NCBI RefSeq assembly: GCF_000169455.1
Contig: NZ_AAYC01000001.1
Coordinates: forward strand, 396,001 to 460,000
Direction of reading: 5' to 3'
Length of the DNA: 64,000 bases
Origin: Roseobacter sp. SK209-2-6
GTDB lineage: Bacteria; Pseudomonadota; Alphaproteobacteria; Rhodobacterales; Rhodobacteraceae
The position numbers and the translations under genes were made by a program. Below are positions 1 to 64,000 of the stretch, piece after piece. The notes beneath the pieces are model-generated. The model saw only the letters and a list, made by a program, of their open reading frames with translations. It had not been told where the DNA came from and ran no database searches. Position 1 is the stretch's first letter; each line of letters opens with the position of its first letter.

Positions 1-193
1 ACTGCTGCAGGCGATCCAGGGTATCGCGGGTTTCATAAGGGGGAAGCGCAGTGCCGCCACGCCGGGCCTGACGCTCTGCCTTGCCCAAATGCAGATCAGA
101 GACACAAAGACAGCCCTCTGCATCCCACCAGAGTGCCGCGGAGCCTAGCGCGGTAAGCTGCGCGCCTGCAAAAGTGAACTCAAATCCTGACAT
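1..193 (-). CDS. pdeM: PdeM-like ligase-associated DNA damage response endonuclease (3' end outside window)
   Basis: The first 64 codons of a metallophosphoesterase-type protein read leftwards off the window edge from an ATG at 193. The translated start carries SDLHLGKAERQARRGG around residues 34-49 and then LPPYETRDTL. This is the metal-binding SDLHLGK block typical of the PdeM family, which is predicted to act as a nuclease or phosphoesterase in DNA repair. It lies 118 bp downstream of the DEXH helicase on the same strand, the usual pairing of ligase-associated repair genes. The C-terminal metal-binding motifs cannot be checked because the gene is cut. Family assignment is by motif and neighbour. 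Confidence 0.85.
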   Translation of the reverse strand, partial: MSGFEFTFAGAQLTALGSAALWWDAEGCLCVSDLHLGKAERQARRGGTALPPYETRDTLDRLQQ

Positions 194-311
194 GCCCTGT
201 CTTTGCCGGAACTGGCGACAAGTGCAACCCAGTCTTGCGCAGAACTGGCCAGCTCGATCCGGGACCCCAAAAGGCCTGACTGGGACATGGATAGCGGCAG
301 TCGGCACAGCA

Positions 312-2726
312 TCAGGGCAGGCTGCTCAAGCCCGACTTTTCCATCAATGCCGCAGCATCCCGTTGCAGGAGTTTTTCTTCGGCAGCACCTTTTACCGGAA
401 CCTTGCCCATCTCCAGGAGCAGAGGGGCCGCAAGTGGGGAGATCCGCTCAAGACGTTTGAGGGTAACACGGCCATCGATCCGTTTGATCATCTCTTCGAT
501 GCGGCCAAAATCCACCAACCCGCGCCGGGCCTCTTCGCGGGTGATTTCCATCAGCAGATGGTCGGGGTCGTATTTGCGCAGCGTGTCATAGAGGATATCG
601 GAAGAGAATGTGGCCTGGCGTCCATTCTTGCGCGCCCCCGGCGTGTTACGCTCTATCAGCCCTGCGATTGTCGCGGCCCCGCGGAAGGCGCGTTTCATCA
701 CCGCATTGCCCGCAAGCCACCCCTCTAGCCCATCGCGCAAAGCCGCAAGATCAAAGAGCGGCGCCGGATCTTTCAACGCCTCCAATCCCCAAATCAGAGT
801 AGCATAGTCCGTTGCGACAAAGCCCAAGGGATCCAGCCCCAGCTCCTCCATCCGTTTGGTGAGCAATAGCCCCAGGGTCTGCTGCGCATTGCGTCCGGCG
901 AAGCCATAGATGCAGGCGTGTTCGCGCGCCTCGTGGGGGAAGCTCTCGATCAGCAATTCGCCTGTGCGGGGCAGCTGTGAAACCTGGGCCTGCAGCTCCA
1001 GCCAGTCGGTGGTATGTGCGGGCAAACCGTTCCAATCCTGTTGTCTGAACAGCTCCAGAATGCGGCTGCTCAGCTGTGTTGAGGTGGCAAATTTGGTGCC
1101 GGAGAAAACCGCGATTTTGGGCCTTTTACCGGCATTGCGACTGACCTCAACAGTCATTTCGCGCAGGCCTTCATAGCGAACGGTCTGGCCTCCAATCAGG
1201 AATGTATCACCGGGGGTGAGAGTGGCGGCAAAGGCCTCTTCGATCTCGCCTAGGGGTTTGCCGCCCCGGCTGCGTTTCAGGCGGACCTTCATCAGGTCCG
1301 CATCCTGAATAGTGCCAATATTCATCCGAATGCGTTGCGCTGACCGTGGGTCGCGCAGCTGCCAAAGACCGTCGGGGCGCTGCAGAAGGCGCTGCCATTG
1401 ATCATAGGCGCGCAGGGCATAGCCACCGGTGGCGCAGAACTGCAGGCAGGCGTCGAATTCATCGCGCGTTAGCCCGGAGTAGGGGCCGCAGGAAGTAACT
1501 TCGCGGTAGAGCTCTTCGGCGGCAAAGGGGCCTGCGCAGGCGCGGATCAGGATGTGTTGGCAGAGGACATCACGCGGGCCTGTGCCCCGCACCTCCCCAT
1601 CGAGGGTCCCTTCCTGAACCGCTTCCAGAGCTGCGCGGCATTCCACCACCTCAAATCGGTTGGCAGGCACCAGCAAGGCTTTTGAGGGGGCATTGTAGCG
1701 GTGATTGGCCCGGCCGATCCGCTGCACCAGGCGTTTGACATTCTTGGGCGCGCCGATCTGCACCACCAGGTCGACATCGCCCCAATCGATGCCCAGATCC
1801 AGCGAGCCGGTGCAGACCACCGCCCGCAACTCTCCGCGCTGCATGGCGGCTTCGACCCGTTCGCGCTGATGCCGGTCAAGGGAGCCATGATGGATACCGA
1901 TGGGCAGTGCTTCGTCATTGGCCAGCCAGAGGTTTCGGAAAAAGATCTCTGCCTGGGCGCGGGTATTGTGAAAGATCAGCGTGGTCTTATGCACCCTGAT
2001 TTGCGCCATGACAGCAGGGATGGCATGGGCGGCACCGCCGCCAGCCCAGGGCGGGGCGGTGTCCGTCTCCAGCATCTGGATATCGGGCTTGGGTCCGGGA
2101 TCCGCTGTCAGGATTTCACAAGGCGAGGGATGGTTGGCCAGGTAGTCGGCAATCGCCTGAGGATCATCAACGGTGGCTGAAAGACCCACCCGCCGAAGGT
2201 CCGGACAGAGGCCCTGCAACCGACTGAGAGCCAGCATCAGCTGATCGCCTCGTTTGCTCTCGGCCAGGGCGTGGATCTCATCCACAATCACCCGTCTGAG
2301 GCCGTTAAAAATGCGCGGAGCATCTTCATAAGAGGTCAGTAGCGCCAGGCTTTCGGGTGTGGTCAGCAGGATATGCGGCGGGTCGGCGCGCTGGCGCTTA
2401 CGGCGGGATTGCGTGGTGTCGCCGGTGCGGTCTTCGATACGGATCGGCAGGCCCATTTCCTCGACAGGGGCGCGCAGGTTGCGTTTGATATCCGCCGCCA
2501 GAGCTTTGAGCGGTGAAATGTAAAGCGTGTGCAGCCCCTGGTGGCTGCCTTCTGCGAGATCGGCAAGGGTGGGCAAAAAGCCAGCCATAGTCTTGCCCCC
2601 GCCTGTGGGCGCGATGAGCAGGGTCGCGGGCTGCCTTGCACGCGCCAGCATCGCCATTTGATGGGGATGGATCTGCCAGCCACGGGCCTCGAACCAGGCG
2701 CTGATTTCCAGGGGGAGTTGTGTCAT
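312..2726 (-). CDS. Ligase-associated DNA damage response DEXH-box helicase (Lhr-like)
   Basis: A superfamily 2 helicase of 804 residues, a normal length for this family. Motif I APTGGGKT is at residues 39-46, motif II DEIH at 149-152, motif III LSAT at about 182-185, and motif VI QRIGRANHR lies in the second RecA domain. A long C-terminal region follows, as in Lhr-type helicases. Family knowledge places it in a DNA repair set with PdeM, an ATP-dependent DNA ligase and an exonuclease. Only pdeM is adjacent here; no ligase gene is seen upstream. The ATG start at 2726 gives a full N-terminus. No frameshift is visible. Confidence 0.93.
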   Translation of the reverse strand: MTQLPLEISAWFEARGWQIHPHQMAMLARARQPATLLIAPTGGGKTMAGFLPTLADLAEGSHQGLHTLYISPLKALAADIKRNLRAPVEEMGLPIRIEDRTGDTTQSRRKRQRADPPHILLTTPESLALLTSYEDAPRIFNGLRRVIVDEIHALAESKRGDQLMLALSRLQGLCPDLRRVGLSATVDDPQAIADYLANHPSPCEILTADPGPKPDIQMLETDTAPPWAGGGAAHAIPAVMAQIRVHKTTLIFHNTRAQAEIFFRNLWLANDEALPIGIHHGSLDRHQRERVEAAMQRGELRAVVCTGSLDLGIDWGDVDLVVQIGAPKNVKRLVQRIGRANHRYNAPSKALLVPANRFEVVECRAALEAVQEGTLDGEVRGTGPRDVLCQHILIRACAGPFAAEELYREVTSCGPYSGLTRDEFDACLQFCATGGYALRAYDQWQRLLQRPDGLWQLRDPRSAQRIRMNIGTIQDADLMKVRLKRSRGGKPLGEIEEAFAATLTPGDTFLIGGQTVRYEGLREMTVEVSRNAGKRPKIAVFSGTKFATSTQLSSRILELFRQQDWNGLPAHTTDWLELQAQVSQLPRTGELLIESFPHEAREHACIYGFAGRNAQQTLGLLLTKRMEELGLDPLGFVATDYATLIWGLEALKDPAPLFDLAALRDGLEGWLAGNAVMKRAFRGAATIAGLIERNTPGARKNGRQATFSSDILYDTLRKYDPDHLLMEITREEARRGLVDFGRIEEMIKRIDGRVTLKRLERISPLAAPLLLEMGKVPVKGAAEEKLLQRDAAALMEKSGLSSLP

Positions 2727-2830
2727 TCCAGCAGCTTAACCAAAGGCGACAGCAAGCGGAACTTTTTTGCGCCGTAGGGCGATGGAAAGGGGCTGGCGCA
2801 GCGTTACGGAAGTGAAACCACTTAGAAGGC

Positions 2831-2860
2831 AGGAGTGTCTGATGCAGGAGTGTCTGATGT
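2831..2860. repeat. 15-bp perfect-type tandem duplication at a gene start
   Basis: AGGAGTGTCTGATGC is followed directly by AGGAGTGTCTGATGT. Each copy carries an AGGAG ribosome-binding-like block and a GTG codon, so the duplication gives two possible starts for the short ORF that begins here. Confidence 0.8.
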
Positions 2861-3212
2861 CCTCTTCCATATCTTTGCGCACCTGGCGCTGAACTGGCGG
2901 CCTTTCGAGAGCTATCTGAAACGCCCCACCGTGCAGGCTTTTCTGGGGGGGAGCGCGCTGCTTTTGCTGCTTTCCTTTTGGCCGGGAGGACAGGAGGGTG
3001 GCAATATCCAGCAAAAGGTCTTTGAAATCCTGACAACGGCAGAAATCGAGACGGTTATTCTCCTCTGCGGTCAAGAACTTGATGCGGGGCTGAGGTCACT
3101 ACAAGCGGCCGGTCTGGAGGTCACGGGAGAGACTTCGATTTCAACGCTGGCAGAGGGGCATCGCGGAAAGGAAATGCGGATCCTGCGGCTTCTCTTTGCC
3201 GGAGATGCCTAA
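2835..3212 (+). CDS. Hypothetical protein, about 125 residues
   Basis: I do not recognise this protein. It would begin at GTG 2835 or at GTG 2850, both within a 15-bp duplication that holds AGGAG blocks. A hydrophobic segment AFLGGSALLLLLSFW around residues 36-50 could be one membrane helix; the rest is soluble, acidic and without known motifs. It stands between the helicase (divergent) and a structured intergenic repeat, and may form a unit with nothing else. An antisense ORF of similar length covers the same stretch. The coding case rests on the open frame and ribosome-binding-like sequence only, so confidence is modest. Confidence 0.4.
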   Translation: MSDAGVSDVLFHIFAHLALNWRPFESYLKRPTVQAFLGGSALLLLLSFWPGGQEGGNIQQKVFEILTTAEIETVILLCGQELDAGLRSLQAAGLEVTGETSISTLAEGHRGKEMRILRLLFAGDA

Positions 3213-3234
3213 GGCTTGATAGATGAGGCCAAAT

Positions 3235-3397
3235 GCTCCCGCGTCTGCAGGTGCCTTTGCCTGGCGTCAAAGTCCCCTTGGCCGACTTGGGCCTTGCCTT
3301 CGGCCCTGACCCAGGGCCGAAGGCTGCACCGTGCGGCAGCACGGTGCCATGCCCAACGGGAGCGGTTCATGTGAATGAACCGGCGACTGGCGGGAGC
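3235..3397. repeat. Structured intergenic repeat, facing pair of units (copy A)
   Basis: The outer ends are GCTCCCGC (3235-3242) and its inverse GCGGGAGC (3390-3397). Inside lie TTGGGC (3287-3292) and its inverse GCCCAA (3351-3356). Between these are two perfect hairpins: a 12-bp stem GCCTTCGGCCCT (3296-3307 with 3313-3324) and a 9-bp stem GCACCGTGC (3326-3334 with 3339-3347). A third 8-bp stem CGGTTCAT (3363-3370 with 3375-3382) sits between the right-hand GCCCAA and the end. The same blocks with different stem sequences recur at 36842-36999, and single units at 35219-35307 and 21358-21430. The plan resembles paired REP units. Confidence 0.8.
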
Positions 3398-3511
3398 GCT
3401 TTGGGGAAATAGCAAGTCGCAGATCGGGCAGGGGGCTGCGCTGTTGCCTGCAAAACTCCATTGCAAAGCAAACACAGCAACTTATGGTTGAATGGAAATG
3501 GAGGTATAGGT

Positions 3512-3856
3512 TTGGATCATGATTTCAACGCTCAACGACGGGAAACGGAAAACACCCTAGTTGATCTGGCCGAAAGAAATTGCCCTTTGCCTGCGATAGC
3601 GGATTTTGATTTCTATTTTGTTTCCAATGGGTCGGGCGCGCGTCCAGAACCTGCGGTGTCAGATCTGAAGCGACAGGGATATGCTGCCGTTTACAGTGAG
3701 GAATACAATGAGATTCAGGTGGTAGTCTATGCCCTCAGCGTGCTGCCGGAAGCGATCTGGCAACGTGAAAAGCTCTTGACGGAGATTTGCCTGCGCCAGG
3801 GGTTCACCCCTGATGGCTGGGGGTTCTTGAACAGTTCCAAACTAAACGAGGTCTGA
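3512..3856 (+). CDS. RraB-like regulator of RNase E activity
   Basis: The 114-residue protein has the RraB/DUF695-like layout: an acidic N-terminus (DHDFNAQRRETENTLVDL), then DFYFVS, DLKRQGYAAVY, IQVVVYAL and a final block GFTPDGWGF. In enterobacteria RraB binds RNase E and changes which mRNAs it cuts; a similar role here is inference. The frame is open from ATG 3461, but I prefer TTG 3512. A GGAGG at 3500-3504 sits 7 nt before it, and the protein then begins where the family usually begins. It follows the structured repeat and is convergent with the Tad AAA ATPase gene. It is monocistronic by spacing. Confidence 0.75.
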   Translation: MDHDFNAQRRETENTLVDLAERNCPLPAIADFDFYFVSNGSGARPEPAVSDLKRQGYAAVYSEEYNEIQVVVYALSVLPEAIWQREKLLTEICLRQGFTPDGWGFLNSSKLNEV

Positions 3857-3913
3857 GCGCAGTCCCCCAAATTGGCACATTCCTGCAATTCTTTTGCAGG
3901 AATGTGCAGCAAC

Positions 3914-5221
3914 CTACTTCACGATATGCTCGTCCTTCACGAACATATTTGCCCAGGCGCGGTCGATCAGCTCCGGTGACATTTGATAGGGGATGCCCTC
4001 AAACTCGCAAATAGCGATCATCTGATCGATCAGAAACACCGGCTGGTAATTGGCGTAGATATTGTCGATTTCCGGGTAGCGAACCCGCAACAGATGCACC
4101 AGGGCGGCCTCATCCAGAGGCATGCCTTTCTTGCGGGCGACCATGGCAAAGATCTTGAGGAAGTTCTCCTGGTTTGGCCCGTCGATTTTGATCTTAAAGA
4201 AGATCCGGCGCAGGGCCGCCTGGTCGAAGATCTCATTCGGGTGAAAGTTGGTGGAGAAGATCACCAAGGTGTCAAAGGGCACCTCGAACTTTTCGCCGGA
4301 TTGCAGCGCCAGGATGTCCTTGCTTTCTTCCAGGGGCACAATCCAGCGGTTGACCAGCGACTGCGGCGGTTCCGCCTGACGGCCAAGGTCGTCAACGATG
4401 AAGATGCCGCCAGTGGATTTCAGCTGCAAAGGCGCCTGATAGGTGCGCGCGGTTGGATTGTAGACCAGGTCGAGCATATCGAGCGAGAGTTCACCACCGG
4501 TAATCACAGTGGGGCGTTCGCATTTTACATAGCGGGTATCGAAGCCTTTGCGGCGGCGCAGTGCATTGGGATCCTCAGGCGCATCTTCGACAGCCGTATG
4601 TACAATCGGGTCATAGACCGTGATCACCTGGCCTGCATATTCGATGGCGCGGGGCACATAGACATGATCCCCCAGAGCATCACGAATACCGTTCGAGATC
4701 GAGGATTTACCATTCCCGGGCGGGCCATACATCAGGATGGAGCGCCCGGCACTGACCGCTGGCCCCAGATGACTGAGCAGGCTGTCGGGTAGGACCAGAT
4801 GCCCCATGGCGCTGGTCAGTTGATCCCGTGTCACCATGATATTGCGGATCGACTGGCGTTTGACCTGCTCACGGTAGACATCCAGGGGCACCGGCATGGC
4901 GCCAAAATATTCTGATTGGGCCAGAGCATCCAGGGCGCGGGCTTTGCCAGCGTCGGTCAGTTGATACCCCATTTCAGAGCCGCTATTGGCGCTGAGCGTG
5001 CCGGTGGCCTCCAGCAGTTTTTGTTCACGCGCCAGATCAATCAGCTCTTGGGTCACTATACCGGGCAGGCACAGGGCCTCGGCCAATCCGGTTACCATGT
5101 TGATGTTCTTGCGGAATATCGTCTTGAGCAGAATATCCCGCATCATCACGATCGGGAGCTGCATTTCCGCCATGCCCTTTGGGGCGGGTGGCGCAATAAC
5201 CGGAGTGTTCTGCATGTTCAT
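3914..5221 (-). CDS. AAA-type ATPase linked to the Tad pilus locus
   Basis: A 435-residue ATPase with Walker A GPPGNGKS at residues 166-173 and Walker B IFIVDD at 273-278, then a C-terminal helical lid. The first 110 residues look like a winged-helix or regulatory domain. Homologues of this protein, usually annotated only as AAA ATPase, accompany Tad genes in Rhodobacterales; its role in pilus assembly is unproven. It is the last minus-strand gene of the cluster, but 201 bp separate it from cpaA, so it may have its own promoter. The start at 5221 is preceded by a purine-rich stretch. No anomaly is seen in the ATPase motifs. Confidence 0.85.
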   Translation of the reverse strand: MNMQNTPVIAPPAPKGMAEMQLPIVMMRDILLKTIFRKNINMVTGLAEALCLPGIVTQELIDLAREQKLLEATGTLSANSGSEMGYQLTDAGKARALDALAQSEYFGAMPVPLDVYREQVKRQSIRNIMVTRDQLTSAMGHLVLPDSLLSHLGPAVSAGRSILMYGPPGNGKSSISNGIRDALGDHVYVPRAIEYAGQVITVYDPIVHTAVEDAPEDPNALRRRKGFDTRYVKCERPTVITGGELSLDMLDLVYNPTARTYQAPLQLKSTGGIFIVDDLGRQAEPPQSLVNRWIVPLEESKDILALQSGEKFEVPFDTLVIFSTNFHPNEIFDQAALRRIFFKIKIDGPNQENFLKIFAMVARKKGMPLDEAALVHLLRVRYPEIDNIYANYQPVFLIDQMIAICEFEGIPYQMSPELIDRAWANMFVKDEHIVK

Positions 5222-5400
5222 GGCGGGACCTGCTCTTGCCTGGGTGCCTCCCGAAGGGGGCGGATTTGGACAACAGTCTATTCACCACTGTGGCAGGATG
5301 AGGGCGCAGTCAGAGCATTTCCGCGAAACCTCTGGTGCAATTTGATCGATATTTTCAAAGAGCGCAGACTGGAAAGGACTACAGCGTGTTTCTGTGGCCG

Positions 5401-5424
5401 CCGGGCTAGGCTCCGGGCTAGGCT
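5401..5424. repeat. 12-bp perfect tandem duplication at the cpaA stop
   Basis: CCGGGCTAGGCT occurs twice without spacing. The second copy ends inside the TAG stop codon of cpaA (5423-5425, minus strand). Confidence 0.85.
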
Positions 5425-5929
5425 AATGCCCGAAAAAAGCGGTCAAGATCATATAGATTGACAGTGTCGCCCCCAGGCAGAGCCCCATGGGGAACTTGCT
5501 GCCGGTGTTCCAGCTTTTCCACCCCGGCGCGAGGCGCCGCAGGCCCGTGTGTTTGACTAGCCGGTGCGTTGCAAAGGCCGCCAGGAGATTGGCGCAGAAA
5601 ATGGTCATCAGGGCGGGGAGATCACTAAAGGCGATGAAAGGCGCTGCCGCTCCGGCAAATTTCGCATCGCCAGCCCCGATCATGCCGGAGGAATAGAACA
5701 GAAAGCCAAAGGCAATGCCAATCGGAAGATGCAGCAACTGCCAGCCATAGTCTGCCCATGTCGGCATAACAAACAGCCCCACCAGAACATAGACCGCCGC
5801 AAGGCTGTCATTGATCCAGTTGGGGATACGCATGCCACGCAGATCGGTCAGGGCTGCCGCATAGCAAAGCGGCAGCACAAAAGGCAGAAACCAAAGCGCG
5901 GCTTTGGCTTGGCCAGCAAGGATCACCAT
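5423..5929 (-). CDS. cpaA: Prepilin peptidase CpaA/TadV
   Basis: An integral membrane aspartyl protease of 168 residues that should cleave the leader of Flp pilins and pseudopilins at the inner membrane. The two expected catalytic aspartates are visible: Asp29 in LTDLRGMRIPN and Asp88 in the GAGD motif of GMIGAGDAKFAGA. Several hydrophobic segments surround them. The length fits the short CpaA type, which lacks the methylase domain of PilD. It follows the upstream TPR lipoprotein gene by 2 bp, so it should be co-transcribed with the tad genes. A 12-bp tandem repeat overlaps its stop codon. Confidence 0.93.
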   Translation of the reverse strand: MVILAGQAKAALWFLPFVLPLCYAAALTDLRGMRIPNWINDSLAAVYVLVGLFVMPTWADYGWQLLHLPIGIAFGFLFYSSGMIGAGDAKFAGAAAPFIAFSDLPALMTIFCANLLAAFATHRLVKHTGLRRLAPGWKSWNTGSKFPMGLCLGATLSIYMILTAFFGH

Positions 5930-5931
5930 GA

Positions 5932-6780
5932 TCAGCTGTTCTCCAGCGCTTCCAGTGCCTTGGCGGCCGCCTCAAAATACTGTGGATGGGTGGCAACCGC
6001 GTCACGCAGCAGGCTTTCGCCCTTTTTCACATCGCCCTGTTTGACCGCAGTCAGTGCCAGGGTATGCAGCAGTTCAGCCTGTTCGCGTTGGCTCATCGGA
6101 ACCACTGGCAGGGTGTAGTTGCGCTGCGCTCCTCGTGCGAGCACCAGATTGTTCTTGGCGGTAAAGAGGCTCTGATCCTGGCGGATGGCCTCGCCAAAGA
6201 GGCGTTCGGCGGCGGCAAAGTCACCGCGGGCCAATTTGGAATAACCCCAGTTATTCATAACCTTAGCCGGGCGAGTGGTTAGACCAGTTGCAATCTCATA
6301 GAAACTGTCAGCCTTTTTCCAATCCTTGTTTGCATCCGCAACAACGGCTTCCAGGCGGTAGCGTTGATAGGTCTCAAGGGTGGGTGGGATGCTGTCCAGC
6401 ACCTCCTTGGCGTCTGTCCAGCTGTTGGTGCGGATCAGGGCATCTGCCAAGCCCAGGCGATCTTCGTCGCTGGCCCCTTCCAGGGTCAGGGTGCGTCTCC
6501 AGGCGGGAACCGCTTCGGTAAAGCGCTTGGCCCGAACCAGTGAGATGGCGAGGCCGCGTTGCAGATCAATCCGATCCGGGGCGCCTTTCAGCGTGGTTCG
6601 AAAATGTGCGACGGCCTCATTTGGATCGGCAACAGTCAACATCACATCGTTGAGATTGCTCTCATCAATGACATTCACGTCCTGAAAGGCGCGCTCAACT
6701 GAGTCATCGGCTTTGGGGGCGCAGGCCGACAGCGCAACAGCGCCTGCCAAGCATGCGGAAATAAATCCTGTGTGGCGCAT
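5932..6780 (-). CDS. TPR-repeat lipoprotein of the Tad locus (TadD-like)
   Basis: I place the start at ATG 6780, after an AAGGA block, rather than at the longer 6816 frame. This gives 282 residues with a lipoprotein signal MRHTGFISACLAGAVALSAC, lipobox LSAC. After the signal come helical TPR-type repeats, clearest around NNWGYSKLARGDFAAAERLFGEA. TadD-type lipoproteins are needed for Tad pilus assembly, probably as outer-membrane-associated pilotins for the secretin; that role is family knowledge. A second TPR lipoprotein lies just upstream. The gap of 40 bp to that gene suggests one transcript. Confidence 0.88.
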   Translation of the reverse strand: MRHTGFISACLAGAVALSACAPKADDSVERAFQDVNVIDESNLNDVMLTVADPNEAVAHFRTTLKGAPDRIDLQRGLAISLVRAKRFTEAVPAWRRTLTLEGASDEDRLGLADALIRTNSWTDAKEVLDSIPPTLETYQRYRLEAVVADANKDWKKADSFYEIATGLTTRPAKVMNNWGYSKLARGDFAAAERLFGEAIRQDQSLFTAKNNLVLARGAQRNYTLPVVPMSQREQAELLHTLALTAVKQGDVKKGESLLRDAVATHPQYFEAAAKALEALENS

Positions 6781-6820
6781 GTTTCTGCGTCCTTTTTCTG
6801 CTCTGCCTGGGTGCACTCTC

Positions 6821-7423
6821 TCAGAGTGAGCTACGAATCAGATAGCTCCCTCCGTGCTGGCGCACCAATTTGAAGTCATTATTATTATTGCTCTGCGGAT
6901 CACTATGGGCCGAATTTTCGAATTTTTCGAGGGCTAAGCGCAAATTATCCCGAATTGCGTCACTTTCGCCATTATCCAGCGCATAGGCACGTTTGAAAAC
7001 CTGCACCGCTTCGGCGGTTTCGCCCTGTTCCATCAAGACGATGCCCAGGTTGTTTTGCGCCGCAGGCCAGTCCGGGCTTTCCTTGGCGGCACGGCGCAGC
7101 AGATCCTCTGCCTGGCCCAATCGTCCCAATCCCAGATTGGCACTGCCCAACCCAGAGAGCACCTCGGCGGTGAACCCATGTTCCAGTGCCGCACGGGAGA
7201 AGGCATCCAGCGCCAGTTCATATTGGCCGGCAGCCATCAGGCGATGGCCAACAATCAGGCCGTCTTCGGCCTCCTTGCGCAGGTCGACGCCCGGTGCCCA
7301 GACACCATTCGCGCCCGGATTTGGCGCAGCTGTGGAACAGGAAACCGCCGCTGATGCGAGTGCAAGAGCGGCGGCGGCTTTAAGGATGCGCTGAACGGAA
7401 GGGGCCCGTTCGGATCGTGTCAT
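6821..7423 (-). CDS. tadD: TPR-repeat lipoprotein TadD
   Basis: The frame is open to 7684, but the start at ATG 7423 gives a clean lipoprotein signal (lipobox AVSC) and lies 2 bp after the tadC stop. The product is 200 residues. TPR motifs include SGLGSANLGLGRLGQAEDLL and AQNNLGIVLMEQGETAEAVQ. A polyasparagine run NNNN lies near the C-terminus. Together with the following TPR lipoprotein it probably serves as pilotin or scaffold for the CpaC secretin, acting at the inner face of the outer membrane. Two TadD-like proteins in tandem are common in alphaproteobacterial loci. Confidence 0.88.
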   Translation of the reverse strand: MTRSERAPSVQRILKAAAALALASAAVSCSTAAPNPGANGVWAPGVDLRKEAEDGLIVGHRLMAAGQYELALDAFSRAALEHGFTAEVLSGLGSANLGLGRLGQAEDLLRRAAKESPDWPAAQNNLGIVLMEQGETAEAVQVFKRAYALDNGESDAIRDNLRLALEKFENSAHSDPQSNNNNDFKLVRQHGGSYLIRSSL

Positions 7424-7425
7424 GG

Positions 7426-8394
7426 CTAGTTGCCTGTATTGCCCATATTCAGAATGCCCTGCACCGAGGGGCCAACCAGAATGATCAGCAGCGGCGGCAC
7501 GGTCAGCATCATTGTGGCAAGTGTCATCTTCACTGGCAACTTGTTTGCGGCTTCTTCTGCGCGCATGACCCTTTTGTCGCGCATTTCTCCGGCATAGACC
7601 CGCAGGGCATCTGCGATTGAGGTACCAAAACTCTGCGACTGGATCATCACGGTGACAAAAGAGGAAATATCCTGCACGCCGCATCGGGTTCCCATGTCTC
7701 GCAGCACTTTCTCCTTGTCCTTACCAGCCTTCATTTCCTGGGCGACGATCTCGAACTCATAGGCGAGATCCGGAAAGGAGGCGCGCAATTCGGTTGCAAC
7801 GCGGACGATGGACTGGTCCAGCGATTGACCGGCTTCGACGCAGACCAGCATCATATCAAGCGAGTCCGGGAAACCCTGTTCGATCTTCTGGCGGCGCTCT
7901 TCCACCCGGCGGGTGACCCAGTATTTGGGCAGCATATAGCCCACGGCGCCAGGGCCGACGATGCGGATCAACAGCTGTTGGGTATCAAAGGTCATGTCTG
8001 CGTTCAGCACATAGACATAGAACATGCCCCCAGCCAAACCGATGAGCGCCAGTGCCAATTGCGCAAAGAAGAAGAAGCGCACCGCGTCTTTGGACAGGTA
8101 ACCCGCCTGACGCAGTTTCAGCTCCATCGCGGAGAGTTCTTCTGCGTCCTGTGGTTCCAGAAAGGTGGCAAATTTCTGCAGCTGTTCGTTGCGATCATTC
8201 TGACGCAACCGTTCTTTGCTGGCGCTTTTGCGGGTCTCCGGCGCTATGTTGCGCTGGAGCTTTTTCAATGGATCCTCTGGCTGCCGGATCAGATAGATCG
8301 CAGCAAAGGCAATGAGGGCAAACCCGAAGAACCCAAGCACCAGGAGGGGGCCGAAGGGGCCGAGTTGGTTTTCCAGACCAGAAAGAATGTTCAT
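7426..8394 (-). CDS. tadC: Tad pilus inner membrane platform protein TadC
   Basis: A 322-residue protein with a T2SSF (GspF-like) domain in the C-terminal half, including MLVCVEAGQSLDQSIVRVATEL and a terminal pair of hydrophobic segments. An N-terminal membrane segment precedes it. TadC pairs with TadB to form the inner membrane base on which the TadA ATPase acts. It starts 10 bp downstream of the tadB stop and ends 2 bp before the tadD start, so the genes are tightly coupled. Length and order are normal for the family. Confidence 0.93.
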   Translation of the reverse strand: MNILSGLENQLGPFGPLLVLGFFGFALIAFAAIYLIRQPEDPLKKLQRNIAPETRKSASKERLRQNDRNEQLQKFATFLEPQDAEELSAMELKLRQAGYLSKDAVRFFFFAQLALALIGLAGGMFYVYVLNADMTFDTQQLLIRIVGPGAVGYMLPKYWVTRRVEERRQKIEQGFPDSLDMMLVCVEAGQSLDQSIVRVATELRASFPDLAYEFEIVAQEMKAGKDKEKVLRDMGTRCGVQDISSFVTVMIQSQSFGTSIADALRVYAGEMRDKRVMRAEEAANKLPVKMTLATMMLTVPPLLIILVGPSVQGILNMGNTGN

Positions 8395-8404
8395 TTCGGC
8401 CTCC

Positions 8405-9373
8405 TTATACCTTGATATCGGTGAGGATGCGCATCACCAGCAGATTGACCGCGAGCATGATCCCAACGGCAAAGCAGGCCGGAATGAAATAGGGATGATC
8501 CATGACGCTATCATAGTAATTGGGGTCCTTGACCAGAATGGCGATCAGCGCCAGCAAGGGGAAGGCAGAGAGGAACTTGCCTGACCACTTTGCCTCGGCG
8601 GTGATAGCTTTCACCTTGCGGAACAGGCGGAAACGGGCGCGGATAACACCGGCAAGACCAGCGAGAACCTCTGCCAGGTTACCACCCGATTGCTGTTGGA
8701 TCGTGACCGCAACCGAGAGGAAGCGCAGATCCTGAATGTTCAGGCGTTCCGCCATTTCCTTCAATGCTTCGCCAATATCGCGACCATAGGCGCTCTCATC
8801 GGCGATGATGCCAAATTCCGTCGCCAGGGGGTCTTCGATCTCATCCGATACGATCTGCACGGTGGAGGTGAATGGGTGACCAACCCGCAGGGAGCGCACC
8901 ATCAGTTCAACCGCATCCGGCAGCTGCTCTTCGATCTTGGCCATGCGGGTGGCGGCTTTCTTGTTGACCCAGAAGAAGACGCCACCAACCCCGATAACAA
9001 TCGACGCCATGATGCGCAGCGGCAATCCGGTGCTGGTGCCAACAGAAAGACCGGCAAAGGCAAAGGCAGCCACACCCATCATGATGAGCATCAGCTGCTG
9101 CGGGGAAAAGGCGATGGCCGCTTTCTGCGCGCGTTCCGCCAACATGGAGTAGAGCGGGATGGTTTTGGTCTTGCCGTGCTGACCGATCTCTTTGCGCAGC
9201 TGTTCCAGCACTTGTTCACGGGTGCCGCCTTTTTCCATCATCGACAGACGGCGGTTCACCTGGCTGTTGCGGCTGATCGATTTGCCAAAGGTAACAAGGT
9301 AGAGCCCTTCGACGAAGACAACAACGCCGACAAAGATCAGGATATAGATGACTGGTTCTATGGGGATCTGCAT
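8405..9373 (-). CDS. tadB: Tad pilus inner membrane platform protein TadB
   Basis: A 322-residue T2SSF-domain protein. It has an N-terminal membrane helix, a cytoplasmic part rich in charged residues (RLSMMEKGGTREQVLEQLRK) and the T2SSF core ELMVRSLRVGHPFTSTVQIV. Terminal hydrophobic helices complete it. TadB is the second subunit of the TadBC platform. Its stop is 10 bp from tadC and its start 2 bp after the tadA stop, consistent with translation from one polycistronic mRNA. No unusual feature was found. Confidence 0.93.
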   Translation of the reverse strand: MQIPIEPVIYILIFVGVVVFVEGLYLVTFGKSISRNSQVNRRLSMMEKGGTREQVLEQLRKEIGQHGKTKTIPLYSMLAERAQKAAIAFSPQQLMLIMMGVAAFAFAGLSVGTSTGLPLRIMASIVIGVGGVFFWVNKKAATRMAKIEEQLPDAVELMVRSLRVGHPFTSTVQIVSDEIEDPLATEFGIIADESAYGRDIGEALKEMAERLNIQDLRFLSVAVTIQQQSGGNLAEVLAGLAGVIRARFRLFRKVKAITAEAKWSGKFLSAFPLLALIAILVKDPNYYDSVMDHPYFIPACFAVGIMLAVNLLVMRILTDIKV

Positions 9374-9375
9374 CT

Positions 9376-10824
9376 TCAGCCCTCCATCACGGTGGGTTCA
9401 TAAATCGAGGGTGGCAGGTCATATCCCCAGAGGCGGAAGCGCTCTGAATAGTGGCTGCGGACACCGGTGGCGGTGAAATGGCCGATGATCTTATTGTCCG
9501 GCGTCAGGCCAACGCGCTGAAAGCGGAAGATCTCCTGCATCGAGATGACATCGCCCTCCATCCCGGTGATTTCGGTGATCGAGGTCATCCGGCGAGAACC
9601 ATCCTGCAGGCGTGAGGCCTGAACGATCACATTGACAGCGGAAGAGATCTGGCTGCGCACCGCCTTGATTGGCATTTCGATGCCTGCCATGGCGATCATG
9701 TTCTCCAGGCGCGAAATACCATCGCGGGCGGAGTTGGCGTGAATGGTGGTCATCGACCCGTCATGGCCGGTGTTCATCGCCTGCAGCATGTCGATAACTT
9801 CTTCGCCGCGGGTTTCCCCCACGATAATGCGGTCCGGGCGCATCCGCAGGGCGTTCTTCAGACAGTCACGGGGGGAGACTTCGCCCTTGCCCTCGACGTT
9901 GGGGGGGCGGCTTTCCATCCGGCCCACATGGGTCTGTTGCAACTGCAGTTCCGCCGTATCCTCGATGGTGAGGATGCGCTCGGCATTGTCGATAAAGCTC
10001 GAAAGCGCGTTGAGCGTGGTGGTCTTACCGGAGCCGGTACCGCCAGAGACGATCACATTCAGACGGGTCGAGACGGCGGCCTGCAAATAGGCGGCCATTT
10101 CTTCGGTGAAGGCACCGAATTCAACCAGATCATCAATCGCCAGTTTGTCTTTTTTGAATTTCCGGATCGACACCAGGGATCCATCCACCGCAACCGGTGG
10201 CACCATGGCGTTGAAGCGCGAACCATCCTGCAAGCGAGCATCCACATAGGGGTTGCTCTCATCGACGCGACGCCCCACTGCCGAGACGATCTTGTCGATG
10301 ATCCGCATCAGGTGCTTTTCATCTTTGAAGGCGATGTTGCTCAGCTGCAGTTTGCCGTCGCGTTCAATAAAGATCTGATGTGGGCCGTTGACCAGAATAT
10401 CGCTGACAGTCTCGTCCTGCAGCAGCGCTTCCAGCGGGCCGAGGCCTTTGACCTCGTCATAGAGTTCTTTGTTGAGCTGCTGGCGATCTTCCCGGTTCAG
10501 AACGATGCTTTTCTCTTCGAGGATCTCGGTCGCAATGGCCGAAATCTCGTTGCGCAGCTCTTTCTCGGTGGCGTTTTCAAGGGCCGCCAGGTTGAGGTTG
10601 TCCAGGAGCTCGCGGTGCAGCTGGACCTTGATTTCGTTCATGCGCTCTTTGCGCTTGCGCTCTTTGTCCTGGCTGCCCACCTCGGCGGCAAGGCGCGCGA
10701 TAGGGCGCCGGAGCGATGTCGAGGCGGATTGGGTTGGCGCCGCAGCTGCAGGGCTGGGCGCCGCAGCGGCCGGCGCTGGCGCGGCTTTGGGTTTAGACGC
10801 TTGCTTCTTGTATTTGGAAAACAT
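9376..10824 (-). CDS. cpaF: Tad pilus assembly ATPase TadA/CpaF
   Basis: A secretion ATPase of the GspE/CpaF superfamily with 482 residues. Residues 11-40 form an alanine- and proline-rich tail typical of CpaF. Walker [10 protein letters not shown] is at 261-269 and the Walker B region reads [11 protein letters not shown]. The Asp box and His box regions ([24 protein letters not shown]) are intact. It powers pilin polymerisation at the TadBC platform. It lies between cpaE (29-bp gap) and tadB (2-bp gap) in the same transcript. The start is ATG 10824. Confidence 0.95.
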
Positions 10825-10853
10825 GTGAGACCCCCCGGTTTCTCAATGATGCT

Positions 10854-12092
10854 CTAGGCTGCCGCCTCGGTTTCACCCGCACCCAGGTCATGCAGGGACC
10901 GCGCCAGTTTGGCGATTTCCTTGCGCAATGGGTTCTTTGGGTTCGAGACTGCAAGAGGCTGACCGTGATCACAGCTTTGCGTGATCGGCTTGCCGCCGTC
11001 GGGCAGTTGCAAATCGATAGAAATGCCGAGGCTTTCCGCCATCCGCTTGACCCGGCTTTTGCCGCTGAGGTCGGTGAATTTCGGGGCCCTGTTCAGGGCA
11101 AAACGCAGTTTTTCAAAGGGCAGGCCTTCGGACTGCAGCGCGCGCTTCAGGCGCAGTGCATTCTGGGCCGAGCGCATGTCCAGCTCGATCGTGGAGAAAT
11201 AGACATGGGCCATCTGCAGCACGGTTTCAGACCATTGCACCAATGTGTGGGGCATGTCGATGATGACAAAGTCAAAATGGCTGCGGGCCATCTCGACCAC
11301 GCGTTCGATATCTTCAACCGTCAGAAAATCCAGCGGGATCATATCGCTAGGAGCGGTGAGAACCTGCAATTTGTCCTGAAAGGACAAGAGCGCCTGACCA
11401 AAGAGATCGGCATCCATGCTCTCCGTTTCGCCCAGCATTTCCATGACCGCTTCGCGGCGGGGCAGGTCCAGATAGGTCGAAACCGATCCCTGCTGCAGAT
11501 CCAGGTCCAGCAGACAGACAGAGGGTGTTTTGGCAGAGCTCAACTCTGCCAGTTCCCAGGCTAGATTGACCGCAAGGGTGGTAGAGCCGGTGCCGCCTGC
11601 CAGACCGTGGCAGACAATGACCGCACCTTCGCGACGGTTGTCTGCCTGTAACTGATGGGTGGCCTCAGCTGGGGCTGGCTCTGGCTCTGGCGTGCTAAGG
11701 CGGGTGATGGCTGCCTGCAACTCCTGCTCTGGCAGAGGGTAGGGGATGAACTCATCCGCGCCCTGGCGCAGCAGCGTGTGCAGGGAGGCAGGGCTGACTT
11801 CTTCTGCGATCAGAATGACCTTGATGCCGCGCGATTTTGCCTGAGTGATAATCTCACCCATCAGGCCCAGGTTTTCCTCATCGTCGGCATCTAGTGCCAT
11901 CGCGATGAATTCCAGCGCCTCCGCCTCGCTCTGACCAAAAAAGGCCAGCGCCTCATTAAAGCCGAGGTCACCCCAGGATTCGCCGAGAGCGGTTTCCATG
12001 TCTTCAATCAGCAGGTCGAAATTCTGCACGTCACGGCTGACGGTGCAGGCAACAATTGCGGATGTTTCGGCTTGCGGCTGATCGCTGCTCAT
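10854..12092 (-). CDS. cpaE: CpaE/TadZ-like pilus localisation ATPase
   Basis: A 412-residue MinD/ParA-type protein. The first 135 residues form a receiver-like (atypical REC) domain, and the ATPase follows with a deviant Walker A in GLAGGTGSTTLAVNLAWEL. CpaE/TadZ proteins position the Tad machine at a cell pole in other species; that role here is inference. It is the first gene of the tight cpaE-tadABCD run. An OmpA-type gene precedes it across a 165-bp gap holding a stem-loop and a palindrome, which may be a promoter region. The ATG start at 12092 has a GAAAGGGGAAT tract upstream. Confidence 0.92.
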   Translation of the reverse strand: MSSDQPQAETSAIVACTVSRDVQNFDLLIEDMETALGESWGDLGFNEALAFFGQSEAEALEFIAMALDADDEENLGLMGEIITQAKSRGIKVILIAEEVSPASLHTLLRQGADEFIPYPLPEQELQAAITRLSTPEPEPAPAEATHQLQADNRREGAVIVCHGLAGGTGSTTLAVNLAWELAELSSAKTPSVCLLDLDLQQGSVSTYLDLPRREAVMEMLGETESMDADLFGQALLSFQDKLQVLTAPSDMIPLDFLTVEDIERVVEMARSHFDFVIIDMPHTLVQWSETVLQMAHVYFSTIELDMRSAQNALRLKRALQSEGLPFEKLRFALNRAPKFTDLSGKSRVKRMAESLGISIDLQLPDGGKPITQSCDHGQPLAVSNPKNPLRKEIAKLARSLHDLGAGETEAAA

Positions 12093-12181
12093 CGGTTATT
12101 CCCCTTTCTCGGAAAGCCGCCCATCCAGGATTCTGGATACAGGCCGCCTCTGATAGGAATGTCGATGAAGATCTGGGCGAT

Positions 12182-12203
12182 ATTGGGGCCAAAAAGCCCC
12201 AAT
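12182..12203 (-). terminator. Stem-loop between ompA-type gene and cpaE
   Basis: ATTGGGGC (12182-12189) pairs perfectly with GCCCCAAT (12196-12203) around a six-base loop. On the minus strand the loop is U-rich, but there is no U tail after the stem. It is probably an attenuator or 3'-end stabiliser rather than a strong terminator. Confidence 0.55.
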
Positions 12204-12212
12204 TATTGGGAA

Positions 12213-12226
12213 TTGTTAAGAGTTCT
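12213..12226. promoter_or_regulatory. Perfect palindrome TTAAGA-GT-TCTTAA upstream of cpaE
   Basis: A 14-bp inverted repeat lies 120 bp upstream of cpaE, the first gene of the tadABCD run. It could be an operator. The spacing TTAA-N6-TTAA differs from the CtrA box (N7), so I do not assign a regulator. Confidence 0.35.
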
Positions 12227-12257
12227 TAAGCCTCAGCGAGCCTAAGCAAAACCGTTG

Positions 12258-12890
12258 CTATTCATTGTCATATGCGACCGAATGGGTGGTCGTTGTCGCA
12301 GGAATAGCGCTCGCCAGATACTCGCGATAGACGATCTGGGCATATTTCCCATCCAAAACAGTGGGATGGCGCTTGAGGAAACCACTTACCTCGGTCACAG
12401 TCCGGCGGTTCCGGCGTTCGCGATGCGCGGTGACAATGACCGGGCGCGTTTCGCCAAAGGAAACCAAGGCCTCCAGCCTGTGGCGGCTGATCCCCTGGCG
12501 CACCAGGTAGTTAACTGCGGCCTGCGCTCTGCGGCGCCCCAGGCGTTTGTTATAGGCATCAGAGCCAACCGAATCGGTATGTCCATAGACCCGGAAGCGC
12601 ACTTCTGGGAATTGCTTGATCCAATGGGCCTGGCGATCCAACGCTGCCCGAGCGGTTGCATCCAGTTGCGCACTGTCGAAATCAAAGGTGATGGTCGAAG
12701 GCACTTCTTTTGCAAAGCGCTTTGCAAGTTGAATGGCAAAGCTGAGATCACCACTCATCACGGCGGAGTTCTCATTGGCTGCCTTGCCAAAAATCTCGTC
12801 ACCCAGTGGTTCACCGGCTTCGCGGTGAGTACAGGCAGTGAGGGAGAAGGCCAGCCCCAGTCCCAGAAGTGTTGTGCGTTTCATCATCAT
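12258..12890 (-). CDS. OmpA-family lipoprotein of the Tad locus
   Basis: A 210-residue protein with a lipoprotein signal (MMMKRTTLLGLGLAFSLTAC, lipobox LTAC) and a C-terminal OmpA-like peptidoglycan-binding domain. The domain is marked by ITFDFDSAQLDATARAAL, VYGHTDSVGSDAYNKRLGRR and GISRHRLEALVSFGETRPV. It should anchor the pilus secretin region to peptidoglycan. Genes of this type sit between cpaC and cpaE in many Rhodobacterales Tad loci. It starts 18 bp after the cpaC stop, so it is co-transcribed with cpaC. Confidence 0.9.
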   Translation of the reverse strand: MMMKRTTLLGLGLAFSLTACTHREAGEPLGDEIFGKAANENSAVMSGDLSFAIQLAKRFAKEVPSTITFDFDSAQLDATARAALDRQAHWIKQFPEVRFRVYGHTDSVGSDAYNKRLGRRRAQAAVNYLVRQGISRHRLEALVSFGETRPVIVTAHRERRNRRTVTEVSGFLKRHPTVLDGKYAQIVYREYLASAIPATTTTHSVAYDNE

Positions 12891-12908
12891 CAGGCCTGTC
12901 CTTTTGCC

Positions 12909-14297
12909 TTAGTCCAGCACATAGCCGTAAGAGCCGTTATAGTCCTGACCCGCGACCTCATTCACAGGGCCAGAGCGGTTGTGCTCGGTACGGCCAAAGA
13001 GGAAGAGTTCATTCTCGCTGGGCGGTTTGACCCGATCTGTTGGCAAGGTCAGCGCTTCGCCGCGGGTTGGGGTGACCAGATGGGCGCTGACAATGATAAC
13101 CAGCTCTGTCTGTTCACGCTGATAGCTTGCGCTCCGGAAAAGGGCGCCAATGATAGGGATGTCGCCCACCCATGGCACCTGACCATTGCTATCGGTGAAC
13201 TCATCCTGAACCAGCCCGGCGATGGCAAAGCTCTCACCATCACGTAGCTCGACGGTGGTTGAAGTGGCGCGGCGGGTGAAACCGTTGATCGTCAAGCCAT
13301 TTTGGACAACGGTCGTGGTCGGGTCGATCGCTGAGACAACCGCTTCCAGTTCCAGGTTGATGACATCCTGATCAACCACGCGCGGAATGAAGTCGAGTTC
13401 GATTCCGAAAGGTTTGTACTCAATGCCAATGCCGTCAGCGTCAACCACGGGAATGGGATATTCCCCGCCCGCCAGGAAGGAAGCTTCCTGACCCGATAGG
13501 GCTGAAAGATTGGGTTCTGCCAGGGTGCGGACAATGCCCTTTTGTTCCAGGGCTTCCAAGAGGACGCCAACCCTGAAAGAACCAGCGCCAAAGCTGATCG
13601 CTACGGCCCCTTCTGTACCTTGAGTGACCTGAACCGGGTTGCCAAGACCATTGTTGCCATCCAGCCAGGTGCCGGTTTCACCAATCACATCGCCACTGTT
13701 GCCAAAGGCAAGGGAAGAGGAAAGGGTCTTGGAGACAGAGCGCTCCATCTCCGCAAAGCGAACCTTGAGCATGACCTGTTGCACGCCGCCGACGCTCATC
13801 AGGTTGCTGACGCGTTCTGGGGCGTAGCGTTCTGCCAGGTCCAGGGCGCGCTGCAAGCGGGCGGAGCTGGAGACCGTGCCTGACAGTACGATACCGTCAT
13901 TGGCGGTGCGCACTTCGATTTTCTCACCCGGTAGGATCTGGCGCAGGCGTTCTTTGAACTCGGAAACATCGGCCGCGACGCGCACATTCACATTGGTGAT
14001 CAGCTTTCCGGCGCCATCCAGGAGTGTCAGCGTGGTCAGACCAGGCGATTTACCCAGCACATAGATGGTGCGGTCGGACAAAGAGGAAATATCGGCGATA
14101 TTCGGGTTTGCAATGCTCAACTCTGCAAAAGGAGCATCGCTTTCCACCACTATCGCACGGTTCATGGGAACATCCAGCGTGATGGAGGTTCCCTGTTTCA
14201 CAACCCTCAGCCCATTGGCCTGTGCAGGCTCTGCCACAGGCAAAGCCATGAGCGAAAGCCCAGTCAGGACTGCCGCGCAAAATCGACGAATTTTCAT
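12909..14297 (-). CDS. cpaC: Tad pilus outer membrane secretin CpaC/RcpA
   Basis: I use ATG 14297, 21 bp inside the longest frame, because it follows an AGG-rich site and begins with a good signal peptide (MKIRRFCAAVLTGLSLMALP). The 462-residue product has an N-terminal pilus/BON-like part (ITLDVPMNRAIVVESDAPFA) and a secretin domain containing VGVLLEALEQKGIVRTLAEPNLSALSG split over 13420-13580. It also has the signature block VPWVGDIPIIGALFRS. It forms the outer membrane channel for the Flp fibre. A stem-loop separates it from cpaB upstream. Confidence 0.93.
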   Translation of the reverse strand: MKIRRFCAAVLTGLSLMALPVAEPAQANGLRVVKQGTSITLDVPMNRAIVVESDAPFAELSIANPNIADISSLSDRTIYVLGKSPGLTTLTLLDGAGKLITNVNVRVAADVSEFKERLRQILPGEKIEVRTANDGIVLSGTVSSSARLQRALDLAERYAPERVSNLMSVGGVQQVMLKVRFAEMERSVSKTLSSSLAFGNSGDVIGETGTWLDGNNGLGNPVQVTQGTEGAVAISFGAGSFRVGVLLEALEQKGIVRTLAEPNLSALSGQEASFLAGGEYPIPVVDADGIGIEYKPFGIELDFIPRVVDQDVINLELEAVVSAIDPTTTVVQNGLTINGFTRRATSTTVELRDGESFAIAGLVQDEFTDSNGQVPWVGDIPIIGALFRSASYQREQTELVIIVSAHLVTPTRGEALTLPTDRVKPPSENELFLFGRTEHNRSGPVNEVAGQDYNGSYGYVLD

Positions 14298-14451
14298 GTG
14301 ACCTGCCTTTCCGATCACGCCTCAATATCGGGTCTTTGTCGCCCGTTCTTTTGCCACAGTCTGGGGTAGTTTACGTTTTATTGCAAGAATCAAAGGCTTC
14401 GCGCCAGAAATTGAGGTGAAACCTCTGTGGGGTGAGAGCAACAGCAAAGAC

Positions 14452-14478
14452 CGGGCTCCCTTTTGCAGGGAACCCGGT
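14452..14478 (-). terminator. Stem-loop between cpaB and cpaC
   Basis: CCGGG and TCCCT pair with AGGGA and CCCGG around TTTGC, with one internal mismatch. There is no long U tail on the minus strand. It is likely to attenuate read-through from cpaB into cpaC or to stabilise the 3' end. Confidence 0.5.
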
Positions 14479-14512
14479 GGATCAGGTAAGCGGCTGAATT
14501 TTGAGCGTATTT

Positions 14513-15370
14513 TTAGTCTGCGCAGGGAATTGGGATTGCTACGACCTCTGCCCCACGACGGGTGCGGATGGTGCAGACCCTGTCTTCCTTGATCGCTTCT
14601 GGTGTCTGAACAGCGCCCAAGCCCAGGAGTTTGCGTTGGTCTACCTCGATGGCGGAGGCTACTGTGTCATCACCTGCCCCGACCAGAGACAGCGACAGGC
14701 GACCGGTTGTCTGCGCCTGCGCCAAGGCTGCGACCTGTTCTGGTTGCACCGCAACAGTAACGGTTCGTGCAATCATCGCCCCGTTCACATCGGTGCTGGC
14801 GCTTTGGTCAACGGCGATCAGTTCGATACTGGATTCGATCAGCCGGGTCATTTCCCCGTCTTGACCACTTGCGCCCCGTGCAACACCGGTCCAATAGACA
14901 TCAACCCGGTCCCCCGGGCGCAGGAAGCCGGAGACGCCAGAGGTCACATCCACCTTGATTGCAAAGGCGCGCATGCCGCGCTGCAACTGGGATGTGATCC
15001 CCGCATCTTCACCGGGTTTTGTCACCTTGACCGCTAGAATGGCTTCATTGGGTTCAATCATGCGCAGAACCACACGCTGATCGCTTGGCTTTGCGGTTGG
15101 AAAGAGCTCTGCTTCCATCTCAAAGGCGCCTTCGGGCAGAGATTCCGTTGGCCAGCGAACTTTCTTTACCGCTTCAGCGGTCAAGCGCTCGCCGTATTTC
15201 AACTGCTTCACCGCAACATAGATTTCGGTGGTTGGTATGACCTCAGCTCGGTTGGCACGTTCATGCGCCAAAGCAGCCTGGTGAGCAGAGATGTATTTTT
15301 TGGCCATCATGACGGCACCGCCTGCGAGAGCAACACCAACAATCAGAACCAGTCCAAAAACTGCACGCAT
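14513..15370 (-). CDS. cpaB: Flp pilus assembly protein CpaB/RcpC
   Basis: A 285-residue protein with one N-terminal membrane segment (FGLVLIVGVALAGGAVMMA) followed by an SAF-type domain (KYGERLTAEAVKKVRWP) and the CpaB core (GMRAFAIKVDVTSGVSGFLRPGDRVDV). The SAF fold may contact peptidoglycan or glycan, and CpaB proteins help the secretin assemble; this is family knowledge. It starts at ATG 15370 behind GAGGTCAC. It lies downstream of the two pilin genes, each followed by a hairpin, so it is probably expressed at a lower level than the pilins. Confidence 0.92.
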   Translation of the reverse strand: MRAVFGLVLIVGVALAGGAVMMAKKYISAHQAALAHERANRAEVIPTTEIYVAVKQLKYGERLTAEAVKKVRWPTESLPEGAFEMEAELFPTAKPSDQRVVLRMIEPNEAILAVKVTKPGEDAGITSQLQRGMRAFAIKVDVTSGVSGFLRPGDRVDVYWTGVARGASGQDGEMTRLIESSIELIAVDQSASTDVNGAMIARTVTVAVQPEQVAALAQAQTTGRLSLSLVGAGDDTVASAIEVDQRKLLGLGAVQTPEAIKEDRVCTIRTRRGAEVVAIPIPCAD

Positions 15371-15392
15371 CCTGTGACCTCATTTGGTTATG

Positions 15393-15419
15393 GCAGGCCC
15401 CTTGCAGAAAGGGGCCTGC
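15393..15419 (-). terminator. Stem-loop after second pilin gene
   Basis: GCAGGCCCC (15393-15401) and GGGGCCTGC (15411-15419) form a perfect 9-bp stem between the 58-residue pilin gene and cpaB. On the minus strand no U tract follows, so it may act as partial attenuator or mRNA 3' protector. Confidence 0.6.
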
Positions 15420-15479
15420 TGATAAGTCAATCATGTCGCGTCCTGAGTACTGCCTTCTGGCAGGCCAGATCGGAAGTGA

Positions 15480-15656
15480 TCAGCCAAAACTCCAGTTAGT
15501 CATAAAGGCAGCAACCGTATTCGCCAGGCCCATCGCCCCTCCTTCAATCATGGAGGAGATGAGGGCAGCCAGGCCCGCGAGTGCAGCGGCGAGGATGACC
15601 CAGTCAACGGTCACGGCGCCATCATCACTTGCGATAAACGACCAAAATTTACCCAT
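15480..15656 (-). CDS. Second Flp-type pilin, 58 residues
   Basis: This short gene reads MGKFWSFIASDDGAVTVDWV followed by ILAAALAGLAALISSMIEGG and ends at TGA 15480-15482. It has the Flp hallmark of a short charged leader, then an acidic/GAVTVDWV block and a hydrophobic helix. It shares DGAVTVDWV or GAVTVDWV with the larger pilin upstream but differs in the tail (NTVAAFMTNWSFG). It could be a minor pilin or a pseudopilin of the same fibre. It lies between two stem-loops. Its ribosome-binding site (GGGGG) is weaker than that of the first pilin gene. Confidence 0.85.
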   Translation of the reverse strand: MGKFWSFIASDDGAVTVDWVILAAALAGLAALISSMIEGGAMGLANTVAAFMTNWSFG

Positions 15657-15686
15657 GTTAACCCCCGCTTCATGCTCGGCTAGGGA

Positions 15687-15722
15687 AAAGGGGCCACGTC
15701 TTGCCTTTGAAGACGCGGCCCC
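15687..15722 (-). terminator. Rho-independent-like terminator after main pilin gene
   Basis: A 13-bp stem joins GGGGCC.CGTCTT (15690-15702) with AAGACG.GGCCCC (15710-15722). The single non-Watson-Crick position is a G-U pair only in minus-strand RNA and an A-C mismatch on the plus strand. On the minus strand the stem is followed by TTTTCCC. This supports use in the pilin transcript. Confidence 0.75.
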
Positions 15723-15757
15723 AAAACTATACTAGGTTAGGTAAAGCGAATGGCCGC

Positions 15758-15952
15758 TTAGTTACCTTGGGTACCCAGGTAAGACTCGGTGTTGTCTGCC
15801 AGGCTGGAAGCACCATCTTCAACGGCCTGGTAAACAGCAGCGGCCATCGCAGCAACGGCGGCGGTCAGAACAACCCAGTCAACGGTCACGGCGCCAGATT
15901 CGTCTTTGCGGAAGTCTTTTGCAGTGCGGAAGCTTTTGATGAATTTGATCAT
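15758..15952 (-). CDS. flp: Flp family type IVb pilin
   Basis: A 64-residue pilin precursor: MIKFIKSFRTAKDFRKDESG, then AVTVDWVVLTAAVAAMAAAV and a polar tail. The basic leader, the glutamate-containing ESGAVTVDWV and the hydrophobic helix fit alphaproteobacterial Flp pilins processed by CpaA. A strong GGAGG lies 9 nt before ATG 15952, as expected for the major structural subunit. A good terminator follows, so most transcripts may end here. It is the first gene of the minus-strand locus and is divergent from a lytic transglycosylase gene. Confidence 0.9.
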   Translation of the reverse strand: MIKFIKSFRTAKDFRKDESGAVTVDWVVLTAAVAAMAAAVYQAVEDGASSLADNTESYLGTQGN

Positions 15953-16280
15953 TGTTTAGTCCCTCCAAAGGATCTCTAAGTGTTTCGTTATCCCGCCGTC
16001 CTGATTGGGTCTGTCTCTCTCTTTCACCGACCCTGTCCGGCTTGGATGAGTACATATAGCCGGTAGAGCGTGGCAGGATTTGGGCTGGAATCTGGAATTT
16101 GCGCGCAAATTTTAACGATCTCGCAATATTTTCCATAACCCTCTGAAAGGAATTAATTTTTGCTTTAACTATTCGTTCATATACGGTGAGGCGTTGTGGC
16201 GGAATTGGCGAAATGTGGCAGATCTGCCTGAATTCCGGCCCAAATTCTAGTGTTTTCAACCGGACCAAGCGAAGGTAGCA
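15953..16280. promoter_or_regulatory. Divergent promoter region, pilin locus and transglycosylase
   Basis: This 328-bp gap has no gene. Its middle (about 16090-16190) is AT-rich, with TTTTAACG, AATATTTTCC and AATTAATTTTTGCTTTAAC, and should hold the pilin promoter on the minus strand and the transglycosylase promoter on the plus strand. I cannot fix the -10 and -35 boxes. TTAA-N8-TTAAC at 16153-16169 is one base off the CtrA spacing. Confidence 0.5.
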
Positions 16281-17168
16281 GTGAGTTTTCACATCCCTTG
16301 GGCGGTATTTATGGGCAGAAAATTGGTGAAACAGCTTGCTGGCCCCCTGTTTTGGGGGTGGGCTATCTGTATGGGCGGTGCAGGGCTGGCTCAGGAGGGG
16401 GGCGATTCTGCTGTTGCGGCGCAACCCTCCGCCTTTCCAGAGTTTTCGGCCAAGCGGATTCGCGCACCAAAGCCGGGGACACCGCCCAAGATCAACATCC
16501 AGATCGAAACCGCGCCACAATCCTCTTTGACACAGGCAAGACCTGCCGAAACCACGGATGGGCAAGATCAGGCGCCAAGCAGCCGCTACAGCTGGTTCTG
16601 GGAGCGTGTTCCTGCGGCAATCTCGGATGTGGGGGCCGTTCAGCGCTTTGACGCGGCTATGGCGGCCCTGCGCACCGCCTCTGCGCCGGTACCGGCACCT
16701 CGGTTGCAACTGCTGCAGGAGATCATAGAGGCGCAGCAGGTGCCCATTCTTCTGTCCAGCGTTGGCAAGCAGGTCTCACCTGCGCTGGTGCTGGCCGTCA
16801 TATCTGTCGAGTCGGCGGGCAAGGCAGAGGCTGTCAGCTCTGCCGGGGCGCAAGGGCTGATGCAGTTGATGCCAGACACCGCCGCGCGCTTTGACGTCAG
16901 TGACGCTCTGGTCCCTGAGCAGAACATTGCAGGTGGGATCGCCTATCTGGACTGGCTCCTGCAGGAGTTCGAGGGCGACGCGATCCTTGCGCTTGCGGGC
17001 TACAATGCAGGGGAGGGGGCTGTTCGGGCTCATCAGGGGGTTCCTCCCTTTGCCGAGACGCGGGACTATGTGCCCAAGGTTCTTGCGGCCTACGATGTGG
17101 CCCGCAAGCTGTGTAAGACGCCACCGGAATTTATCAGCGATGGCTGCGTGTTCCAGACCTTCAAATGA
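16281..17168 (+). CDS. Periplasmic lytic transglycosylase (SLT domain)
   Basis: A 295-residue protein that starts at GTG 16281 behind GAAGG. It has a signal peptide ending near GWAICMGGAGLAQ. The SLT domain in the last 140 residues shows the catalytic glutamate motif AVISVESAGKAEAVSSAGAQ, then GLMQLMPDTAARFDV and ALAGYNAGEGAV. It should cut peptidoglycan. Its divergent position next to the pilins suggests it opens the wall for the Tad fibre, which is inference. A proline-rich linker of about 100 residues separates the signal from the domain. A bidirectional terminator follows. Confidence 0.9.
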   Translation: MSFHIPWAVFMGRKLVKQLAGPLFWGWAICMGGAGLAQEGGDSAVAAQPSAFPEFSAKRIRAPKPGTPPKINIQIETAPQSSLTQARPAETTDGQDQAPSSRYSWFWERVPAAISDVGAVQRFDAAMAALRTASAPVPAPRLQLLQEIIEAQQVPILLSSVGKQVSPALVLAVISVESAGKAEAVSSAGAQGLMQLMPDTAARFDVSDALVPEQNIAGGIAYLDWLLQEFEGDAILALAGYNAGEGAVRAHQGVPPFAETRDYVPKVLAAYDVARKLCKTPPEFISDGCVFQTFK

Positions 17169-17195
17169 AATGATCTGCAGGTCGCAACAAAAGCA

Positions 17196-17223
17196 AAAGG
17201 CGCCCCTGCAAGAGAGCGCCTTT
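17196..17223. terminator. Bidirectional terminator between convergent genes
   Basis: AAAGGCGC (17196-17203) pairs with GCGCCTTT (17216-17223). It lies between the convergent transglycosylase and desaturase genes, and A/T bases on both stem bases would give short U tracts in either direction. Confidence 0.7.
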
Positions 17224-17252
17224 GGATTGGAAACTATGAGAATGCGGCGGGC

Positions 17253-18287
17253 TTAGCCGTAGAGGGCGCGTGCCTGTGCAAAGGACAGGAGGCGTCGGCT
17301 GTCCTCATCCCAGAGGTGCAGTTTCGCGCAGGCGATGCTCTCCCGGATGGTGAGCCGGTTGTTTTCGGCCAATTCGCTGTAATCCTCCAGAACCTGGGGG
17401 AGGCGATAAAAGGGGATACGGCTGTAAAGATGGTGCACCTGATGGATGCCGATATTGGCGCTGAACCATTGCAGTACCTTGGGCAACACATAGTAAGAGC
17501 TGCCATGCAGGGCGGCATCATGCAGTTGCCAATCGGTCTGGCTGTCCCAATGGGTGGTCTCAAACTGGTGCTGCACATAGAACAGCCAAAGCCCAAGGGT
17601 CGCGGCCAGCAGGGTTGAGGGCAGGAAAATCAGCAGGATCGGCATCCAGCCGCCAAAATACCAGATCGTGCCAAGGATTAGCACCAGGGTCAGATTGGTT
17701 CCCATGGCGCTGAACCAATAGCGTGCATGGGTCATCAGCCCATAGGGAATGCGGTTCTGCAGCAAGAAGACATAGCTTGGCGCCAGCACAAAGAGGGTCA
17801 GCGGATGGCGGTAGAGGCGGTACTGCAGCTTCCACAGCGGCGAGAGAGCCCGGTACTCAGCAACGGTCTTGGTATAGATGTCGCCCATGCCCCGTTTGTC
17901 CAGGTTGCCAGCGGCACTGTGGTGTTCTGAATGGGTCCGGCGCCAGACATCATAGGGGGTGACGGTCATGACACCCAAGATACGGCCAACCCAATCGCTC
18001 ACCGCACGGTTTTTGAAAAAGGCGCCATGGCCACAATCATGCTGGATGGTGAAAAGCCGCAGCAAAAAACAGGCATTCAGCAAAGAAATCCCAAAGGCGA
18101 GCCAATAGCTCACAGAGAGTGACCACCAGGCCAGCGCCCAGAGCGCAAGAAAGGGCAGGGCCGTAACCGCCAGCTCAAAGCTGCTGCGTCCCAGGTTGGG
18201 CTCGCGGTATTGCGCCAGGATCTTCACCCAATCGCGGGCGGAACGCATTTGAGGTTTGTCTGCGGATGTCGGTGTACTCTCGGTCAT
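17253..18287 (-). CDS. Membrane fatty acid desaturase
   Basis: A 344-residue integral membrane protein with the three histidine boxes of the fatty acid desaturase superfamily: HDCGHGAFF around residue 88, RTHSEHHSAAG around residue 120 and HQVHHLY near residue 284. These bind the di-iron centre that inserts a double bond into an acyl chain. Hydrophobic segments surround the boxes. Regiospecificity cannot be read from the sequence. It is monocistronic, convergent with the transglycosylase gene. The start ATG 18287 gives an N-terminus MTESTPTSADKPQMRSARDW. Confidence 0.9.
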   Translation of the reverse strand: MTESTPTSADKPQMRSARDWVKILAQYREPNLGRSSFELAVTALPFLALWALAWWSLSVSYWLAFGISLLNACFLLRLFTIQHDCGHGAFFKNRAVSDWVGRILGVMTVTPYDVWRRTHSEHHSAAGNLDKRGMGDIYTKTVAEYRALSPLWKLQYRLYRHPLTLFVLAPSYVFLLQNRIPYGLMTHARYWFSAMGTNLTLVLILGTIWYFGGWMPILLIFLPSTLLAATLGLWLFYVQHQFETTHWDSQTDWQLHDAALHGSSYYVLPKVLQWFSANIGIHQVHHLYSRIPFYRLPQVLEDYSELAENNRLTIRESIACAKLHLWDEDSRRLLSFAQARALYG

Positions 18288-18492
18288 GCGCCTGCCATGA
18301 ATTTTCTATGAGACCCCGATAAACTACTTCTGCCGCATGGCAAGCCATTATTGACCCTGCGGCAAAGAGAGCGCGGCGATGCCGTCTAAAACAGAACACT
18401 TCGCCGTGATTTCACTGCCAAGAGTGAAGCTATCGAAAGGTCATTTCTCTTGTCTTCGCCTTAGCCGGGCAAAGTGGTGATTTGTGATCTCT

Positions 18493-19506
18493 CTAATCGT
18501 GCGACAGAGGCGATTGCGGCGAAAGCTGTCCAACAGCAAGATTCATCGTTTGACCGATTTTCATCACCTGTGCGTTTTCAGCTCCAAGCCCAATCCGCTC
18601 AGCTGCATCGCGAAACAACTCAGGTGCTTCGAATGGATTCTCTGGTGTTAGTGAGATTGTCCCCCAATGCATACCGATAGCGGTCCCCGCCCCCAGCTTC
18701 TGCGCCAGGGCGGCGGCCTCTGCCGGGTTGATATGGGCGCCTTTCATCAATTTGCGCGGCTCATAGGCCCCAATTGCCACCAGGGCGAGGTCAAAAGGAG
18801 CTTCGCGGGCGGTAATCTCGTCAAAGATCGGCCCATCCGCCGTATCGCCGGAAAACCAGATGCGGCCCTCGTCGGTTGCGATGCCAAAGCTGGCCCAGAG
18901 GGTTTTGTTTCGATCCCCCAGACCACGGCCCGAGTTATGGATTGCGGGCAAGGTGGTGATCTGTAGCCCGGTACTCTGCCAGCTCTCCCACCAGTCATGT
19001 TCAACAACCCTGCGGTAACCCAGCTGGGTAAAGTAGCGCCCCAGCCCAAGGGGCGTGATGACCGTCACCTCTTCTTTGTAGCGGTAGGCCCGAAGCGTCG
19101 GCAGGTCGAGGTGGTCATAATGCCCATGGCTCAGCAGCAGAACATCGGCTTTTGGCAGCTCAGCACCGCTGATCGGGGCAGGGACATAGCGTTTTGGGCC
19201 AAAGCCGACAGGACCGGCCCGCTGCCCCAAATAGGGGTCCGTGAGGATGGTTTTGCCATTGAGGCGGATGATAAAGGCTGAATGACCCAGCCAGGTCACG
19301 CTGGGATTGCTGGCCGCTTCCAATTGCCGCCTGAACTCCGCCTGATCCAGCACATGACCCGCGGGGATCGGCCGATTGAACTTGCTGAGCATCTGCTTGC
19401 GGATGAAAGCCCACATCTCCCCTTTGCTGCCTTCGCGTCTGGGGCTGCCGGGCGGGTTGCAAAACCTCCCGTGCGATGTGTGGTGACTGGGGCGTGTCAA
19501 CGTCAT
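18493..19506 (-). CDS. MBL-fold metallohydrolase (NAPE-PLD/UlaG-like)
   Basis: The start at ATG 19506 behind GGGAGAG is preferred over the 19521 frame. The 337-residue protein has WLGHSAFIIRLNGKTILTDP, the metal motif SHGHYDHLD, IHNSGRGLGD, a second metal region WFSGDTADG and a last histidine block GMHWGTISL. This order matches metallo-beta-lactamase fold hydrolases related to N-acyl-phosphatidylethanolamine phospholipase D and UlaG. The substrate cannot be told from the sequence. It stands alone, upstream of the desaturase on the same strand with a 205-bp gap. Confidence 0.88.
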   Translation of the reverse strand: MTLTRPSHHTSHGRFCNPPGSPRREGSKGEMWAFIRKQMLSKFNRPIPAGHVLDQAEFRRQLEAASNPSVTWLGHSAFIIRLNGKTILTDPYLGQRAGPVGFGPKRYVPAPISGAELPKADVLLLSHGHYDHLDLPTLRAYRYKEEVTVITPLGLGRYFTQLGYRRVVEHDWWESWQSTGLQITTLPAIHNSGRGLGDRNKTLWASFGIATDEGRIWFSGDTADGPIFDEITAREAPFDLALVAIGAYEPRKLMKGAHINPAEAAALAQKLGAGTAIGMHWGTISLTPENPFEAPELFRDAAERIGLGAENAQVMKIGQTMNLAVGQLSPQSPLSHD

Positions 19507-19696
19507 ACTCTCCCTGCTCAAAACAGCATCCAGTTCTCTGCTGGTCTGATCTGCATATGGGGCGAGTTTGCAGGAATGTCAGTGGCTGGCCTGTGTTTTT
19601 TACTTCGTCCCTGCCGGCAATGCCGAGGAAACTCAGAGGGAAGAGAGCGCAGCGCAGGGCAATAGCGCGCCTTCGACACAGGGTCCCAACAAAGAC

Positions 19697-19739
19697 AGAG
19701 GCCCGCTGCCAAAAGACAACGGGCCTCTCTATGTTTTTT
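19697..19739. terminator. Terminator downstream of scoB
   Basis: AGAGGCCCG (19697-19705) pairs with CGGGCCTCT (19720-19728). The best T run (TTTTTT) is on the plus-strand side at 19734-19739, while the minus-strand side has a weaker TGTCTTTGTT. It lies just after scoB (minus), so I read it as the scoB terminator, perhaps bidirectional. Confidence 0.6.
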
Positions 19740-19759
19740 GGGATCTTGGTGGAAATCGC

Positions 19760-20389
19760 TTAGTTGACGATTGTCGCCTCAGTTGCAGCGCGCAGCTCGT
19801 CTTCGCTGACGCCCTCGGCGCATTCAACGATCTTCAAGCCACCTTCGACCACGTCCAGCACGCCTAGGTTGGTGATGATGCGGTCGACGACGCCTCTGCC
19901 GGTCAGCGGCAGGGTGCATTCCTTCAGCACCTTGGACTGGCCGTGCTTGTTGGCGTGGTCCATCACCACGACAACACGGCCTACGCCGGCCACCAGATCC
20001 ATCGCGCCGCCCATGCCTTTGACCAGCTTGCCGGGGATCATCCAGTTGGCGAGATCGCCATTCTCGGCCACTTCCATCGCGCCCAGGATCGCCATGGCGA
20101 TCTTGCCGCCGCGGATCATCGCAAAAGACTGCGCTGAGTCGAAATAGGCAGTCTGCGGCAGTTCGGTAATGGTCTGCTTGCCCGCGTTGATCAGGTCAGC
20201 ATCCTCTTCACCCTCGATCGGGAAAGGGCCCATGCCCAGCATGCCGTTTTCCGATTGCAGGGTCACTTCCACACCTTCGGGGATATAGTTCGAAACCAGC
20301 GTCGGGATGCCGATGCCGAGGTTCACATACCAGCCGTCCTGCAGTTCCTGCGCTGCGCGGGCGGCCATTTGATTGCGGTCCCATGCCAT
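19760..20389 (-). CDS. scoB: 3-oxoacid CoA-transferase subunit B
   Basis: A 209-residue class I CoA-transferase B subunit. It carries the [15 protein letters not shown] block, the catalytic glutamate in [14 protein letters not shown] and the later [20 protein letters not shown]. With subunit A it moves CoA between succinyl-CoA and a 3-oxoacid such as acetoacetate, linking ketone body or butanoate use to the TCA cycle. Its start lies 3 bp after the scoA stop, so the two are co-translated. Acceptor specificity is inference from close family resemblance. Confidence 0.92.
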
Positions 20390-20392
20390 GGA

Positions 20393-21112
20393 TCAAGCCT
20401 CCTTCTGGCGCACAGTGCGCTGTTCGATGCGTTTTTCGTGCTGCCCTTGAATGATGCGGTGCACATAGATGCCGGGCAGGTGGATGCTGTCGGGGTCCAG
20501 GCTGCCGGTGGGCACGATTTCCTCGACCTCAACCACGCAGACCTTGCCGCAGGTGGCAGCAGGCGCGTTGAAGTTGCGCGCGGTCTTGCGGAACACCAGG
20601 TTGCCGGTCTCGTCGGCTTTCCAGGCTTTGACGATGGCGAGATCGGCAAAGAGGCCCTCTTCCATGATATAGTCTTCCACGGCGCCATCTTCGCCGGTGG
20701 GGAATTGCTTCTCCATCTTTCCCTCGGCAATCACGGTGCCAACGCCAGTCTTGGTGAAGAAGCCGGGGATGCCCGCACCACCGGCGCGCATACGCTCGGC
20801 CAGGGTGCCCTGCGGGTTGAATTCCAGCTCCAGCTCGCCAGAGAGGTACTGGCGCATGAACTCGGCGTTCTCACCCACATAAGAAGAGATCATCTTCTTC
20901 ACTTGTTTGGTCTGCAACAGGATGCCGATGCCAAAATCATCAACGCCCGCATTATTGGAGGCAAAGGTCAGATCCTTGGTGCCCGCCTCTTTGATTGCAT
21001 CGAGCAGAAGCTCGGGAATGCCGCAGAGGCCAAAGCCACCCGCCGCAATGAACATGCCGTCATGAAGCAGCCCATCGAGCGCTTCAGCGGCATTGGAATA
21101 GACCTTTTTCAT
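20393..21112 (-). CDS. scoA: 3-oxoacid CoA-transferase subunit A
   Basis: A 239-residue A subunit with the glycine-rich IAAGGFGLCGIPELLLDAI near residue 21, ASNNAGVDDFGIGILL, and the C-terminal block VEEIVPTGSLDPDSIHLPGI. These are the normal features of succinyl-CoA:3-ketoacid transferase A subunits. It forms the first gene of a two-gene operon with scoB. A 330-bp gap containing hairpins lies upstream, most of which belongs to the topA 3' region. The promoter should lie within about 100 bp of ATG 21112. Confidence 0.92.
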   Translation of the reverse strand: MKKVYSNAAEALDGLLHDGMFIAAGGFGLCGIPELLLDAIKEAGTKDLTFASNNAGVDDFGIGILLQTKQVKKMISSYVGENAEFMRQYLSGELELEFNPQGTLAERMRAGGAGIPGFFTKTGVGTVIAEGKMEKQFPTGEDGAVEDYIMEEGLFADLAIVKAWKADETGNLVFRKTARNFNAPAATCGKVCVVEVEEIVPTGSLDPDSIHLPGIYVHRIIQGQHEKRIEQRTVRQKEA

Positions 21113-21357
21113 GGAAATCTCCCATCGGCTGCCAGTTGCCTCTGGTTCTGGCCCCGAGACTGGGCAGAGTCAACAATACGGAGGGCGGCACGTATTACTA
21201 CGGATCGCCAGAAAGGGGTAGGGCCTGGAGCCGGGTCAAGGGCGGCAAGGCCGCCGCGCCAGCGGCTTGCCCTTGAGGCGACGGAAGGCCGCAATAGCAT
21301 GGGTTGCGCCCTTGCTGGGCAAACCTGCCCTTCAAGGGCCTCTCAGCAAAAAGAAAA
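21113..21357. other. scoA upstream region with large hairpins
   Basis: No gene is seen. A strong hairpin pairs GCCCTTG (from 21309) with CAAGGGC (ending about 21339), with an inner GGGCA/TGCCC stem. A second inverted pair CAAGGGC/GCCCTTG lies at about 21238-21277. The part nearest scoA should hold its promoter, which I could not define. Confidence 0.45.
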
Positions 21358-21430
21358 CGTCGCGCGATAGCGCGACGCTGGGCCCAACCGGGGAAGGGGG
21401 TCTTTCAGATCCTCTGAGACGGGCGGGAGC
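21358..21430 (-). terminator. Single structured repeat unit (copy D) serving as topA terminator
   Basis: On the minus strand the unit reads GCTCCCGC (21430-21423), a weak hairpin, TTGGGCCC (21387-21380), then a perfect 8-bp hairpin CGTCGCGC/GCGCGACG with a four-base loop (21358-21377), followed at once by TTTTCTTTTT. It starts 12 bp after the topA stop. It shares all fixed blocks with the units at 35219, 36842 and 3235. The final hairpin plus U tract is a textbook intrinsic terminator. Confidence 0.8.
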
Positions 21431-21442
21431 CCCCCGTTGATG

Positions 21443-24127
21443 TCATTCGCTTTCGGCGGCCTTCTTGGCGGGCGCTTTCTTTGCAGTGCTTTTCTTTGTG
21501 GTCTTTTTCGCCGCGGTTTTCTTCGCCGGAGCCTTCTTCTTTGCCGCGGGCTTTTTCTTGGCACCCGACTTCGCTGATTTCTCAGCGATCAGCGCCACGG
21601 CCATTTCCATGGTGACATCCGCAGGCTCCACGTCCTTGGGCAGTGTCGCATTGACTTTCTCCCATTTGACATAAGGCCCGTAACGCCCATCCATGATATT
21701 GATGGCGCCGCCATCTTCGGGATGCTCGCCCAGCTCTTTCAGCGGTTTGGCAGCAGCACCGCTACCCCGGCGGCCCGGGTTGGCGCGTTTTTCTGCCAGC
21801 AGTTCCACTGCGTGGTTCATGCCCACCTCGAACATCTCATGCCATTGCTTGAGGTTCACATAGGTAGGTTTCTCCGCCTCCGGCAGCTTATGCATGATAT
21901 AGGGACCAAAACGCCCCAGATTGGCGCTGATCCGTCCGCCTTCCGGGTGGTCACCCACATTGCGCGGCAGGCTCAGGAGCTGCAGCGCGCGTTCCAGCGT
22001 GGTCTCTTCCTTGGGCCAGCCGCCATGACGGGTCTGCGGCAGCGAGCTACGTTTGGGCTTTTTGTTCTCAGGCGTGGCTTCGCCGCGCTGCACATAAGGG
22101 CCGTAGCGCCCGTCCTTCAGCCAGATCTCGTCTTCGCCGTCACTGCCCAGCAGTTTCTCTTCCCCCTCAGCGCCTTCACCCGCGATGGGGCGGGTATAGG
22201 TGCATTCGGGGTAATTGCCGCAGCCGACAAACCCGCCGGTGCGGGAGGTTTTCAGATGCAGCTGGCCTGCACCGCATTTGGGGCAGACGCGCGGGTCGCT
22301 GCCATCTTCGCGCGGCGGGTAAAGTTGCGGCGCCAGGGCGTCGTCCAGCACGTCGAGAACTTCGGTGATGCGTAGATCAGAAGTTTCAGAGATTGCCGCT
22401 GAAAAATCGCGCCAGAACCGGCCCAGCAATTCCTTGTAGTCGCGGCTGCCCGCTGAGACATCATCCAGCTCACCCTCAAGGTTGGCGGTGAACTCATAGC
22501 CCACATAGGTGCGGAAGAAATTCAACAGGAAGATGGTAACGATCCGGCCCTTGTCCTCGGGGAAGAGGCGGTTCTTGTCCTTGCGAACATATTCGCGGTC
22601 CTGAATCGTGGTAATGACGCTCGCGTAGGTCGAGGGACGCCCGATGCCCAGCTCCTCCATCCGCTTGACCAAGGTGGCCTCAGTAAAGCGCGGGGGCGGC
22701 TGGGTGTGATGTTGCAGGCCCAGAACGGCCTTGTCTTCCGACAGACAGGATCCGGTGGGGCCGGCCTTCTCGGCCTGTGCCGCCAGGGAAGAGGCGAATT
22801 TCAGCGCTTCGCCCTGCATGATTTGCGGCAGGCGCTTGTCGTCCTCATCGACCACATCATCGCGGCCCTCTTCATAGACGCGCATGAAACCGTCAAAAAG
22901 CATCACCTGACCGGTGGCGCGCAACCCGACCTGACCATCGTCAGAGCCGAGGTCAACGGTGGTGCGCTCCAGCCTTGCGCCGGCCATCTGGCAGGCGAGG
23001 GTCCGCTTCCAAATCAGGTCATAAAGCTTACGCTGGTCATCTTCCGAGACCTTAAGGCTCTTGGCGTCGCGACTCATATCCGTGGGGCGGATACATTCGT
23101 GCGCCTCCTGGGCGTTCTTGGCCTTGTTCTTATAGATTCGCGGGCTGTCGGGCACATATTCAGCGCCATAGCGGGTGCCGATCTCTTCGCGGGCGGCCTG
23201 TACCGCCTCGGGCGCCATATCGATGCCGTCGGTCCGCATATAGGTGATGAGACCCGCCTCATAGAGGCGCTGGGCCGCGTTCATGCATTGCTTGGCGCCC
23301 ATGCCGAATTTGCGGCTGGCTTCCTGCTGCAGGGTCGAGGTCATGAAAGGCGCGGATGGATTGCGCGCGGCTGGCTTGGCTTCAACCGATTTGACTGAGA
23401 GCGCACGGGAGGAAACCGCCTGCACCGCCAGCTCAGCTGCGGTGGAATTGGCCAGGCTGTATTTGTCCAGCTTGTCGCCGCCCAGGATCGTCAGGCGCGC
23501 CTCAAATTCCTGACCGCGCGGGGTGGCCAGGCTGGCCTTCACCGACCAGTACTCCTGCGGATTGAAAGCCTCGATCTCCATCTCGCGCTCAACGATGAGG
23601 CGCAGACAGACCGACTGCACCCTGCCAGCGGATCTGGCACCAGGCAGCTTGCGCCAGAGGACCGGCGAGAGGTTGAAGCCCACAAGATAGTCCAGCGCGC
23701 GGCGGGCCAGATAGGCCTCGACCAGGGGCATATCCACCTGGCGCGGGTTGGCCATGGCGTCGAGGACTGCCTCTTTGGTGATGGCGTTGAAGGTTACGCG
23801 GGACACCGGGGTGTCCTTCTTGATCGAACGGCGCTTGGTCAGGGCTTCCTGCAGGTGCCAGCTGATTGCCTCTCCTTCGCGATCGGGGTCGGTCGCGAGA
23901 ATGAGCGCATTGTCTTCTTTCAGTGCATCGGCAATGGCGCGGACATGTTTCTTGCTTGCCTCGGCCACCTGCCAGGTCATCTCAAATTCATTCTCGGTAT
24001 CCACCGAGCCATCCTTTGGCGGCAGGTCGCGCACATGGCCATAAGAGGCCAGAACCGTGTAGTCGGAGCCCAGGTATTTATTGATTGTTTTGGCTTTGGC
24101 TGGGGATTCGACAACTACAACTGGCAT
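21443..24127 (-). CDS. topA: DNA topoisomerase I
   Basis: A type IA topoisomerase of 894 residues. The Toprim domain begins VVVESPAKAKTINKYLGSDY with the acidic triad region ILATDPDREGEAISWHL. The active-site tyrosine is in LITYMRTDGIDM. One zinc-ribbon remains (CPKCGAGQLHLK with CGNYPECTY), followed by repeated TopoI C-terminal modules (DGRYGPYVQRGE, LGRFGPYIMH, DGRYGPYVKWE). The last 45 residues are a lysine/alanine tail (AKKKPAAKKKAPAKK) like histone H1, which should bind DNA nonspecifically. It relaxes negative supercoils behind RNA polymerase. dprA lies upstream on the same strand. Confidence 0.95.
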   Translation of the reverse strand: MPVVVVESPAKAKTINKYLGSDYTVLASYGHVRDLPPKDGSVDTENEFEMTWQVAEASKKHVRAIADALKEDNALILATDPDREGEAISWHLQEALTKRRSIKKDTPVSRVTFNAITKEAVLDAMANPRQVDMPLVEAYLARRALDYLVGFNLSPVLWRKLPGARSAGRVQSVCLRLIVEREMEIEAFNPQEYWSVKASLATPRGQEFEARLTILGGDKLDKYSLANSTAAELAVQAVSSRALSVKSVEAKPAARNPSAPFMTSTLQQEASRKFGMGAKQCMNAAQRLYEAGLITYMRTDGIDMAPEAVQAAREEIGTRYGAEYVPDSPRIYKNKAKNAQEAHECIRPTDMSRDAKSLKVSEDDQRKLYDLIWKRTLACQMAGARLERTTVDLGSDDGQVGLRATGQVMLFDGFMRVYEEGRDDVVDEDDKRLPQIMQGEALKFASSLAAQAEKAGPTGSCLSEDKAVLGLQHHTQPPPRFTEATLVKRMEELGIGRPSTYASVITTIQDREYVRKDKNRLFPEDKGRIVTIFLLNFFRTYVGYEFTANLEGELDDVSAGSRDYKELLGRFWRDFSAAISETSDLRITEVLDVLDDALAPQLYPPREDGSDPRVCPKCGAGQLHLKTSRTGGFVGCGNYPECTYTRPIAGEGAEGEEKLLGSDGEDEIWLKDGRYGPYVQRGEATPENKKPKRSSLPQTRHGGWPKEETTLERALQLLSLPRNVGDHPEGGRISANLGRFGPYIMHKLPEAEKPTYVNLKQWHEMFEVGMNHAVELLAEKRANPGRRGSGAAAKPLKELGEHPEDGGAINIMDGRYGPYVKWEKVNATLPKDVEPADVTMEMAVALIAEKSAKSGAKKKPAAKKKAPAKKTAAKKTTKKSTAKKAPAKKAAESE

Positions 24128-24400
24128 GTAAATCTATGTTCTCTTTCGTGCTCACTAGCGCGTTCTATGGCTGGGCCGGGCCTGCTGCGCAAGGGGAGAA
24201 TAACATTGCTGAGGCCAGGCGCGCAGGATTTGCAACAGGAAATCAAGCCGCTGCCCCCTTTGTCGCGCCTGCAATCCGAAGGGGGGTGACGGCCCGGCAA
24301 GTGGGGTCTGGAGGGGTAAAACAAGCGAATCGCAACGCGGTGGTTGTGTCTGTTCCGGGGGCATTGCCCTGTTGGCCAATTGGAAAAGTGAGACGCGTCA

Positions 24401-25672
24401 TCAGGGTCCGCCGTTCCTTTTCCCATCCCCGGGCGTCAGCAAGCCACCGGGCAACCGCTCGATCCGCCCATCGAGTTCCAGATCCGTCAGCGCACTGCCA
24501 AACTGCGGCGGGGTCGCGTTGAGATCACGCATCAACAGATCCGCGGGCACCGGAGTGGTCCCCAATCGGTTTAGGATCTGCTGATGCAGCGCATTGGTCT
24601 CTTGCAGGTTGCGTTTTTCAGGTGGTGGCACTGGCAAAGAAGACAAGAGCTGCCTTGCCTCCGCGTTGCTTGGACCCGCAGGAGAGCGGGGCGCTGGAGG
24701 CATTTGCAACAGTGGGAGATCCACCTGCGCCGGTAGTGATGGGGTATCCGCAGTGGGTTGAAGCTCGGTAAGATGCTGCATGGGCGGCAGGGCGGCCAGC
24801 ACATCTTCGGCATTGCGTACCAATGGGGCGCCATCACGGATCAGCATGTTGCATCCGGCGGCACGCGCATCAAAAGGATGTCCGGGAACGGCCAGAACCT
24901 CCCGTCCCAGGTCCAGTGCATCGCGGGCCGTGATCAGGCTGCCGGAACGGCCCGCGGCCTCAATCACGATAACGGCCTGGGCCAGGCCCGCGATGATGCG
25001 ATTGCGCCGGGGAAAATCGCGCGCGCGGGGCCAAAGACCCATGGGTTGCTCCGACAGGCGTAGCCCCTGCGTGGCGATTTCCACCCCCAGCTCGGTGTTC
25101 TCTGTCGGATATATCCGGTCGCAGCCCCCGGCCATGACCGCAATAGTGCCTGTTTCCAGCGCCGCGTGATGAGCGGCTGTGTCAATGCCTCTGGCCAGAC
25201 CTGAAACCACAACATAGCCGGCCTCCCCCAGATCGCGCGACAGGTTTCGGGCCATGCGAATACCCAAGGACGAGGCATTTCGCGCCCCAACCAGAGCAAT
25301 CATGGGGCGGCGCAAGAGAGTGAGGTCGCCAATCGCCCATAAGAGTGGCGGCGCGGTTGCAAGGGCCGCAAGCAGGTTGGGATAGAGAGGGTCATCAAAA
25401 CACAAAAGCCGCGCTTTGGCGGCTTTTGCGGTTTTGACTTCTGTGTCAATTTTGCCTGCGGGGCATGTTTCATACCCTGCAATTCCGGCTGCGTCTGCCA
25501 TTTTAGGCAGCGCGTCCAGCACGTTCTGCGCTGAACCATATTGACCAATCAGGCGTCGGAAGTTTACCGGGCCGATCCGTCGGGAGCGCAGCAGGCGGAG
25601 TCTAGAATACCAAAGATCTTCCGTGGTGGGTGGGAGTGGGGGGTGAGTGGAAGAATGTGCTTCCTCGGTCAT
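24401..25672 (-). CDS. dprA: DNA processing protein DprA
   Basis: The start at ATG 25672 behind GGAG is chosen over the 25699 frame. The 423-residue protein has an N-terminal helical part (LRLLRSRRIGPVNFRRLI), the Rossmann-like SMF domain (ALVGARNASSLGIRMARNL, VVSGLARGIDTAAHHAAL, VEAAGRSGSL-type block VIEAAGRSGSLITARDALD) and a C-terminal winged-helix domain (LLMRDLNATPPQFGSALTDL). DprA loads RecA onto incoming single-stranded DNA during natural transformation. It sits upstream of topA on the same strand with a 273-bp gap, a common order in alphaproteobacteria. Confidence 0.93.
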   Translation of the reverse strand: MTEEAHSSTHPPLPPTTEDLWYSRLRLLRSRRIGPVNFRRLIGQYGSAQNVLDALPKMADAAGIAGYETCPAGKIDTEVKTAKAAKARLLCFDDPLYPNLLAALATAPPLLWAIGDLTLLRRPMIALVGARNASSLGIRMARNLSRDLGEAGYVVVSGLARGIDTAAHHAALETGTIAVMAGGCDRIYPTENTELGVEIATQGLRLSEQPMGLWPRARDFPRRNRIIAGLAQAVIVIEAAGRSGSLITARDALDLGREVLAVPGHPFDARAAGCNMLIRDGAPLVRNAEDVLAALPPMQHLTELQPTADTPSLPAQVDLPLLQMPPAPRSPAGPSNAEARQLLSSLPVPPPEKRNLQETNALHQQILNRLGTTPVPADLLMRDLNATPPQFGSALTDLELDGRIERLPGGLLTPGDGKRNGGP

Positions 25673-26021
25673 CCGTTGCTCCGCCGTGCTGCAAGACAAT
25701 ATTTACCCTGAAAACGGTTAACAGGTGGTGAATGGTTGAAAATTTTCCTTAGATTTTCGGAAATCTTCGACGACCTTGAGTTGACCGGATGCGAAAGAAG
25801 TTAATTTCCTGAATCATCAGAGAAATTCCATGGGGTTCTCAGGAAATACTGCCATGGAATCGGATTTCAAATTCAAAAAATCACAATAAAAAACCGCATC
25901 CCAATGGTCCAATCATGATTAAAGGTGCACGTGGAAGGCGGGTTTTTCGCGTTTTGCCGACTGGTGTGATTCCAGATTGGGAACGGCAGGCGAGACCCGC
26001 CTGCCGCAGCAAAGAATCTGC
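25673..26021. other. Gap between dprA and tldD with stem-loop
   Basis: No gene is seen. The stretch 25690-25910 is AT-rich and should contain the dprA promoter. GGCAGGCG pairs with CGCCTGCC at 25983-26003, just downstream of the tldD stop, and may end the tldD transcript. A TCCATGG (25827-25833) faces CCATGGA (25852-25858), forming a weaker stem. Confidence 0.5.
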
Positions 26022-27443
26022 CTAGGTCGCTGAGCCACCCACGGTCAGACCGCTCATCAGCACCGAGGGTTGGCCAACGCCGACCGGAACCCATTGCCCC
26101 TGTTTGCCGCAATTGCCCATGCCGGGGTCCAGCTCCATGTCATTGCCAAGGGCGCGGATCTGTTTCAGCGCGGTGGCGCCATCGCCGATCAGGGTCGCGC
26201 CTTTGACGGGCTCACCAACCTTGCCATCTCTGACGCGGTAGGCCTCGGTGCAGGAGAAGACGAATTTGCCATTGGTGATATCCACCTGGCCGCCGCCAAA
26301 GCCCACGGCCCAGATGCCATCTTTCATGCCCGCCACCAGATCCGCTGGGTCACTGTCGCCACCCAGCATATAGGTATTGGTCATCCGCGGCATCGGCGCA
26401 TGGGCGTAGCTCTGCCGCCGACCATTGCCGGTGGAGGCAACCCCCATGAGGCGCGCATTCTGGCGGTCCTGCATAAAGCCAACCAGCCTGCCATCTTCAA
26501 TCAGAGTGGTCTTCTGCGAAGGGGTGCCCTCATCATCGATAGAGATCGAGCCGCGCCGGTCGGCAATGGTGCCGTCATCCAGCACGGTCACCCCCTTGGC
26601 GGCGATCTGCCGCCCCATGAGGCCGGCAAAGGCTGAGGATCCCTTGCGATTGAAATCCCCCTCCAACCCATGGCCGATGGCCTCATGCAGCAGGATGCCG
26701 GGCCAGCCGGGCCCAAGGACGACGTCCAGCTCACCCGCCGGGGCAGGGACCGCTTCGAGGTTGACCAGGGCAATGCGCAGGGCCTCACGTACTTTTGCCT
26801 GCCAGGAGGCTGGCTCGATCAACCCGTCAAGGCCAACCCGACCGCCCCCTCCGGCCGAGCCGCTCTCGCGGCGACCGTCTTTTTCGACAATGACAGAGAC
26901 ATTGAGCCGCGCCATTGGGCGCACGTCCTGCACCCGCACCCCATCAGCGCGCAGGATCTCAATCTCCTGCAAGGAAGCCGCAAGCGAAGCCGAGACCTGA
27001 ACCACTTTTTGATCCAGATCACGCGCAAAGGCGTCAATCTCCCGCAACGTCTCCACTTTCACCGGGAAGGGTTCGGCGCTGATCGGATCCGCATCGGTAT
27101 AGAGTTTTACATTGGTTGCCTGGGGCGCATCCGCATAGGTTCCGCCACCTTCACCAACCGCCAAACGCGCGGTTTCGGCGGCGCGCTTCAGCGCCTCTAT
27201 CGAGACATCGGTGGAATGGGCATATCCGGCCACATCCCCCTTCACAGCCCTTAAACCAAAGCCTTCGGAGGCATCATAGCTGGCGCTGCGCAATCTGCCA
27301 TCGTCAAAGACCAGGCTTTCCGACTTGTGACGTTCGGCAAAGATTTCACCATCATCGGCACCTGCCAGCGCGGACTGCAGCACGGGCAGCGCCTCTTCCT
27401 CTGCGAGGGCGGTTTCAAAAGGGCGGAAGGCTGAGTTTTCCAT
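26022..27443 (-). CDS. tldD: Metalloprotease TldD
   Basis: A 473-residue member of the TldD/PmbA family with the zinc motif HEAIGHGLEGD near residue 254. The N-terminal domain contains FDDGRLRSASYDASEGFGLR-type residues that line the substrate groove. TldD works with TldE (PmbA) to degrade unfolded peptides and to mature modified peptides. No tldE lies in the window. The start ATG 27443 is 20 bp from a perfect FNR-type box, so oxygen control is plausible. It is divergent from ctaC. Confidence 0.93.
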   Translation of the reverse strand: MENSAFRPFETALAEEEALPVLQSALAGADDGEIFAERHKSESLVFDDGRLRSASYDASEGFGLRAVKGDVAGYAHSTDVSIEALKRAAETARLAVGEGGGTYADAPQATNVKLYTDADPISAEPFPVKVETLREIDAFARDLDQKVVQVSASLAASLQEIEILRADGVRVQDVRPMARLNVSVIVEKDGRRESGSAGGGGRVGLDGLIEPASWQAKVREALRIALVNLEAVPAPAGELDVVLGPGWPGILLHEAIGHGLEGDFNRKGSSAFAGLMGRQIAAKGVTVLDDGTIADRRGSISIDDEGTPSQKTTLIEDGRLVGFMQDRQNARLMGVASTGNGRRQSYAHAPMPRMTNTYMLGGDSDPADLVAGMKDGIWAVGFGGGQVDITNGKFVFSCTEAYRVRDGKVGEPVKGATLIGDGATALKQIRALGNDMELDPGMGNCGKQGQWVPVGVGQPSVLMSGLTVGGSAT

Positions 27444-27462
27444 GTCACGGACCTCGGTTTTT

Positions 27463-27476
27463 TTGATCTAAATCAA
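27463..27476. promoter_or_regulatory. FNR/FnrL-type binding site
   Basis: TTGATCTAAATCAA matches the FNR/FnrL consensus TTGAT-N4-ATCAA at all ten fixed positions. It lies 20 bp before the tldD start and 186 bp before the ctaC start. From known FnrL biology in Rhodobacter it would sense low oxygen. Which of the two genes it controls, and the sign, cannot be read from the sequence. Confidence 0.75.
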
Positions 27477-27661
27477 GAAAGCGACGCTTTGACGCTCGCC
27501 TCCCTCTTTATCTGTACGTCTGAATATGATTTTAAGCAGCGTCAAAGACAACGGGGTTGGCGCGTTTTGTGGAATCATTGCTTTCGAGTTGCGGAAGTAG
27601 CGGTTCCAGATAGCGCGATCAGGCTCAGGGACAATGCGATCACGCAAGATCAGGACATGAT

Positions 27662-28501
27662 ATGAAGAATGCTTTGATGCTTTCGGGCCTTTTTGCGGGC
27701 CTTTCAAGCCTTCCAGCTATGGCGCAAGAGGCTCTGGAAACCATTGGCAAGCCGGTTGACGGCGGCCTGAACTTCCAGCCCGCAGCGACTTCGCTGATGG
27801 AGGGAATCATCCAGCTGGACAATCTCCTGCTCTGGATCATCACAATCGTCTGCGTTTTTGTTGGTGCTTTGCTGCTTTACGCAATTCTGCGTTTCAACAG
27901 GCGCGCCAACCCAGAGGCGGCCAGCTTCACCCACAATACCCCAATTGAAATCGCCTGGACCCTGATCCCGATCCTGATCCTGGTTTTCATCGGCTCCTTC
28001 TCCCTGCCAGAGCTGTTCCGCCAGCAGGAGATCCCCGAAGGTGACGTGACCATCAAGGTGACCGGCTACCAGTGGTATTGGGGTTATGAATACGTTGACC
28101 ATGAGTTTGGCTTTGAAAGCTTCCTGCTGGGCAAAGATGAACTGGCAGAAAATGGCTATGCCGAAGATGAGTATCTGCTGGCCACCGACACCGCAGTTGT
28201 TGTGCCTGTCGGCAAAACCATCGTGATGCAAGTGACCGCCGCAGATGTGATCCACTCCTGGGCGATGCCTTCCTTTGGCGTAAAGCAGGACGGCGTGCCT
28301 GGTCGTCTGGCGGAACTCTGGTTCAAGGCCGACAAAGAAGGCATCTATTTTGGCCAGTGCTCCGAGCTTTGCGGCAAGGACCACGCCTATATGCCGATCA
28401 CCGTCAAGGTGGTCAGCCAGGAAGCCTATGACGCATGGCTGAAGGGCGCGATCGAGGAATATGCGGGCAAGCCGCTCTCCTATCAGGTTGCATCCAACTA
28501 A
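27662..28501 (+). CDS. ctaC: Cytochrome c oxidase subunit II
   Basis: A 279-residue aa3-type oxidase subunit with a signal sequence ([22 protein letters not shown]) and two membrane helices around residues 55-110. The CuA domain follows: the first ligand histidine in [11 protein letters not shown] and the cluster [13 protein letters not shown] with both cysteines and the second histidine. The tryptophan-rich YQWYWGYEY block for cytochrome c docking is present. It accepts electrons from cytochrome c in the periplasm. It starts a run of oxidase and assembly genes. Subunit I is not in this window, as is common in Rhodobacterales. Confidence 0.96.
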
Positions 28502-28602
28502 GGACGAGTTTGGGCGCTTGAGGGAGTGCCCAGCTTCGGACCTGCTGTAAAATTGCCGGATGTGTGGGGAGGCTCGCGCATCCAACTGCCGCAAAAGGGA
28601 CC

Positions 28603-29547
28603 ATGATGAGCGACGCAAGCATCAATGCCAGCAACATCCGTGAGGACGAGGCCGGATTCGGCGATTACTTCGCCCTGCTTAAACCGCGTGTGATGTCGCT
28701 GGTGGTTTTCACCGCTTTTGTGGGCCTGCTGGCCTCTCCTGTTTCCGTGCACCCTGTGATCGGCTTCTGTGCTGTCTTGTTCATCGCCATCGGCGGTGGT
28801 GCCTCTGGTGCGCTGAACATGTGGTGGGACGCCGATATTGACCGGGTGATGAAACGCACCAAGGGTCGCCCTATCCCTGCTGGCAAGGTGGAAGAGGGTG
28901 AAGCGCTGAGTCTTGGCCTGGCGCTCTCTGGCCTCTCGGTGATCATGCTGGCGCTGGCGACCAATGTCTTTGCCGGTGCCTTCTTGGCCTTCACCATCTT
29001 CTTCTATGTGGTCATCTACACCATGTGGCTGAAGCGGGCGACGCCGCAGAACATCGTGATCGGTGGCGCGGCCGGTGCCTTCCCGCCTGTCATCGGCTGG
29101 ATTGCCGCGACTGGCACCATGTCGGTAGAGCCCTGGCTGATGTTTGCCCTGACCTTCATGTGGACGCCGCCGCATTTCTGGGCGCTGGCTCTGTTCATGC
29201 GCTCTGATTATGACGATGCGGGCGTTCCCATGCTGACCGTGACCCATGGCCGCCGCGCTACCCGCGTGCATATCCTGATCTATACCGTGCTGCTGGCTCT
29301 CCTGGCCGTTGGCACTTCTTTCTCCGGCATCGGTGGTCCGATCTATCTGGCGGTTGCCGTGGTGATGAACGCGCTGTTCCTGGCCGGTGCCTGGAAGATC
29401 TCGCGCCGTAATGAAGACATGTCCGAAGAGGACAACTTCAAGGCCGAGCGCAGCTTCTTCAAACTGTCGCTGCTCTATCTCTTCCTGCATTTTGGCGCGA
29501 TTCTCGCCGAAGCGCTGCTGAAGCCCTATGGGCTGGGAGGCTGGTAA
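28603..29547 (+). CDS. ctaB: Protoheme IX farnesyltransferase (heme O synthase)
   Basis: I place the start at ATG 28603 (or the next ATG 28606), behind AAGGGA, not at the longer frame. The 314-residue membrane protein has the prenyl-diphosphate motif NMWWDADIDRVMKRTKGRP and the second acidic loop RSDYDDAGVPML, with eight or nine hydrophobic helices. It adds a farnesyl group to heme B to make heme O for the oxidase. It lies 101 bp after ctaC and ends 1 bp before the next small gene, so it belongs to the ctaC operon. Confidence 0.94.
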   Translation: MMSDASINASNIREDEAGFGDYFALLKPRVMSLVVFTAFVGLLASPVSVHPVIGFCAVLFIAIGGGASGALNMWWDADIDRVMKRTKGRPIPAGKVEEGEALSLGLALSGLSVIMLALATNVFAGAFLAFTIFFYVVIYTMWLKRATPQNIVIGGAAGAFPPVIGWIAATGTMSVEPWLMFALTFMWTPPHFWALALFMRSDYDDAGVPMLTVTHGRRATRVHILIYTVLLALLAVGTSFSGIGGPIYLAVAVVMNALFLAGAWKISRRNEDMSEEDNFKAERSFFKLSLLYLFLHFGAILAEALLKPYGLGGW

Positions 29548-29548
29548 G

Positions 29549-29713
29549 ATGGCTCTGCGCAAGGATCACGAGCTGCACAAGCGCCGCTTTGGTCGCAACA
29601 TGGGCGTAGGCCTGTTGCTGGCGGGTTTTGTGGTGCTGGTGATGGTGCTGACCATCGTCAAGGTCTCGCAGCCCGGTTTCCAATTGCCCCAGGTCGAAGC
29701 GGGGCAGAACTGA
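29549..29713 (+). CDS. Small single-helix membrane protein of the oxidase operon (CoxF-like)
   Basis: A 54-residue protein, MALRKDHELHKRRFGRNMG then GVGLLLAGFVVLVMVLTIV-type membrane helix and a short polar tail. It starts 1 bp after the ctaB stop, and its TGA overlaps the ctaG ATG as TGATG. The very tight coupling between two assembly genes suggests a role in oxidase assembly. Small proteins at this place occur in other alphaproteobacterial cta operons. No catalytic motif is present; function is inference from position. Confidence 0.8.
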   Translation: MALRKDHELHKRRFGRNMGVGLLLAGFVVLVMVLTIVKVSQPGFQLPQVEAGQN

Positions 29714-30300
29714 TGGCGCTGCAGGGACCCCAGAAAACCGTTGTACAGCTGGTCGGCGTTGTCGTCCTGATGGGCGGTCTTTCCTGGGCCTCGGTCCCCT
29801 TTTACGACTGGTTCTGCCGGGTCACCGGCTTCGGCGGCGTTACTGGCGTGGCCGAACAGGGATCGGATACGGTGCTGGATCAGACCATCACCGTGCGCTT
29901 CGATGCCTCCAAGGAACGCGGCATGGCCTGGGAGTTCAAACCCACCCAGCGCGAGATGGAGATCAAGATCGGCGAGACCGGCCTTGCCTTCTATGAGGCC
30001 TATAATCCAACCGACCGGCCCATCGCGGGCCAGGCCTCTTACAATGTCACCCCCTATGCGGCGGGCGGCTTCTTTGAAAAAATCGATTGCTTCTGCTTTA
30101 CCGAGCAGGTGCTGGAACCAGGGGAGCGGGTGCAGATGCCCGTGACCTTCTTTGTCGACCCGGAAATCGTAACCGACCGGGACGGAAAATACGTGCATAC
30201 GATCACGCTTTCGTACACGTTTTATGAAACCGATCTGCCCGAGGGCTATGCCGCTCTCGAAACCGGGGATACATCCGGGGCAGGGACTGCAACGAACTAG
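29713..30300 (+). CDS. ctaG: Cytochrome c oxidase copper assembly protein CtaG (Cox11)
   Basis: A 195-residue protein with one N-terminal membrane helix (VVVLMGGLSWASVPFYDWF) and a periplasmic immunoglobulin-like domain. The copper-binding motif CFCFTEQVL is present near residue 123, and a third conserved cysteine lies in YDWFCRVTGFGG. CtaG delivers copper to the CuB site of subunit I. Its ATG overlaps the stop of the preceding small gene. The VPVTFFVDP-type end (MPVTFFVDPEI) is normal for the family. Confidence 0.94.
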   Translation: MALQGPQKTVVQLVGVVVLMGGLSWASVPFYDWFCRVTGFGGVTGVAEQGSDTVLDQTITVRFDASKERGMAWEFKPTQREMEIKIGETGLAFYEAYNPTDRPIAGQASYNVTPYAAGGFFEKIDCFCFTEQVLEPGERVQMPVTFFVDPEIVTDRDGKYVHTITLSYTFYETDLPEGYAALETGDTSGAGTATN

Positions 30301-30324
30301 GCCGCTTTGGTGAGGGACACTTAA

Positions 30325-31134
30325 ATGGCGCACGCTAAAAATCACGATTTTCACATTCTGCCACCGTCCTGGAAGCCTCTGGCTGCAGCATTGGGTGGCT
30401 TCATCATGCTCTTTGGTGCCGTGCTCTGGATGCATGACATCACGGCTTGGTTGTTTTGGGCCGGTCTTGTTCTGACACTCTATGTCTCCTTTGCCTGGTG
30501 GGCGGAGATGGTTGACGAAGCTCGTCAGGGCGACCACGCACCGGTGGTGCGCATCGGTCTGCGCTATGGCTTTATCCTGTTTGTAATGTCCGAGGTGATG
30601 TTCTTCTTCGCCTGGTTCTGGTCCTTCTTCAAACATGCCATGTACCCGATGGAAGAATATGTCGGCACCGAATATGTCGCCCCGGCGATCTATCCGGTTG
30701 ATGCGCTGCACCTGCCGCTTATCAACACTCTGGTGCTGCTGCTCTCGGGCTGTGCCGTGACCTGGGCGCACCATGCGCTGGTTCACAACAATGACCGCAA
30801 GGCGCTGATCCAGGGCCTCTCCATCGGTATCGTTCTGGGCATCTTCTTCACCTTCCTGCAGGGCTATGAGTACGCTCACCTGCTGCACGAAGGCTGGCAG
30901 TTCGGCGCTGATGAGTTCTACTCGAACTTCTTCATGGCCACCGGCTTCCACGGCTTCCACGTGATCCTCGGCACCATCTTCCTGATCGTCTGCCTGGTGC
31001 GCGCGATGAAGGGGGACTTCACCCCTGAGCAGCACGTCGGTTTTGAGACCGCTGCCTGGTACTGGCACTTCGTGGACGTTGTCTGGCTCTTCCTCTTCTT
31101 TGCCGTCTACCTCTGGGGCACCGCCGGTCTGTAA
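30325..31134 (+). CDS. ctaE: Cytochrome c oxidase subunit III
   Basis: A 269-residue membrane protein with seven predicted helices. Typical blocks are [18 protein letters not shown], the acidic [20 protein letters not shown], and the C-terminal [14 protein letters not shown] with [14 protein letters not shown]. Subunit III stabilises the oxidase core and its proton uptake. It starts 24 bp after ctaG. A strong stem-loop follows, before surf1, so downstream genes may be expressed less. Confidence 0.95.
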
Positions 31135-31218
31135 CCGGGAATGCCTGGCCAAAATCTGGCCAAATGTAAGGGGTACATCTTTGTGGTTTCAAAAACCGCA
31201 GAGAGGCCGTATCTAGCT

Positions 31219-31246
31219 CAGCGCGCGGGATCTGACCCGCGCGCTG
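31219..31246 (+). terminator. Strong stem-loop between ctaE and surf1
   Basis: CAGCGCGCGGG (31219-31229) pairs perfectly with CCCGCGCGCTG (31236-31246) around a six-base loop. No T tract follows. It probably marks the ctaE 3' end by processing or partial termination. Confidence 0.6.
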
Positions 31247-31265
31247 TCTGCGTTCAGAGGGTGCC

Positions 31266-31940
31266 ATGCGGCGACTGATTTTCTTTCTGGTGATAGGGGG
31301 GCTGGGGCTGGCGGCATTGCTGAGCCTGGGCATCTGGCAGATCCAGCGCCAGGTTTGGAAAGAGGATCTGTTGCAAACCATCGAAACCCGTATCACAGCG
31401 GCTCCAGTTGCGGTTCCGCTCGCGCCAAGTGCAGAGCAAGACAACTACAGGACCGTCACCGCAGCAGGCGCGCTGGGTGAGCAGGAGCTGCATGTTTTCT
31501 GGGTCACCAAAGAGGGCGAGCCGGGCTATCGTGTGATCTCGGTCCTTGAAATGGAGAACGGGCGTCGCCTGCTCCTCGACCGGGGCTTTATCCTTGCCGC
31601 AGACAAGAATGAGGTCCGCAGCGCCGGGCAGGTTTCTGTCACTGGCAATCTTCTGTGGTCGGACGAGGGCGACTGGACAACGCCTGATCCCGAAGTCGAT
31701 ACCAATATCCTCTATGCCCGCGATGTCACCTATATGGCCAATCGGCTGGAGACTGAGCCGGTGCTGATTGTCGCGCGCACGATCGCACCTGAGACATCCG
31801 CGACACCACAACCGGTGACATCGGCGGGCATCCCGAACAACCACTTGCAATATGCGATCACCTGGTTTTCGCTGGCCCTGATCTGGGCTTTGATGACCGG
31901 TTCTTTCCTCTGGCGTTCGCGCGCCAAATCCGAAGGCTGA
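31266..31940 (+). CDS. SURF1-family oxidase assembly protein
   Basis: A 224-residue protein with membrane helices at both ends (LIFFLVIGGLGLAALLSLGI and ITWFSLALIWALMTGSFLW) and a periplasmic domain between them. It has the family start GIWQIQRQVWK and the block GYRVISVLEMENGRRLLLDRG, and ends with the PNNHLQYAITWF signature. SURF1 proteins help insert heme A into subunit I. It is 5 bp from thrC and so may share its mRNA. Confidence 0.92.
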   Translation: MRRLIFFLVIGGLGLAALLSLGIWQIQRQVWKEDLLQTIETRITAAPVAVPLAPSAEQDNYRTVTAAGALGEQELHVFWVTKEGEPGYRVISVLEMENGRRLLLDRGFILAADKNEVRSAGQVSVTGNLLWSDEGDWTTPDPEVDTNILYARDVTYMANRLETEPVLIVARTIAPETSATPQPVTSAGIPNNHLQYAITWFSLALIWALMTGSFLWRSRAKSEG

Positions 31941-31944
31941 AACG

Positions 31945-33333
31945 ATGAAATATATCTCAACCCGGGGCCAGGCGCCCGAGCTGACATTTGAAGAGGCCAT
32001 GCTGACAGGGCTGGCCCGTGACGGCGGGCTTTATGTGCCGGCCGAGATCCCGACCCTCAGCCGGGAAGAGATCGCTGGCCTGGCGGGGCTCTCTTATGAG
32101 GAAACCGCCTTTCGGGTGATGAAGCCTTTTATTGGCGATTGCTTCACCGATGAAGAATTCCGCGGCATCATCTCCCGTGCCTATGAAGGTTTCGGCCATG
32201 CCGCCCGCGCGCCGCTGAAGCAGCTGGCGCCGAACCATTTCCTGCTAGAGCTGTTCCATGGGCCCACCCTGGCTTTCAAGGACTTTGCCATGCAACTCAT
32301 CGGCCAGCTGTTCCAGACCGCTCTGGCGCGCCGTGGTGATCGAGTGACCATCGCTGGCGCCACCTCGGGTGATACCGGCTCTGCCGCGATGGAGGCCTTT
32401 CGTGGCCTTTCCAATGTGGATGTCTTTATCCTTTATCCCCATGGCCGCGTCTCTGAGGTGCAGCGCCGTCAGATGACCACCCCGCAGGATGCCAATGTGC
32501 ATGCGCTGGCGGTGGATGGCGATTTCGACGATTGCCAGGCGCGCGTCAAAGACATGTTCAATGATTTCGACTTCCGCGACGGTGTGAAACTGGCGGGGGT
32601 CAACTCGATCAATATCGCCCGTGTGCTGGCGCAGGTGGTCTATTACTTCTCCTCTGCTGTTTCCCTGGGCGCGCCAGAGCGTGAGGTCTCCTTCACTGTG
32701 CCCACCGGCAACTTTGGCGACATCTTTGCGGGCTATATCGCCCAGCAGATGGGCCTGCCGATCAAGGATCTGGTGGTGGCCACCAACCAGAACGACATTC
32801 TGCACCGCTGCCTCGAGGGGCAGGGCTATCACAAGGGGGATACCCAGCCCTCGATCAGCCCTTCGATGGACATTCAGGTCTCTTCCAACTTTGAACGCGC
32901 GCTCTATTTTGCCTATGGCAAAGACAGCGGCGCTGTGGCGCAGTTGATGGATGAACTGAAGAGCGGCGGCTTTGAGGTCAGCCAGGGTGCCATGCAGGCG
33001 CTGGGTGAGACCTATAAATCCGGCCGCGCCTCGGAAGAGGAAACCCTAGCGACGATCACATCCGAACTGGCCGCCTCTGGTGAACTGATCTGCCCCCATG
33101 GTGCGGTGGCGGTTAAGGTTGCGAATGAACAGCGTGAGGCTGCGGTACCGATGGTGACCTTGGCCACTGCCCATCCGGCCAAGTTCCCGGCGGCGGTGAA
33201 ACAGGCCTCTGGCATCCACCCGGATCTGCCCGCGCGTATGGGCGACCTCTTTGAACGGGACGAGCGGGTGACGCGGATCGCCAATGACCTTGCTGCTCTT
33301 GAGGCGCATATCAAAGCGAATATCGCATCGTGA
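31945..33333 (+). CDS. thrC: Threonine synthase
   Basis: A 462-residue PLP enzyme that converts O-phosphohomoserine to threonine. The N-terminus MKYISTRGQAPELTFEEAML is typical of the long (fungal/proteobacterial) class. The PLP lysine is in HGPTLAFKDFAMQLIGQLF, and the phosphate-binding TSGDTGSAA follows. No truncation is seen. The stop overlaps the GTG start of the M16 protease gene by 4 bp. The gene is linked to surf1 upstream. Confidence 0.95.
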   Translation: MKYISTRGQAPELTFEEAMLTGLARDGGLYVPAEIPTLSREEIAGLAGLSYEETAFRVMKPFIGDCFTDEEFRGIISRAYEGFGHAARAPLKQLAPNHFLLELFHGPTLAFKDFAMQLIGQLFQTALARRGDRVTIAGATSGDTGSAAMEAFRGLSNVDVFILYPHGRVSEVQRRQMTTPQDANVHALAVDGDFDDCQARVKDMFNDFDFRDGVKLAGVNSINIARVLAQVVYYFSSAVSLGAPEREVSFTVPTGNFGDIFAGYIAQQMGLPIKDLVVATNQNDILHRCLEGQGYHKGDTQPSISPSMDIQVSSNFERALYFAYGKDSGAVAQLMDELKSGGFEVSQGAMQALGETYKSGRASEEETLATITSELAASGELICPHGAVAVKVANEQREAAVPMVTLATAHPAKFPAAVKQASGIHPDLPARMGDLFERDERVTRIANDLAALEAHIKANIAS

Positions 33334-34592
33334 GCTTGCGTCAGGACACTCTGCCCAACGGTTTTCGCATCGTCAGCGAAGATATTCCGGGGCTGCAATC
33401 GGCCTCGATCGGGATCTGGGTCACGGCGGGCGGACGCAATGAGCGGCTGGAGCAGAACGGCATTGCCCATTTTCTGGAGCATATGGCCTTTAAGGGCACC
33501 AAAAAGCGCAGCGCTTTGCAGATTGCCGAGGCGGTCGAGGATGTGGGCGGCTATATCAACGCCTATACCAGCCGCGAGGTGACCGCCTATTATGCGCGGG
33601 TGCTGAAGGACGACGTGCCACTGGCGCTGGATGTGCTGGCGGATATCCTGCTGAACCCGGTGTTTGATCCGCATGAGATCGAGGTCGAGCGCGGGGTGAT
33701 CCTGCAAGAGATCGGCCAGGCGCTGGATACGCCGGATGATGTGATCTTTGACTGGCTGCAGGAAGAGAGCTACCGCAACCAGCCGCTCGGGCGCACGATC
33801 CTGGGCCCTGCTGAGCGCGTGAGCGCCTTTAGCCGCGATGATCTCACCCAGTTTGTGGCTGAACATTATGGCCCTGAGCAGATGATCCTCTCAGCCTCGG
33901 GGGCTGTGGATCATGACGCGCTGGTCAAGATGGCCGGCGACCTCTTTGGCGGCATGAAGTCGCGCCCGGCCCTGGCGATGGAGCCTGCGCGCTTTACCGG
34001 TGGAGAGGCACGGCAGGAAAAGGCGCTGGAGCAGGCGCATTTTGCCCTGTCCTTTGAGAGCCCCGGTTATCGGGATGATGCGATTTACACCGCGCAGATC
34101 TATGCCGGCATCATGGGCGGCGGCATGTCGAGCCGCCTGTTCCAGGAGGTGCGCGAAAAGCGCGGGCTCTGCTATACGATCTTTGCCCAGGCCGGTGCCC
34201 ATGCGGATACCGGCTGCACCACGATCTATGCGGGCACCTCCGGTGAGCAACTGGCGGAACTGGCACATATCACCGTGGATGAGATGAAGCGCGCCGCCGA
34301 GGATCTGAGCGATGCGGAGGTGGAACGCGCGCGCGCCCAGATGAAGGCGGGCCTCCTGATGGGGCTTGAGAGCCCCACCAACCGGGCCGAGCGTCTGGCG
34401 CGTCTGGTGCAGATCTGGGGCAGGGTGCCCTCGCTGGAGGATACCGTGCGTCTGATCGATGCGGTGCAGAACGAAGATGTGCGCGCCCTGGCCGAGAAAC
34501 TGGCGTTGCAGGCGCCTGTCGCCATGGCGCTTTATGGGCCCGTCAGCGGGGCGCCGGATCTGACAGCATTGAAGGAGCGGCGCGCGGGCTGA
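33330..34592 (+). CDS. M16-family zinc metallopeptidase
   Basis: A 420-residue pitrilysin-family protease that begins at GTG 33330, overlapping the thrC stop in GTGA. The inverted zinc motif is HFLEHMAFKGT (HxxEH) near residue 49, with the downstream zinc glutamate in EVERGVILQEI. The C-terminal half holds the paired non-catalytic domain with AGIMGGGMSSRLFQEVREKRGLCY split across two lines of sequence. It resembles mitochondrial processing peptidase beta subunits. Substrates are unknown. Its TGA overlaps the next ATG. Confidence 0.93.
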   Translation: MSLRQDTLPNGFRIVSEDIPGLQSASIGIWVTAGGRNERLEQNGIAHFLEHMAFKGTKKRSALQIAEAVEDVGGYINAYTSREVTAYYARVLKDDVPLALDVLADILLNPVFDPHEIEVERGVILQEIGQALDTPDDVIFDWLQEESYRNQPLGRTILGPAERVSAFSRDDLTQFVAEHYGPEQMILSASGAVDHDALVKMAGDLFGGMKSRPALAMEPARFTGGEARQEKALEQAHFALSFESPGYRDDAIYTAQIYAGIMGGGMSSRLFQEVREKRGLCYTIFAQAGAHADTGCTTIYAGTSGEQLAELAHITVDEMKRAAEDLSDAEVERARAQMKAGLLMGLESPTNRAERLARLVQIWGRVPSLEDTVRLIDAVQNEDVRALAEKLALQAPVAMALYGPVSGAPDLTALKERRAG

Positions 34593-35176
34593 TGCTGCTG
34601 GGGCGGAAGAAACTGAAGCTGGAGACCGAGCGGCTGACCCTGCGTCTGCCGGTGCATTCGGATTTTCAGCAATGGTCCGCCCTGCGGCTGGCCAGCCAGC
34701 CCTTTCTAACCCCCTGGGAGCCCGCCTGGGCGGCGGACCATCTGGGGCGCAAGAGCTTTACCAACCGGGTCTACTGGGCGCGGCGATCCATGACTGGTGG
34801 CACTGCATTGCCGCTGTTTCTGATCCGGCGTGCGGATCAGGTGCTGGTTGGGGCGATCACGCTGGATAATATCCGCCGTGGTCCGGCACAGGCCGGAACG
34901 CTTGGTTATTGGACCGGGCAGCCTTTTGTACGTCAGGGCTATATGCGGGAAGCTATTGGCTCCATTGTGCATCATGCCTTTACCCAGATGGATCTGAGCC
35001 GGATTGAAGCTGCCTGCCTGCCGGAAAACGCGCCCTCACGCGGGCTTCTGGAAAAATCAGGTTTCAAATATGAGGGCGTAGCGCAGTCCTATCTGCAGAT
35101 TGACGGCCGCTGGCGCACCCATGTGCTTTATGCCGCCCTGAGACACGACCGCCGGGGGCGCACCCAGACCGGGTGA
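34592..35176 (+). CDS. GNAT-family N-acetyltransferase (RimJ/RimL-like)
   Basis: A 194-residue protein with LETERLTLRLPVHSDFQQWS at the start, a GYWTGQPFVRQGYMREAIGS acetyl-CoA loop and the C-terminal LSRIEAACLPENAPSRGLLE with EKSGFKYEG. These are marks of RimJ/RimL-type acetyltransferases, which often act on ribosomal or other protein N-termini. Its ATG overlaps the M16 stop (TGATG), so it is translated with the protease. The target is not known. It closes the thrC-linked unit; a single structured repeat follows. Confidence 0.9.
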   Translation: MLLGRKKLKLETERLTLRLPVHSDFQQWSALRLASQPFLTPWEPAWAADHLGRKSFTNRVYWARRSMTGGTALPLFLIRRADQVLVGAITLDNIRRGPAQAGTLGYWTGQPFVRQGYMREAIGSIVHHAFTQMDLSRIEAACLPENAPSRGLLEKSGFKYEGVAQSYLQIDGRWRTHVLYAALRHDRRGRTQTG

Positions 35177-35218
35177 GATTGTATATTCCTCTTCCGTCGT
35201 GAGGCGCAGCGGGTGAGT

Positions 35219-35307
35219 GCTCCCGCCTCCGGCAGCCCCCCTGGCATATGCCAGGGCCGCAGCAGCGGAGTTGGGCCCGGCGCCGTGCTCTGACGAGCGC
35301 GGCGCGC
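35219..35307 (+). repeat. Single structured repeat unit (copy C)
   Basis: GCTCCCGCC (35219-35227), a perfect 9-bp stem CCCTGGCAT/ATGCCAGGG (35239-35256), TTGGGCCC (35271-35278), and an 11-bp stem GCGCCGTGCTC/GAGCGCGGCGC with one G-T pair (35280-35290 with 35295-35305). Block order matches the left half of the facing pair at 36842, which also has TTGGGCCCGGCGCCG. Confidence 0.75.
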
Positions 35308-35385
35308 CACAGATCCAGCGGCCCAGCAGAGAAATCCGGCTGCCAGGTCTTGCCTTGCGGGCGCTGATTGCCGATGCAGGTAGGC

Positions 35386-36822
35386 ATGACATATGCACCT
35401 GCCGATTCCGCCTTTGCCGCCCATCTGTCGAGCCTCCTGCCAGAGGGGGTGCTTTGTCCGGTTGAACCGCGCTATCTGGAAGAGCCGCGCGGGCGCTATC
35501 AAGGTACGGCAGGCTTGCTGGCGAAACCAAGCAGGGTTGAGGAGGTCTCTCTCCTGCTGCGTGAAGCCAATGCTGCGGGGGTAGCGGTTGTGCCCTATGG
35601 CGGCGGCACAGGCCTCGTTGGGGGGCAGGTCCTGCCCGAGGGGCCCGCGCCGTTGATCCTGTCTCTGGAGCGGATGAACCGGATCAGGGGCGTCTACCCG
35701 CAGGAAAATGCGCTTATCGCTGAGGCAGGCGCCATTCTGGCGGATGTACAATCTGCTGCAGAGGGGGCGGAGCGTCTCTTCCCGCTCTCGCTGGCCTCGG
35801 AAGGGACCGCGCAGATTGGCGGCAATCTGGCGACCAATGCAGGCGGGGTGAATGTGCTGCGCTATGGAAATGCGCGAGACCTCTGTCTTGGACTGGAAGC
35901 AGTACTGCCCTCGGGCGAGATCTGGCATGGGCTCAGTCGTCTGCGAAAGGACAATACGGGCTATGATCTGCGCAACTTGCTGATCGGCGCCGAAGGCACA
36001 TTGGGGGTGATCACCGCGGCTGCGCTAAAACTGGCGCCCCTGCCTGCACAGCAGGGGACGGCGCTCTTTGTGGTGCCATCGCCTGAGGCGGCTATTGCGC
36101 TGCTGGCGATGGCGCGCAACCTGCTGGGAGATGGGGTCAGCGCCTTTGAACTTATCCACCGGCAGGGGCTGGAGTTTCTGACAGAACATCTGCCGGAACT
36201 GCGTCAGCCTTTTGAGAGGCGCCCAGAGTGGTCAGTGCTGATTGATCTGGGACTGCCACCAGGTCCGGGGCCGGAGGAGGGGCTGACAGAACTCTTTGAG
36301 CGAGCCCTGGAGAGTGATCTGGCGCTGGATGGTGTGATTGCCCAATCCGAGGGTCAGCGCCAGGCTCTGTGGAACCTACGTGAGCATATCCCGGAGGGGA
36401 ACCGACGGGTGGGTGCGATCTCCAGCCATGATATTTCGGTTCCGATTTCGGAAATTCCGGCGTTCATTCAGCGTGGGGCAGAGGTCATAGCCCGGATCGG
36501 AGAAGGAGATATGCGGATCAACTGCTTTGGCCACCTTGGGGATGGCAACCTGCACTACAATGTGTTTCCGGCCAAGGGCCGAGGGCGGGAAGACTATGAC
36601 GGGCTGCGATCGGTGGTGAAGGTTGCCGTGCATGACTTGGTTGCCGAATTCGATGGCTCCTTTAGCGCGGAACACGGAGTTGGGCGGATGAAAGTCGAGG
36701 ACCTGGAAATCTATGGGGATCCGATGAAACTGTCAGCGATGCATGCCATCAAACAAGCACTCGACCCCAAGGGGATTATGAACCCGGGCGCAGTTTTCCG
36801 GTTGTCGTCTTCGGATAAATAA
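35386..36822 (+). CDS. FAD-linked oxidase (D-2-hydroxyacid dehydrogenase type)
   Basis: I choose ATG 35386, behind AGGTAGG, over 35368. The 478-residue protein has the PCMH-type FAD-binding domain (VPYGGGTGLVGGQVLPEG, SEGTAQIGGNLATNAGG, GAEGTLGVITAA) and the C-terminal FAD-oxidase domain with NCFGHLGDGNLHYNVFP and FSAEHGVGRMK. This order fits D-lactate, glycolate or D-2-hydroxyglutarate dehydrogenases. The closest resemblance by eye is to the D-2-hydroxyglutarate group, but the substrate is not certain. It is monocistronic, with structured repeats on both sides. Confidence 0.9.
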   Translation: MTYAPADSAFAAHLSSLLPEGVLCPVEPRYLEEPRGRYQGTAGLLAKPSRVEEVSLLLREANAAGVAVVPYGGGTGLVGGQVLPEGPAPLILSLERMNRIRGVYPQENALIAEAGAILADVQSAAEGAERLFPLSLASEGTAQIGGNLATNAGGVNVLRYGNARDLCLGLEAVLPSGEIWHGLSRLRKDNTGYDLRNLLIGAEGTLGVITAAALKLAPLPAQQGTALFVVPSPEAAIALLAMARNLLGDGVSAFELIHRQGLEFLTEHLPELRQPFERRPEWSVLIDLGLPPGPGPEEGLTELFERALESDLALDGVIAQSEGQRQALWNLREHIPEGNRRVGAISSHDISVPISEIPAFIQRGAEVIARIGEGDMRINCFGHLGDGNLHYNVFPAKGRGREDYDGLRSVVKVAVHDLVAEFDGSFSAEHGVGRMKVEDLEIYGDPMKLSAMHAIKQALDPKGIMNPGAVFRLSSSDK

Positions 36823-36841
36823 GAACGCTTTTCGAGCGGGG

Positions 36842-36999
36842 GCTCCCGCGCGGCCTTAGGAACCTCCCTTTCGGAGCTTCCTGGCCCCTTGGGCCCGGCG
36901 CCGTCCCGAAGGGACGGCGCGCATTTTGAGCTTGCAAAGCTCAAAATGCCATGCCCAACCGGAGAGGTTTCAAACATGAAACGCTCAACGGGCGGGAGC
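36842..36999. repeat. Structured intergenic repeat, facing pair of units (copy B)
   Basis: Ends are GCTCCCGC (36842-36849) and GCGGGAGC (36992-36999). Inner blocks are TTGGGC and GCCCAA. Hairpins are AGGAA.CTCC/GGAG.TTCCT, GGCGCCGTCCC/GGGACGGCGC, GCATTTTGAGCTT/AAGCTCAAAATGC and GTTTCA/TGAAAC. Compared with copy A the fixed blocks are kept, while stem sequences differ but remain paired. It lies between convergent genes. Confidence 0.82.
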
Positions 37000-37139
37000 T
37001 ACCCGTTCCAAATCCTCTGGCAAATCCCCGATCCAGGCCTGTTTCAGGACTTCAGACTGGCAAGTGGGCAGGCGAGAGCAGAGCAACGCTGCTTCTCCCT
37101 TTGCTTTATTGCATAGTGTCCACTGCCTGAGGATACCTC

Positions 37140-37679
37140 TTAGAGCCCGTCGAACTCACATAGGACATGCACATCCATGCCCATCTCTTCCAACAATTTG
37201 CGCCCGCCCAGTTCCGGAAGGTCGACAATGAAAGCGCAAGAGATGATTTCGCCACCGAGGCGTTCGATCAGCTTGATCCCGGCACCAGCGGTCCCACCGG
37301 TGGCCAGGAGGTCATCAACCACCAGAATCTTCTCACCGGGCTGGATGGCATCGTCATGGATCTCAACGATGGCCTCGCCATATTCCAGTTTGTAGTCCTG
37401 GCTGATGGTGGTACCAGGCAGCTTGCCCTTCTTGCGGATCGGCACAAAACCGACGCTCAGCTGATGGGCAATGGCCCCGCCCAGGATAAAGCCGCGTGCT
37501 TCCAGTCCCACAACCTTGTCGATACGTTCGCCCGCATAGGGGTGCAGCATCTGGTCAATCGCCATGCGAAAACCGCGTGGGTCGGCAAAGAGCGTGGTGA
37601 CATCGCGGAACATGATCCCCTCATGTGGGAAGTCAACGATGGTGCGGATGTAGTCCTTGACGGCGGGCTTCTTGGGCAT
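37140..37679 (-). CDS. apt: Adenine phosphoribosyltransferase
   Basis: The start at ATG 37679 behind GGAAG gives 179 residues, the normal length for Apt; the longer frame to 37775 adds an unlikely leader. It begins [20 protein letters not shown] and has the PRPP loop [18 protein letters not shown] and the [17 protein letters not shown] block. It salvages adenine to AMP. In this window it is near mtnP, whose product adenine it would recycle; that link is inference, since they are 2 kb apart. A 236-bp gap precedes it. Confidence 0.94.
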
Positions 37680-37915
37680 GGGGGCTTCCACTGCTGCTGC
37701 TTCTCTCAGAGCCCTGATTGCGCCGGTGCGGCAAAGGGCCAAAGGGGGTTTGGCCGAAGAAAAGCGCGCTGGCAAGGGCCAAGCGCGCGGATCAGGTGGA
37801 ATTCACCTGCTGCTGTGGCGTGAAACCCAGCGGCAGGGCGGTGGTGCGAAAACTTGGCGCAAGACTCTGGACCAGCATCAGGGCCGGGACCCTGGAGCTT
37901 GCCCCAGCTAGGCGT

Positions 37916-38551
37916 TTAAGCCGTGGGACGGCGCAGGAAGGCGGTGGCCAGCCCCATGGCAGCCAGCGCCAGCCCGCCAGCCCTGGTCAGATGTGCGGTG
38001 ACACTGGGGCGCGCAATCCAGACCCGCATGCGATCTGCCAGAAGGGCATAGGCCAGCGCATTCACCCCCGCGAGAATGACAAAGGTCGCAATCAGGATCC
38101 CGAACTGCGGGGCCAGGTTCTCCGCTGGGCGCAGGAACTGCGGCACAAAGGCGATGAAAAAGGCAATGGACTTCGGGTTGAGTGCTGTCACAACCGCCGC
38201 ATGACGGAAAACGCCTGCCGGGGTGACATCAGGGTTGATCCCCTCTTGCACCAACCCTTCGGCTTTGCCCGCAGAGCGCCAGAGCTTTACCCCCATCCAA
38301 ATCAGATAGGCCGCCCCGATCCACTTCAGGAGGGCAAAAAGACTGGCAGAGGCCAGAATGAGCGCGCCCAGCCCCGCCAAAGAGGCCGTCATCGCGATGA
38401 GATCCCCTAGGGCGACGCCCAGAGCCGAGGAGACCGCAACTGGCCTCCCCTTGGAGAGCGCATAGCTGAGCACCAAGAGTACGGTCGGGCCGGGTACCAG
38501 CAAAAGCGCGGTTGAGGCGGCGGCAAAGGCCAGCCAAAGGTCAAATTCCAT
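37916..38551 (-). CDS. LysE/RhtB-family amino acid exporter
   Basis: A 211-residue membrane protein with six hydrophobic segments. The N-terminal LLVPGPTVLLVLSYALSKG is the LysE/RhtB signature, followed by ALGVALGDLIAMTASLAG. The family exports amino acids such as homoserine, threonine or lysine; the cargo here is unknown. It is followed by the apt gene on the same strand, 236 bp away. It lies 68 bp downstream of the DUF418 gene and may be co-transcribed with it. Confidence 0.9.
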   Translation of the reverse strand: MEFDLWLAFAAASTALLLVPGPTVLLVLSYALSKGRPVAVSSALGVALGDLIAMTASLAGLGALILASASLFALLKWIGAAYLIWMGVKLWRSAGKAEGLVQEGINPDVTPAGVFRHAAVVTALNPKSIAFFIAFVPQFLRPAENLAPQFGILIATFVILAGVNALAYALLADRMRVWIARPSVTAHLTRAGGLALAAMGLATAFLRRPTA

Positions 38552-38619
38552 GCTCTCTCTCCTCTGTCTTGGCTGCAGCTAAGACAGGCGCGATTGCTTT
38601 GGTCAATTGAAAACCCGGA

Positions 38620-39630
38620 TCAGCCAAACAACTTTGAAATACCGCGCATGGCGGCTTCCAGCGGCCCTCGGCGCAAGAGGATCATCCAGAGCCAGGAGGC
38701 CAGCGCCGAAAAGGCGCAAAAGCCCAAGCTATAGCCAAAGATCTGCAGCGGTGTAAGGGAGCCGTCCAATTGTCCCATGACCTCCAGAGTGCCCATGCCC
38801 AGGAGAACATGGGCGATGTAAAGGCTGAGCGCCATACGTCCAGGCGCGGCCAGCCATTCGGCGATGCCTAGCCGGTTGAGGCCGGCGCCAACACGTAGCA
38901 GGAGCCCGATCACCAGGGCCGCCGTTCCGCTGGCCGCAAGAATGTAAAAGGGACCAGGGGGGATGGCGGCGGTGCCAAAGACCTCTTGCAGCTCGGGGTC
39001 GCTGGTCAGATTGGCGGGCAAGGCCCCAAGCACTGCCGCAGCCAGACCCCAAAGAACAAGGCGGTTCTGCACGGTCTTGGCATAGAGATCCTGCCGACCG
39101 ATCCACATGCCGATGAACAGAAAGGCAACCCAGGGGAAAACCGGATGCCAGCCGTTGAAAAAGGAATGACGCAAAAACCCCTCAAGGGTCCAGAAATCAC
39201 TGTATTCCAGCGTTTCCCAATTCCAATGGGCCTCATAGTCCAGAAGCACGAGAGAGAGAAAACCCAGCACCACTGCGCCAAGTGCTGCAAATAGCAAAAC
39301 GCGGCCAGAGGCGTTTAGGAAGGGCAAGGCCACCAGAAAGTACAAGGCATAGAAATGCAGGATATCGGCCTCGAAAATCAGTAAGTTCACCATACCGATG
39401 AAAAAGAGGAAGCCAGCCCGCGCCAGGATCTCTGCGCTAGAAGCGCGCCCCATTGCCAGACCAATGCCCGCCAGTACAACAAAAAGCGCCGCAGCACGCC
39501 CTTCCAGCGCATTTGTCAGGAGGGATGGCAGATCCGCGCCCGGCGTGACCTGGGCGGCAATGCGGAAATTGACCAGAACCATGCCGCAAAAGGCCAGGTA
39601 CCTGGCGATGTCCAATCCGTGTAGCCGCAT
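38620..39630 (-). CDS. DUF418-like multi-pass membrane protein
   Basis: The start ATG 39630 lies behind GGAGA; the 39672 frame adds 14 residues with no support. The 336-residue protein begins MRLHGLDIARYLAFCGMVLV, the acyltransferase-like RxxxLDxxRxxA pattern, has about ten hydrophobic helices and ends with LRRGPLEAAMRGIS, the block common in DUF418 proteins. These proteins resemble heparan-alpha-glucosaminide acetyltransferase membrane domains. A transfer function is possible but unproven. It lies downstream of mtnP, past a terminator. Confidence 0.8.
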   Translation of the reverse strand: MRLHGLDIARYLAFCGMVLVNFRIAAQVTPGADLPSLLTNALEGRAAALFVVLAGIGLAMGRASSAEILARAGFLFFIGMVNLLIFEADILHFYALYFLVALPFLNASGRVLLFAALGAVVLGFLSLVLLDYEAHWNWETLEYSDFWTLEGFLRHSFFNGWHPVFPWVAFLFIGMWIGRQDLYAKTVQNRLVLWGLAAAVLGALPANLTSDPELQEVFGTAAIPPGPFYILAASGTAALVIGLLLRVGAGLNRLGIAEWLAAPGRMALSLYIAHVLLGMGTLEVMGQLDGSLTPLQIFGYSLGFCAFSALASWLWMILLRRGPLEAAMRGISKLFG

Positions 39631-39689
39631 GAGGGTCTCCTGAAATCCATCAAAGCAAATCTGCAATACCAAAGATAAAGGAACCCCAG

Positions 39690-39725
39690 TGGCAAAAGAA
39701 AAGGGGCGGAGGAAAACTCCGCCCC
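39690..39725 (-). terminator. Intrinsic terminator after mtnP
   Basis: GGGGCGGAG and CTCCGCCCC (39703-39711 with 39717-39725) form a 9-bp stem. On the minus strand TTTTCTTTTGCC follows. A second hairpin (CCAGCG.TTCC/GGAAGCGCTGG, 39752-39778) lies closer to mtnP. Confidence 0.8.
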
Positions 39726-39791
39726 GGTTGCGTCATCTAGGTGCTCCGCTGCCCAGCGTTTCCGGAAGGGAAGCGCTGGCACTGAACAGTG

Positions 39792-40670
39792 TTAGCCCAG
39801 CACCCGGCCAGCCACCGCATCCAGCTTGGCCAGCAGGGCAGGGTCGCGTTTCTCCGGGGCGGTCATGATGGCGAATTCCAGCGCCTTGTCGCAGAGATGT
39901 GGGCAATCGGCGCGCTCCCGGCCCAGAATGGCGGGCAGGCGGCGCACCATCTCGCGGCCATTGTTGGAATTGTCCTGCAGGGTGGCAATGATCGCGGTGA
40001 TATCCACCGCGCCGTGGTCCGGGTGCCAGCTGTCATAATCGGTGACCATGGCGATGGAAGCATAGCAGAGCTCTGCCTCACGGGCGAGCTTGGCCTCTGG
40101 CATATTGGTCATGCCGATGACATCGCAGCCCCAGCTCTCGCGGTACATCTTGCTCTCCGCCATCGAGGAGAACTGCGGCCCTTCCATACAGAGATATGTG
40201 CCGCCCCGGTGCACATTGATGCCCGCCGCGCGTGCGGCCTGCTCAGCCGCATCCGAGAGGCGCTCGCAGGTGGGATGCGCCACGCTCACATGGGCGACGC
40301 AGCCACTGCCGAAAAAGCTCTTTTCGCGCGCGAAGGTCCGGTCGATGAACTGGTCTACGATGACAAAATCTCCGGGCGCCATTTCCTCGCGGAAGGAGCC
40401 GCAAGCAGAAACAGAGAAGACATCAGTGACGCCTAGCCGTTTCAACGCGTCGATATTAGCGCGGTAGGGCACCTCGGTGGGGCTATGCACATGGCCGCGC
40501 CCATGGCGGGGCAGAAAGGCCATTTTGACCCCATCTAGGCTGCCGGTCAGGATCTGGTCCGAAGGTGCGCCCCAGGGGGTCTCCACCGTGACCCATTCAG
40601 CTGCCTCCAGCCCGTCGATCTCATAGATGCCGGAGCCGCCGATCACGGCAATCATCGTCTCTTTGCTCAC
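39792..40670 (-). CDS. mtnP: S-methyl-5'-thioadenosine phosphorylase
   Basis: A 292-residue purine nucleoside phosphorylase family protein. It starts at GTG 40670, 7 nt after AGGAGG. Motifs include AVIGGSGIYEIDGLE, LPRHGRGHVHSPTEVPYRAN, YLCMEGPQFSSMAESKMY and the GMTNMPEAKLAREAELCYAS block that binds base and ribose. It splits methylthioadenosine from polyamine or homoserine lactone synthesis into adenine and methylthioribose 1-phosphate. A terminator ends it; MerR lies upstream on the same strand. Confidence 0.94.
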   Translation of the reverse strand: MSKETMIAVIGGSGIYEIDGLEAAEWVTVETPWGAPSDQILTGSLDGVKMAFLPRHGRGHVHSPTEVPYRANIDALKRLGVTDVFSVSACGSFREEMAPGDFVIVDQFIDRTFAREKSFFGSGCVAHVSVAHPTCERLSDAAEQAARAAGINVHRGGTYLCMEGPQFSSMAESKMYRESWGCDVIGMTNMPEAKLAREAELCYASIAMVTDYDSWHPDHGAVDITAIIATLQDNSNNGREMVRRLPAILGRERADCPHLCDKALEFAIMTAPEKRDPALLAKLDAVAGRVLG

Positions 40671-40715
40671 CTGCTCACCTCCTCAAGCTGCGGATCACCC
40701 GGTTGTGCCGTCGAA

Positions 40716-40772
40716 AACGCGGTTTGACAACCGCGTTGCCTCCGGCGGAGGTATTTTCAGCAAAGTGAAAAC
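40716..40772. other. Hairpin plus CCTCCGGCGGAGG motif after the MerR gene
   Basis: AACGCGGTT pairs with AACCGCGTT (40716-40724 with 40729-40737). It is followed by the palindrome CCTCCGGCGGAGG (40739-40751) and TATTTTCAGCAAAGTGAAAA. I recall closely similar CCTCCGGCGG-TATTTT strings in many Rhodobacterales intergenic regions; this is from memory and unverified. On the minus strand the first hairpin is followed by TTTT, so it may end the MerR transcript. Confidence 0.6.
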
Positions 40773-40788
40773 CCACGGGACTGCGTGG

Positions 40789-41217
40789 TCAGAGCTTTTG
40801 CCGATCCTCACCGGTCCAGGTCAGTGCCTCTGTCATCATTTTGCGAAAATTCGGGCATTCGGCATGGCTGGGGGCCTGACATTTGGCCACATGGCGCAGG
40901 GCACGTGACAGCAGGCTGAGCTCACGGATGCGGCGGTCGACCTCGTCCGCGCGTTTGGATATGCGGCTACGGTCCAGTTCAAACGAGGCTTCTGCAAGGG
41001 CGGCAGGGCCCAGGGTCTCTGCGATCTCCTGCAAGGAAAAACCGGCGCGCTGGCCCAGGGTCACAAGCGCGAGACGATCCAGAACCGAGGCGTCATACTG
41101 GCGTCGCAACCCCTTGCGGCTGTCGGCGGCGATGAGGCCGAGACTCTCATAATACCGCAGCGCCGAGGGTTTCACACCGCTAAGCCGGGCCACTTCGGCG
41201 ATATCCAGTGAATTCAT
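40789..41217 (-). CDS. MerR-family transcriptional regulator
   Basis: The start at ATG 41217 (MNSLDIAEVARLSGVKPSAL) fits the MerR N-terminus better than the 41256 frame. The 142-residue protein has the winged helix (RYYESLGLIAADSRKGLRRQ) and a dimerisation helix (DRSRISKRADEVDRRIRELS). It has cysteines in HVAKCQAPSHAECPNF, which could bind a metal or sense redox, as in SoxR or metal-sensing members. A MerR-type dyad lies just upstream, shared with the divergent DUF2938 gene. The ligand is unknown. Confidence 0.88.
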   Translation of the reverse strand: MNSLDIAEVARLSGVKPSALRYYESLGLIAADSRKGLRRQYDASVLDRLALVTLGQRAGFSLQEIAETLGPAALAEASFELDRSRISKRADEVDRRIRELSLLSRALRHVAKCQAPSHAECPNFRKMMTEALTWTGEDRQKL

Positions 41218-41219
41218 GC

Positions 41220-41240
41220 TTGACCTAAAGTTGGCTTTAA
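41220..41240 (+). promoter_or_regulatory. Candidate MerR operator
   Basis: TTGACC (41220-41225) is followed by the dyad TAAAG-TTGG-CTTTA (41226-41239). MerR regulators bind such dyads between -35 and -10 boxes set 19 bp apart. No clear -10 is visible at that distance. It lies between the MerR gene start and the DUF2938 gene and could serve both. Confidence 0.5.
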
Positions 41241-41291
41241 TTTGCACAGAGGACACCTGTTACAAGGATCCGTCAAGAAAAGGAAAGCGGG

Positions 41292-41792
41292 ATGAGCGGA
41301 AATTGGCAGGCCATGGTATGGATTTTGGCCGTTGGAGTATTTGCAACCCTGTTTATGGATGGGGTTGCCTGGTTGCGCGCGCGTCTTTTGGGGCAGCGCG
41401 GGCTGGATTGGGCCGTGGTCGGGCGCTGGCTGGGGCATGTCGCAAGGGGGCGCTTGGTTTTGTCCAATCCGCAGGCAGCAGATCCAGTGCCCTATGAACG
41501 GGCTTTGGGCTGGGGTTTGCACTATGCGGTCGGGGTGGCCTTGGCGGCGCTTTTGTGGGGGCTGTTGTCTTGGGGTGTGCTGCGAGAACCGACCATCCTG
41601 CCGATTGTGGGCTTTGGGCTGGCGACAGTCCTGTTGCCTATGCTGATTATGCAGCCGGGACTGGGTATGGGGTTGGCGGCGCGCTATACACCGCAGCCCT
41701 GGTTGGCGCGGCGGCGCAGCCTGGTGACCCATTTCACCTTTGGGGTGGGCCTCTATCTTGGAGTGGAACTTGTGGCGCGGGTTCTGGGGTGA
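41292..41792 (+). CDS. DUF2938 membrane protein
   Basis: A 166-residue protein with four hydrophobic segments and the family blocks TLFMDGVAWLRARLLGQRGL, GWGLHYAVGVALAALLWGLL and QPGLGMGLAARYTPQP. DUF2938 proteins have no known function. AGGAAAGCGGG lies directly before ATG 41292. It is divergent from the MerR gene, 75 bp apart, with a candidate operator between, so it is probably the regulated target. What the regulator senses, and so what this protein handles, cannot be read here. Confidence 0.85.
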   Translation: MSGNWQAMVWILAVGVFATLFMDGVAWLRARLLGQRGLDWAVVGRWLGHVARGRLVLSNPQAADPVPYERALGWGLHYAVGVALAALLWGLLSWGVLREPTILPIVGFGLATVLLPMLIMQPGLGMGLAARYTPQPWLARRRSLVTHFTFGVGLYLGVELVARVLG

Positions 41793-42099
41793 TGTATTTG
41801 CCGGTTCGACTGCCAGTCGGCCCTCAGCCTGAAAACAAACCCCTCTCTGAAAGAACGGTCTCTTTAGGTTTCCGTTCCACCGGCGTGCGCCGACGCTACC
41901 TATTGTGAACCAGGCGACAGGGGTGTTGACCCTTTGTTTCGCGTGCGAAGCATTGGGACAGAATGGGTGACATATCGGGCTCAGGGGCTGCTCACATGGT
42001 GGAATAGGGGGCTCGGCGCGGCTTCACCCTTGCCCCATCGGCGGATTTCGGCTAGGGGCGGGCAGCGAACACCAAGCTCCCCAAACACAGGTAGACCCC
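41793..42099. other. Gap upstream of SulP gene
   Basis: No gene or strong terminator is seen in 307 bp. TTGAC (41926-41930) followed by the small palindrome TTCGC-GT-GCGAA could be part of a SulP promoter, but the -10 is weak. The last 20 bp hold CAGGTAG, a weak ribosome-binding site for ATG 42100. Confidence 0.35.
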
Positions 42100-43743
42100 A
42101 TGAGACGCGCCGCAATGGCCCTGCTGGCCAATCGTATTTCACCGCCGAACCTCTCCATCATGCAGGATGAGGGCTGGTCGGTTGGCCGGGTCCGCACCGA
42201 GCTGTTGTCGGGTCTCACCGTGGCGCTGGCGCTGGTGCCCGAGGCGGTGGCCTTTGCCTTTGTCGCCGGGGTGCACCCGCTGGTGGGGCTTTACGCAGCC
42301 TTTCTGGTTGGCTTGATCACCTCGCTCTTTGGCGGCCGGCCTGGGATGATCTCTGGCGCGACGGGGGCGCTGGCGGTGGTCATGGTGGCCCTGGTGGCGC
42401 AGCACGGGGTTGAGTATCTCTTTGCCACGGTGGTGCTGATGGGGATCCTGCAGGTCATTGCCGGAGCTTTGCATTGGGGCAAGTTCATCCGCCTGGTGCC
42501 GCATCCGGTGATGCTGGGCTTTGTCAACGGGCTGGCGATTGTCATTTTCCTGGCGCAGCTGACGCAGTTCAAGGTGCCGGGGACAGAGGGTGCCGAGTGG
42601 CTGAGTGGCTTGTCGCTCTATTTGATGCTGGGTCTGGTGGGGCTGACCATGGTGATCATCTGGGGCACGCCAAAGATCACCAGCATCATTCCTGCGCCGC
42701 TGGCGGGGATCGGCATTGTGGCGGTTCTGGTGATTGCGCTGGGGCTGGATGTGCCGCGCGTTGGCGATATGGCCTCGATCGAGGGTGGGTTGCCACGGTT
42801 CCACAATCCCTTTGGTGAAGGCCTGGGCATCTATGGTGATGCGCTGGCGCCCTTTACTTGGGAAACCCTGATGATCATCCTGCCCTATTCGATCATCCTG
42901 GCTGCCATTGGGTTGATCGAGAGCCTGTTGACCCTGAACCTGGTGGGTGAAATCACCGGTAAGCGTGGTGGGGCCAGCCAGGAGTGCATCGCACAGGGGG
43001 CGGCCAATGTGCTGACCGGGTTTTGCGGCGGCATGGGCGGCTGTGCGATGATCGGCCAGTCGATGATCAATGTGAAATCCGGCGGCCGCACTCGCATCGC
43101 GGGCCTCGCGGCGGCACTGTTCTTGCTGTTGTTCATCGTGGTGGCCTCGCCTCTGATTGAGCAGATCCCGCTGGCGGCCCTTGTGGGTGTGATGTTCATG
43201 GTGGTGATCGGCACCTTCGCCTGGAACTCTTTGAAGATCATGACCAAGGTGCCCTTGATGGATGCCTTTGTGATTGTGCTGGTGACCGTTGTCACAGTGA
43301 TGAGCGACCTTGCGGTGGCGGTTGTTGTTGGTGTTATCGTCTCGGCGCTGGCCTATGCTTGGAACAACGCCCGTCGTATCCACGCCATCACCCGTGAGAG
43401 CGAGAGCGAGAAGGGTGCCAAGGTCTATGAGATCGAAGGGCCGCTGTTCTTTGGCTCCACCGACGGGTTCATCGAGCTCTTCGACGTGGAAAACGACCCC
43501 GACAAGGTGATTGTCGAGTTTGAACGCAGCCGGGTCGTGGACCAGTCAGCCCTACAGGCGATCGAAGCGATTGCCGGCAAATATGAGGCTGCTGGAAAGA
43601 CCCTGATGCTGCGTCACCTGAGCCGTGACTGTCACCAGCTGTTGACCAAGGCGGGGCATCTGATGATCGATAGCGATGATGACCCGGAGTATCAGGTCGC
43701 CGTTGACTACTCGGTCAAGACCGGGATCCTCGGCGGTCACTGA
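42100..43743 (+). CDS. SulP-family anion transporter with STAS domain
   Basis: A 547-residue transporter. About eleven hydrophobic helices carry the SulP signature (LSGLTVALALVPEAVAFAFV, GGRPGMISGATGALAVVMVA, GGMGGCAMIGQSMINV). A cytoplasmic STAS domain follows (VYEIEGPLFFGSTDGFIELF, KVIVEFERSRVVDQSALQAI). SulP proteins move sulfate, bicarbonate or carboxylates, often with sodium or protons. The substrate here is unknown. The length is normal. A good terminator follows, so it is monocistronic. Confidence 0.93.
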   Translation: MRRAAMALLANRISPPNLSIMQDEGWSVGRVRTELLSGLTVALALVPEAVAFAFVAGVHPLVGLYAAFLVGLITSLFGGRPGMISGATGALAVVMVALVAQHGVEYLFATVVLMGILQVIAGALHWGKFIRLVPHPVMLGFVNGLAIVIFLAQLTQFKVPGTEGAEWLSGLSLYLMLGLVGLTMVIIWGTPKITSIIPAPLAGIGIVAVLVIALGLDVPRVGDMASIEGGLPRFHNPFGEGLGIYGDALAPFTWETLMIILPYSIILAAIGLIESLLTLNLVGEITGKRGGASQECIAQGAANVLTGFCGGMGGCAMIGQSMINVKSGGRTRIAGLAAALFLLLFIVVASPLIEQIPLAALVGVMFMVVIGTFAWNSLKIMTKVPLMDAFVIVLVTVVTVMSDLAVAVVVGVIVSALAYAWNNARRIHAITRESESEKGAKVYEIEGPLFFGSTDGFIELFDVENDPDKVIVEFERSRVVDQSALQAIEAIAGKYEAAGKTLMLRHLSRDCHQLLTKAGHLMIDSDDDPEYQVAVDYSVKTGILGGH

Positions 43744-43768
43744 ATCGGCCAAATAGATGCGTGAAAGC

Positions 43769-43800
43769 GCCGCGCCTTCTGAGAAGGCGCGGCATTTTTG
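43769..43800 (+). terminator. Intrinsic terminator after SulP gene
   Basis: GCCGCGCCTTC (43769-43779) pairs perfectly with GAAGGCGCGGC (43783-43793) and is followed by ATTTTTG. The next 200 bp up to the acyltransferase stop hold only a small hairpin AAGCAGCA/TGCTGCTT near 43814-43831. Confidence 0.85.
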
Positions 43801-44013
43801 TCTCTGGCTCACCAAAGCAGCAAATGCTGCTTCTCACCTCCTTTGCCTATTGCCCCTGCCTGGCAGAGCACCCTCTGAAAGCCGCAAGCAAAATAGCCGT
43901 ATCCACCCCCTGCGGGTGTGGAACCTCGGCGATTTGGCTGGCGTTTTCATCCGGGCCCTGCCTTTGGGGCTGCAAGGCGAAGGCGGCTCCGAAGCAGCAG
44001 ATGCAAGGGGGGA

Positions 44014-44658
44014 TCAATCGGGGGCGAGGCTTTCCAGCATGTCGAGGTCACCGGAGAGGAGGGCAGGCTCTGCTCGCGCGATCAGCTCGGCAGGCCAATG
44101 CCACCATTTGAGCGCCAGTAGCCGGGCGATCTGGGGTTTGGGAAACCGGTATCGCTGCACCGCGCTGGGATTGCCTGTGACAACCGCATAGGGCGGGATC
44201 TTGCCGCGCACCACGGCGCCTGCGCCGATAATGGCGCCATCACCGATCTGCGCCCCAGGCAGCACCAGGGCGCCATAGCCGATCCAGACATCATGGCCCA
44301 CAATCGTATCACGGGTGTCAGGCTGGAAACCGGCCATCTCCTCCGGATCAAAGACTGGGAAGGGATAGCAGCTGATCCCGTCCTGAGCGTGGTTCGCAGA
44401 GGCGGTGATGAAGCGCACCCCATGGGCGATCTGGCAGAACCGCCCGATCACCAGCCTCTCCCGCGCGCCAGGGAAGAGATAAGGGGCGAGATGGCTGGCC
44501 CAATCCTGCGGCGGATCGAAATCCGAGGCATAGGTAAAGGCGCCGACCTGCATATTCGGGTGGTCGATTGCGCGGTTGAGCATCACTGTGCCCGCATGGG
44601 GTTGCCCATCCGGGAGGAGGATGATCGGGTTGCGCAGGCTGGGGTCAGGCAGGGGCAT
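44014..44658 (-). CDS. Left-handed beta-helix acyltransferase (CatB/VatD-like)
   Basis: A 214-residue hexapeptide-repeat protein. The repeats run through RLVIGRFCQIAHGVRFITAS, DTIVGHDVWIGYGALVLPGA and QIGDGAIIGAGAVVRGKIPPYAVVTGNP (split), and the candidate catalytic histidine is in SANHAQDG. Such enzymes acetylate antibiotics (chloramphenicol, streptogramins) or sugars. The chromosomal context gives no sign of a resistance cassette, so the natural substrate is open. It lies 8 bp downstream of the flavin reductase gene, as a two-gene unit. Confidence 0.88.
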   Translation of the reverse strand: MPLPDPSLRNPIILLPDGQPHAGTVMLNRAIDHPNMQVGAFTYASDFDPPQDWASHLAPYLFPGARERLVIGRFCQIAHGVRFITASANHAQDGISCYPFPVFDPEEMAGFQPDTRDTIVGHDVWIGYGALVLPGAQIGDGAIIGAGAVVRGKIPPYAVVTGNPSAVQRYRFPKPQIARLLALKWWHWPAELIARAEPALLSGDLDMLESLAPD

Positions 44659-44666
44659 AGGCGGCC

Positions 44667-45275
44667 TCAGTCGTCGGGGCGGGCAAGGGAGAAGACCTCT
44701 TGCACCACAGAATAGTCACGATAGCCCATGCGGGCTAGGGGCTGGAACCGGGTGACGTCGAACAGGCCGTCGATCAGGCAATCCTCGCGCAGGTGAATGC
44801 CAATGACCTCGCCAAAGGCGACCCGGTTGCTTTCACCTGGCAGGGTCACGATCTGGGTCAACCGGCATTCCAGGGCAGCCGGCACCCCGTCGATGCGGGC
44901 GCAATTGATGCTCTCGCAGTCCACAGGCGTCAGCCCTGCGTGGGTGAACTCATCCACTTCCTTTGGCAGCGCGGCAGAGCTGGCATTCATCGCGTCGCGC
45001 ATTTCAAATGCCACCACATTGACGCAGAAAACACCTGTCTCCGCGATATTGCTGAGGCTGTCCTTGGTGCCCGAGGTTTGATCCGGCTTGCCGCTGGTGG
45101 TGGCAAACATCACCTGCGGCGGCTCATAGGCGACCCCGTTGAAAAAGGAATAGGGCGCCAGATTGTTGGTGCCATCCGTCGCCCGGCTGGAGATCCAGCC
45201 AATGGGGCGCGGGGTGATCAAGGCATTGAAAGGGTTGTGGGGCAGCCCGTGGCCGTCTTCTGGGCGGTAGAACAT
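44667..45275 (-). CDS. Flavin reductase-like FMN-binding protein
   Basis: I use ATG 45275, preceded by GGAG at a 6-nt spacing; the 45287 frame would begin at TTG. The 202-residue protein starts MFYRPEDGHGLPHNPFNALI, then RPIGWISSRATDGTNNLAPY and SYFNG-type SFFNGVAYEPPQVMFA. This is the split-barrel flavin reductase domain that reduces FMN with NAD(P)H or serves as an oxygenase partner. No oxygenase gene is adjacent. It is co-transcribed with the acyltransferase gene by spacing. Confidence 0.9.
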   Translation of the reverse strand: MFYRPEDGHGLPHNPFNALITPRPIGWISSRATDGTNNLAPYSFFNGVAYEPPQVMFATTSGKPDQTSGTKDSLSNIAETGVFCVNVVAFEMRDAMNASSAALPKEVDEFTHAGLTPVDCESINCARIDGVPAALECRLTQIVTLPGESNRVAFGEVIGIHLREDCLIDGLFDVTRFQPLARMGYRDYSVVQEVFSLARPDD

Positions 45276-45388
45276 GCGCGTCTCCAAGTGTTTGCCCCAG
45301 GCTTACGCCCGTGCTAGGGCGAATGCCAGCCCCGGAACGCAGGACGTGACGCTGCCTGGGGGAGGGGCACGCGCGGAGGCAAGAGAGC

Positions 45389-45934
45389 GTGATTGAACTG
45401 ATCGCAGAGACGGCAGAGGATCGCTGGGAGGTCGAGGCCCTATATGATCTGTGCTTTGCGCCGGGCCGCGAGGCGCTGTCGTCCTACCGTTTGCGCGATG
45501 ATGTGCCGCCGGTGCCGGGCCTCAGCCAGGTGGCGCGGGATGAGCTGGGCATTCTGGCGGGGGCCATCCGTTTCTGGCCGGTGCATATCGCACCAGAGGG
45601 TGCGGAAGCCTCCGAGTGGTCGTCAGCGCTTTTACTCGGGCCGGTCGCGGTCCACCCGACCCACCAGGGGGAGGGGCTGGGCGGATCCCTTATTCGCGAC
45701 AGCCTGGCCAAGGCCCAAGAAAGCGGCTGGGAACGCTGCATGCTGGTGGGCGATGCGCCCTATTACCGGCGCTTTGGCTTTCAACAGCTACCCGGCGTGG
45801 AAATGCCGCCCCCCACCAATCCGGAGCGTGTTCTGGGCCTCTGTCTCGGGGGTAAGGACTGGCCGGGGGCCTGGGAAGGCATTGCCGGCAAGGTCACGCG
45901 CTGGCAGGGCGGTGATCTGCCCGCCAGCTCTTGA
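45389..45934 (+). CDS. GNAT-family N-acetyltransferase
   Basis: A 181-residue GNAT protein from GTG 45389. It shows AALYDLCFAPGREALSSYRL-type residues at the start, the GPVAVHPTHQGEGLGGSLIR acetyl-CoA loop and VGDAPYYRRFGF near residue 132. This pattern is common in small YhbS/predicted N-acetyltransferases. The substrate is unknown. It lies 42 bp upstream of ecsC on the same strand, so the two are likely to be one operon. The flavin reductase gene is divergent across 113 bp. Confidence 0.88.
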   Translation: MIELIAETAEDRWEVEALYDLCFAPGREALSSYRLRDDVPPVPGLSQVARDELGILAGAIRFWPVHIAPEGAEASEWSSALLLGPVAVHPTHQGEGLGGSLIRDSLAKAQESGWERCMLVGDAPYYRRFGFQQLPGVEMPPPTNPERVLGLCLGGKDWPGAWEGIAGKVTRWQGGDLPASS

Positions 45935-45976
45935 AACCAGCGCGATTGAGGCCAATCTCTTGAAGCAGAGGGAGGC

Positions 45977-46762
45977 ATGAGCATGGGTGAAATCCTGACA
46001 GAGCTGCGGAACCTGTCACCACAGGAAACCGAGGCTGAGTTGCAGGCGTTGGTAAAGCGCTACCAATCGGCGGGTGGCATGGGGCTCTCGGTGCTGAACC
46101 TTATGGGTACCCAGGCGGAGAGCCTGTTGAACAAACTGCCCAAAGGCGTGCAGCAGCAACTCGGGGGCGCGACAGAGCAGGCGCTGCATCTGGCGATGCA
46201 GGCCGCGCGCGGGTCGCGCCGGGTGCTGCCGGGGCAAACGGCTCAGGTGAACCGGATCCTCAGCAGTGCAATGGGGGCCGCAGGCGGCGCCGCCGGCCTG
46301 CCAGGGGCGCTGATTGAACTGCCCGCCACCACGGCTTTTTTGCTGCGCACGGTGCAAGACGGTGCAGCGGCGCAGGGCTTTGACCCCAATGCGGATAATG
46401 TCTGCTTTGATTGCCTGCGGGTCTTTGCCTCTGCCGGGCCGCTCTCCCGCGATGACGGGGCCGACACCGGGTTTTATGCCCTTAGGATGAGTCTCTCTGG
46501 CCAGGCGCTGAGCCAGGTGATCCGCACTGTGGCGCCCAGATTGGCCACGGCCATGGGCCACAAATTGGCCGCCCAAGCGGTGCCGGTTCTGGGTGCAGCA
46601 GCCGGGGCCACGGTGAATTATGTCTATGCGGGCTATTACCACGAAATGGCGCTGGTGCATTTCGGCCTGCGTCGGCTGGCGGTAGAGGCGGACCGGCCGG
46701 AAAATGACATTCTGGAGGAGTTTGCGGCGCGCATCCCGTTGCGCCCCGCTGGTGCCAAGTGA
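45977..46762 (+). CDS. EcsC-family protein
   Basis: A 261-residue protein matching the EcsC family: GLSVLNLMGTQAESLLNKLP near the start, a small-residue-rich segment (AMGAAGGAAGLPGALIELPATTAFL, split), CFDCLRVFASAGPL and the hydrophobic VPVLGAAAGATVNYVYAGYY at the end. EcsC was named from an ABC transporter locus in Bacillus, but its role is unclear. It may associate with membranes. The last codons (AGAK-stop) and the following bases form the first copy of a 23-bp direct repeat whose second copy lies 1.8 kb downstream. Confidence 0.88.
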   Translation: MSMGEILTELRNLSPQETEAELQALVKRYQSAGGMGLSVLNLMGTQAESLLNKLPKGVQQQLGGATEQALHLAMQAARGSRRVLPGQTAQVNRILSSAMGAAGGAAGLPGALIELPATTAFLLRTVQDGAAAQGFDPNADNVCFDCLRVFASAGPLSRDDGADTGFYALRMSLSGQALSQVIRTVAPRLATAMGHKLAAQAVPVLGAAAGATVNYVYAGYYHEMALVHFGLRRLAVEADRPENDILEEFAARIPLRPAGAK

Positions 46763-46770
46763 GGGTTGAT
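46748..46770. repeat. 23-bp direct repeat, copy 1 (ecsC 3' end)
   Basis: GCTGGTGCCAAGTGAGGG followed by TTGAT, exact match to 48533-48555. It covers the last codons and the stop of ecsC and 8 bp beyond. Confidence 0.9.
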
Positions 46771-46909
46771 TGCAGGTGGAACCCTGCTTTTCTACCATTG
46801 TGTCTAAGCCAACGAAAAAATTGAGTTTGCGGCTTTGATGCACTGATTGTTGATCGAATGATATTGGAAATATGTTGTCAGCAATAATGTAGTGCAAGGT
46901 TGGAAATGT

Positions 46910-46978
46910 ATGGCTAAAGAGAATTGTTTTAGTACCGCGCTTCGCGACCAAGCCGTTGGGCAGATCGCGTTTTCCCAC
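46910..46978 (+). pseudogene. 5' part of a small gene interrupted by the IS3 element
   Basis: ATG 46910 opens MAKENCFSTALRDQAVGQIA plus FSH, and the insertion element begins directly after this. The frame resumes without shift at 48196 on the far side. The joined product would be about 100 residues. GGAAATGT lies before the start. The full product may resemble small beta-rich unknown or immunity-like proteins, but I cannot name a family. Confidence 0.6.
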
Positions 46979-47012
46979 TGATCAGCCCCATCGAAGTGGT
47001 CCAGTGTGAGTG

Positions 47013-47828
47013 TTAGTGCATGATCGGCCTGGTTTCCACCGGAACGATGGCTTCCGGAGCCGGTGGGCGATAGCCCAGAGCACTATGCGGCCGTTTTGTG
47101 TTGTAGTGATTTCTCCATTGTTCAATCAGGATCTGGGCTTCACGCAGGCTGTAAAATACCTCTCCATTCAGCAGCTCGTCTCTGAAGCGCGCGTTGAAGC
47201 TTTCACAGTATCCGTTCTCCCAAGGTGATCCTGGTTCAATGTAGGCCGTTTGGGCACCGACCGCTGCGATCCAATCTCGAACGGCCTGAGCAATGAACTC
47301 TGGGCCATTATCTGATCTGATGAAAGCAGGAACGCCACGCAGGATGAAAAGATCTGTCAGCGCGTCAATAACTTCTGCCGAGTTCAAGCGCCTCTTCACC
47401 CGGATCGCCAGGCATTCCCGGCTGTGTTCATCCAGAATGTTCAGTGTCCGGAACGCTTTCCCGTCATCCGTTCGATGGTGCACGAAGTCATAGGACCAGA
47501 CATGGTCACGATATTCGGGCCGGAGTCGAACACACGACCCGTCGTTCAGCCAGAGCCGTCCTTTCTTCGGTTGTTTCATTGGAACTTTCAGCCCCTCACG
47601 CCGCCATAGGCGCTCAACACGTTTGTCGTTGATTTGCCAGCCGGCGTCTCTCAGAAGAGCCGCTATCCGACGGTAACCGTATCGACCATATTGGCGTGTC
47701 AGTTCGATCATGTCAGACACCAACCGGTCTTCGTCAGCACGTCCAACAGGCACCCGCCTCTGTGTGGAACGGTGCTGTCCCAGAACACGGCAGGCGCGAC
47801 GCTCTGAGACGTGGAACTGGCGTCGCAC
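47013..47828 (-). CDS. IS3-family transposase OrfB (DDE integrase core)
   Basis: The listed start at 47828 is an internal GTG. The frame continues upstream (GKLLSPSRRRNCIDHVRRQF) into the orfA end, so the enzyme is probably made as an OrfAB fusion by -1 slippage. It contains the helix-turn-helix_21 part (ELTRQYGRYGYRRIAALLRD) and the rve core. The triad appears complete: Asp in YDFVHHRTDDG, Asp in FIRSDNGPEF and Glu in ENGYCESFNARFRDEL. The end KRPHSALGYRPPAPEA is typical. The copy looks functional. Confidence 0.92.
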   Translation of the reverse strand: MRRQFHVSERRACRVLGQHRSTQRRVPVGRADEDRLVSDMIELTRQYGRYGYRRIAALLRDAGWQINDKRVERLWRREGLKVPMKQPKKGRLWLNDGSCVRLRPEYRDHVWSYDFVHHRTDDGKAFRTLNILDEHSRECLAIRVKRRLNSAEVIDALTDLFILRGVPAFIRSDNGPEFIAQAVRDWIAAVGAQTAYIEPGSPWENGYCESFNARFRDELLNGEVFYSLREAQILIEQWRNHYNTKRPHSALGYRPPAPEAIVPVETRPIMH

Positions 47829-47860
47829 ATGATCAATGCAGTTACGGCGGCGCGAGGGGC

Positions 47861-48139
47861 TCAGAAGTTTCCCCGTGCAGCTTCCGACAGAATGAGCTTG
47901 TCCAATGTCAGATCAGAAACTGCCCGACGCAGCCGGTCATTCTCCTTCTGAAGTCGCTTTAGTTCCTTCAGTTGGTCGGTTCCCATACCGCCATATTGCT
48001 TGCGCCAGAGATAGAAGGTTTGTTCTGTAATCTGCACCTGTCGAATGGCGTCTACGCGCGGCATCCCTTGGCCGCAAAGCACCTCAACCTGCCGTAACTT
48101 CGTGACAATCTCTTCGGGCTTGTGTCGCTTGATTCCCAT
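47861..48139 (-). CDS. IS3-family transposase OrfA
   Basis: A 92-residue helix-turn-helix protein that begins MGIKRHKPEEIVTKLRQVEV and ends with the leucine-zipper-like LKRLQKENDRLRRAVSDLTL and EAARGNF. This is the standard OrfA of the IS407 group, which binds the IS ends. GGGGAAAC (minus strand, 47874-47867) just before its stop is a plausible -1 slip site into orfB. No damage is visible. Confidence 0.92.
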   Translation of the reverse strand: MGIKRHKPEEIVTKLRQVEVLCGQGMPRVDAIRQVQITEQTFYLWRKQYGGMGTDQLKELKRLQKENDRLRRAVSDLTLDKLILSEAARGNF

Positions 48140-48195
48140 ATCTGATCCTCCGTTTCCTAACTATACGGGCGGATCACTTCAGTGGGGGAGGATCA

Positions 48196-48429
48196 GTATT
48201 CGAAAGTGGCATCACTCTGACAGTGAACAACAAATACTCGTTTCTCGGTGGGCAACCGGACGATTTCGATGGGGCAGTTGTGACTGGGTTAGAGACGAGT
48301 TCTGCTGCCTTTACTATGCGCTTTGGTGGGAATTTGTCCCTATCGGTTGGACTGGGTGAAGAAGACTATTTTTCCCCTGAAGCTATGGTGCTGGACACAG
48401 GCAAAGGCGGCATTTTTGTTTGGAGATGA
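48196..48429 (+). pseudogene. 3' part of the small gene interrupted by the IS3 element
   Basis: The frame VFESGITLTVNNKYSFLGG continues through GAVVTGLETSSAAFTMRF and DEDYFSPEAMVL-like EEDYFSPEAMVLDTG to FVWR-stop. It is in frame with MAKENCFS before the insertion. It has the alternating strand pattern of a small beta protein. Without an upstream start it is probably silent, though GTG 48223 could open a 68-residue fragment. Confidence 0.55.
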
Positions 48430-48464
48430 TCTCACTTTCGCTCGCATCCCTCTAGGTTGTTCTG

Positions 48465-48554
48465 ATGACAAGAAAAGGCGTTCCAATGAAAACACTGATC
48501 TATTGGGGCGCAGTCTTCATTTTGTTATGTCTGCTGGTGCCAAGTGAGGGTTGA
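48465..48554 (+). CDS. Possible 29- or 22-residue membrane peptide
   Basis: ATG 48465 (or 48486 in the same frame, after AAAAGG) opens MTRKGVPMKTLIYWGAVFIL then LCLLVPSEG-stop. One membrane helix is likely. The last 22 bases are the second copy of the 23-bp repeat, so the tail may have been created by the rearrangement. It could be a chance ORF or a fragment. Confidence 0.25.
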   Translation: MTRKGVPMKTLIYWGAVFILLCLLVPSEG

Positions 48555-48555
48555 T
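48533..48555. repeat. 23-bp direct repeat, copy 2
   Basis: Exact second copy of the ecsC 3'-end sequence at 46748-46770. The bases on either side differ between copies. The two copies bracket the IS3-interrupted gene. Confidence 0.9.
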
Positions 48556-48678
48556 GGTGGTTTGCATCTGTCTGCTTTGAGCCCAAAGTCCCGGATGCTG
48601 CGTTTGCGACGAACGTCAGCTTTAGATTATAGACAGACTTGACGCGCTCCAGAAGACGGGACACAAAGAACTGAACGA

Positions 48679-48807
48679 CTACCGGCTGGCGCCGGTAGGA
48701 TCCGCGATGTGGTTTTCCACGTACTGAAGTACGATGTCTTCGGTGATGGCGCCGTTGGTGGTTGAAAAATACCCTCTGCCCCAAAACCGGCAGCCCCAAT
48801 AGCGTAT
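48679..48807 (-). pseudogene. Remnant of IS200/IS605-family TnpA (C-terminal 42 residues)
   Basis: The minus strand reads RYWGCRFWGRGYFSTTNGAI then TEDIVLQYVENHIADP and stops at 48679. This resembles the C-terminus of Y1 transposases (WGRGYFSTTNG, then a helix). The catalytic HUH and tyrosine regions are missing. Its end overlaps a perfect TACCGGC/GCCGGTA hairpin (48680-48697), which may be the right end of the old element. Confidence 0.65.
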
Positions 48808-48827
48808 ATTGGCGATGTCAGAAAAAG

Positions 48828-49424
48828 TTAGCGAGACGTGCAACTCTTGATCCTGGCTTGGATCGTGCCGCCCAAGCTTTCGGCTTTGGATCGGTCCCAA
48901 GGATCGGGCTTACTTGGTGAAATTGGCGGATTGATCTCGAACCACGCCCAAAGCGGATCAACCCTTTGACAGAAATCATGATCCGTATTGCAACTGTCCC
49001 AGAAGCTTGCCTCCCTCTCCAACTTCAATCCATTGGCGTCTTTCTGTCCCTTGTAGACAAAGAACTTTTGCACGCGCCTCTCTCCTATCTTCTCAAGACC
49101 TAATCCAGCAAACCGAATGATGGGAGATCCTGAAGTGAGGTTAACATAAGTCTTCGACCCGCGGTCAAATTTTGGGTGCAGCCTTCCAAGATCGACGGCC
49201 TTTTCGATCAAACGGTTGAGTTTGCGGTTCTTATCATACGAGTATGTCTTTACGCGCAGGATGCAGCTATCCCCTGCAATTTCGACGGTCTGTTTGATGT
49301 CTGAAAACTCAAACGACCCCAATTCTTCAATCCTTCGATTGAGCTCACTCGCAGACTGTTGAGCTTGGGCAGCGGGCGCAGTTAGAAAAACTGCAGCCAC
49401 GCCAATCAATAATAAGTGAAGCAT
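48828..49424 (-). CDS. Secreted protein of unknown function
   Basis: A 198-residue protein with a clear signal peptide (MLHLLLIGVAAVFLTAPAAQ, cleavage near AQA). I do not recognise the mature part. It begins QQSASELNRRIEELGSFEFS and contains four cysteines (DSCILRV, DSCNTDHDFC, IKSCTSR) that could form two disulfides in the periplasm. The C-terminus has a proline-rich stretch NPPISPSKPDPWD. It lies in the accessory patch beside the IS200 remnant, with an AT-richer composition than core genes. The gene looks intact. No partner is adjacent. Confidence 0.65.
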   Translation of the reverse strand: MLHLLLIGVAAVFLTAPAAQAQQSASELNRRIEELGSFEFSDIKQTVEIAGDSCILRVKTYSYDKNRKLNRLIEKAVDLGRLHPKFDRGSKTYVNLTSGSPIIRFAGLGLEKIGERRVQKFFVYKGQKDANGLKLEREASFWDSCNTDHDFCQRVDPLWAWFEINPPISPSKPDPWDRSKAESLGGTIQARIKSCTSR

Positions 49425-49607
49425 CCTGTCCTCGAAGTTGACTACCTCAACATAAAGTCAAAATCGTTTTTCTGCGTCAAGCGCGATGCGACCCAACCAA
49501 AGGAAAATGCGAGCGAAAAACTCTAGCTACAAACGGCCGAAAATCGGGTTTCAGGGCAGTAAGAAAACGTAATAACATCTGCATTTGGTGACAATCTGAC
49601 CGCCCGC

Positions 49608-49961
49608 TTGTCAAAGCGAGAGATAGGAGGTTACGAAGCCTCTGCGCTTAATGTAGCGGCATTTCTAATTTCGGCTGTGGCTCTTTGGCCGGCGAATTCC
49701 TTCCAACCGAAGGCTTTCGTCACGCCTTATCTTCTTGGCAGAACCAATCTGCCAGGCTCTATCGGATACGGCGTTTCGTCGACTCTCCTGCTCTACGCTT
49801 TTTCATCGCTTGATGCGGGGACCGCCGCCGTTTTGGGCTCTCTTTCGCCAATCCAGATACTTCCAACCCTTTGCCTTAAGGAGGGCTTGATCCATCGTTT
49901 CTTAGCTATTGTCGGAGCTTTTCTGGCAGTCGCAGGCACAACAGTCATTCTTTTGCCGTGA
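49608..49961 (+). pseudogene. C-terminal fragment of an EamA/DMT-family transporter
   Basis: The 117-codon frame has hydrophobic helices and the pattern LPGSIGYGVSSTLLLYAFSS then AGTAAVLGSLSPIQILPTL and FLAIVGAFLAVAGTTVILLP. This matches the second half of a drug/metabolite transporter of the EamA type. The first half is absent; a stop lies just upstream of TTG 49608. The fragment is a decayed relic. A further open stretch to 50118 (AAGLGGIPLLILTMLGI) has no assigned family. Confidence 0.55.
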
Positions 49962-50145
49962 TCGAAAACAGCCATTGGCGCAACTGCGGCGAATGGCAGC
50001 TTCGTCCGCAATCCTGTCAGAAAGTTCCACCGATTGGCGCGGACAACTGCGCGATGTTGGGGAAGCTGCAGGCTTGGGCGGCATTCCGCTCTTGATCTTG
50101 ACCATGTTGGGTATTTAATCAGCATTTCCTGCTATGGATGGGATC

Positions 50146-50679
50146 ATGATCAATTACAGCCTCAAATGCGCCAAGGGTCACAGCTTTGACAGCTGGTTCC
50201 AGTCGGCCTCCGCCTATGACAAGCTCGCCGCCGCCGGCATGGTGGCCTGCAGCTTTTGCGGCTCGACTGAGGTTGAAAAGGCGATGATGGCGCCAAGGGT
50301 GCGTCCGGGGCGCAAAGCCGCCTCCAAGCTGGGTGAGCCAGAGCAGCCACAGGCAGTAGCACCATCGCCACCGGCACCGGCCACAACTCCCGCCTCTGCG
50401 GCCCCTGTTCCGGCGCAACCCGGCGCGGCGGGGCCGGGTGCGCTATCTGTCCCCTCTGGTGAGCTGGAGAGCGCCATTCGGGAGCTGCGCGAAAAGGTCG
50501 AGAAGAACTCGGACTATGTGGGCGACAATTTTGTGCAAGAGGCCCGCGCCATGCATCTGGGGGAGAGCCCAGAACGCGCCATCTACGGCGAGGCACGTAT
50601 GGATCAGGCCAAGGAGCTGATCGAAGAGGGCATTCCAGTAATGCCCTTGCCCTTTGGTCCCAATCGCAAATCCAACTGA
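50146..50679 (+). CDS. DUF1178 family protein
   Basis: The start at ATG 50146 gives MINYSLKCAKGHSFDSWFQS, the standard start of DUF1178; ATG 50134 in frame is also possible. The 177-residue protein has a likely zinc ribbon: CAKGH near the start and ACSFCGSTEVEKAMMAP. A low-complexity Ala/Pro linker follows (about residues 65-105) and a helical C-terminus (RELREKVEKNSDYVGDNFVQ, ARAMHLGE, REIYGEA-type RAIYGEARMDQAKELIEEGI). Its function is unknown. It lies 27 bp upstream of the SDR gene and marks the return to core sequence. Confidence 0.9.
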   Translation: MINYSLKCAKGHSFDSWFQSASAYDKLAAAGMVACSFCGSTEVEKAMMAPRVRPGRKAASKLGEPEQPQAVAPSPPAPATTPASAAPVPAQPGAAGPGALSVPSGELESAIRELREKVEKNSDYVGDNFVQEARAMHLGESPERAIYGEARMDQAKELIEEGIPVMPLPFGPNRKSN

Positions 50680-50706
50680 AACCCTTTTCCAACAAGGTCA
50701 GACAAT

Positions 50707-51348
50707 ATGCATGCAGTGATCACCGGAGCCAGCCGGGGGATTGGCCGCGAACTCGCCGAGCGGCTGCGAGAGCAGGGCCATGAGGTGCGCGGCACGGCAA
50801 GGGGGCATTCCGCAGGCCATCGCCTGGATGTGACCGATCCCGGTCAACAGGCCCGTTTTGCCGCTGAAATTGGTGAGCGGCCGGTGGATCTGCTGGTCTG
50901 CAATGCCGGGGTCTATCTGGACAAAGGCATGGCGCTGGAGGAATACACCGCGGAGATCTGGGGCCAGAGCCTGGGGGCCAATGTGACCGGCGTGTTCCTG
51001 ACGGTTCAGGCGCTCCTGCCAAAGTTGCGGCTGGCGCAGGAGCCAAAGATCGCCATCATCTCCTCGCAGATGGCCAGCCATCACCGCGCGCCGGGCGGCA
51101 GCTATGCCTATCGCGCCTCTAAAGCGGCGGCGCTGAATATCGGGCGCAATCTGGCAACGGATCTGAAACCGGAGGGCATCGCCGTTGGCATTTATCATCC
51201 GGGTTGGGTGCGGACTGATATGGGCGGCGAAGAGGGCGATATCAGCGTCGAGGAAAGCGCTGCAGGCCTGTTGGCGGAGTTCGAAAAACTCTCGGTCGAA
51301 ACAACGGGTTGTTTCAATACCTGGGATGGACGTCCACACCAGTACTGA
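50707..51348 (+). CDS. Short-chain dehydrogenase/reductase
   Basis: A 213-residue SDR protein. The cofactor motif is VITGASRGIGRELAERL, the NAG motif VCNAGVYLDKG, the serine in ISSQMASHHRAPGG and the YxxxK pair in SYAYRASKAAALN. The protein resembles small C-factor-like SDRs. Substrate unknown. It follows the DUF1178 gene by 27 bp on the same strand and is convergent with the ArpA-like oxygenase gene. Start ATG 50707 has an AAGGTC block upstream. Confidence 0.9.
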   Translation: MHAVITGASRGIGRELAERLREQGHEVRGTARGHSAGHRLDVTDPGQQARFAAEIGERPVDLLVCNAGVYLDKGMALEEYTAEIWGQSLGANVTGVFLTVQALLPKLRLAQEPKIAIISSQMASHHRAPGGSYAYRASKAAALNIGRNLATDLKPEGIAVGIYHPGWVRTDMGGEEGDISVEESAAGLLAEFEKLSVETTGCFNTWDGRPHQY

Positions 51349-51454
51349 GATGGGCCCATGTCAGGGCAACAGACCTGACGCGGCCATAGGATTGGCAGAA
51401 TTCAAGGCGAAGCTCCTAGGACAGGGCTGCGCCTTTCTTTTTCGCGCGCGCCTC

Positions 51455-52234
51455 TTAGGAGAGGCGGCCATAGAAGGTCATGCGGGCCGCCTCGGAGAGG
51501 GAAACACCGGTTTCGGCGTTATAGGCCAGCACTGCCAGCATCCGGGTGCGATCTCCGGCATTTGGCGCCACCCGGTGGATGGAATTGCGACCGCGGAAGA
51601 AGACCAGGGTTCCTGCCTCGGCTTCCATGGTCTGGACCGGGGTCTTGCCATCCAGAATGGCTGTGACATCGTCAAAACCCATCTCGCCGTGATCCGCATC
51701 CCGAACGCCGGTCACATATTCGAACTGCCCTCCCGCCTCAGGCGCCTGCACCATCAGCGTGATCGAGAAGGAAGAGTTGTCGAAATGCCAGCCCAGTTCC
51801 TGGCCCTTTTCGTGGAAATGCAGATTGATTGACGAAAGGGGGTCGGCATATTCATGCAGCTGCTCTTCCCCCAGAACATGGCAGAGAAAACTGCGAAACT
51901 CCGGATCATCATAGAGTGCCCGTAGGGCCGAGGCCTGAGGGATCTGGTCATCGGTGAGGCAACCCTTGGAGGAGGTGACAAGTCGGTTTCGGGCATGATC
52001 CTCGGCATAGTCCGGGTCAGCCTTGCTCAGATAAACTGTGTGTTGCTCGGTCTTGGCATAGACGTCTCCGCGATTGGCCTCACCCTCTTCCTGGACCGAC
52101 TGGATCACCGAGGGCAGGACAAAGCCTGGCATCACAAAGACACCTGTTTTGTCGAATTCTGCCTTGCAGGCCGCACGGAAGGCAGGGTCAGTAATCGGGA
52201 AGCTCTCGAGGTCGATAATTCCAGTCAGGCTCAT
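51455..52234 (-). CDS. HalD/ArpA-like 2OG-Fe(II) oxygenase
   Basis: The frame is open to 53002, but the gene should start at ATG 52234 behind GGAGA, because the rest overlaps the LysR gene. The 259-residue protein has the double-stranded beta-helix iron triad: His and Asp in GWHFDNSSFSITLMVQAPEA and the distal His in NSIHRVAPN. APEAGGQFEYV matches ArpA/HalD proteins. Since the aspartate of HxD is present, hydroxylation is more likely than halogenation. The substrate may be an amino acid (inference). It is divergent from a LysR gene that probably controls it. Confidence 0.82.
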   Translation of the reverse strand: MSLTGIIDLESFPITDPAFRAACKAEFDKTGVFVMPGFVLPSVIQSVQEEGEANRGDVYAKTEQHTVYLSKADPDYAEDHARNRLVTSSKGCLTDDQIPQASALRALYDDPEFRSFLCHVLGEEQLHEYADPLSSINLHFHEKGQELGWHFDNSSFSITLMVQAPEAGGQFEYVTGVRDADHGEMGFDDVTAILDGKTPVQTMEAEAGTLVFFRGRNSIHRVAPNAGDRTRMLAVLAYNAETGVSLSEAARMTFYGRLS

Positions 52235-52309
52235 TGGGGATCTCCATGTTCGCGTGGTCCGTTGCAACCTTGATATCCGGCTTTGTATGATCGGAAAAAC
52301 TGTATTAAA

Positions 52310-52324
52310 TTTCCTTTTGGGAAA
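52310..52324. promoter_or_regulatory. Candidate LysR-type operator
   Basis: TTTCC-TTTTG-GGAAA is a symmetrical T-N11-A type box, 34 bp before the LysR start and 76 bp before the oxygenase start, in their shared 123-bp promoter region. A GGAAAAAC/GTATTAAAT AT-rich zone surrounds it. Confidence 0.5.
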
Positions 52325-52357
52325 GAAAAACTTTTCCTGAAAACGGAGCGCGCGGCC

Positions 52358-53275
52358 ATGACCCGGATCACCCTCAGACAATGCGCCTATTTCCAAGCGG
52401 TAGCGCGCAAAGGCGGGATCGCGGCGGCAGCGGAAACGGCGGGTGTTTCGCAGCCGGCCATTGCCCAGGCCATAACCAAGCTGGAGGATCTGACAGGTCT
52501 GGTGCTGTTTCGGCGTCTGCATGCGCGCGGGATGGAGCTGACCCCACAGGGCCGTGAGTTCCTGCGCCATGCGGATCAGCTGCTGGCGCTGGCGGATCAG
52601 ATGGATATGGCGGTGGAGGATATTGCCCAGCAGCGCAGGGGCACGTTGCGGCTGGGGTGCTTTCAGTCCCTGGCGCCGTTTTTCCTGGCGCAGATCCTGA
52701 CCGGCTACCAAAGACAGGCCCCCGATGTGGTGCTGAACCTCAGCGAGATGCTGCAGGAGGAACTGACAACAGCCCTGCAAGAGAATGAACTGGACCTCGC
52801 CATTCTCTATGATCTGGGTCTGGATGCGCGGCTGTTCAATATCCACCCCCTGGCTGAGCCACAGCCCTATCTGATTGTCCCGCAGGGGCATCCTCTGGCC
52901 GGGCAGGATCGGGTTTCGATCCGTGCGCTCGACGGAGAGGATTTTGTGCTTTTTGATGCGCCGCAAAGCCGGGAGTATTTCCACGCGCAATTTGCCCACC
53001 ACGAGATAAAGCCGCGCATCGCCTATCGCTCGGCTTCAATTGAGACGGTGCGCAGCTATGTTGCCAATGGGCTAGGGCTTTCCATTCTTTCTATGCGGCC
53101 GGTCTCTGACCTGACCTATGAGGGGAAATCGGTGGTGCCGGTCGCTCTGACAGAGGGGTTTGGCGCCACGCCCATCGTGATTGCCACGCGGGCCGGGGTT
53201 GCAGAGGATGCGCTGCTGGCTCCGCTCATCGCCTTTTGCCAAGAGCTGTTCGCGGAGCTGTACCAGCGGGTTTGA
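52358..53275 (+). CDS. LysR-family transcriptional regulator
   Basis: The start at ATG 52358 (MTRITLRQCAYFQAVARKGG) lies 9 nt after GGAG and fits the family. The 305-residue protein has the HTH (GIAAAAETAGVSQPAIAQAI, TKLEDLTGLVLFRRL) and the periplasmic-binding-like effector domain (LRLGCFQSLAPFFLAQILTG to LSILSMRP). It is divergent from the ArpA-like oxygenase gene, the usual target arrangement. The inducer is unknown. A strong terminator follows. Confidence 0.92.
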   Translation: MTRITLRQCAYFQAVARKGGIAAAAETAGVSQPAIAQAITKLEDLTGLVLFRRLHARGMELTPQGREFLRHADQLLALADQMDMAVEDIAQQRRGTLRLGCFQSLAPFFLAQILTGYQRQAPDVVLNLSEMLQEELTTALQENELDLAILYDLGLDARLFNIHPLAEPQPYLIVPQGHPLAGQDRVSIRALDGEDFVLFDAPQSREYFHAQFAHHEIKPRIAYRSASIETVRSYVANGLGLSILSMRPVSDLTYEGKSVVPVALTEGFGATPIVIATRAGVAEDALLAPLIAFCQELFAELYQRV

Positions 53276-53330
53276 CCTCTCCGTCTAGGTCTTAGGCCAA
53301 TCGAAGCGGTTGGGTGGAAAGCGGTAAAAG

Positions 53331-53370
53331 AAAACCGCCAAAGGATCTCTCCCTTGGCGGTTTTTTTGTT
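53331..53370. terminator. Strong terminator after LysR gene
   Basis: AAAACCGCCAA and TTGGCGGTTTT (53331-53341 and 53354-53364), with inner AGG/CCC, form a long stem followed by TTTTTTTG. The A run on the other side makes it usable for the convergent SPOR gene. Confidence 0.88.
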
Positions 53371-53388
53371 TTCGAGGGTGGGTGCGGG

Positions 53389-55188
53389 TTAGTCCCAGCA
53401 GCTCACCAATACGGTCATGCCGGTGGCGCGGTCGGTCAGCGCCTGGTTCGACAGGGCAGATACCTCCGCGGATGGACCAGAGGCAGAGAGGCCAGCGTTG
53501 GTCAGAGCGGCGCGAATGGCTTCTGCATTGGCGGCAAAGCTGACGCCTGCGGGCAACTGGCGGCCCTTCAGTTCATGCGGCAGCAGCATGCCCAGGACAG
53601 CGCCGGTGTGATCGACAACCGGTCCGCCCGCATCGCCGGGCTGGGCTTCCAGCGTCAGTCGCGCAACGCCGGTATTGCCATCCAGGCTTTTGACATCCGC
53701 CAGTTTCCCCCAGGTGAGGCTGGGCGCGCCCAGGACCCCTTCGTAAGAGAAGCCGGAAACCGCGATTTCGGACTGCAGGCGCGGGCTCTGGTTGGCCAGT
53801 GCGGCAACCGCCATAGGGGCCAGCCGATCCGCAGGGCGCAGAATGGCCAGGCCGTTTTCAGGCGTATTGCTGACGACCGTGGCGGCATAGCCGTGATCCA
53901 GGGTAACGCGGGCACAGCCAGCGACTGCATCCGAGGTGGTCACAACGGTGCCATCCTCATGCACAAAGAAACCGGAGCGTGAGAGGCGTGGTTTGCGCAC
54001 TTCCAGACCGGAAATCAGATCGATGTTCTGCTGGATGTCAGCCCCTGCGGTGTCTTCCAGCACGCCGTCGGTGCGCTCAAAGCTCTTCTGCATCTGGGCC
54101 AGCACGCGGGTGCGGCGGTCTTCATCACCAGCAGGCCAGATCAGGGTGAAGCCCTTGATCTCACCGTTTTTCAGGCTGGCCTGGGTGTGAGAGACGATCT
54201 TGCCGTCGCGCCCTTCCAGGGTGAAGCTGTTGCCTTCGCGCGAACGCGGGCCTTCCAGGGGGACGATCTCCAGGGTCTGCATGATGTCATAAAGACCATA
54301 GAGCGTCCTCTTGTCGCCGCGCTGGCTGATCAGCAGGACCCGCGCACCCAGATCGCCGCTGGCGTTGTAATGGGCAAAGGGCGGCTCGTAGTGGTCAAAG
54401 GTGACCTCACCCGCTGGGATCTCCAGCGCGATACCGGCCTTGAGGTCCTGCACCCGTGCCATGCCAACAGAGATGAGCGGTGCGTTATATTCGTCCAGCA
54501 GCATCTGGCGCTGGGCGGTGGTCAGAACGCCTGTCGGCTCCAGCCCGCGCGTGGCCTGCCAGTCGGACATCGAGCGACGGGTGCCACGGCCAAAGGCGCC
54601 ATCGATTGCAGCGCTGTAGAAACCGGCGGCCTTAAGGGCGATCTGCAGATCCTTGCGCTCGTCTCGGCTCAAACGGCTTTCGCTGCGGCGAGCTTCAGCG
54701 CGGGTTTCATCCGGCAGGGCCGGGGTCGCGGGTTCCGCAACCGGCTCTGCGGTGGGTTGGGTTTCTGACAGGGCTTCAATCTGCGACTGGATCTGATTTT
54801 GAACCAGGGTCGCAACTGGGGTTTGGGTGTTGCCCGCACCAAGGGGGTAGAATTGGCTGCGCAGGTTATCAGCCAGGGCGAGGAAACTGTCGCGCGGGAT
54901 CTGATTCTCTGCGCGATAGACCTGCAAGACCCGCTCCGCATCGGCGCGGGTATAGGGGCCAATCAGCACGCCATACCAGCCACCGCCCAGTGCATAGCCG
55001 GTGACATCCGGTAATTGGGTCGCGAAATTCTGCGCCTCTTGCTGCGCTGCGGCCAGCGAGGGGCGCGCAGCAATCTGGATCCAGACCGTGTCCTGCGGGT
55101 TCTGCTGCGCCTGTGCGGGCAATGTCATGGCAAGGGCAAGGGCCACTGCTGCAAATTTTGCGACCCCTGCGGCAATCATTTTTCTCAT
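53389..55188 (-). CDS. SPOR and peptidoglycan-binding protein with degenerate trypsin-like domain
   Basis: The start at ATG 55188 gives a signal peptide (AAVALALAMTLPAQAQ); the 55410 frame has no support. The 599-residue protein has a SPOR-like domain (about 33-112), a PG_binding_1 domain (about 175-235, LKAAGFYSAAIDGAFGRGTR), a middle domain (about 250-385) and a trypsin-like domain (about 400-560). In the last, the serine motif reads GDAGGP (518-523) instead of GDSGGP. The His region reads VVTTSDAV and the Asp region ENGLAILRP, so all three catalytic residues appear lost. It should sit on peptidoglycan in the periplasm as a pseudoprotease. Confidence 0.85.
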   Translation of the reverse strand: MRKMIAAGVAKFAAVALALAMTLPAQAQQNPQDTVWIQIAARPSLAAAQQEAQNFATQLPDVTGYALGGGWYGVLIGPYTRADAERVLQVYRAENQIPRDSFLALADNLRSQFYPLGAGNTQTPVATLVQNQIQSQIEALSETQPTAEPVAEPATPALPDETRAEARRSESRLSRDERKDLQIALKAAGFYSAAIDGAFGRGTRRSMSDWQATRGLEPTGVLTTAQRQMLLDEYNAPLISVGMARVQDLKAGIALEIPAGEVTFDHYEPPFAHYNASGDLGARVLLISQRGDKRTLYGLYDIMQTLEIVPLEGPRSREGNSFTLEGRDGKIVSHTQASLKNGEIKGFTLIWPAGDEDRRTRVLAQMQKSFERTDGVLEDTAGADIQQNIDLISGLEVRKPRLSRSGFFVHEDGTVVTTSDAVAGCARVTLDHGYAATVVSNTPENGLAILRPADRLAPMAVAALANQSPRLQSEIAVSGFSYEGVLGAPSLTWGKLADVKSLDGNTGVARLTLEAQPGDAGGPVVDHTGAVLGMLLPHELKGRQLPAGVSFAANAEAIRAALTNAGLSASGPSAEVSALSNQALTDRATGMTVLVSCWD

Positions 55189-55461
55189 TATCAGGACCTC
55201 TATCCCGGTAGATTCAATTATTGCCGCGCAGATAAACATTTTGCCGCGATAAAGTGAACTCCTCATGCAGGGGGGAATTCCGATCCTGATGCCGCAAAGC
55301 TGCGGATTTTTCCGATCGGCGCCATCAAAGCGCAACAAAGCTGCGGATCGCAGCGCTTTGATAGGGGCAAAGCCCGCTTTGGGCCGTTGACCCTGCCGGG
55401 GGGCTTGCATAGGAAGAAAGCCGCATTTGCCGCCCTTTCGAGCCCAAGACGAGGACCCGAC
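55189..55461 (+). promoter_or_regulatory. glyQ leader with terminator-like hairpin
   Basis: The 273-bp gap between the divergent SPOR gene and glyQ contains CCGCA-AAGC-TGCGG followed by ATTTTT (55292-55311). Next comes a longer inverted pair ATCAAAGCGC (from 55324) and GCGCTTTGAT (ending about 55362). AAAGCTGCGGAT occurs twice. The layout could be an attenuator for glyQ, but promoter positions are not resolved. Confidence 0.4.
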
Positions 55462-56406
55462 ATGACTCAGAGCACCTCAAACGCGCCGCGTTCCTTCCAG
55501 GAGATCATCCTGCGGCTGCAGAATTACTGGGCCTCCAAAGGCTGCGCGGTGATGCAGCCCTATGACATGGAAGTCGGCGCGGGGACCTTTCACCCTGCGA
55601 CCACCCTGCGGTCACTGGGCAGCAAATCCTGGGCCGCGGCCTATGTGCAGCCCTCACGACGCCCCACCGATGGGCGCTATGGTGAGAACCCCAACCGGCT
55701 GCAGCACTACTACCAGTATCAGGTGCTGATCAAACCCTCGCCGCCCAACCTGCAAGAGCTCTATCTGGGTTCGCTGGAAGCAATCGGCGTCAATATGGAT
55801 CTGCATGACATCCGCTTTGTCGAGGATGACTGGGAAAGCCCGACGCTGGGCGCCTGGGGCCTGGGCTGGGAAGTCTGGTGCGACGGTATGGAAGTCAGCC
55901 AGTTCACCTATTTCCAACAGGTCGGCGGCCATGACTGTCACCCTGTTTCGGGGGAGCTGACCTATGGTCTGGAACGTCTGGCGATGTATATCCTGGGCAT
56001 CGACCACGTGATGGACATGCCCTTTAACGACCCCGATGCGCTGATCCCGCTCTCCTATGGGGATGTCTTCAAACAGACCGAGGAAGAATACGCCCGTTGG
56101 AACTTTGATGTGGCCAATACCGACGTGCTGCTGCGCCATTTCGAAGAGGCAGAGGCCGAATGTGCCGCCATTCTGGCGCAGGAGCATCAGGACCCTAAGA
56201 CCGGCAAGCGCATCATCATGGCGCATCCCGCTTATGATCAATGCATTAAGGCCTCCCATATCTTCAACCTCCTGGACGCACGCGGGGTGATTTCGGTTAC
56301 CGAACGCCAGGCCTATATCGGGCGGGTGCGAGCGTTGGCCAAGCAATGCGCAGATGCTTTTGTGCTGACCGAGGCCGGTGGCTACAGCGCCACCCCGGCA
56401 GCCTGA
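55462..56406 (+). CDS. glyQ: Glycine--tRNA ligase alpha subunit
   Basis: The start ATG 55462 follows GAGGA. The 314-residue class II synthetase subunit has [20 protein letters not shown], motif 2-like [20 protein letters not shown], and [20 protein letters not shown] and the motif 3 region [13 protein letters not shown]. It activates glycine and, with GlyS, charges tRNA-Gly as an alpha2beta2 enzyme. A small membrane protein gene and glyS follow on the same strand. The leader contains possible attenuator structures. Confidence 0.96.
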
Positions 56407-56422
56407 ACCGGGGGCGGGTCTG

Positions 56423-56956
56423 ATGGGCAAATTCCTTTCCATTGTTCTGATCGTCGCGGCCCTGGCTGCCGGTGGGGCGATGTATTATCTGCAGATCTAC
56501 GGCTTCTATGATGAGGTGGAGCTGCAGCCGGGCCAGGATGTCATGCTGCTGCCACTGGGCGGCGACACCCCGCAGCCCATCGCCTATTCCGCCTTTGAGG
56601 CAATCGACGCCGAAAGTTCGCCGATCCGTTATCGCGCCTGTTTCCGCACCGAACTCACACCTGAGGCGCTGGCGCAGCTGTTTGAGCTGTCGGACAAGAA
56701 TGAGCCGCGCAATGCGCCGGGTTGGTTTGACTGTTTTGATGCGGCAGCCCTTGGGGCGGATCTGGCCGCGGGCCGTGCCCAGAGCTTCCTTTCGGTCAAG
56801 AATATCTCTTACGGTGTTGACCGTATCGTTGCCGTCACCCAGGACGGACGCGGCTATGTCTGGCATGAGCTGAACAAATGCGGCCACAAGGCCTATGACG
56901 GCACCGTTGTGGGCGAAGCCTGCCCGCCCCGGCCCGAGACCGGCGGGGGCGAGTGA
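56423..56956 (+). CDS. Small membrane-anchored protein between glyQ and glyS (DUF6446-like)
   Basis: A 177-residue protein from ATG 56423 with one N-terminal membrane helix (FLSIVLIVAALAAGGAMYYL) and a periplasmic part. That part holds conserved-looking blocks GDTPQPIAYSAFEAIDAESS, PIRYRACFRT, APGWFDCFDAAALGADLAAG and GYVWHELNKCG. It has four cysteines in the exported part. A protein of this type commonly sits between glyQ and glyS in Rhodobacterales, sometimes listed as DUF6446. Nothing links it to tRNA charging by sequence. Function is unknown. Confidence 0.75.
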   Translation: MGKFLSIVLIVAALAAGGAMYYLQIYGFYDEVELQPGQDVMLLPLGGDTPQPIAYSAFEAIDAESSPIRYRACFRTELTPEALAQLFELSDKNEPRNAPGWFDCFDAAALGADLAAGRAQSFLSVKNISYGVDRIVAVTQDGRGYVWHELNKCGHKAYDGTVVGEACPPRPETGGGE

Positions 56957-57059
56957 TGGTCCCGGCTAAAGTACTGCCGCGCCCGGCCCGCCGCCGGGCT
57001 GCGCCTCTCCTTCCAACTGAATTCACCGCGCCTCGCGCGGCCACGCCCGAGGAAAACTG

Positions 57060-59303
57060 ATGCCCGATCTGCTGATTGAACTTTTCTCTGAGGAAATCCC
57101 GGCCCGTATGCAGGCGCGTGCGGCTGAGGACCTGAAAAAGCGCGTGACCGATGGTCTGGTCGAAGCGGGGCTCACCTATGCTGGCGCTGCGGCCTTCTCG
57201 ACCCCGCGTCGCCTGACCCTGGCGCTTGAGGGCTTGCTGGCCGAAAGCCCAACGGTGCGCGAAGAGCGCAAAGGCCCCAAGGTGGGCGCGCCAGACAAAG
57301 CCATCGAAGGCTTCCTGCGCGGCGCAGGCCTGACCCGCGATCAGCTGGAAGAGCGTGATACCCCCAAAGGGGCGGTCTATTTCGCAGCAATCGAAAAGCC
57401 CGGCCGCCCTGCGGCTGCGATCATCGCCGAGGTGCTGGAAGACACGGTTCGCAACTTCCCCTGGTCAAAATCCATGCGCTGGGGCACGGGCTCTCTGCGC
57501 TGGGTGCGGCCCTTGCATTCGATCCTCTGTGTCCTGTCGGATGAGGCGGGCGCCACTGTGGTGGATCTGGACATCGATGGCATCAAATCGGGCAATACCA
57601 CCCATGGGCACCGCTTTATGGCGCCAGATGAAATCATCGTCACTGGCTTTGAAGACTATGCAGCCAAGCTGAAGCGCGCGCATGTGGTGCTGGACACCGC
57701 CGAGCGGCAGCAGGCGATCTGGCAGGAGGCCACCAATCAGGCCTTTGCGCGCGGGCTGGAAGTGGTTGAGGACAAGGGCCTCCTGGCTGAAGTCGCTGGT
57801 CTGGTGGAATGGCCTGTGGTGCTCTTGGGCGATATCGACGCGGAGTTTCTGGAGCTGCCGCCAGAGGTCTTGCAGACCTCGATGAAGGAGCATCAGAAGT
57901 TCTTCTCTGTGCGCAATCCCAAGACGGGGCGCATTGAGGGCTTTGTCACCGTTGCCAACCGTGAAACCGCCGATCAGGGCGCGACCATTCTGGCGGGCAA
58001 CCAAAAGGTGCTGTCGGCACGTCTGGCCGATGCCAAGTTCTTCTGGGCGAACGACCTGCGGGTGGCGAAATCCGAAACCGGCATGGCGGCCTGGGCTGAA
58101 AAGCTGTCGAATGTGACCTTCCACAACAAGCTGGGCACCCAGGCCGCGCGCATTGACCGCATCGCCGCTTTGGCGCGTGAGATCGCGCCGGTTGTGGGCG
58201 CCGATGCGGATCTGGCGGAACAAGCCGCGCGGGTGGCCAAGGCGGACCTCAGCTCTGAGATGGTCTATGAATTCCCCGAGCTACAAGGCTTGATGGGCCG
58301 CTACTACGCCGAGGCCGCTGGCCTGCCGCAAGAGGTGGCGAATGCCTGCGAGATGCATTATTCGCCGTTGGGTCCATCCGATGATGTGCCCACGGAACCT
58401 GTATCGGTTGCAGTTGCTCTAGCGGATAAGCTGGACACGCTGACCGGCTTCTGGGCCATCGACGAAAAGCCCACTGGGTCCAAAGACCCCTACGCCCTGC
58501 GCCGCGCCGCCCTGGGTGTGATCCGGCTGGTATTGGAGAATGATGTTCGTATGTCTTTGTTTGCTGTTTTGAAGGAACAAGCAAACGAAGTTGCAGAGGG
58601 TGTTGCGGGGGTCGAAAACCAACTCTTTATTCAGAGCGGGCAGGCAGAAGAGCTTGAGGCCGAGTTTATCAAGAATATGGGTGTCGAGGATATTCTTGCG
58701 TACTTAAATGAGAAAGATGAGCTTGAAGAGGGGGATAGAAAAGAATTTGAACAAGGAATTTCATTTCTTGAGAGAATCTCTGACCTTCTCACCTTCTTCC
58801 ATGACCGCCTCAAAGTCTTCCTGCGGGATCAGGGGATCCGGCATGATGTGATCGATGCCTGTATCGCCATGGAGGGCAATGATGACCTGACCCTTCTGGT
58901 GAAACGCGCCCGTGCCTTGGAGGATTTCCTGAAGTCCGAGGATGGGGAGAACCTGCTGCAGGGCTTTAAGCGGGCCAATAACATCCTGTCCCAGGCTGAG
59001 GAGAAGGATGGGGTGGAGTATTCTTATGGGGCGGATGTGAAATTTGCCGAGGATGACAGCGAAAAGGCGCTTTTCGCAGCACTTGCAGCGAGCGAGGGGG
59101 CGATCTCCACGGCCATCGAGGCCGAGGATTTCGCGGCCGCCATGGGCGGCACGGCCGCTCTGCGCGCACCTGTGGATGCTTTCTTTGAGGCGGTGCAGGT
59201 GAATTCCGACAACGAGGTGGTGCGCCGCAATCGCTTGAACCTGCTCTCGCAAATCCGAAAGGTCTGTGGCCAGGTCGCGGATCTGAGCCGGATCGAGGCC
59301 TGA
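57060..59303 (+). CDS. glyS: Glycine--tRNA ligase beta subunit with a low-G+C insertion
   Basis: A 747-residue beta subunit starting MPDLLIELFSEEIPARMQAR, with the TSMKEHQKFFSVRNPKTGRI and DKLDTLTGFWAIDEKPTGSK blocks and a C-terminal anticodon-binding part. It is longer than the roughly 680-690 residues I expect. Residues about 495-578 hold an acidic, AT-rich segment (NQLFIQSGQAEELEAEFIKN to DRKEFEQGISFLERI). By my hand count 58561-58800 is about 43 percent G+C against about 63 percent in 58441-58500. The frame stays open, so the protein should be functional. A terminator follows. Confidence 0.93.
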   Translation: MPDLLIELFSEEIPARMQARAAEDLKKRVTDGLVEAGLTYAGAAAFSTPRRLTLALEGLLAESPTVREERKGPKVGAPDKAIEGFLRGAGLTRDQLEERDTPKGAVYFAAIEKPGRPAAAIIAEVLEDTVRNFPWSKSMRWGTGSLRWVRPLHSILCVLSDEAGATVVDLDIDGIKSGNTTHGHRFMAPDEIIVTGFEDYAAKLKRAHVVLDTAERQQAIWQEATNQAFARGLEVVEDKGLLAEVAGLVEWPVVLLGDIDAEFLELPPEVLQTSMKEHQKFFSVRNPKTGRIEGFVTVANRETADQGATILAGNQKVLSARLADAKFFWANDLRVAKSETGMAAWAEKLSNVTFHNKLGTQAARIDRIAALAREIAPVVGADADLAEQAARVAKADLSSEMVYEFPELQGLMGRYYAEAAGLPQEVANACEMHYSPLGPSDDVPTEPVSVAVALADKLDTLTGFWAIDEKPTGSKDPYALRRAALGVIRLVLENDVRMSLFAVLKEQANEVAEGVAGVENQLFIQSGQAEELEAEFIKNMGVEDILAYLNEKDELEEGDRKEFEQGISFLERISDLLTFFHDRLKVFLRDQGIRHDVIDACIAMEGNDDLTLLVKRARALEDFLKSEDGENLLQGFKRANNILSQAEEKDGVEYSYGADVKFAEDDSEKALFAALAASEGAISTAIEAEDFAAAMGGTAALRAPVDAFFEAVQVNSDNEVVRRNRLNLLSQIRKVCGQVADLSRIEA

Positions 59304-59328
59304 GGTCGGCGAAAACTCCTGGCAACTC

Positions 59329-59367
59329 AAAAAAGGGGCTGCGTTGCGACGCGGCCCTTTTTTATTT
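59329..59367 (+). terminator. Intrinsic terminator after glyS
   Basis: AAAAAAGGGGC.GCGT pairs with ACGC.GCCCTTTTTT around TGCG, then ATTTG. A second hairpin CTTTCAGGG/CCCTGAAAG lies at about 59378-59404. The rest of the gap to 59623 holds no gene I can support. Confidence 0.85.
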
Positions 59368-59623
59368 GCTGAGAGGCCTTTCAGGGGCAGTTCTGCCCTG
59401 AAAGAGCCCTGTCGAGTTTAAATGCGAGGAAACCCGCCTCAAGGCTGAACCGCGCGCGGCGCGGCTGCTGGCGCAGGCCTTGACCCGGATTTCCACGCGA
59501 GCCTGCGTGCGGGCACGGTTGGATACTGGTTTTCCGAGGCCTGCGGCGGCAAGACCCTTGCGATGTGAGGCGCGCTGGTTATGCTGCGGGGCAACTGAAA
59601 AGGTGCCGCAGTGCAGAAAAACC

Positions 59624-62182
59624 ATGCCTGATACCCCATTTGCGATTTTGATCACCCCGACTGCCCCAATTGCCACCGCCAGCCACGGTGGTCGCGCGAA
59701 GTGCTTGCAGCGGCTGGTGCGGCTGGAACTGCCGGTGCCCTGTACTGTGGCGTTGTCATTTGCTGCGGTGCAGAATATCGCCGCTGGCGATCTGCCGGAT
59801 ATTCCCGCCATTCTGGGGGAGTTTCATGAAGATGCGCTCCTCTGTGTGCGGCCCTCGTCTGAGGTGCCGGACTGGGGCGGGCCCAGCGCGGTTTTGAATA
59901 TCGGCATGAATGATGCCCGCTATGTCAGCCTGTGTGAGAGCCTGGGCAAGGAGGCGGCCTCGTCGCTTTACCTGCGTTTCGTGCAATCCTATGCGGTGCA
60001 TGTGGCGCGGCTCGATCCGGATGTCTTTGACGATGTCGAGGAGGGCGGGCCGGATGCGTTGCGTGAAATCCTGATCGCCTATGAGGCCGAAACCGATGAG
60101 CCTTTCCCGCAGGATCCGGGCGAGCAGCTGGCGGCGGTTCTGCGCTCCATGGCGCGGGCCTGGGAAGGCACCACGGCGCGGCTCTTGCGGCAGGCCAAGG
60201 GCGCGCCGGGTGATGCGGGCCTAGGCCTGGTGGTGCAGGAGATGATCCCAGGCTTGGGGCAGGGGGAATGCGGCTCGGGTGTGTTGCAGCTGGTTGATTC
60301 CAAGACCGGCGCGCCGCAGATCATTGGCCGCTATCTCAGCCAGTCCCAGGGGCGGGAGGCACTGGGTGCGGGCCGTGAGGCATTGTTCCTGGAAAAGGAC
60401 ACGCGGGGCCCCTCGCTGGAGGAGCTGGCGCCAGAGGCCTTTGCCCGGATCAAGGAGCATGCCGAGCTGATGCGGCGCCGTCTGCGCGAAGAGATGCAGG
60501 TGGAATTTGTCATACAGAATGGCAACTTACACATCCTGGATGGGGTTCGGGTGCAACGCAACTCGCGCGCGGCGGTGCGCATCGCTGTAGCCCTGGCGCT
60601 GGATGAGATCATCAGCCCCGAAGAGGCGCTGATGCGGGTGGATGCCCATGCGCTGAACGAGCTGATGCACCGGCAGGTGGCACCGGATGCGGAACGCGAT
60701 GTGATCGGCTGTGGCATTGCCGCCAGTCCGGGGGCGGCCACCGGGCGTCTGGTCTTTACCGCTGCCGAGGCCCAGGCCAGCGCGGCGCGGGGTGAGCCCT
60801 GTATCCTGGTGCGGCGCGAAACCTCCCCCGAAGATGTGCGCGGCATGCATGCCGCCGTGGGGGTGCTGACCGAAAAGGGCGGCATGACCAGCCATGCGGC
60901 GGTGATTGGCCGAGGGCTGGGCTTGCCCTGTATCGTCGGGGCCTCGAACCTGAAGTTCATTACCAAGAAGAAACAGTTGGTCTCGGCCGAGGGGCGGGTA
61001 TTTCGTGCCGGTGACACTGTCACCATCGATGGCAGCAATGGTGAGATCCTGGCGGGTGAGCCAGAAATGCTGGAAGCGGCGCAGGATGATGCCTTTCGCA
61101 CGCTGCTCAGCTGGGCGGATGAGGCCCGCGATATTGGTATCCGTGCCAATGCGGATACGCCCGCAGATGCCAAGACCGCGCGAAACTTCAACGCTCAGGG
61201 CATTGGCCTGTGTCGGACGGAGCATATGTTCTTTGATCCCGGTCGCTTGACCGTGATGCGTGAGATGATCTTTGCCGAGACCCCTTCGGGGCGCGAAGCG
61301 GTGTTGGAAAGGCTCTTGCCGATGCAGCGCGAGGATTTCCAGGAGCTGTTCCGGATCATGGAGGGCATGCCGGTCTGCATTCGCCTGTTCGACCCGCCGC
61401 TGCATGAATTCCTGCCTGCGACCAAGACAGGTCAACGCGAGCTTTCCGAGGCCCTGGATATCCCTGTCAGCGATGTGACCCGCCGGGTCGAGGAGCTGGG
61501 CGAATATAATCCCATGCTGGGTCTGCGCGGGGTGCGCCTGGGCGTCACCGTGCCCGAGATCTATGATATGCAGGCGCGTGCCATCTTTGAGGCCACGCTG
61601 GAGGCCTCAAAGGACGGCGCACCTGTGGTGCCAGAGGTGATGATCCCGCTGGTTTCAGCGAAGCGTGAAGTTGAAATGGTCAAATCGCGCATCGACGCGG
61701 TGGCGGCCGCGGTGGCGACAGAGCGTGGTGAGAGTTTCGACTACCGGCTTGGCGTCATGGTTGAAACCCCGCGTGCGGCCTTGCGTGCGGCGGAAATCGC
61801 CCCTCATACTGCTTTCCTCAGCTTCGGCACCAATGACCTCACACAGATGACCTATGGATTGTCGCGCGATGATGCGGGGCGCTTCATGTCAAACTATGTC
61901 CAGCAGGAGGTCTTCCCGGAAGATCCCTTCCATGTGCTGGATGTGGACGGGGTCGGTGAGCTGTTGAAACTGGGCGTTCAGCGCGGACGCGGCGCCAATC
62001 CGGAGGTGACGCTTTCGATCTGCGGTGAGCATGGCGGCAACCCCGAATCAATCGCATTTTGCCGTGAAGCAGGCTTTGATTATGTCTCCTGTTCGCCCTT
62101 CCGGGTTCCCATCGTGCGACTTGCTGCCGCGCAGCTTGCAATTGGCGCCAAAACCGGAACCACAGCGCCAACATATACTTAA
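59624..62182 (+). CDS. Pyruvate phosphate dikinase / PEP-utilising enzyme
   Basis: I start the gene at ATG 59624 (MPDTPFAILITPTAPIATAS), because the 59480 frame adds 48 residues with no family resemblance. The 852-residue protein has an N-terminal ATP-grasp part (GDAGLGLVVQEMIPGLGQGE), the swivelling phosphohistidine domain with TEKGGMTSHAAVIGRGLGLP and the C-terminal PEP-binding barrel (RTEHMFF, FLSFGTNDLTQMTYGL, SICGEHGGNPES with the catalytic cysteine). The N-terminal nucleotide part is shorter and more divergent than in classic PPDK, so the exact substrate is uncertain. It follows glyS past a terminator. Confidence 0.88.
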   Translation: MPDTPFAILITPTAPIATASHGGRAKCLQRLVRLELPVPCTVALSFAAVQNIAAGDLPDIPAILGEFHEDALLCVRPSSEVPDWGGPSAVLNIGMNDARYVSLCESLGKEAASSLYLRFVQSYAVHVARLDPDVFDDVEEGGPDALREILIAYEAETDEPFPQDPGEQLAAVLRSMARAWEGTTARLLRQAKGAPGDAGLGLVVQEMIPGLGQGECGSGVLQLVDSKTGAPQIIGRYLSQSQGREALGAGREALFLEKDTRGPSLEELAPEAFARIKEHAELMRRRLREEMQVEFVIQNGNLHILDGVRVQRNSRAAVRIAVALALDEIISPEEALMRVDAHALNELMHRQVAPDAERDVIGCGIAASPGAATGRLVFTAAEAQASAARGEPCILVRRETSPEDVRGMHAAVGVLTEKGGMTSHAAVIGRGLGLPCIVGASNLKFITKKKQLVSAEGRVFRAGDTVTIDGSNGEILAGEPEMLEAAQDDAFRTLLSWADEARDIGIRANADTPADAKTARNFNAQGIGLCRTEHMFFDPGRLTVMREMIFAETPSGREAVLERLLPMQREDFQELFRIMEGMPVCIRLFDPPLHEFLPATKTGQRELSEALDIPVSDVTRRVEELGEYNPMLGLRGVRLGVTVPEIYDMQARAIFEATLEASKDGAPVVPEVMIPLVSAKREVEMVKSRIDAVAAAVATERGESFDYRLGVMVETPRAALRAAEIAPHTAFLSFGTNDLTQMTYGLSRDDAGRFMSNYVQQEVFPEDPFHVLDVDGVGELLKLGVQRGRGANPEVTLSICGEHGGNPESIAFCREAGFDYVSCSPFRVPIVRLAAAQLAIGAKTGTTAPTYT

Positions 62183-62361
62183 AATTAAGGAAATCTTGTT
62201 TTCTGCGCCGCAGCTTTTCCCCGGAACCAAAGGCGTGCCACTGACTGCGATACCTAGATGTTTGCGCCCAAACTGGACGCAGGCGGGGAAAATCGTTAAG
62301 GGAGGCGGTCGTATGGGACTGGGGAGGCCCTGCGCAGATGGAAAAACAAGGACTCCTGACG

Positions 62362-63009
62362 ATGAAAACCCTGACCCTGGCTGCCCTATGTGCGGCGGCA
62401 ACGACGGCGGGATCGATGGCTGTGGCCGATACCGGCCTGGGCGCGCTGTTCAAGCGCGAGCAATCCAGCCTCAACGCTGTTCCGCAGAACCGGCTGGCCG
62501 GTCTTTTTGGGTTCAAGACGCGCAAGAACCGCCGCAATGTGACCGAAGTCACCATGAGCAAGGCCTGGTTGGCTGAGCAGCCCGCGGCGAAGGGCGATGC
62601 AGAATTCGCCTGTCTGGCAGAGGCGCTCTACTTTGAGGCCCGTGGTGAAACCGTAAAAGGGCAATTCGCCGTGGCCGAGGTCATCATGAACCGGGCCAAA
62701 TCGGCGCAGTTTCCGAACTCGCTCTGTAGCGTGATCAATCAGGGCACCGGGCGGCGCTATCAGTGCCAATTCACCTATACCTGTGATGGCCACGAAGAGG
62801 TGATCCGCGAAAAAGCGGCCTATGCGCAGGTCGCCAAGGTTGCGCGGCTGACCATCGATGGGGCAGCGCCCAAGCTGACCGATGGCGCCACCTATTACCA
62901 TACCACCGGCGTTAGCCCGCGCTGGAGCCGGAGCTTTACCAAAACCACCCGGATCGGTGTGCATCTCTTCTACCGGGATGACCGCTACACAATCGCTTCC
63001 AACGAGTAA
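62362..63009 (+). CDS. Cell wall hydrolase (SleB/CwlJ type)
   Basis: The start ATG 62362 lies 9 nt after AAGGA. The 215-residue protein has a signal peptide (MKTLTLAALCAAATTAGSMA) and the Hydrolase_2 domain: LAEALYFEARGETVKGQFAV with the catalytic glutamate, EVIMNRAKSAQFPNSLCSVI, CQFTYTCDG and GATYYHTTGVSPRWS. Members cut peptidoglycan as amidases or transglycosylases; in nonsporulating bacteria they act in wall growth. It follows the PPDK-like gene on the same strand, an order common in Rhodobacterales. No damage is seen. Confidence 0.92.
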   Translation: MKTLTLAALCAAATTAGSMAVADTGLGALFKREQSSLNAVPQNRLAGLFGFKTRKNRRNVTEVTMSKAWLAEQPAAKGDAEFACLAEALYFEARGETVKGQFAVAEVIMNRAKSAQFPNSLCSVINQGTGRRYQCQFTYTCDGHEEVIREKAAYAQVAKVARLTIDGAAPKLTDGATYYHTTGVSPRWSRSFTKTTRIGVHLFYRDDRYTIASNE

Positions 63010-63232
63010 GGTCCTGGGCGCTGACAGGGCTTTGCGGTCGGAGATCGATCGATTTTCGGCTGAAACCTGCGAAGTCAAAACAAGGCAGGCGGGTTCGTGG
63101 CGTCACAGAACGCCGCTTTCCGCGCCTAGCCTGGCGCAAGCAAGCCTGTTATGAGACGCTCGCGCGGGTAGGGTGATAGACCACAGCCCTATCGGGCGCC
63201 TGCCAGATCCTCGCCAGCCAAAGGCCCTCACC

Positions 63233-64000
63233 ATGTCCTCAGAAGTTCGCCTCGCATTTGAGCACCCTTCCGAAAGGTCCATTGCAACTGCACGCGGCCC
63301 TTTGGATCGAATTTCCCTGCGTGACCATATGGTCGAAGTTGAAATCGGCGCTTTTCAGGCAGAACGTGGCACCACTCAGCGGATCTGTTTCAATGTGGTG
63401 GTGGAGATCACCCCACTGCCAAAGGATCTGGATGACGATGTGGATCGCATCCTGTCCTATGATCGCGTGAGTGAGGCCATCGCTCATGAGCTAGCAGCCG
63501 AGCGGCTCAATCTTCTGGAGACCCTGGCCGAACGCGTGGCCGAACGGATCCTCTTGGAGCCACAGGCGGTGCGGGTCTTTGTTCGTATCGAGAAACTGGA
63601 TCGTGGCCCCGGTGCCCTGGGTGTTGAGATTGTGCGCTCTCAGGACCAGGTGAGCCATACGGTTGCCGAAGACGAGCCGCCACATCCACGGCTGATGTAT
63701 CTTTCCAATGCGGCCATCGACAGCGGCAATGTCTCTGCCTGGATTGATCAGATGGAATGCCGTCAGCGTCCCCTGATCCTCTGCGTGGGAGCGCATCCGC
63801 TGGAGACGCCAAAGACCGGCCATAAATGGACCCAGCGGCGGATTGACCTTTTGTCGATCGAGCAGAATGCCTGGCGTCTGGCGGCCAAAGATGACCGCTG
63901 CGTAGTGGTCGCTACCCGTACCGAATTGGACTGGGCCATGAAGAACGGCCAGATCTGCGTCTGGGCGCCCTCTAAAATTGTACTTGATGCGGTGGACGGC
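63233..64000 (+). CDS. folB: Dihydroneopterin aldolase with C-terminal extension (3' end outside window)
   Basis: The frame opens at ATG 63233 (MSSEVRLAFEHPSERSIATA) behind AAAGG and runs off the window edge after 256 codons. The FolB domain shows DRISLRDHMVEVEIGAFQAE, YDRVSEAIAHELAAERLNLL, ETLAERVAERIL and VFVRIEKLDRGPGALGVEIV. It cleaves dihydroneopterin in folate synthesis. After about residue 140 a second region continues (PHPRLMYLSNAAIDSG onward) that normal FolB of about 120 residues does not have. Its nature is unknown. It probably begins a folate gene unit beyond the window. Confidence 0.88.
   Translation, partial: MSSEVRLAFEHPSERSIATARGPLDRISLRDHMVEVEIGAFQAERGTTQRICFNVVVEITPLPKDLDDDVDRILSYDRVSEAIAHELAAERLNLLETLAERVAERILLEPQAVRVFVRIEKLDRGPGALGVEIVRSQDQVSHTVAEDEPPHPRLMYLSNAAIDSGNVSAWIDQMECRQRPLILCVGAHPLETPKTGHKWTQRRIDLLSIEQNAWRLAAKDDRCVVVATRTELDWAMKNGQICVWAPSKIVLDAVDG

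Follow-up and report, generated by a model that had tools for sequence, protein, structure and literature searches.

In the account of Nunvar 2010 (PMC2817692), REPs carry a GT(A/G)G head, a RAYT gene is flanked by inverted REPs, and the RAYTs that qualify are reported from gammaproteobacteria only; inverted REP doublets have been described as REPINs (Bertels and Rainey 2011, PMC3116915). The units that we describe here in Rhodobacteraceae are like the REPs, BIMEs and REPINs of such accounts in being dispersed extragenic palindromes, in occurring as inverted pairs (an inverted partner lies within 220 nt of 90 of 289 placed units, the remaining ones being solo) and in showing complementary changes in their stems, but they differ from REPs in having two hairpins together with a fixed head and a fixed tail. 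Bidirectional intrinsic terminators, which are hairpins between the stops of convergent genes, offer a second comparison: the units also have hairpins and also sit between convergent stops, but they lack a regular T-tract outside the consensus of the genus and carry fixed head and tail blocks. A third described system is SorX (RF02784) of Rhodobacter sphaeroides, reported as an sRNA derived from the 3' UTR of ompR-1 (PMC8625941). Two of our units show a weak similarity to it on their opposite strand, behind gene 3' ends; unlike SorX, however, the units are multi-copy in each genome, their constrained strand is the other one, and the scores (23.2 and 22.2 bits) stay below the gathering score of 46.6. 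The titles, abstract openings and top-ranked matches of the open-licence PMC literature gave no description of this unit family.

Anatomy of the units in the window

The 64-kb window, that is, the whole stretch of DNA analysed here, contains six units at four places. The element at 3235..3397, which as a whole is assigned to neither strand, consists of two copies of one unit, inverted and facing each other, as seen in both its letters and its fold. Read 5' to 3', each unit is composed of a hairpin C, a linker, the head GCCCAA, a hairpin D and the tail GCGGGAGC; the stem letters of both hairpins are variable, the linker between C and the head is short and contains a fixed GC, and the head is mostly followed by CGG or CCGG. 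The original prediction had proposed fixed blocks at mirror positions, three hairpins and a right half that inverts the plan of the left one, all of which the letters confirmed. In the left unit (3226..3324, - strand) we find the tail, GCTCCCGC as read on the + strand, at 3235-3242, the head (TTGGGC on the + strand) at 3287-3292 and hairpin C at 3296-3324, whose two 13-nt arms have a complementarity of 100%, whereas in the right unit (3324..3406, + strand) hairpin C occupies 3326-3347, the head GCCCAAC 3351-3357, hairpin D about 3363-3383 and the tail GCGGGAGC 3390-3397. Our covariance model R1 detected the right unit with an E of 1.1e-10 and gave only a weak match to the left one (3226-3287, E 0.23). 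The fold of 3225-3410 reached a z of -5.66, with 0 of 200 shuffles as good, and in the folded facing form tail pairs with tail and head with head, both C hairpins being located inside. The element is present in 2 of the 12 species of the genus, the second being G301, which has an orthologous pair; the 10 further species yielded none. At the orthologous gap, G300 and G302 have no unit and carry a hairpin made of an A-run, a stem and a T-run (1395-1510 of both L263 and L261) that resembles a bidirectional terminator. Beside the element, a small gene (3512-3856, + strand) matches RraB, a regulator of ribonuclease activity (PF06877, 24.6 bits for a cut-off of 23.3).

The fixed blocks recur at three further places, each adjoining a predicted gene 3' end as had been anticipated: 21382-21430 (+ strand), 35219 onward (- strand) and 36842-36999. 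The first is a single unit (21355..21439, + strand; model R1 E 2.5e-12) whose tail, at 21423-21430, faces the stop (21443) of a - strand gene similar to DNA topoisomerase I. The second, also a single unit (35210..35307, - strand; E 0.026), has a longer D hairpin and a tail (GCTCCCGC on the + strand, 35219-35226) located past the stop (35176) of a GNAT gene; its site is kept in 10 of 11 readable species and absent in G296. The third place holds a second facing pair, with a left unit at 36833..36922 (- strand; E 1.7e-5) and a right unit at 36925..37008 (+ strand; E 1.3e-7), lying between convergent genes that end at 36822 (+) and 37140 (-). This pair is kept in all 11 readable species, and the fold of 36832-37010 has a z of -8.65, again unequalled in 200 shuffles. 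Taken by itself, the 8-mer GCTCCCGC shows no enrichment across the window (6 occurrences for 6.5 expected), and all six fall within units. A scan of the window with Rfam gave no family at its gathering score, and an integron attC reading of GTTGGGC/GCCCAAC was ruled out by hand, the order of the motifs being wrong.

Range of the family and comparison with REPs

Searches with a strict two-block pattern, GCCCAACSGGN{18,45}GGCGGGAGC, and with its reversed version as a control, detected 18 copies in the own genome of the window and 0 for the control, which excludes chance there. Conservation of the blocks in sets selected in this way is by construction, since the pattern itself requires them. All 12 genomes of the genus contain strict copies, from 11 to 26 each, with one control match in total. 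At the family level, sampled as 295 genomes with one per genus, strict copies occur in 43 genomes, 27 of them with two or more and 16 with a single one, adding up to 340 matches with a maximum of 69 in genome G073; the reversed control gave 22 matches in 21 of the 295 genomes, once or twice each, so that some of the 16 single-copy genomes may be due to chance. No strict match was found in 187 genomes of other alphaproteobacterial families, which remained from a class-wide draw of 190 after setting aside the own genome and two others of the same family, among which only the own genome matched. A covariance model built from 54 units (alignment A1, 54 of 55 selected units) recovered at least 44 units from the own genome when 150 of its 2,830 candidates were scored and E <= 0.1 was required. 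Among the matches listed (80 of 117 stretches), the named contigs correspond mostly to Phaeobacter, Leisingera, Ruegeria, Epibacterium, Tropicibacter, Tropicimonas, Mangrovicoccus and their kin, and those listed from unrelated phyla, without hairpins by eye, look like chance. A full unit whose letters are identical to one in G238 was also present on a contig titled Nocardioides marinus (L114 5958-6005, - strand), probably through contamination from a Rhodobacteraceae strain.

Both the pattern and the covariance model thus supported the predicted dispersed REP-like family with fixed blocks, also in related genomes. The broader proposal of a REP/BIME element or a structured RNA held up in its REP-like dispersion (18 strict copies and at least 44 by model in the own genome, and 69 strict ones in G073, make the units dispersed extragenic palindromes of many copies) and in its covarying stems, but not in the hallmarks of REPs. 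A GT(A/G)G head is absent from the fixed columns before C or D, both in the profile of 117 units and in alignment A1, and neither the PF01797 matches of the own genome and of nine copy-rich genomes nor 30 Y1 loci include a RAYT flanked by two inverted units. Given these two differences, we do not file the units as REPs; they look like elements that work in a similar way.

As to the RAYT gene expected nearby, the own genome has one PF01797 match, a fragment of 38 positions. At E <= 0.001, PF01797 is absent in six of the nine genomes with at least 10 strict units, including G005 and G073, and present in three, one of these matches being the fragment in the window. A model scan of the 30 Y1 loci, one per genome, gave one unit match (E 0.0085) about 1 kb off and another weak one (E 0.2), and none of the loci is flanked by units. 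On the fragment, the six genomes without match and the unflanked Y1 loci, we rejected RAYT as the mobiliser. The fragment itself (48709-48825, - strand) is the C-terminal part of an IS200-type Y1 transposase, covering profile positions 84-121 in a frame of 76 aa, and next to it two frames at 47013-48139 (- strand) resemble by eye an IS3-type OrfB plus OrfA.

Compensating changes and constraint on one strand

The stems of the units are kept by compensating changes at sites that persist among species. From 118 units in seven genomes of the genus, 104 group by similarity of their flanks into 29 sets of 2-6 species, some of them joined on one side only. At the 36842 site the covariation of stems that had been predicted is clear: 20 of 56 pairs show double changes, for 6.7 ± 1.8 in 500 runs with the 3' letters shuffled (0/500 as high) and for 2-9 pairs in controls with slid partners, and 95.0% of the cells of the orthologues (n=10) are in standard pairs. 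This alignment (A2) comprises 10 of the 12 species, leaving out G297, whose site was not matched by the extraction pattern, and G305, where the contig starts in the gap. In a total of 152 ortholog pairs, the median identity was 0.74 for D and 0.83 for C, with 0.76 for the neighbouring 400 nt, which are mostly coding, and 0.57 for the 28 nt directly outside C; unrelated units have identities of 0.60 for D and 0.71 for C. Stem scores of 5 or more were obtained for 343 D and 352 C hairpins out of 407 each (21% and 46% in shuffles), and scores of 7 or more for 132 and 317, respectively (1.5% and 5.5% in shuffles). That sites of such age show compensation is better accounted for by a role in the host, or by a process that corrects hairpins, than by mobility on its own.

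Moreover, the constraint acts on one strand, the one that reads C, head, D and tail, even where both neighbouring genes run opposite. Under a strand-symmetric stem rule applied to 382 units, of which 347 C and 321 D hairpins were used, the unit strand shows 79 G.T mismatches versus 18 A.C, and the four-base loops of placed units are GNNA in 138 cases and TNNC in 2, with three-base loops less one-sided (GNA 93, TNC 25); orthologues are numerous among the units, so these counts are not independent. When both neighbouring genes run against the unit ('--' context) the asymmetry is as strong as overall, with GNNA 24 versus TNNC 0, G.T 17 versus A.C 4, G.A 14 versus T.C 1 and G.G 9 versus C.C 0, whereas in the '++' context the loops are biased (GNNA 18, TNNC 1) and the few mismatches are not (G.T 4, A.C 3). 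Taken together, these biases mark the unit strand as the one that folds. They speak against a symmetric cruciform, and equally against a hairpin that forms in the mRNA of the adjoining gene; the gene behind which the tail sits usually has the other strand as its mRNA strand. A cruciform acting alike on both strands was rejected on the asymmetries of G.T over A.C and of GNNA over TNNC.

A closer view of hairpin D shows that it often begins with G-GA-N and ends with N'-GA-C (176 of 300 distinct D hairpins). In 170 of these, N and N' beside this tandem G.A step form a Watson-Crick pair, and all four pair types occur; the step is present on the unit strand only. A kink-turn in this G.A region was ruled out by hand, given a 5-nt bulge and an intervening G-C pair. 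At the third position of the GNNA loops C prevails (115 of 163 cases), with A or G in 31, unlike the GNRA loops of RNA. Loops of the GNNA and GNA types have a particular stability in DNA, and such a third base, taken together with this background, leans towards a single-stranded DNA form, although energy tables could not tell loops of DNA from those of RNA. We regard the family, its covariation and its constraint on one strand as firm, and our preferred reading, which we put forward as tentative, is that of a REP/BIME-like repeat family specific to Rhodobacteraceae, devoid of a RAYT and working as a hairpin of one strand.

Placement, copying and possible roles

The units lie next to the 3' ends of genes, for the most part where two genes converge, and with the tail toward the stop codon, a finding that we consider equally firm. 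Requiring both hairpins, 302 of 381 units were used, 8 of which overlap a predicted gene (genes were predicted by a finder trained on the long frames of these loci), and 294 could be placed: 195 are convergent, 49 '--', 42 '++' and 8 divergent. Among 131 background gaps of at least 60 nt, drawn from the window and 20 stretches of G073, 18 are convergent, 83 tandem and 30 divergent. With stricter flanks 289 units were placed, the set in which partners and tail distances were counted, and in its solo units the median distance from tail to faced stop is 26 nt ('+-') and 35 nt ('--'), hairpin C lying 73 nt ('+-') and 160 nt ('--') from the other gene. GGGAGC is intact in two annotated plasmid copies, whose faced stops are 29 and 17 nt away, and a third match, in Ruegeria sp. 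TM1040 and without intact GGGAGC, is found between two genes running against it. Near a unit of G073 there is a cobalamin riboswitch (125.7 bits; L466 2064-2273, - strand).

Traces of copying are most apparent in G005, the sole member of its genus in our genome set, which has 12 copies of one D type. The nine of these that were compared, near-identical and young, are alike over the unit and over some 100 nt preceding it, and diverge where GGGAGC ends, with eight additional letters in common past this point in one copy pair, so that the units are copied with a defined right end; the likeliest stop of the facing frame is found 9-79 nt past the tail of these nine copies. In G073, hairpin D and the blocks are similar across many copies beside differing C hairpins, and the full set of this genome shows no orientation bias along the contig (31 +, 38 -). 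We obtained no clean empty site whose ends could be read, G005 having no congener in the set and the gap of G296 being too diverged. A second repeat, a GC-rich hairpin followed by (C)GGAGTATTT...GATGAA, gave 17 distinct matches and 1 in its reversed control; it occurs upstream of a unit on the same strand in G005 (L411-L418) and at four loci of other genomes, L052, L056, L125 and L153, and without a unit at L058, L093, L494 and L506.

From these data we infer how the units may spread and what they may do. Their working form would be a folded single strand, more likely of DNA than of RNA, and a protein could recognise the head, the tail and a hairpin of this strand, by analogy with REPs and with the ends of IS200/IS605 elements, an enzyme other than RAYT acting on the units. 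Copies at convergent 3' ends would survive because they do little harm there, and they may keep two transcription units apart. In its full form, the scheme of a family-wide REP-like class without RAYT, made of one folded DNA strand that is copied with its end at GGGAGC beyond stops by a single-strand-acting enzyme and that then becomes an insulator of convergent genes, is possible but doubtful. REPs are tied to RAYT transposases; if true, a covarying and strand-specific repeat that lacks a RAYT in most copy-rich genomes would imply that the REP design is also reached by way of a different enzyme or of some need of the host. The anchoring at stop codons of convergent genes in many genera makes the old question of repeat function testable.

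A different role for the folded strand, which we judge rather unlikely, would be that of an RNA insulator or terminator: RNA of the unit strand would fold C and D, end in GGGCGGGAGC-CCCCCC-UUU and stop transcripts before their antisense entry into the facing gene. The convergent placement, with the tail close to the facing stop, agrees with such a role, and so do the A-stem-T hairpins that G300 and G302 have, with no unit, at the gap orthologous to that of 3235-3397. Moreover, in the units of the genus positions 0-5 past the tail are mostly C and positions 6-8 are T in 40-52%, a C-run that could pair with GGGCGGG as a short hairpin followed by a weak U-tract, and a T-run of at least 4 lies within 40 nt of 33 of 117 units, compared with 18 of 117 for the 40 nt that follow. 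However, the nine G005 copies have neither C-run nor T-tract, five C past the tail occur in 2 of 15 G073 units, and canonical terminators are similarly frequent in convergent gaps with solo units (57/158), with facing pairs (19/40) or with no unit (39/95). Nor do '--' units have an upstream gene transcribing the unit strand, and the loops are not of the GNRA type.

It is improbable, in our opinion, that these are mostly neutral repeats with no host function, whose pairing would be upheld by hairpin-templated correction and exchange between copies. In this regard, D identity falls below 60% in 20 of the 152 ortholog pairs, 7 of which keep a C identity of at least 80%, a pattern resembling the swapping of entire hairpins, and the alike D hairpins beside unlike C ones in many G073 copies point in the same direction. 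Both D stems score 6 or more in only 4 of those 20 pairs, however, so that the exchange of a hairpin 'replaced yet perfectly paired' is not general, and neutrality would leave unexplained the loop type, the tandem G.A step, the strand asymmetry, the anchoring at stop codons and the persistence of the 36842 pair in every readable species.

More improbable still, and a minor rival on the strand evidence, is that the opposite strand provides parts of mRNA 3' UTRs or 3'-UTR-derived sRNAs of the SorX kind (hairpin, CUCCCGUUGGG, GC-rich hairpin), to which the opposite strands of L284 (E 0.16 in 30 kb, 0.00086 for a stretch of 161 bases alone) and L464 (E 0.51) show sub-gathering similarity, since the G.T, G.A and GNNA asymmetries indicate the other strand and the copy number and facing pairs are ill-suited to an sRNA gene. 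Three loci were also matched by SorY, more weakly than by SorX.
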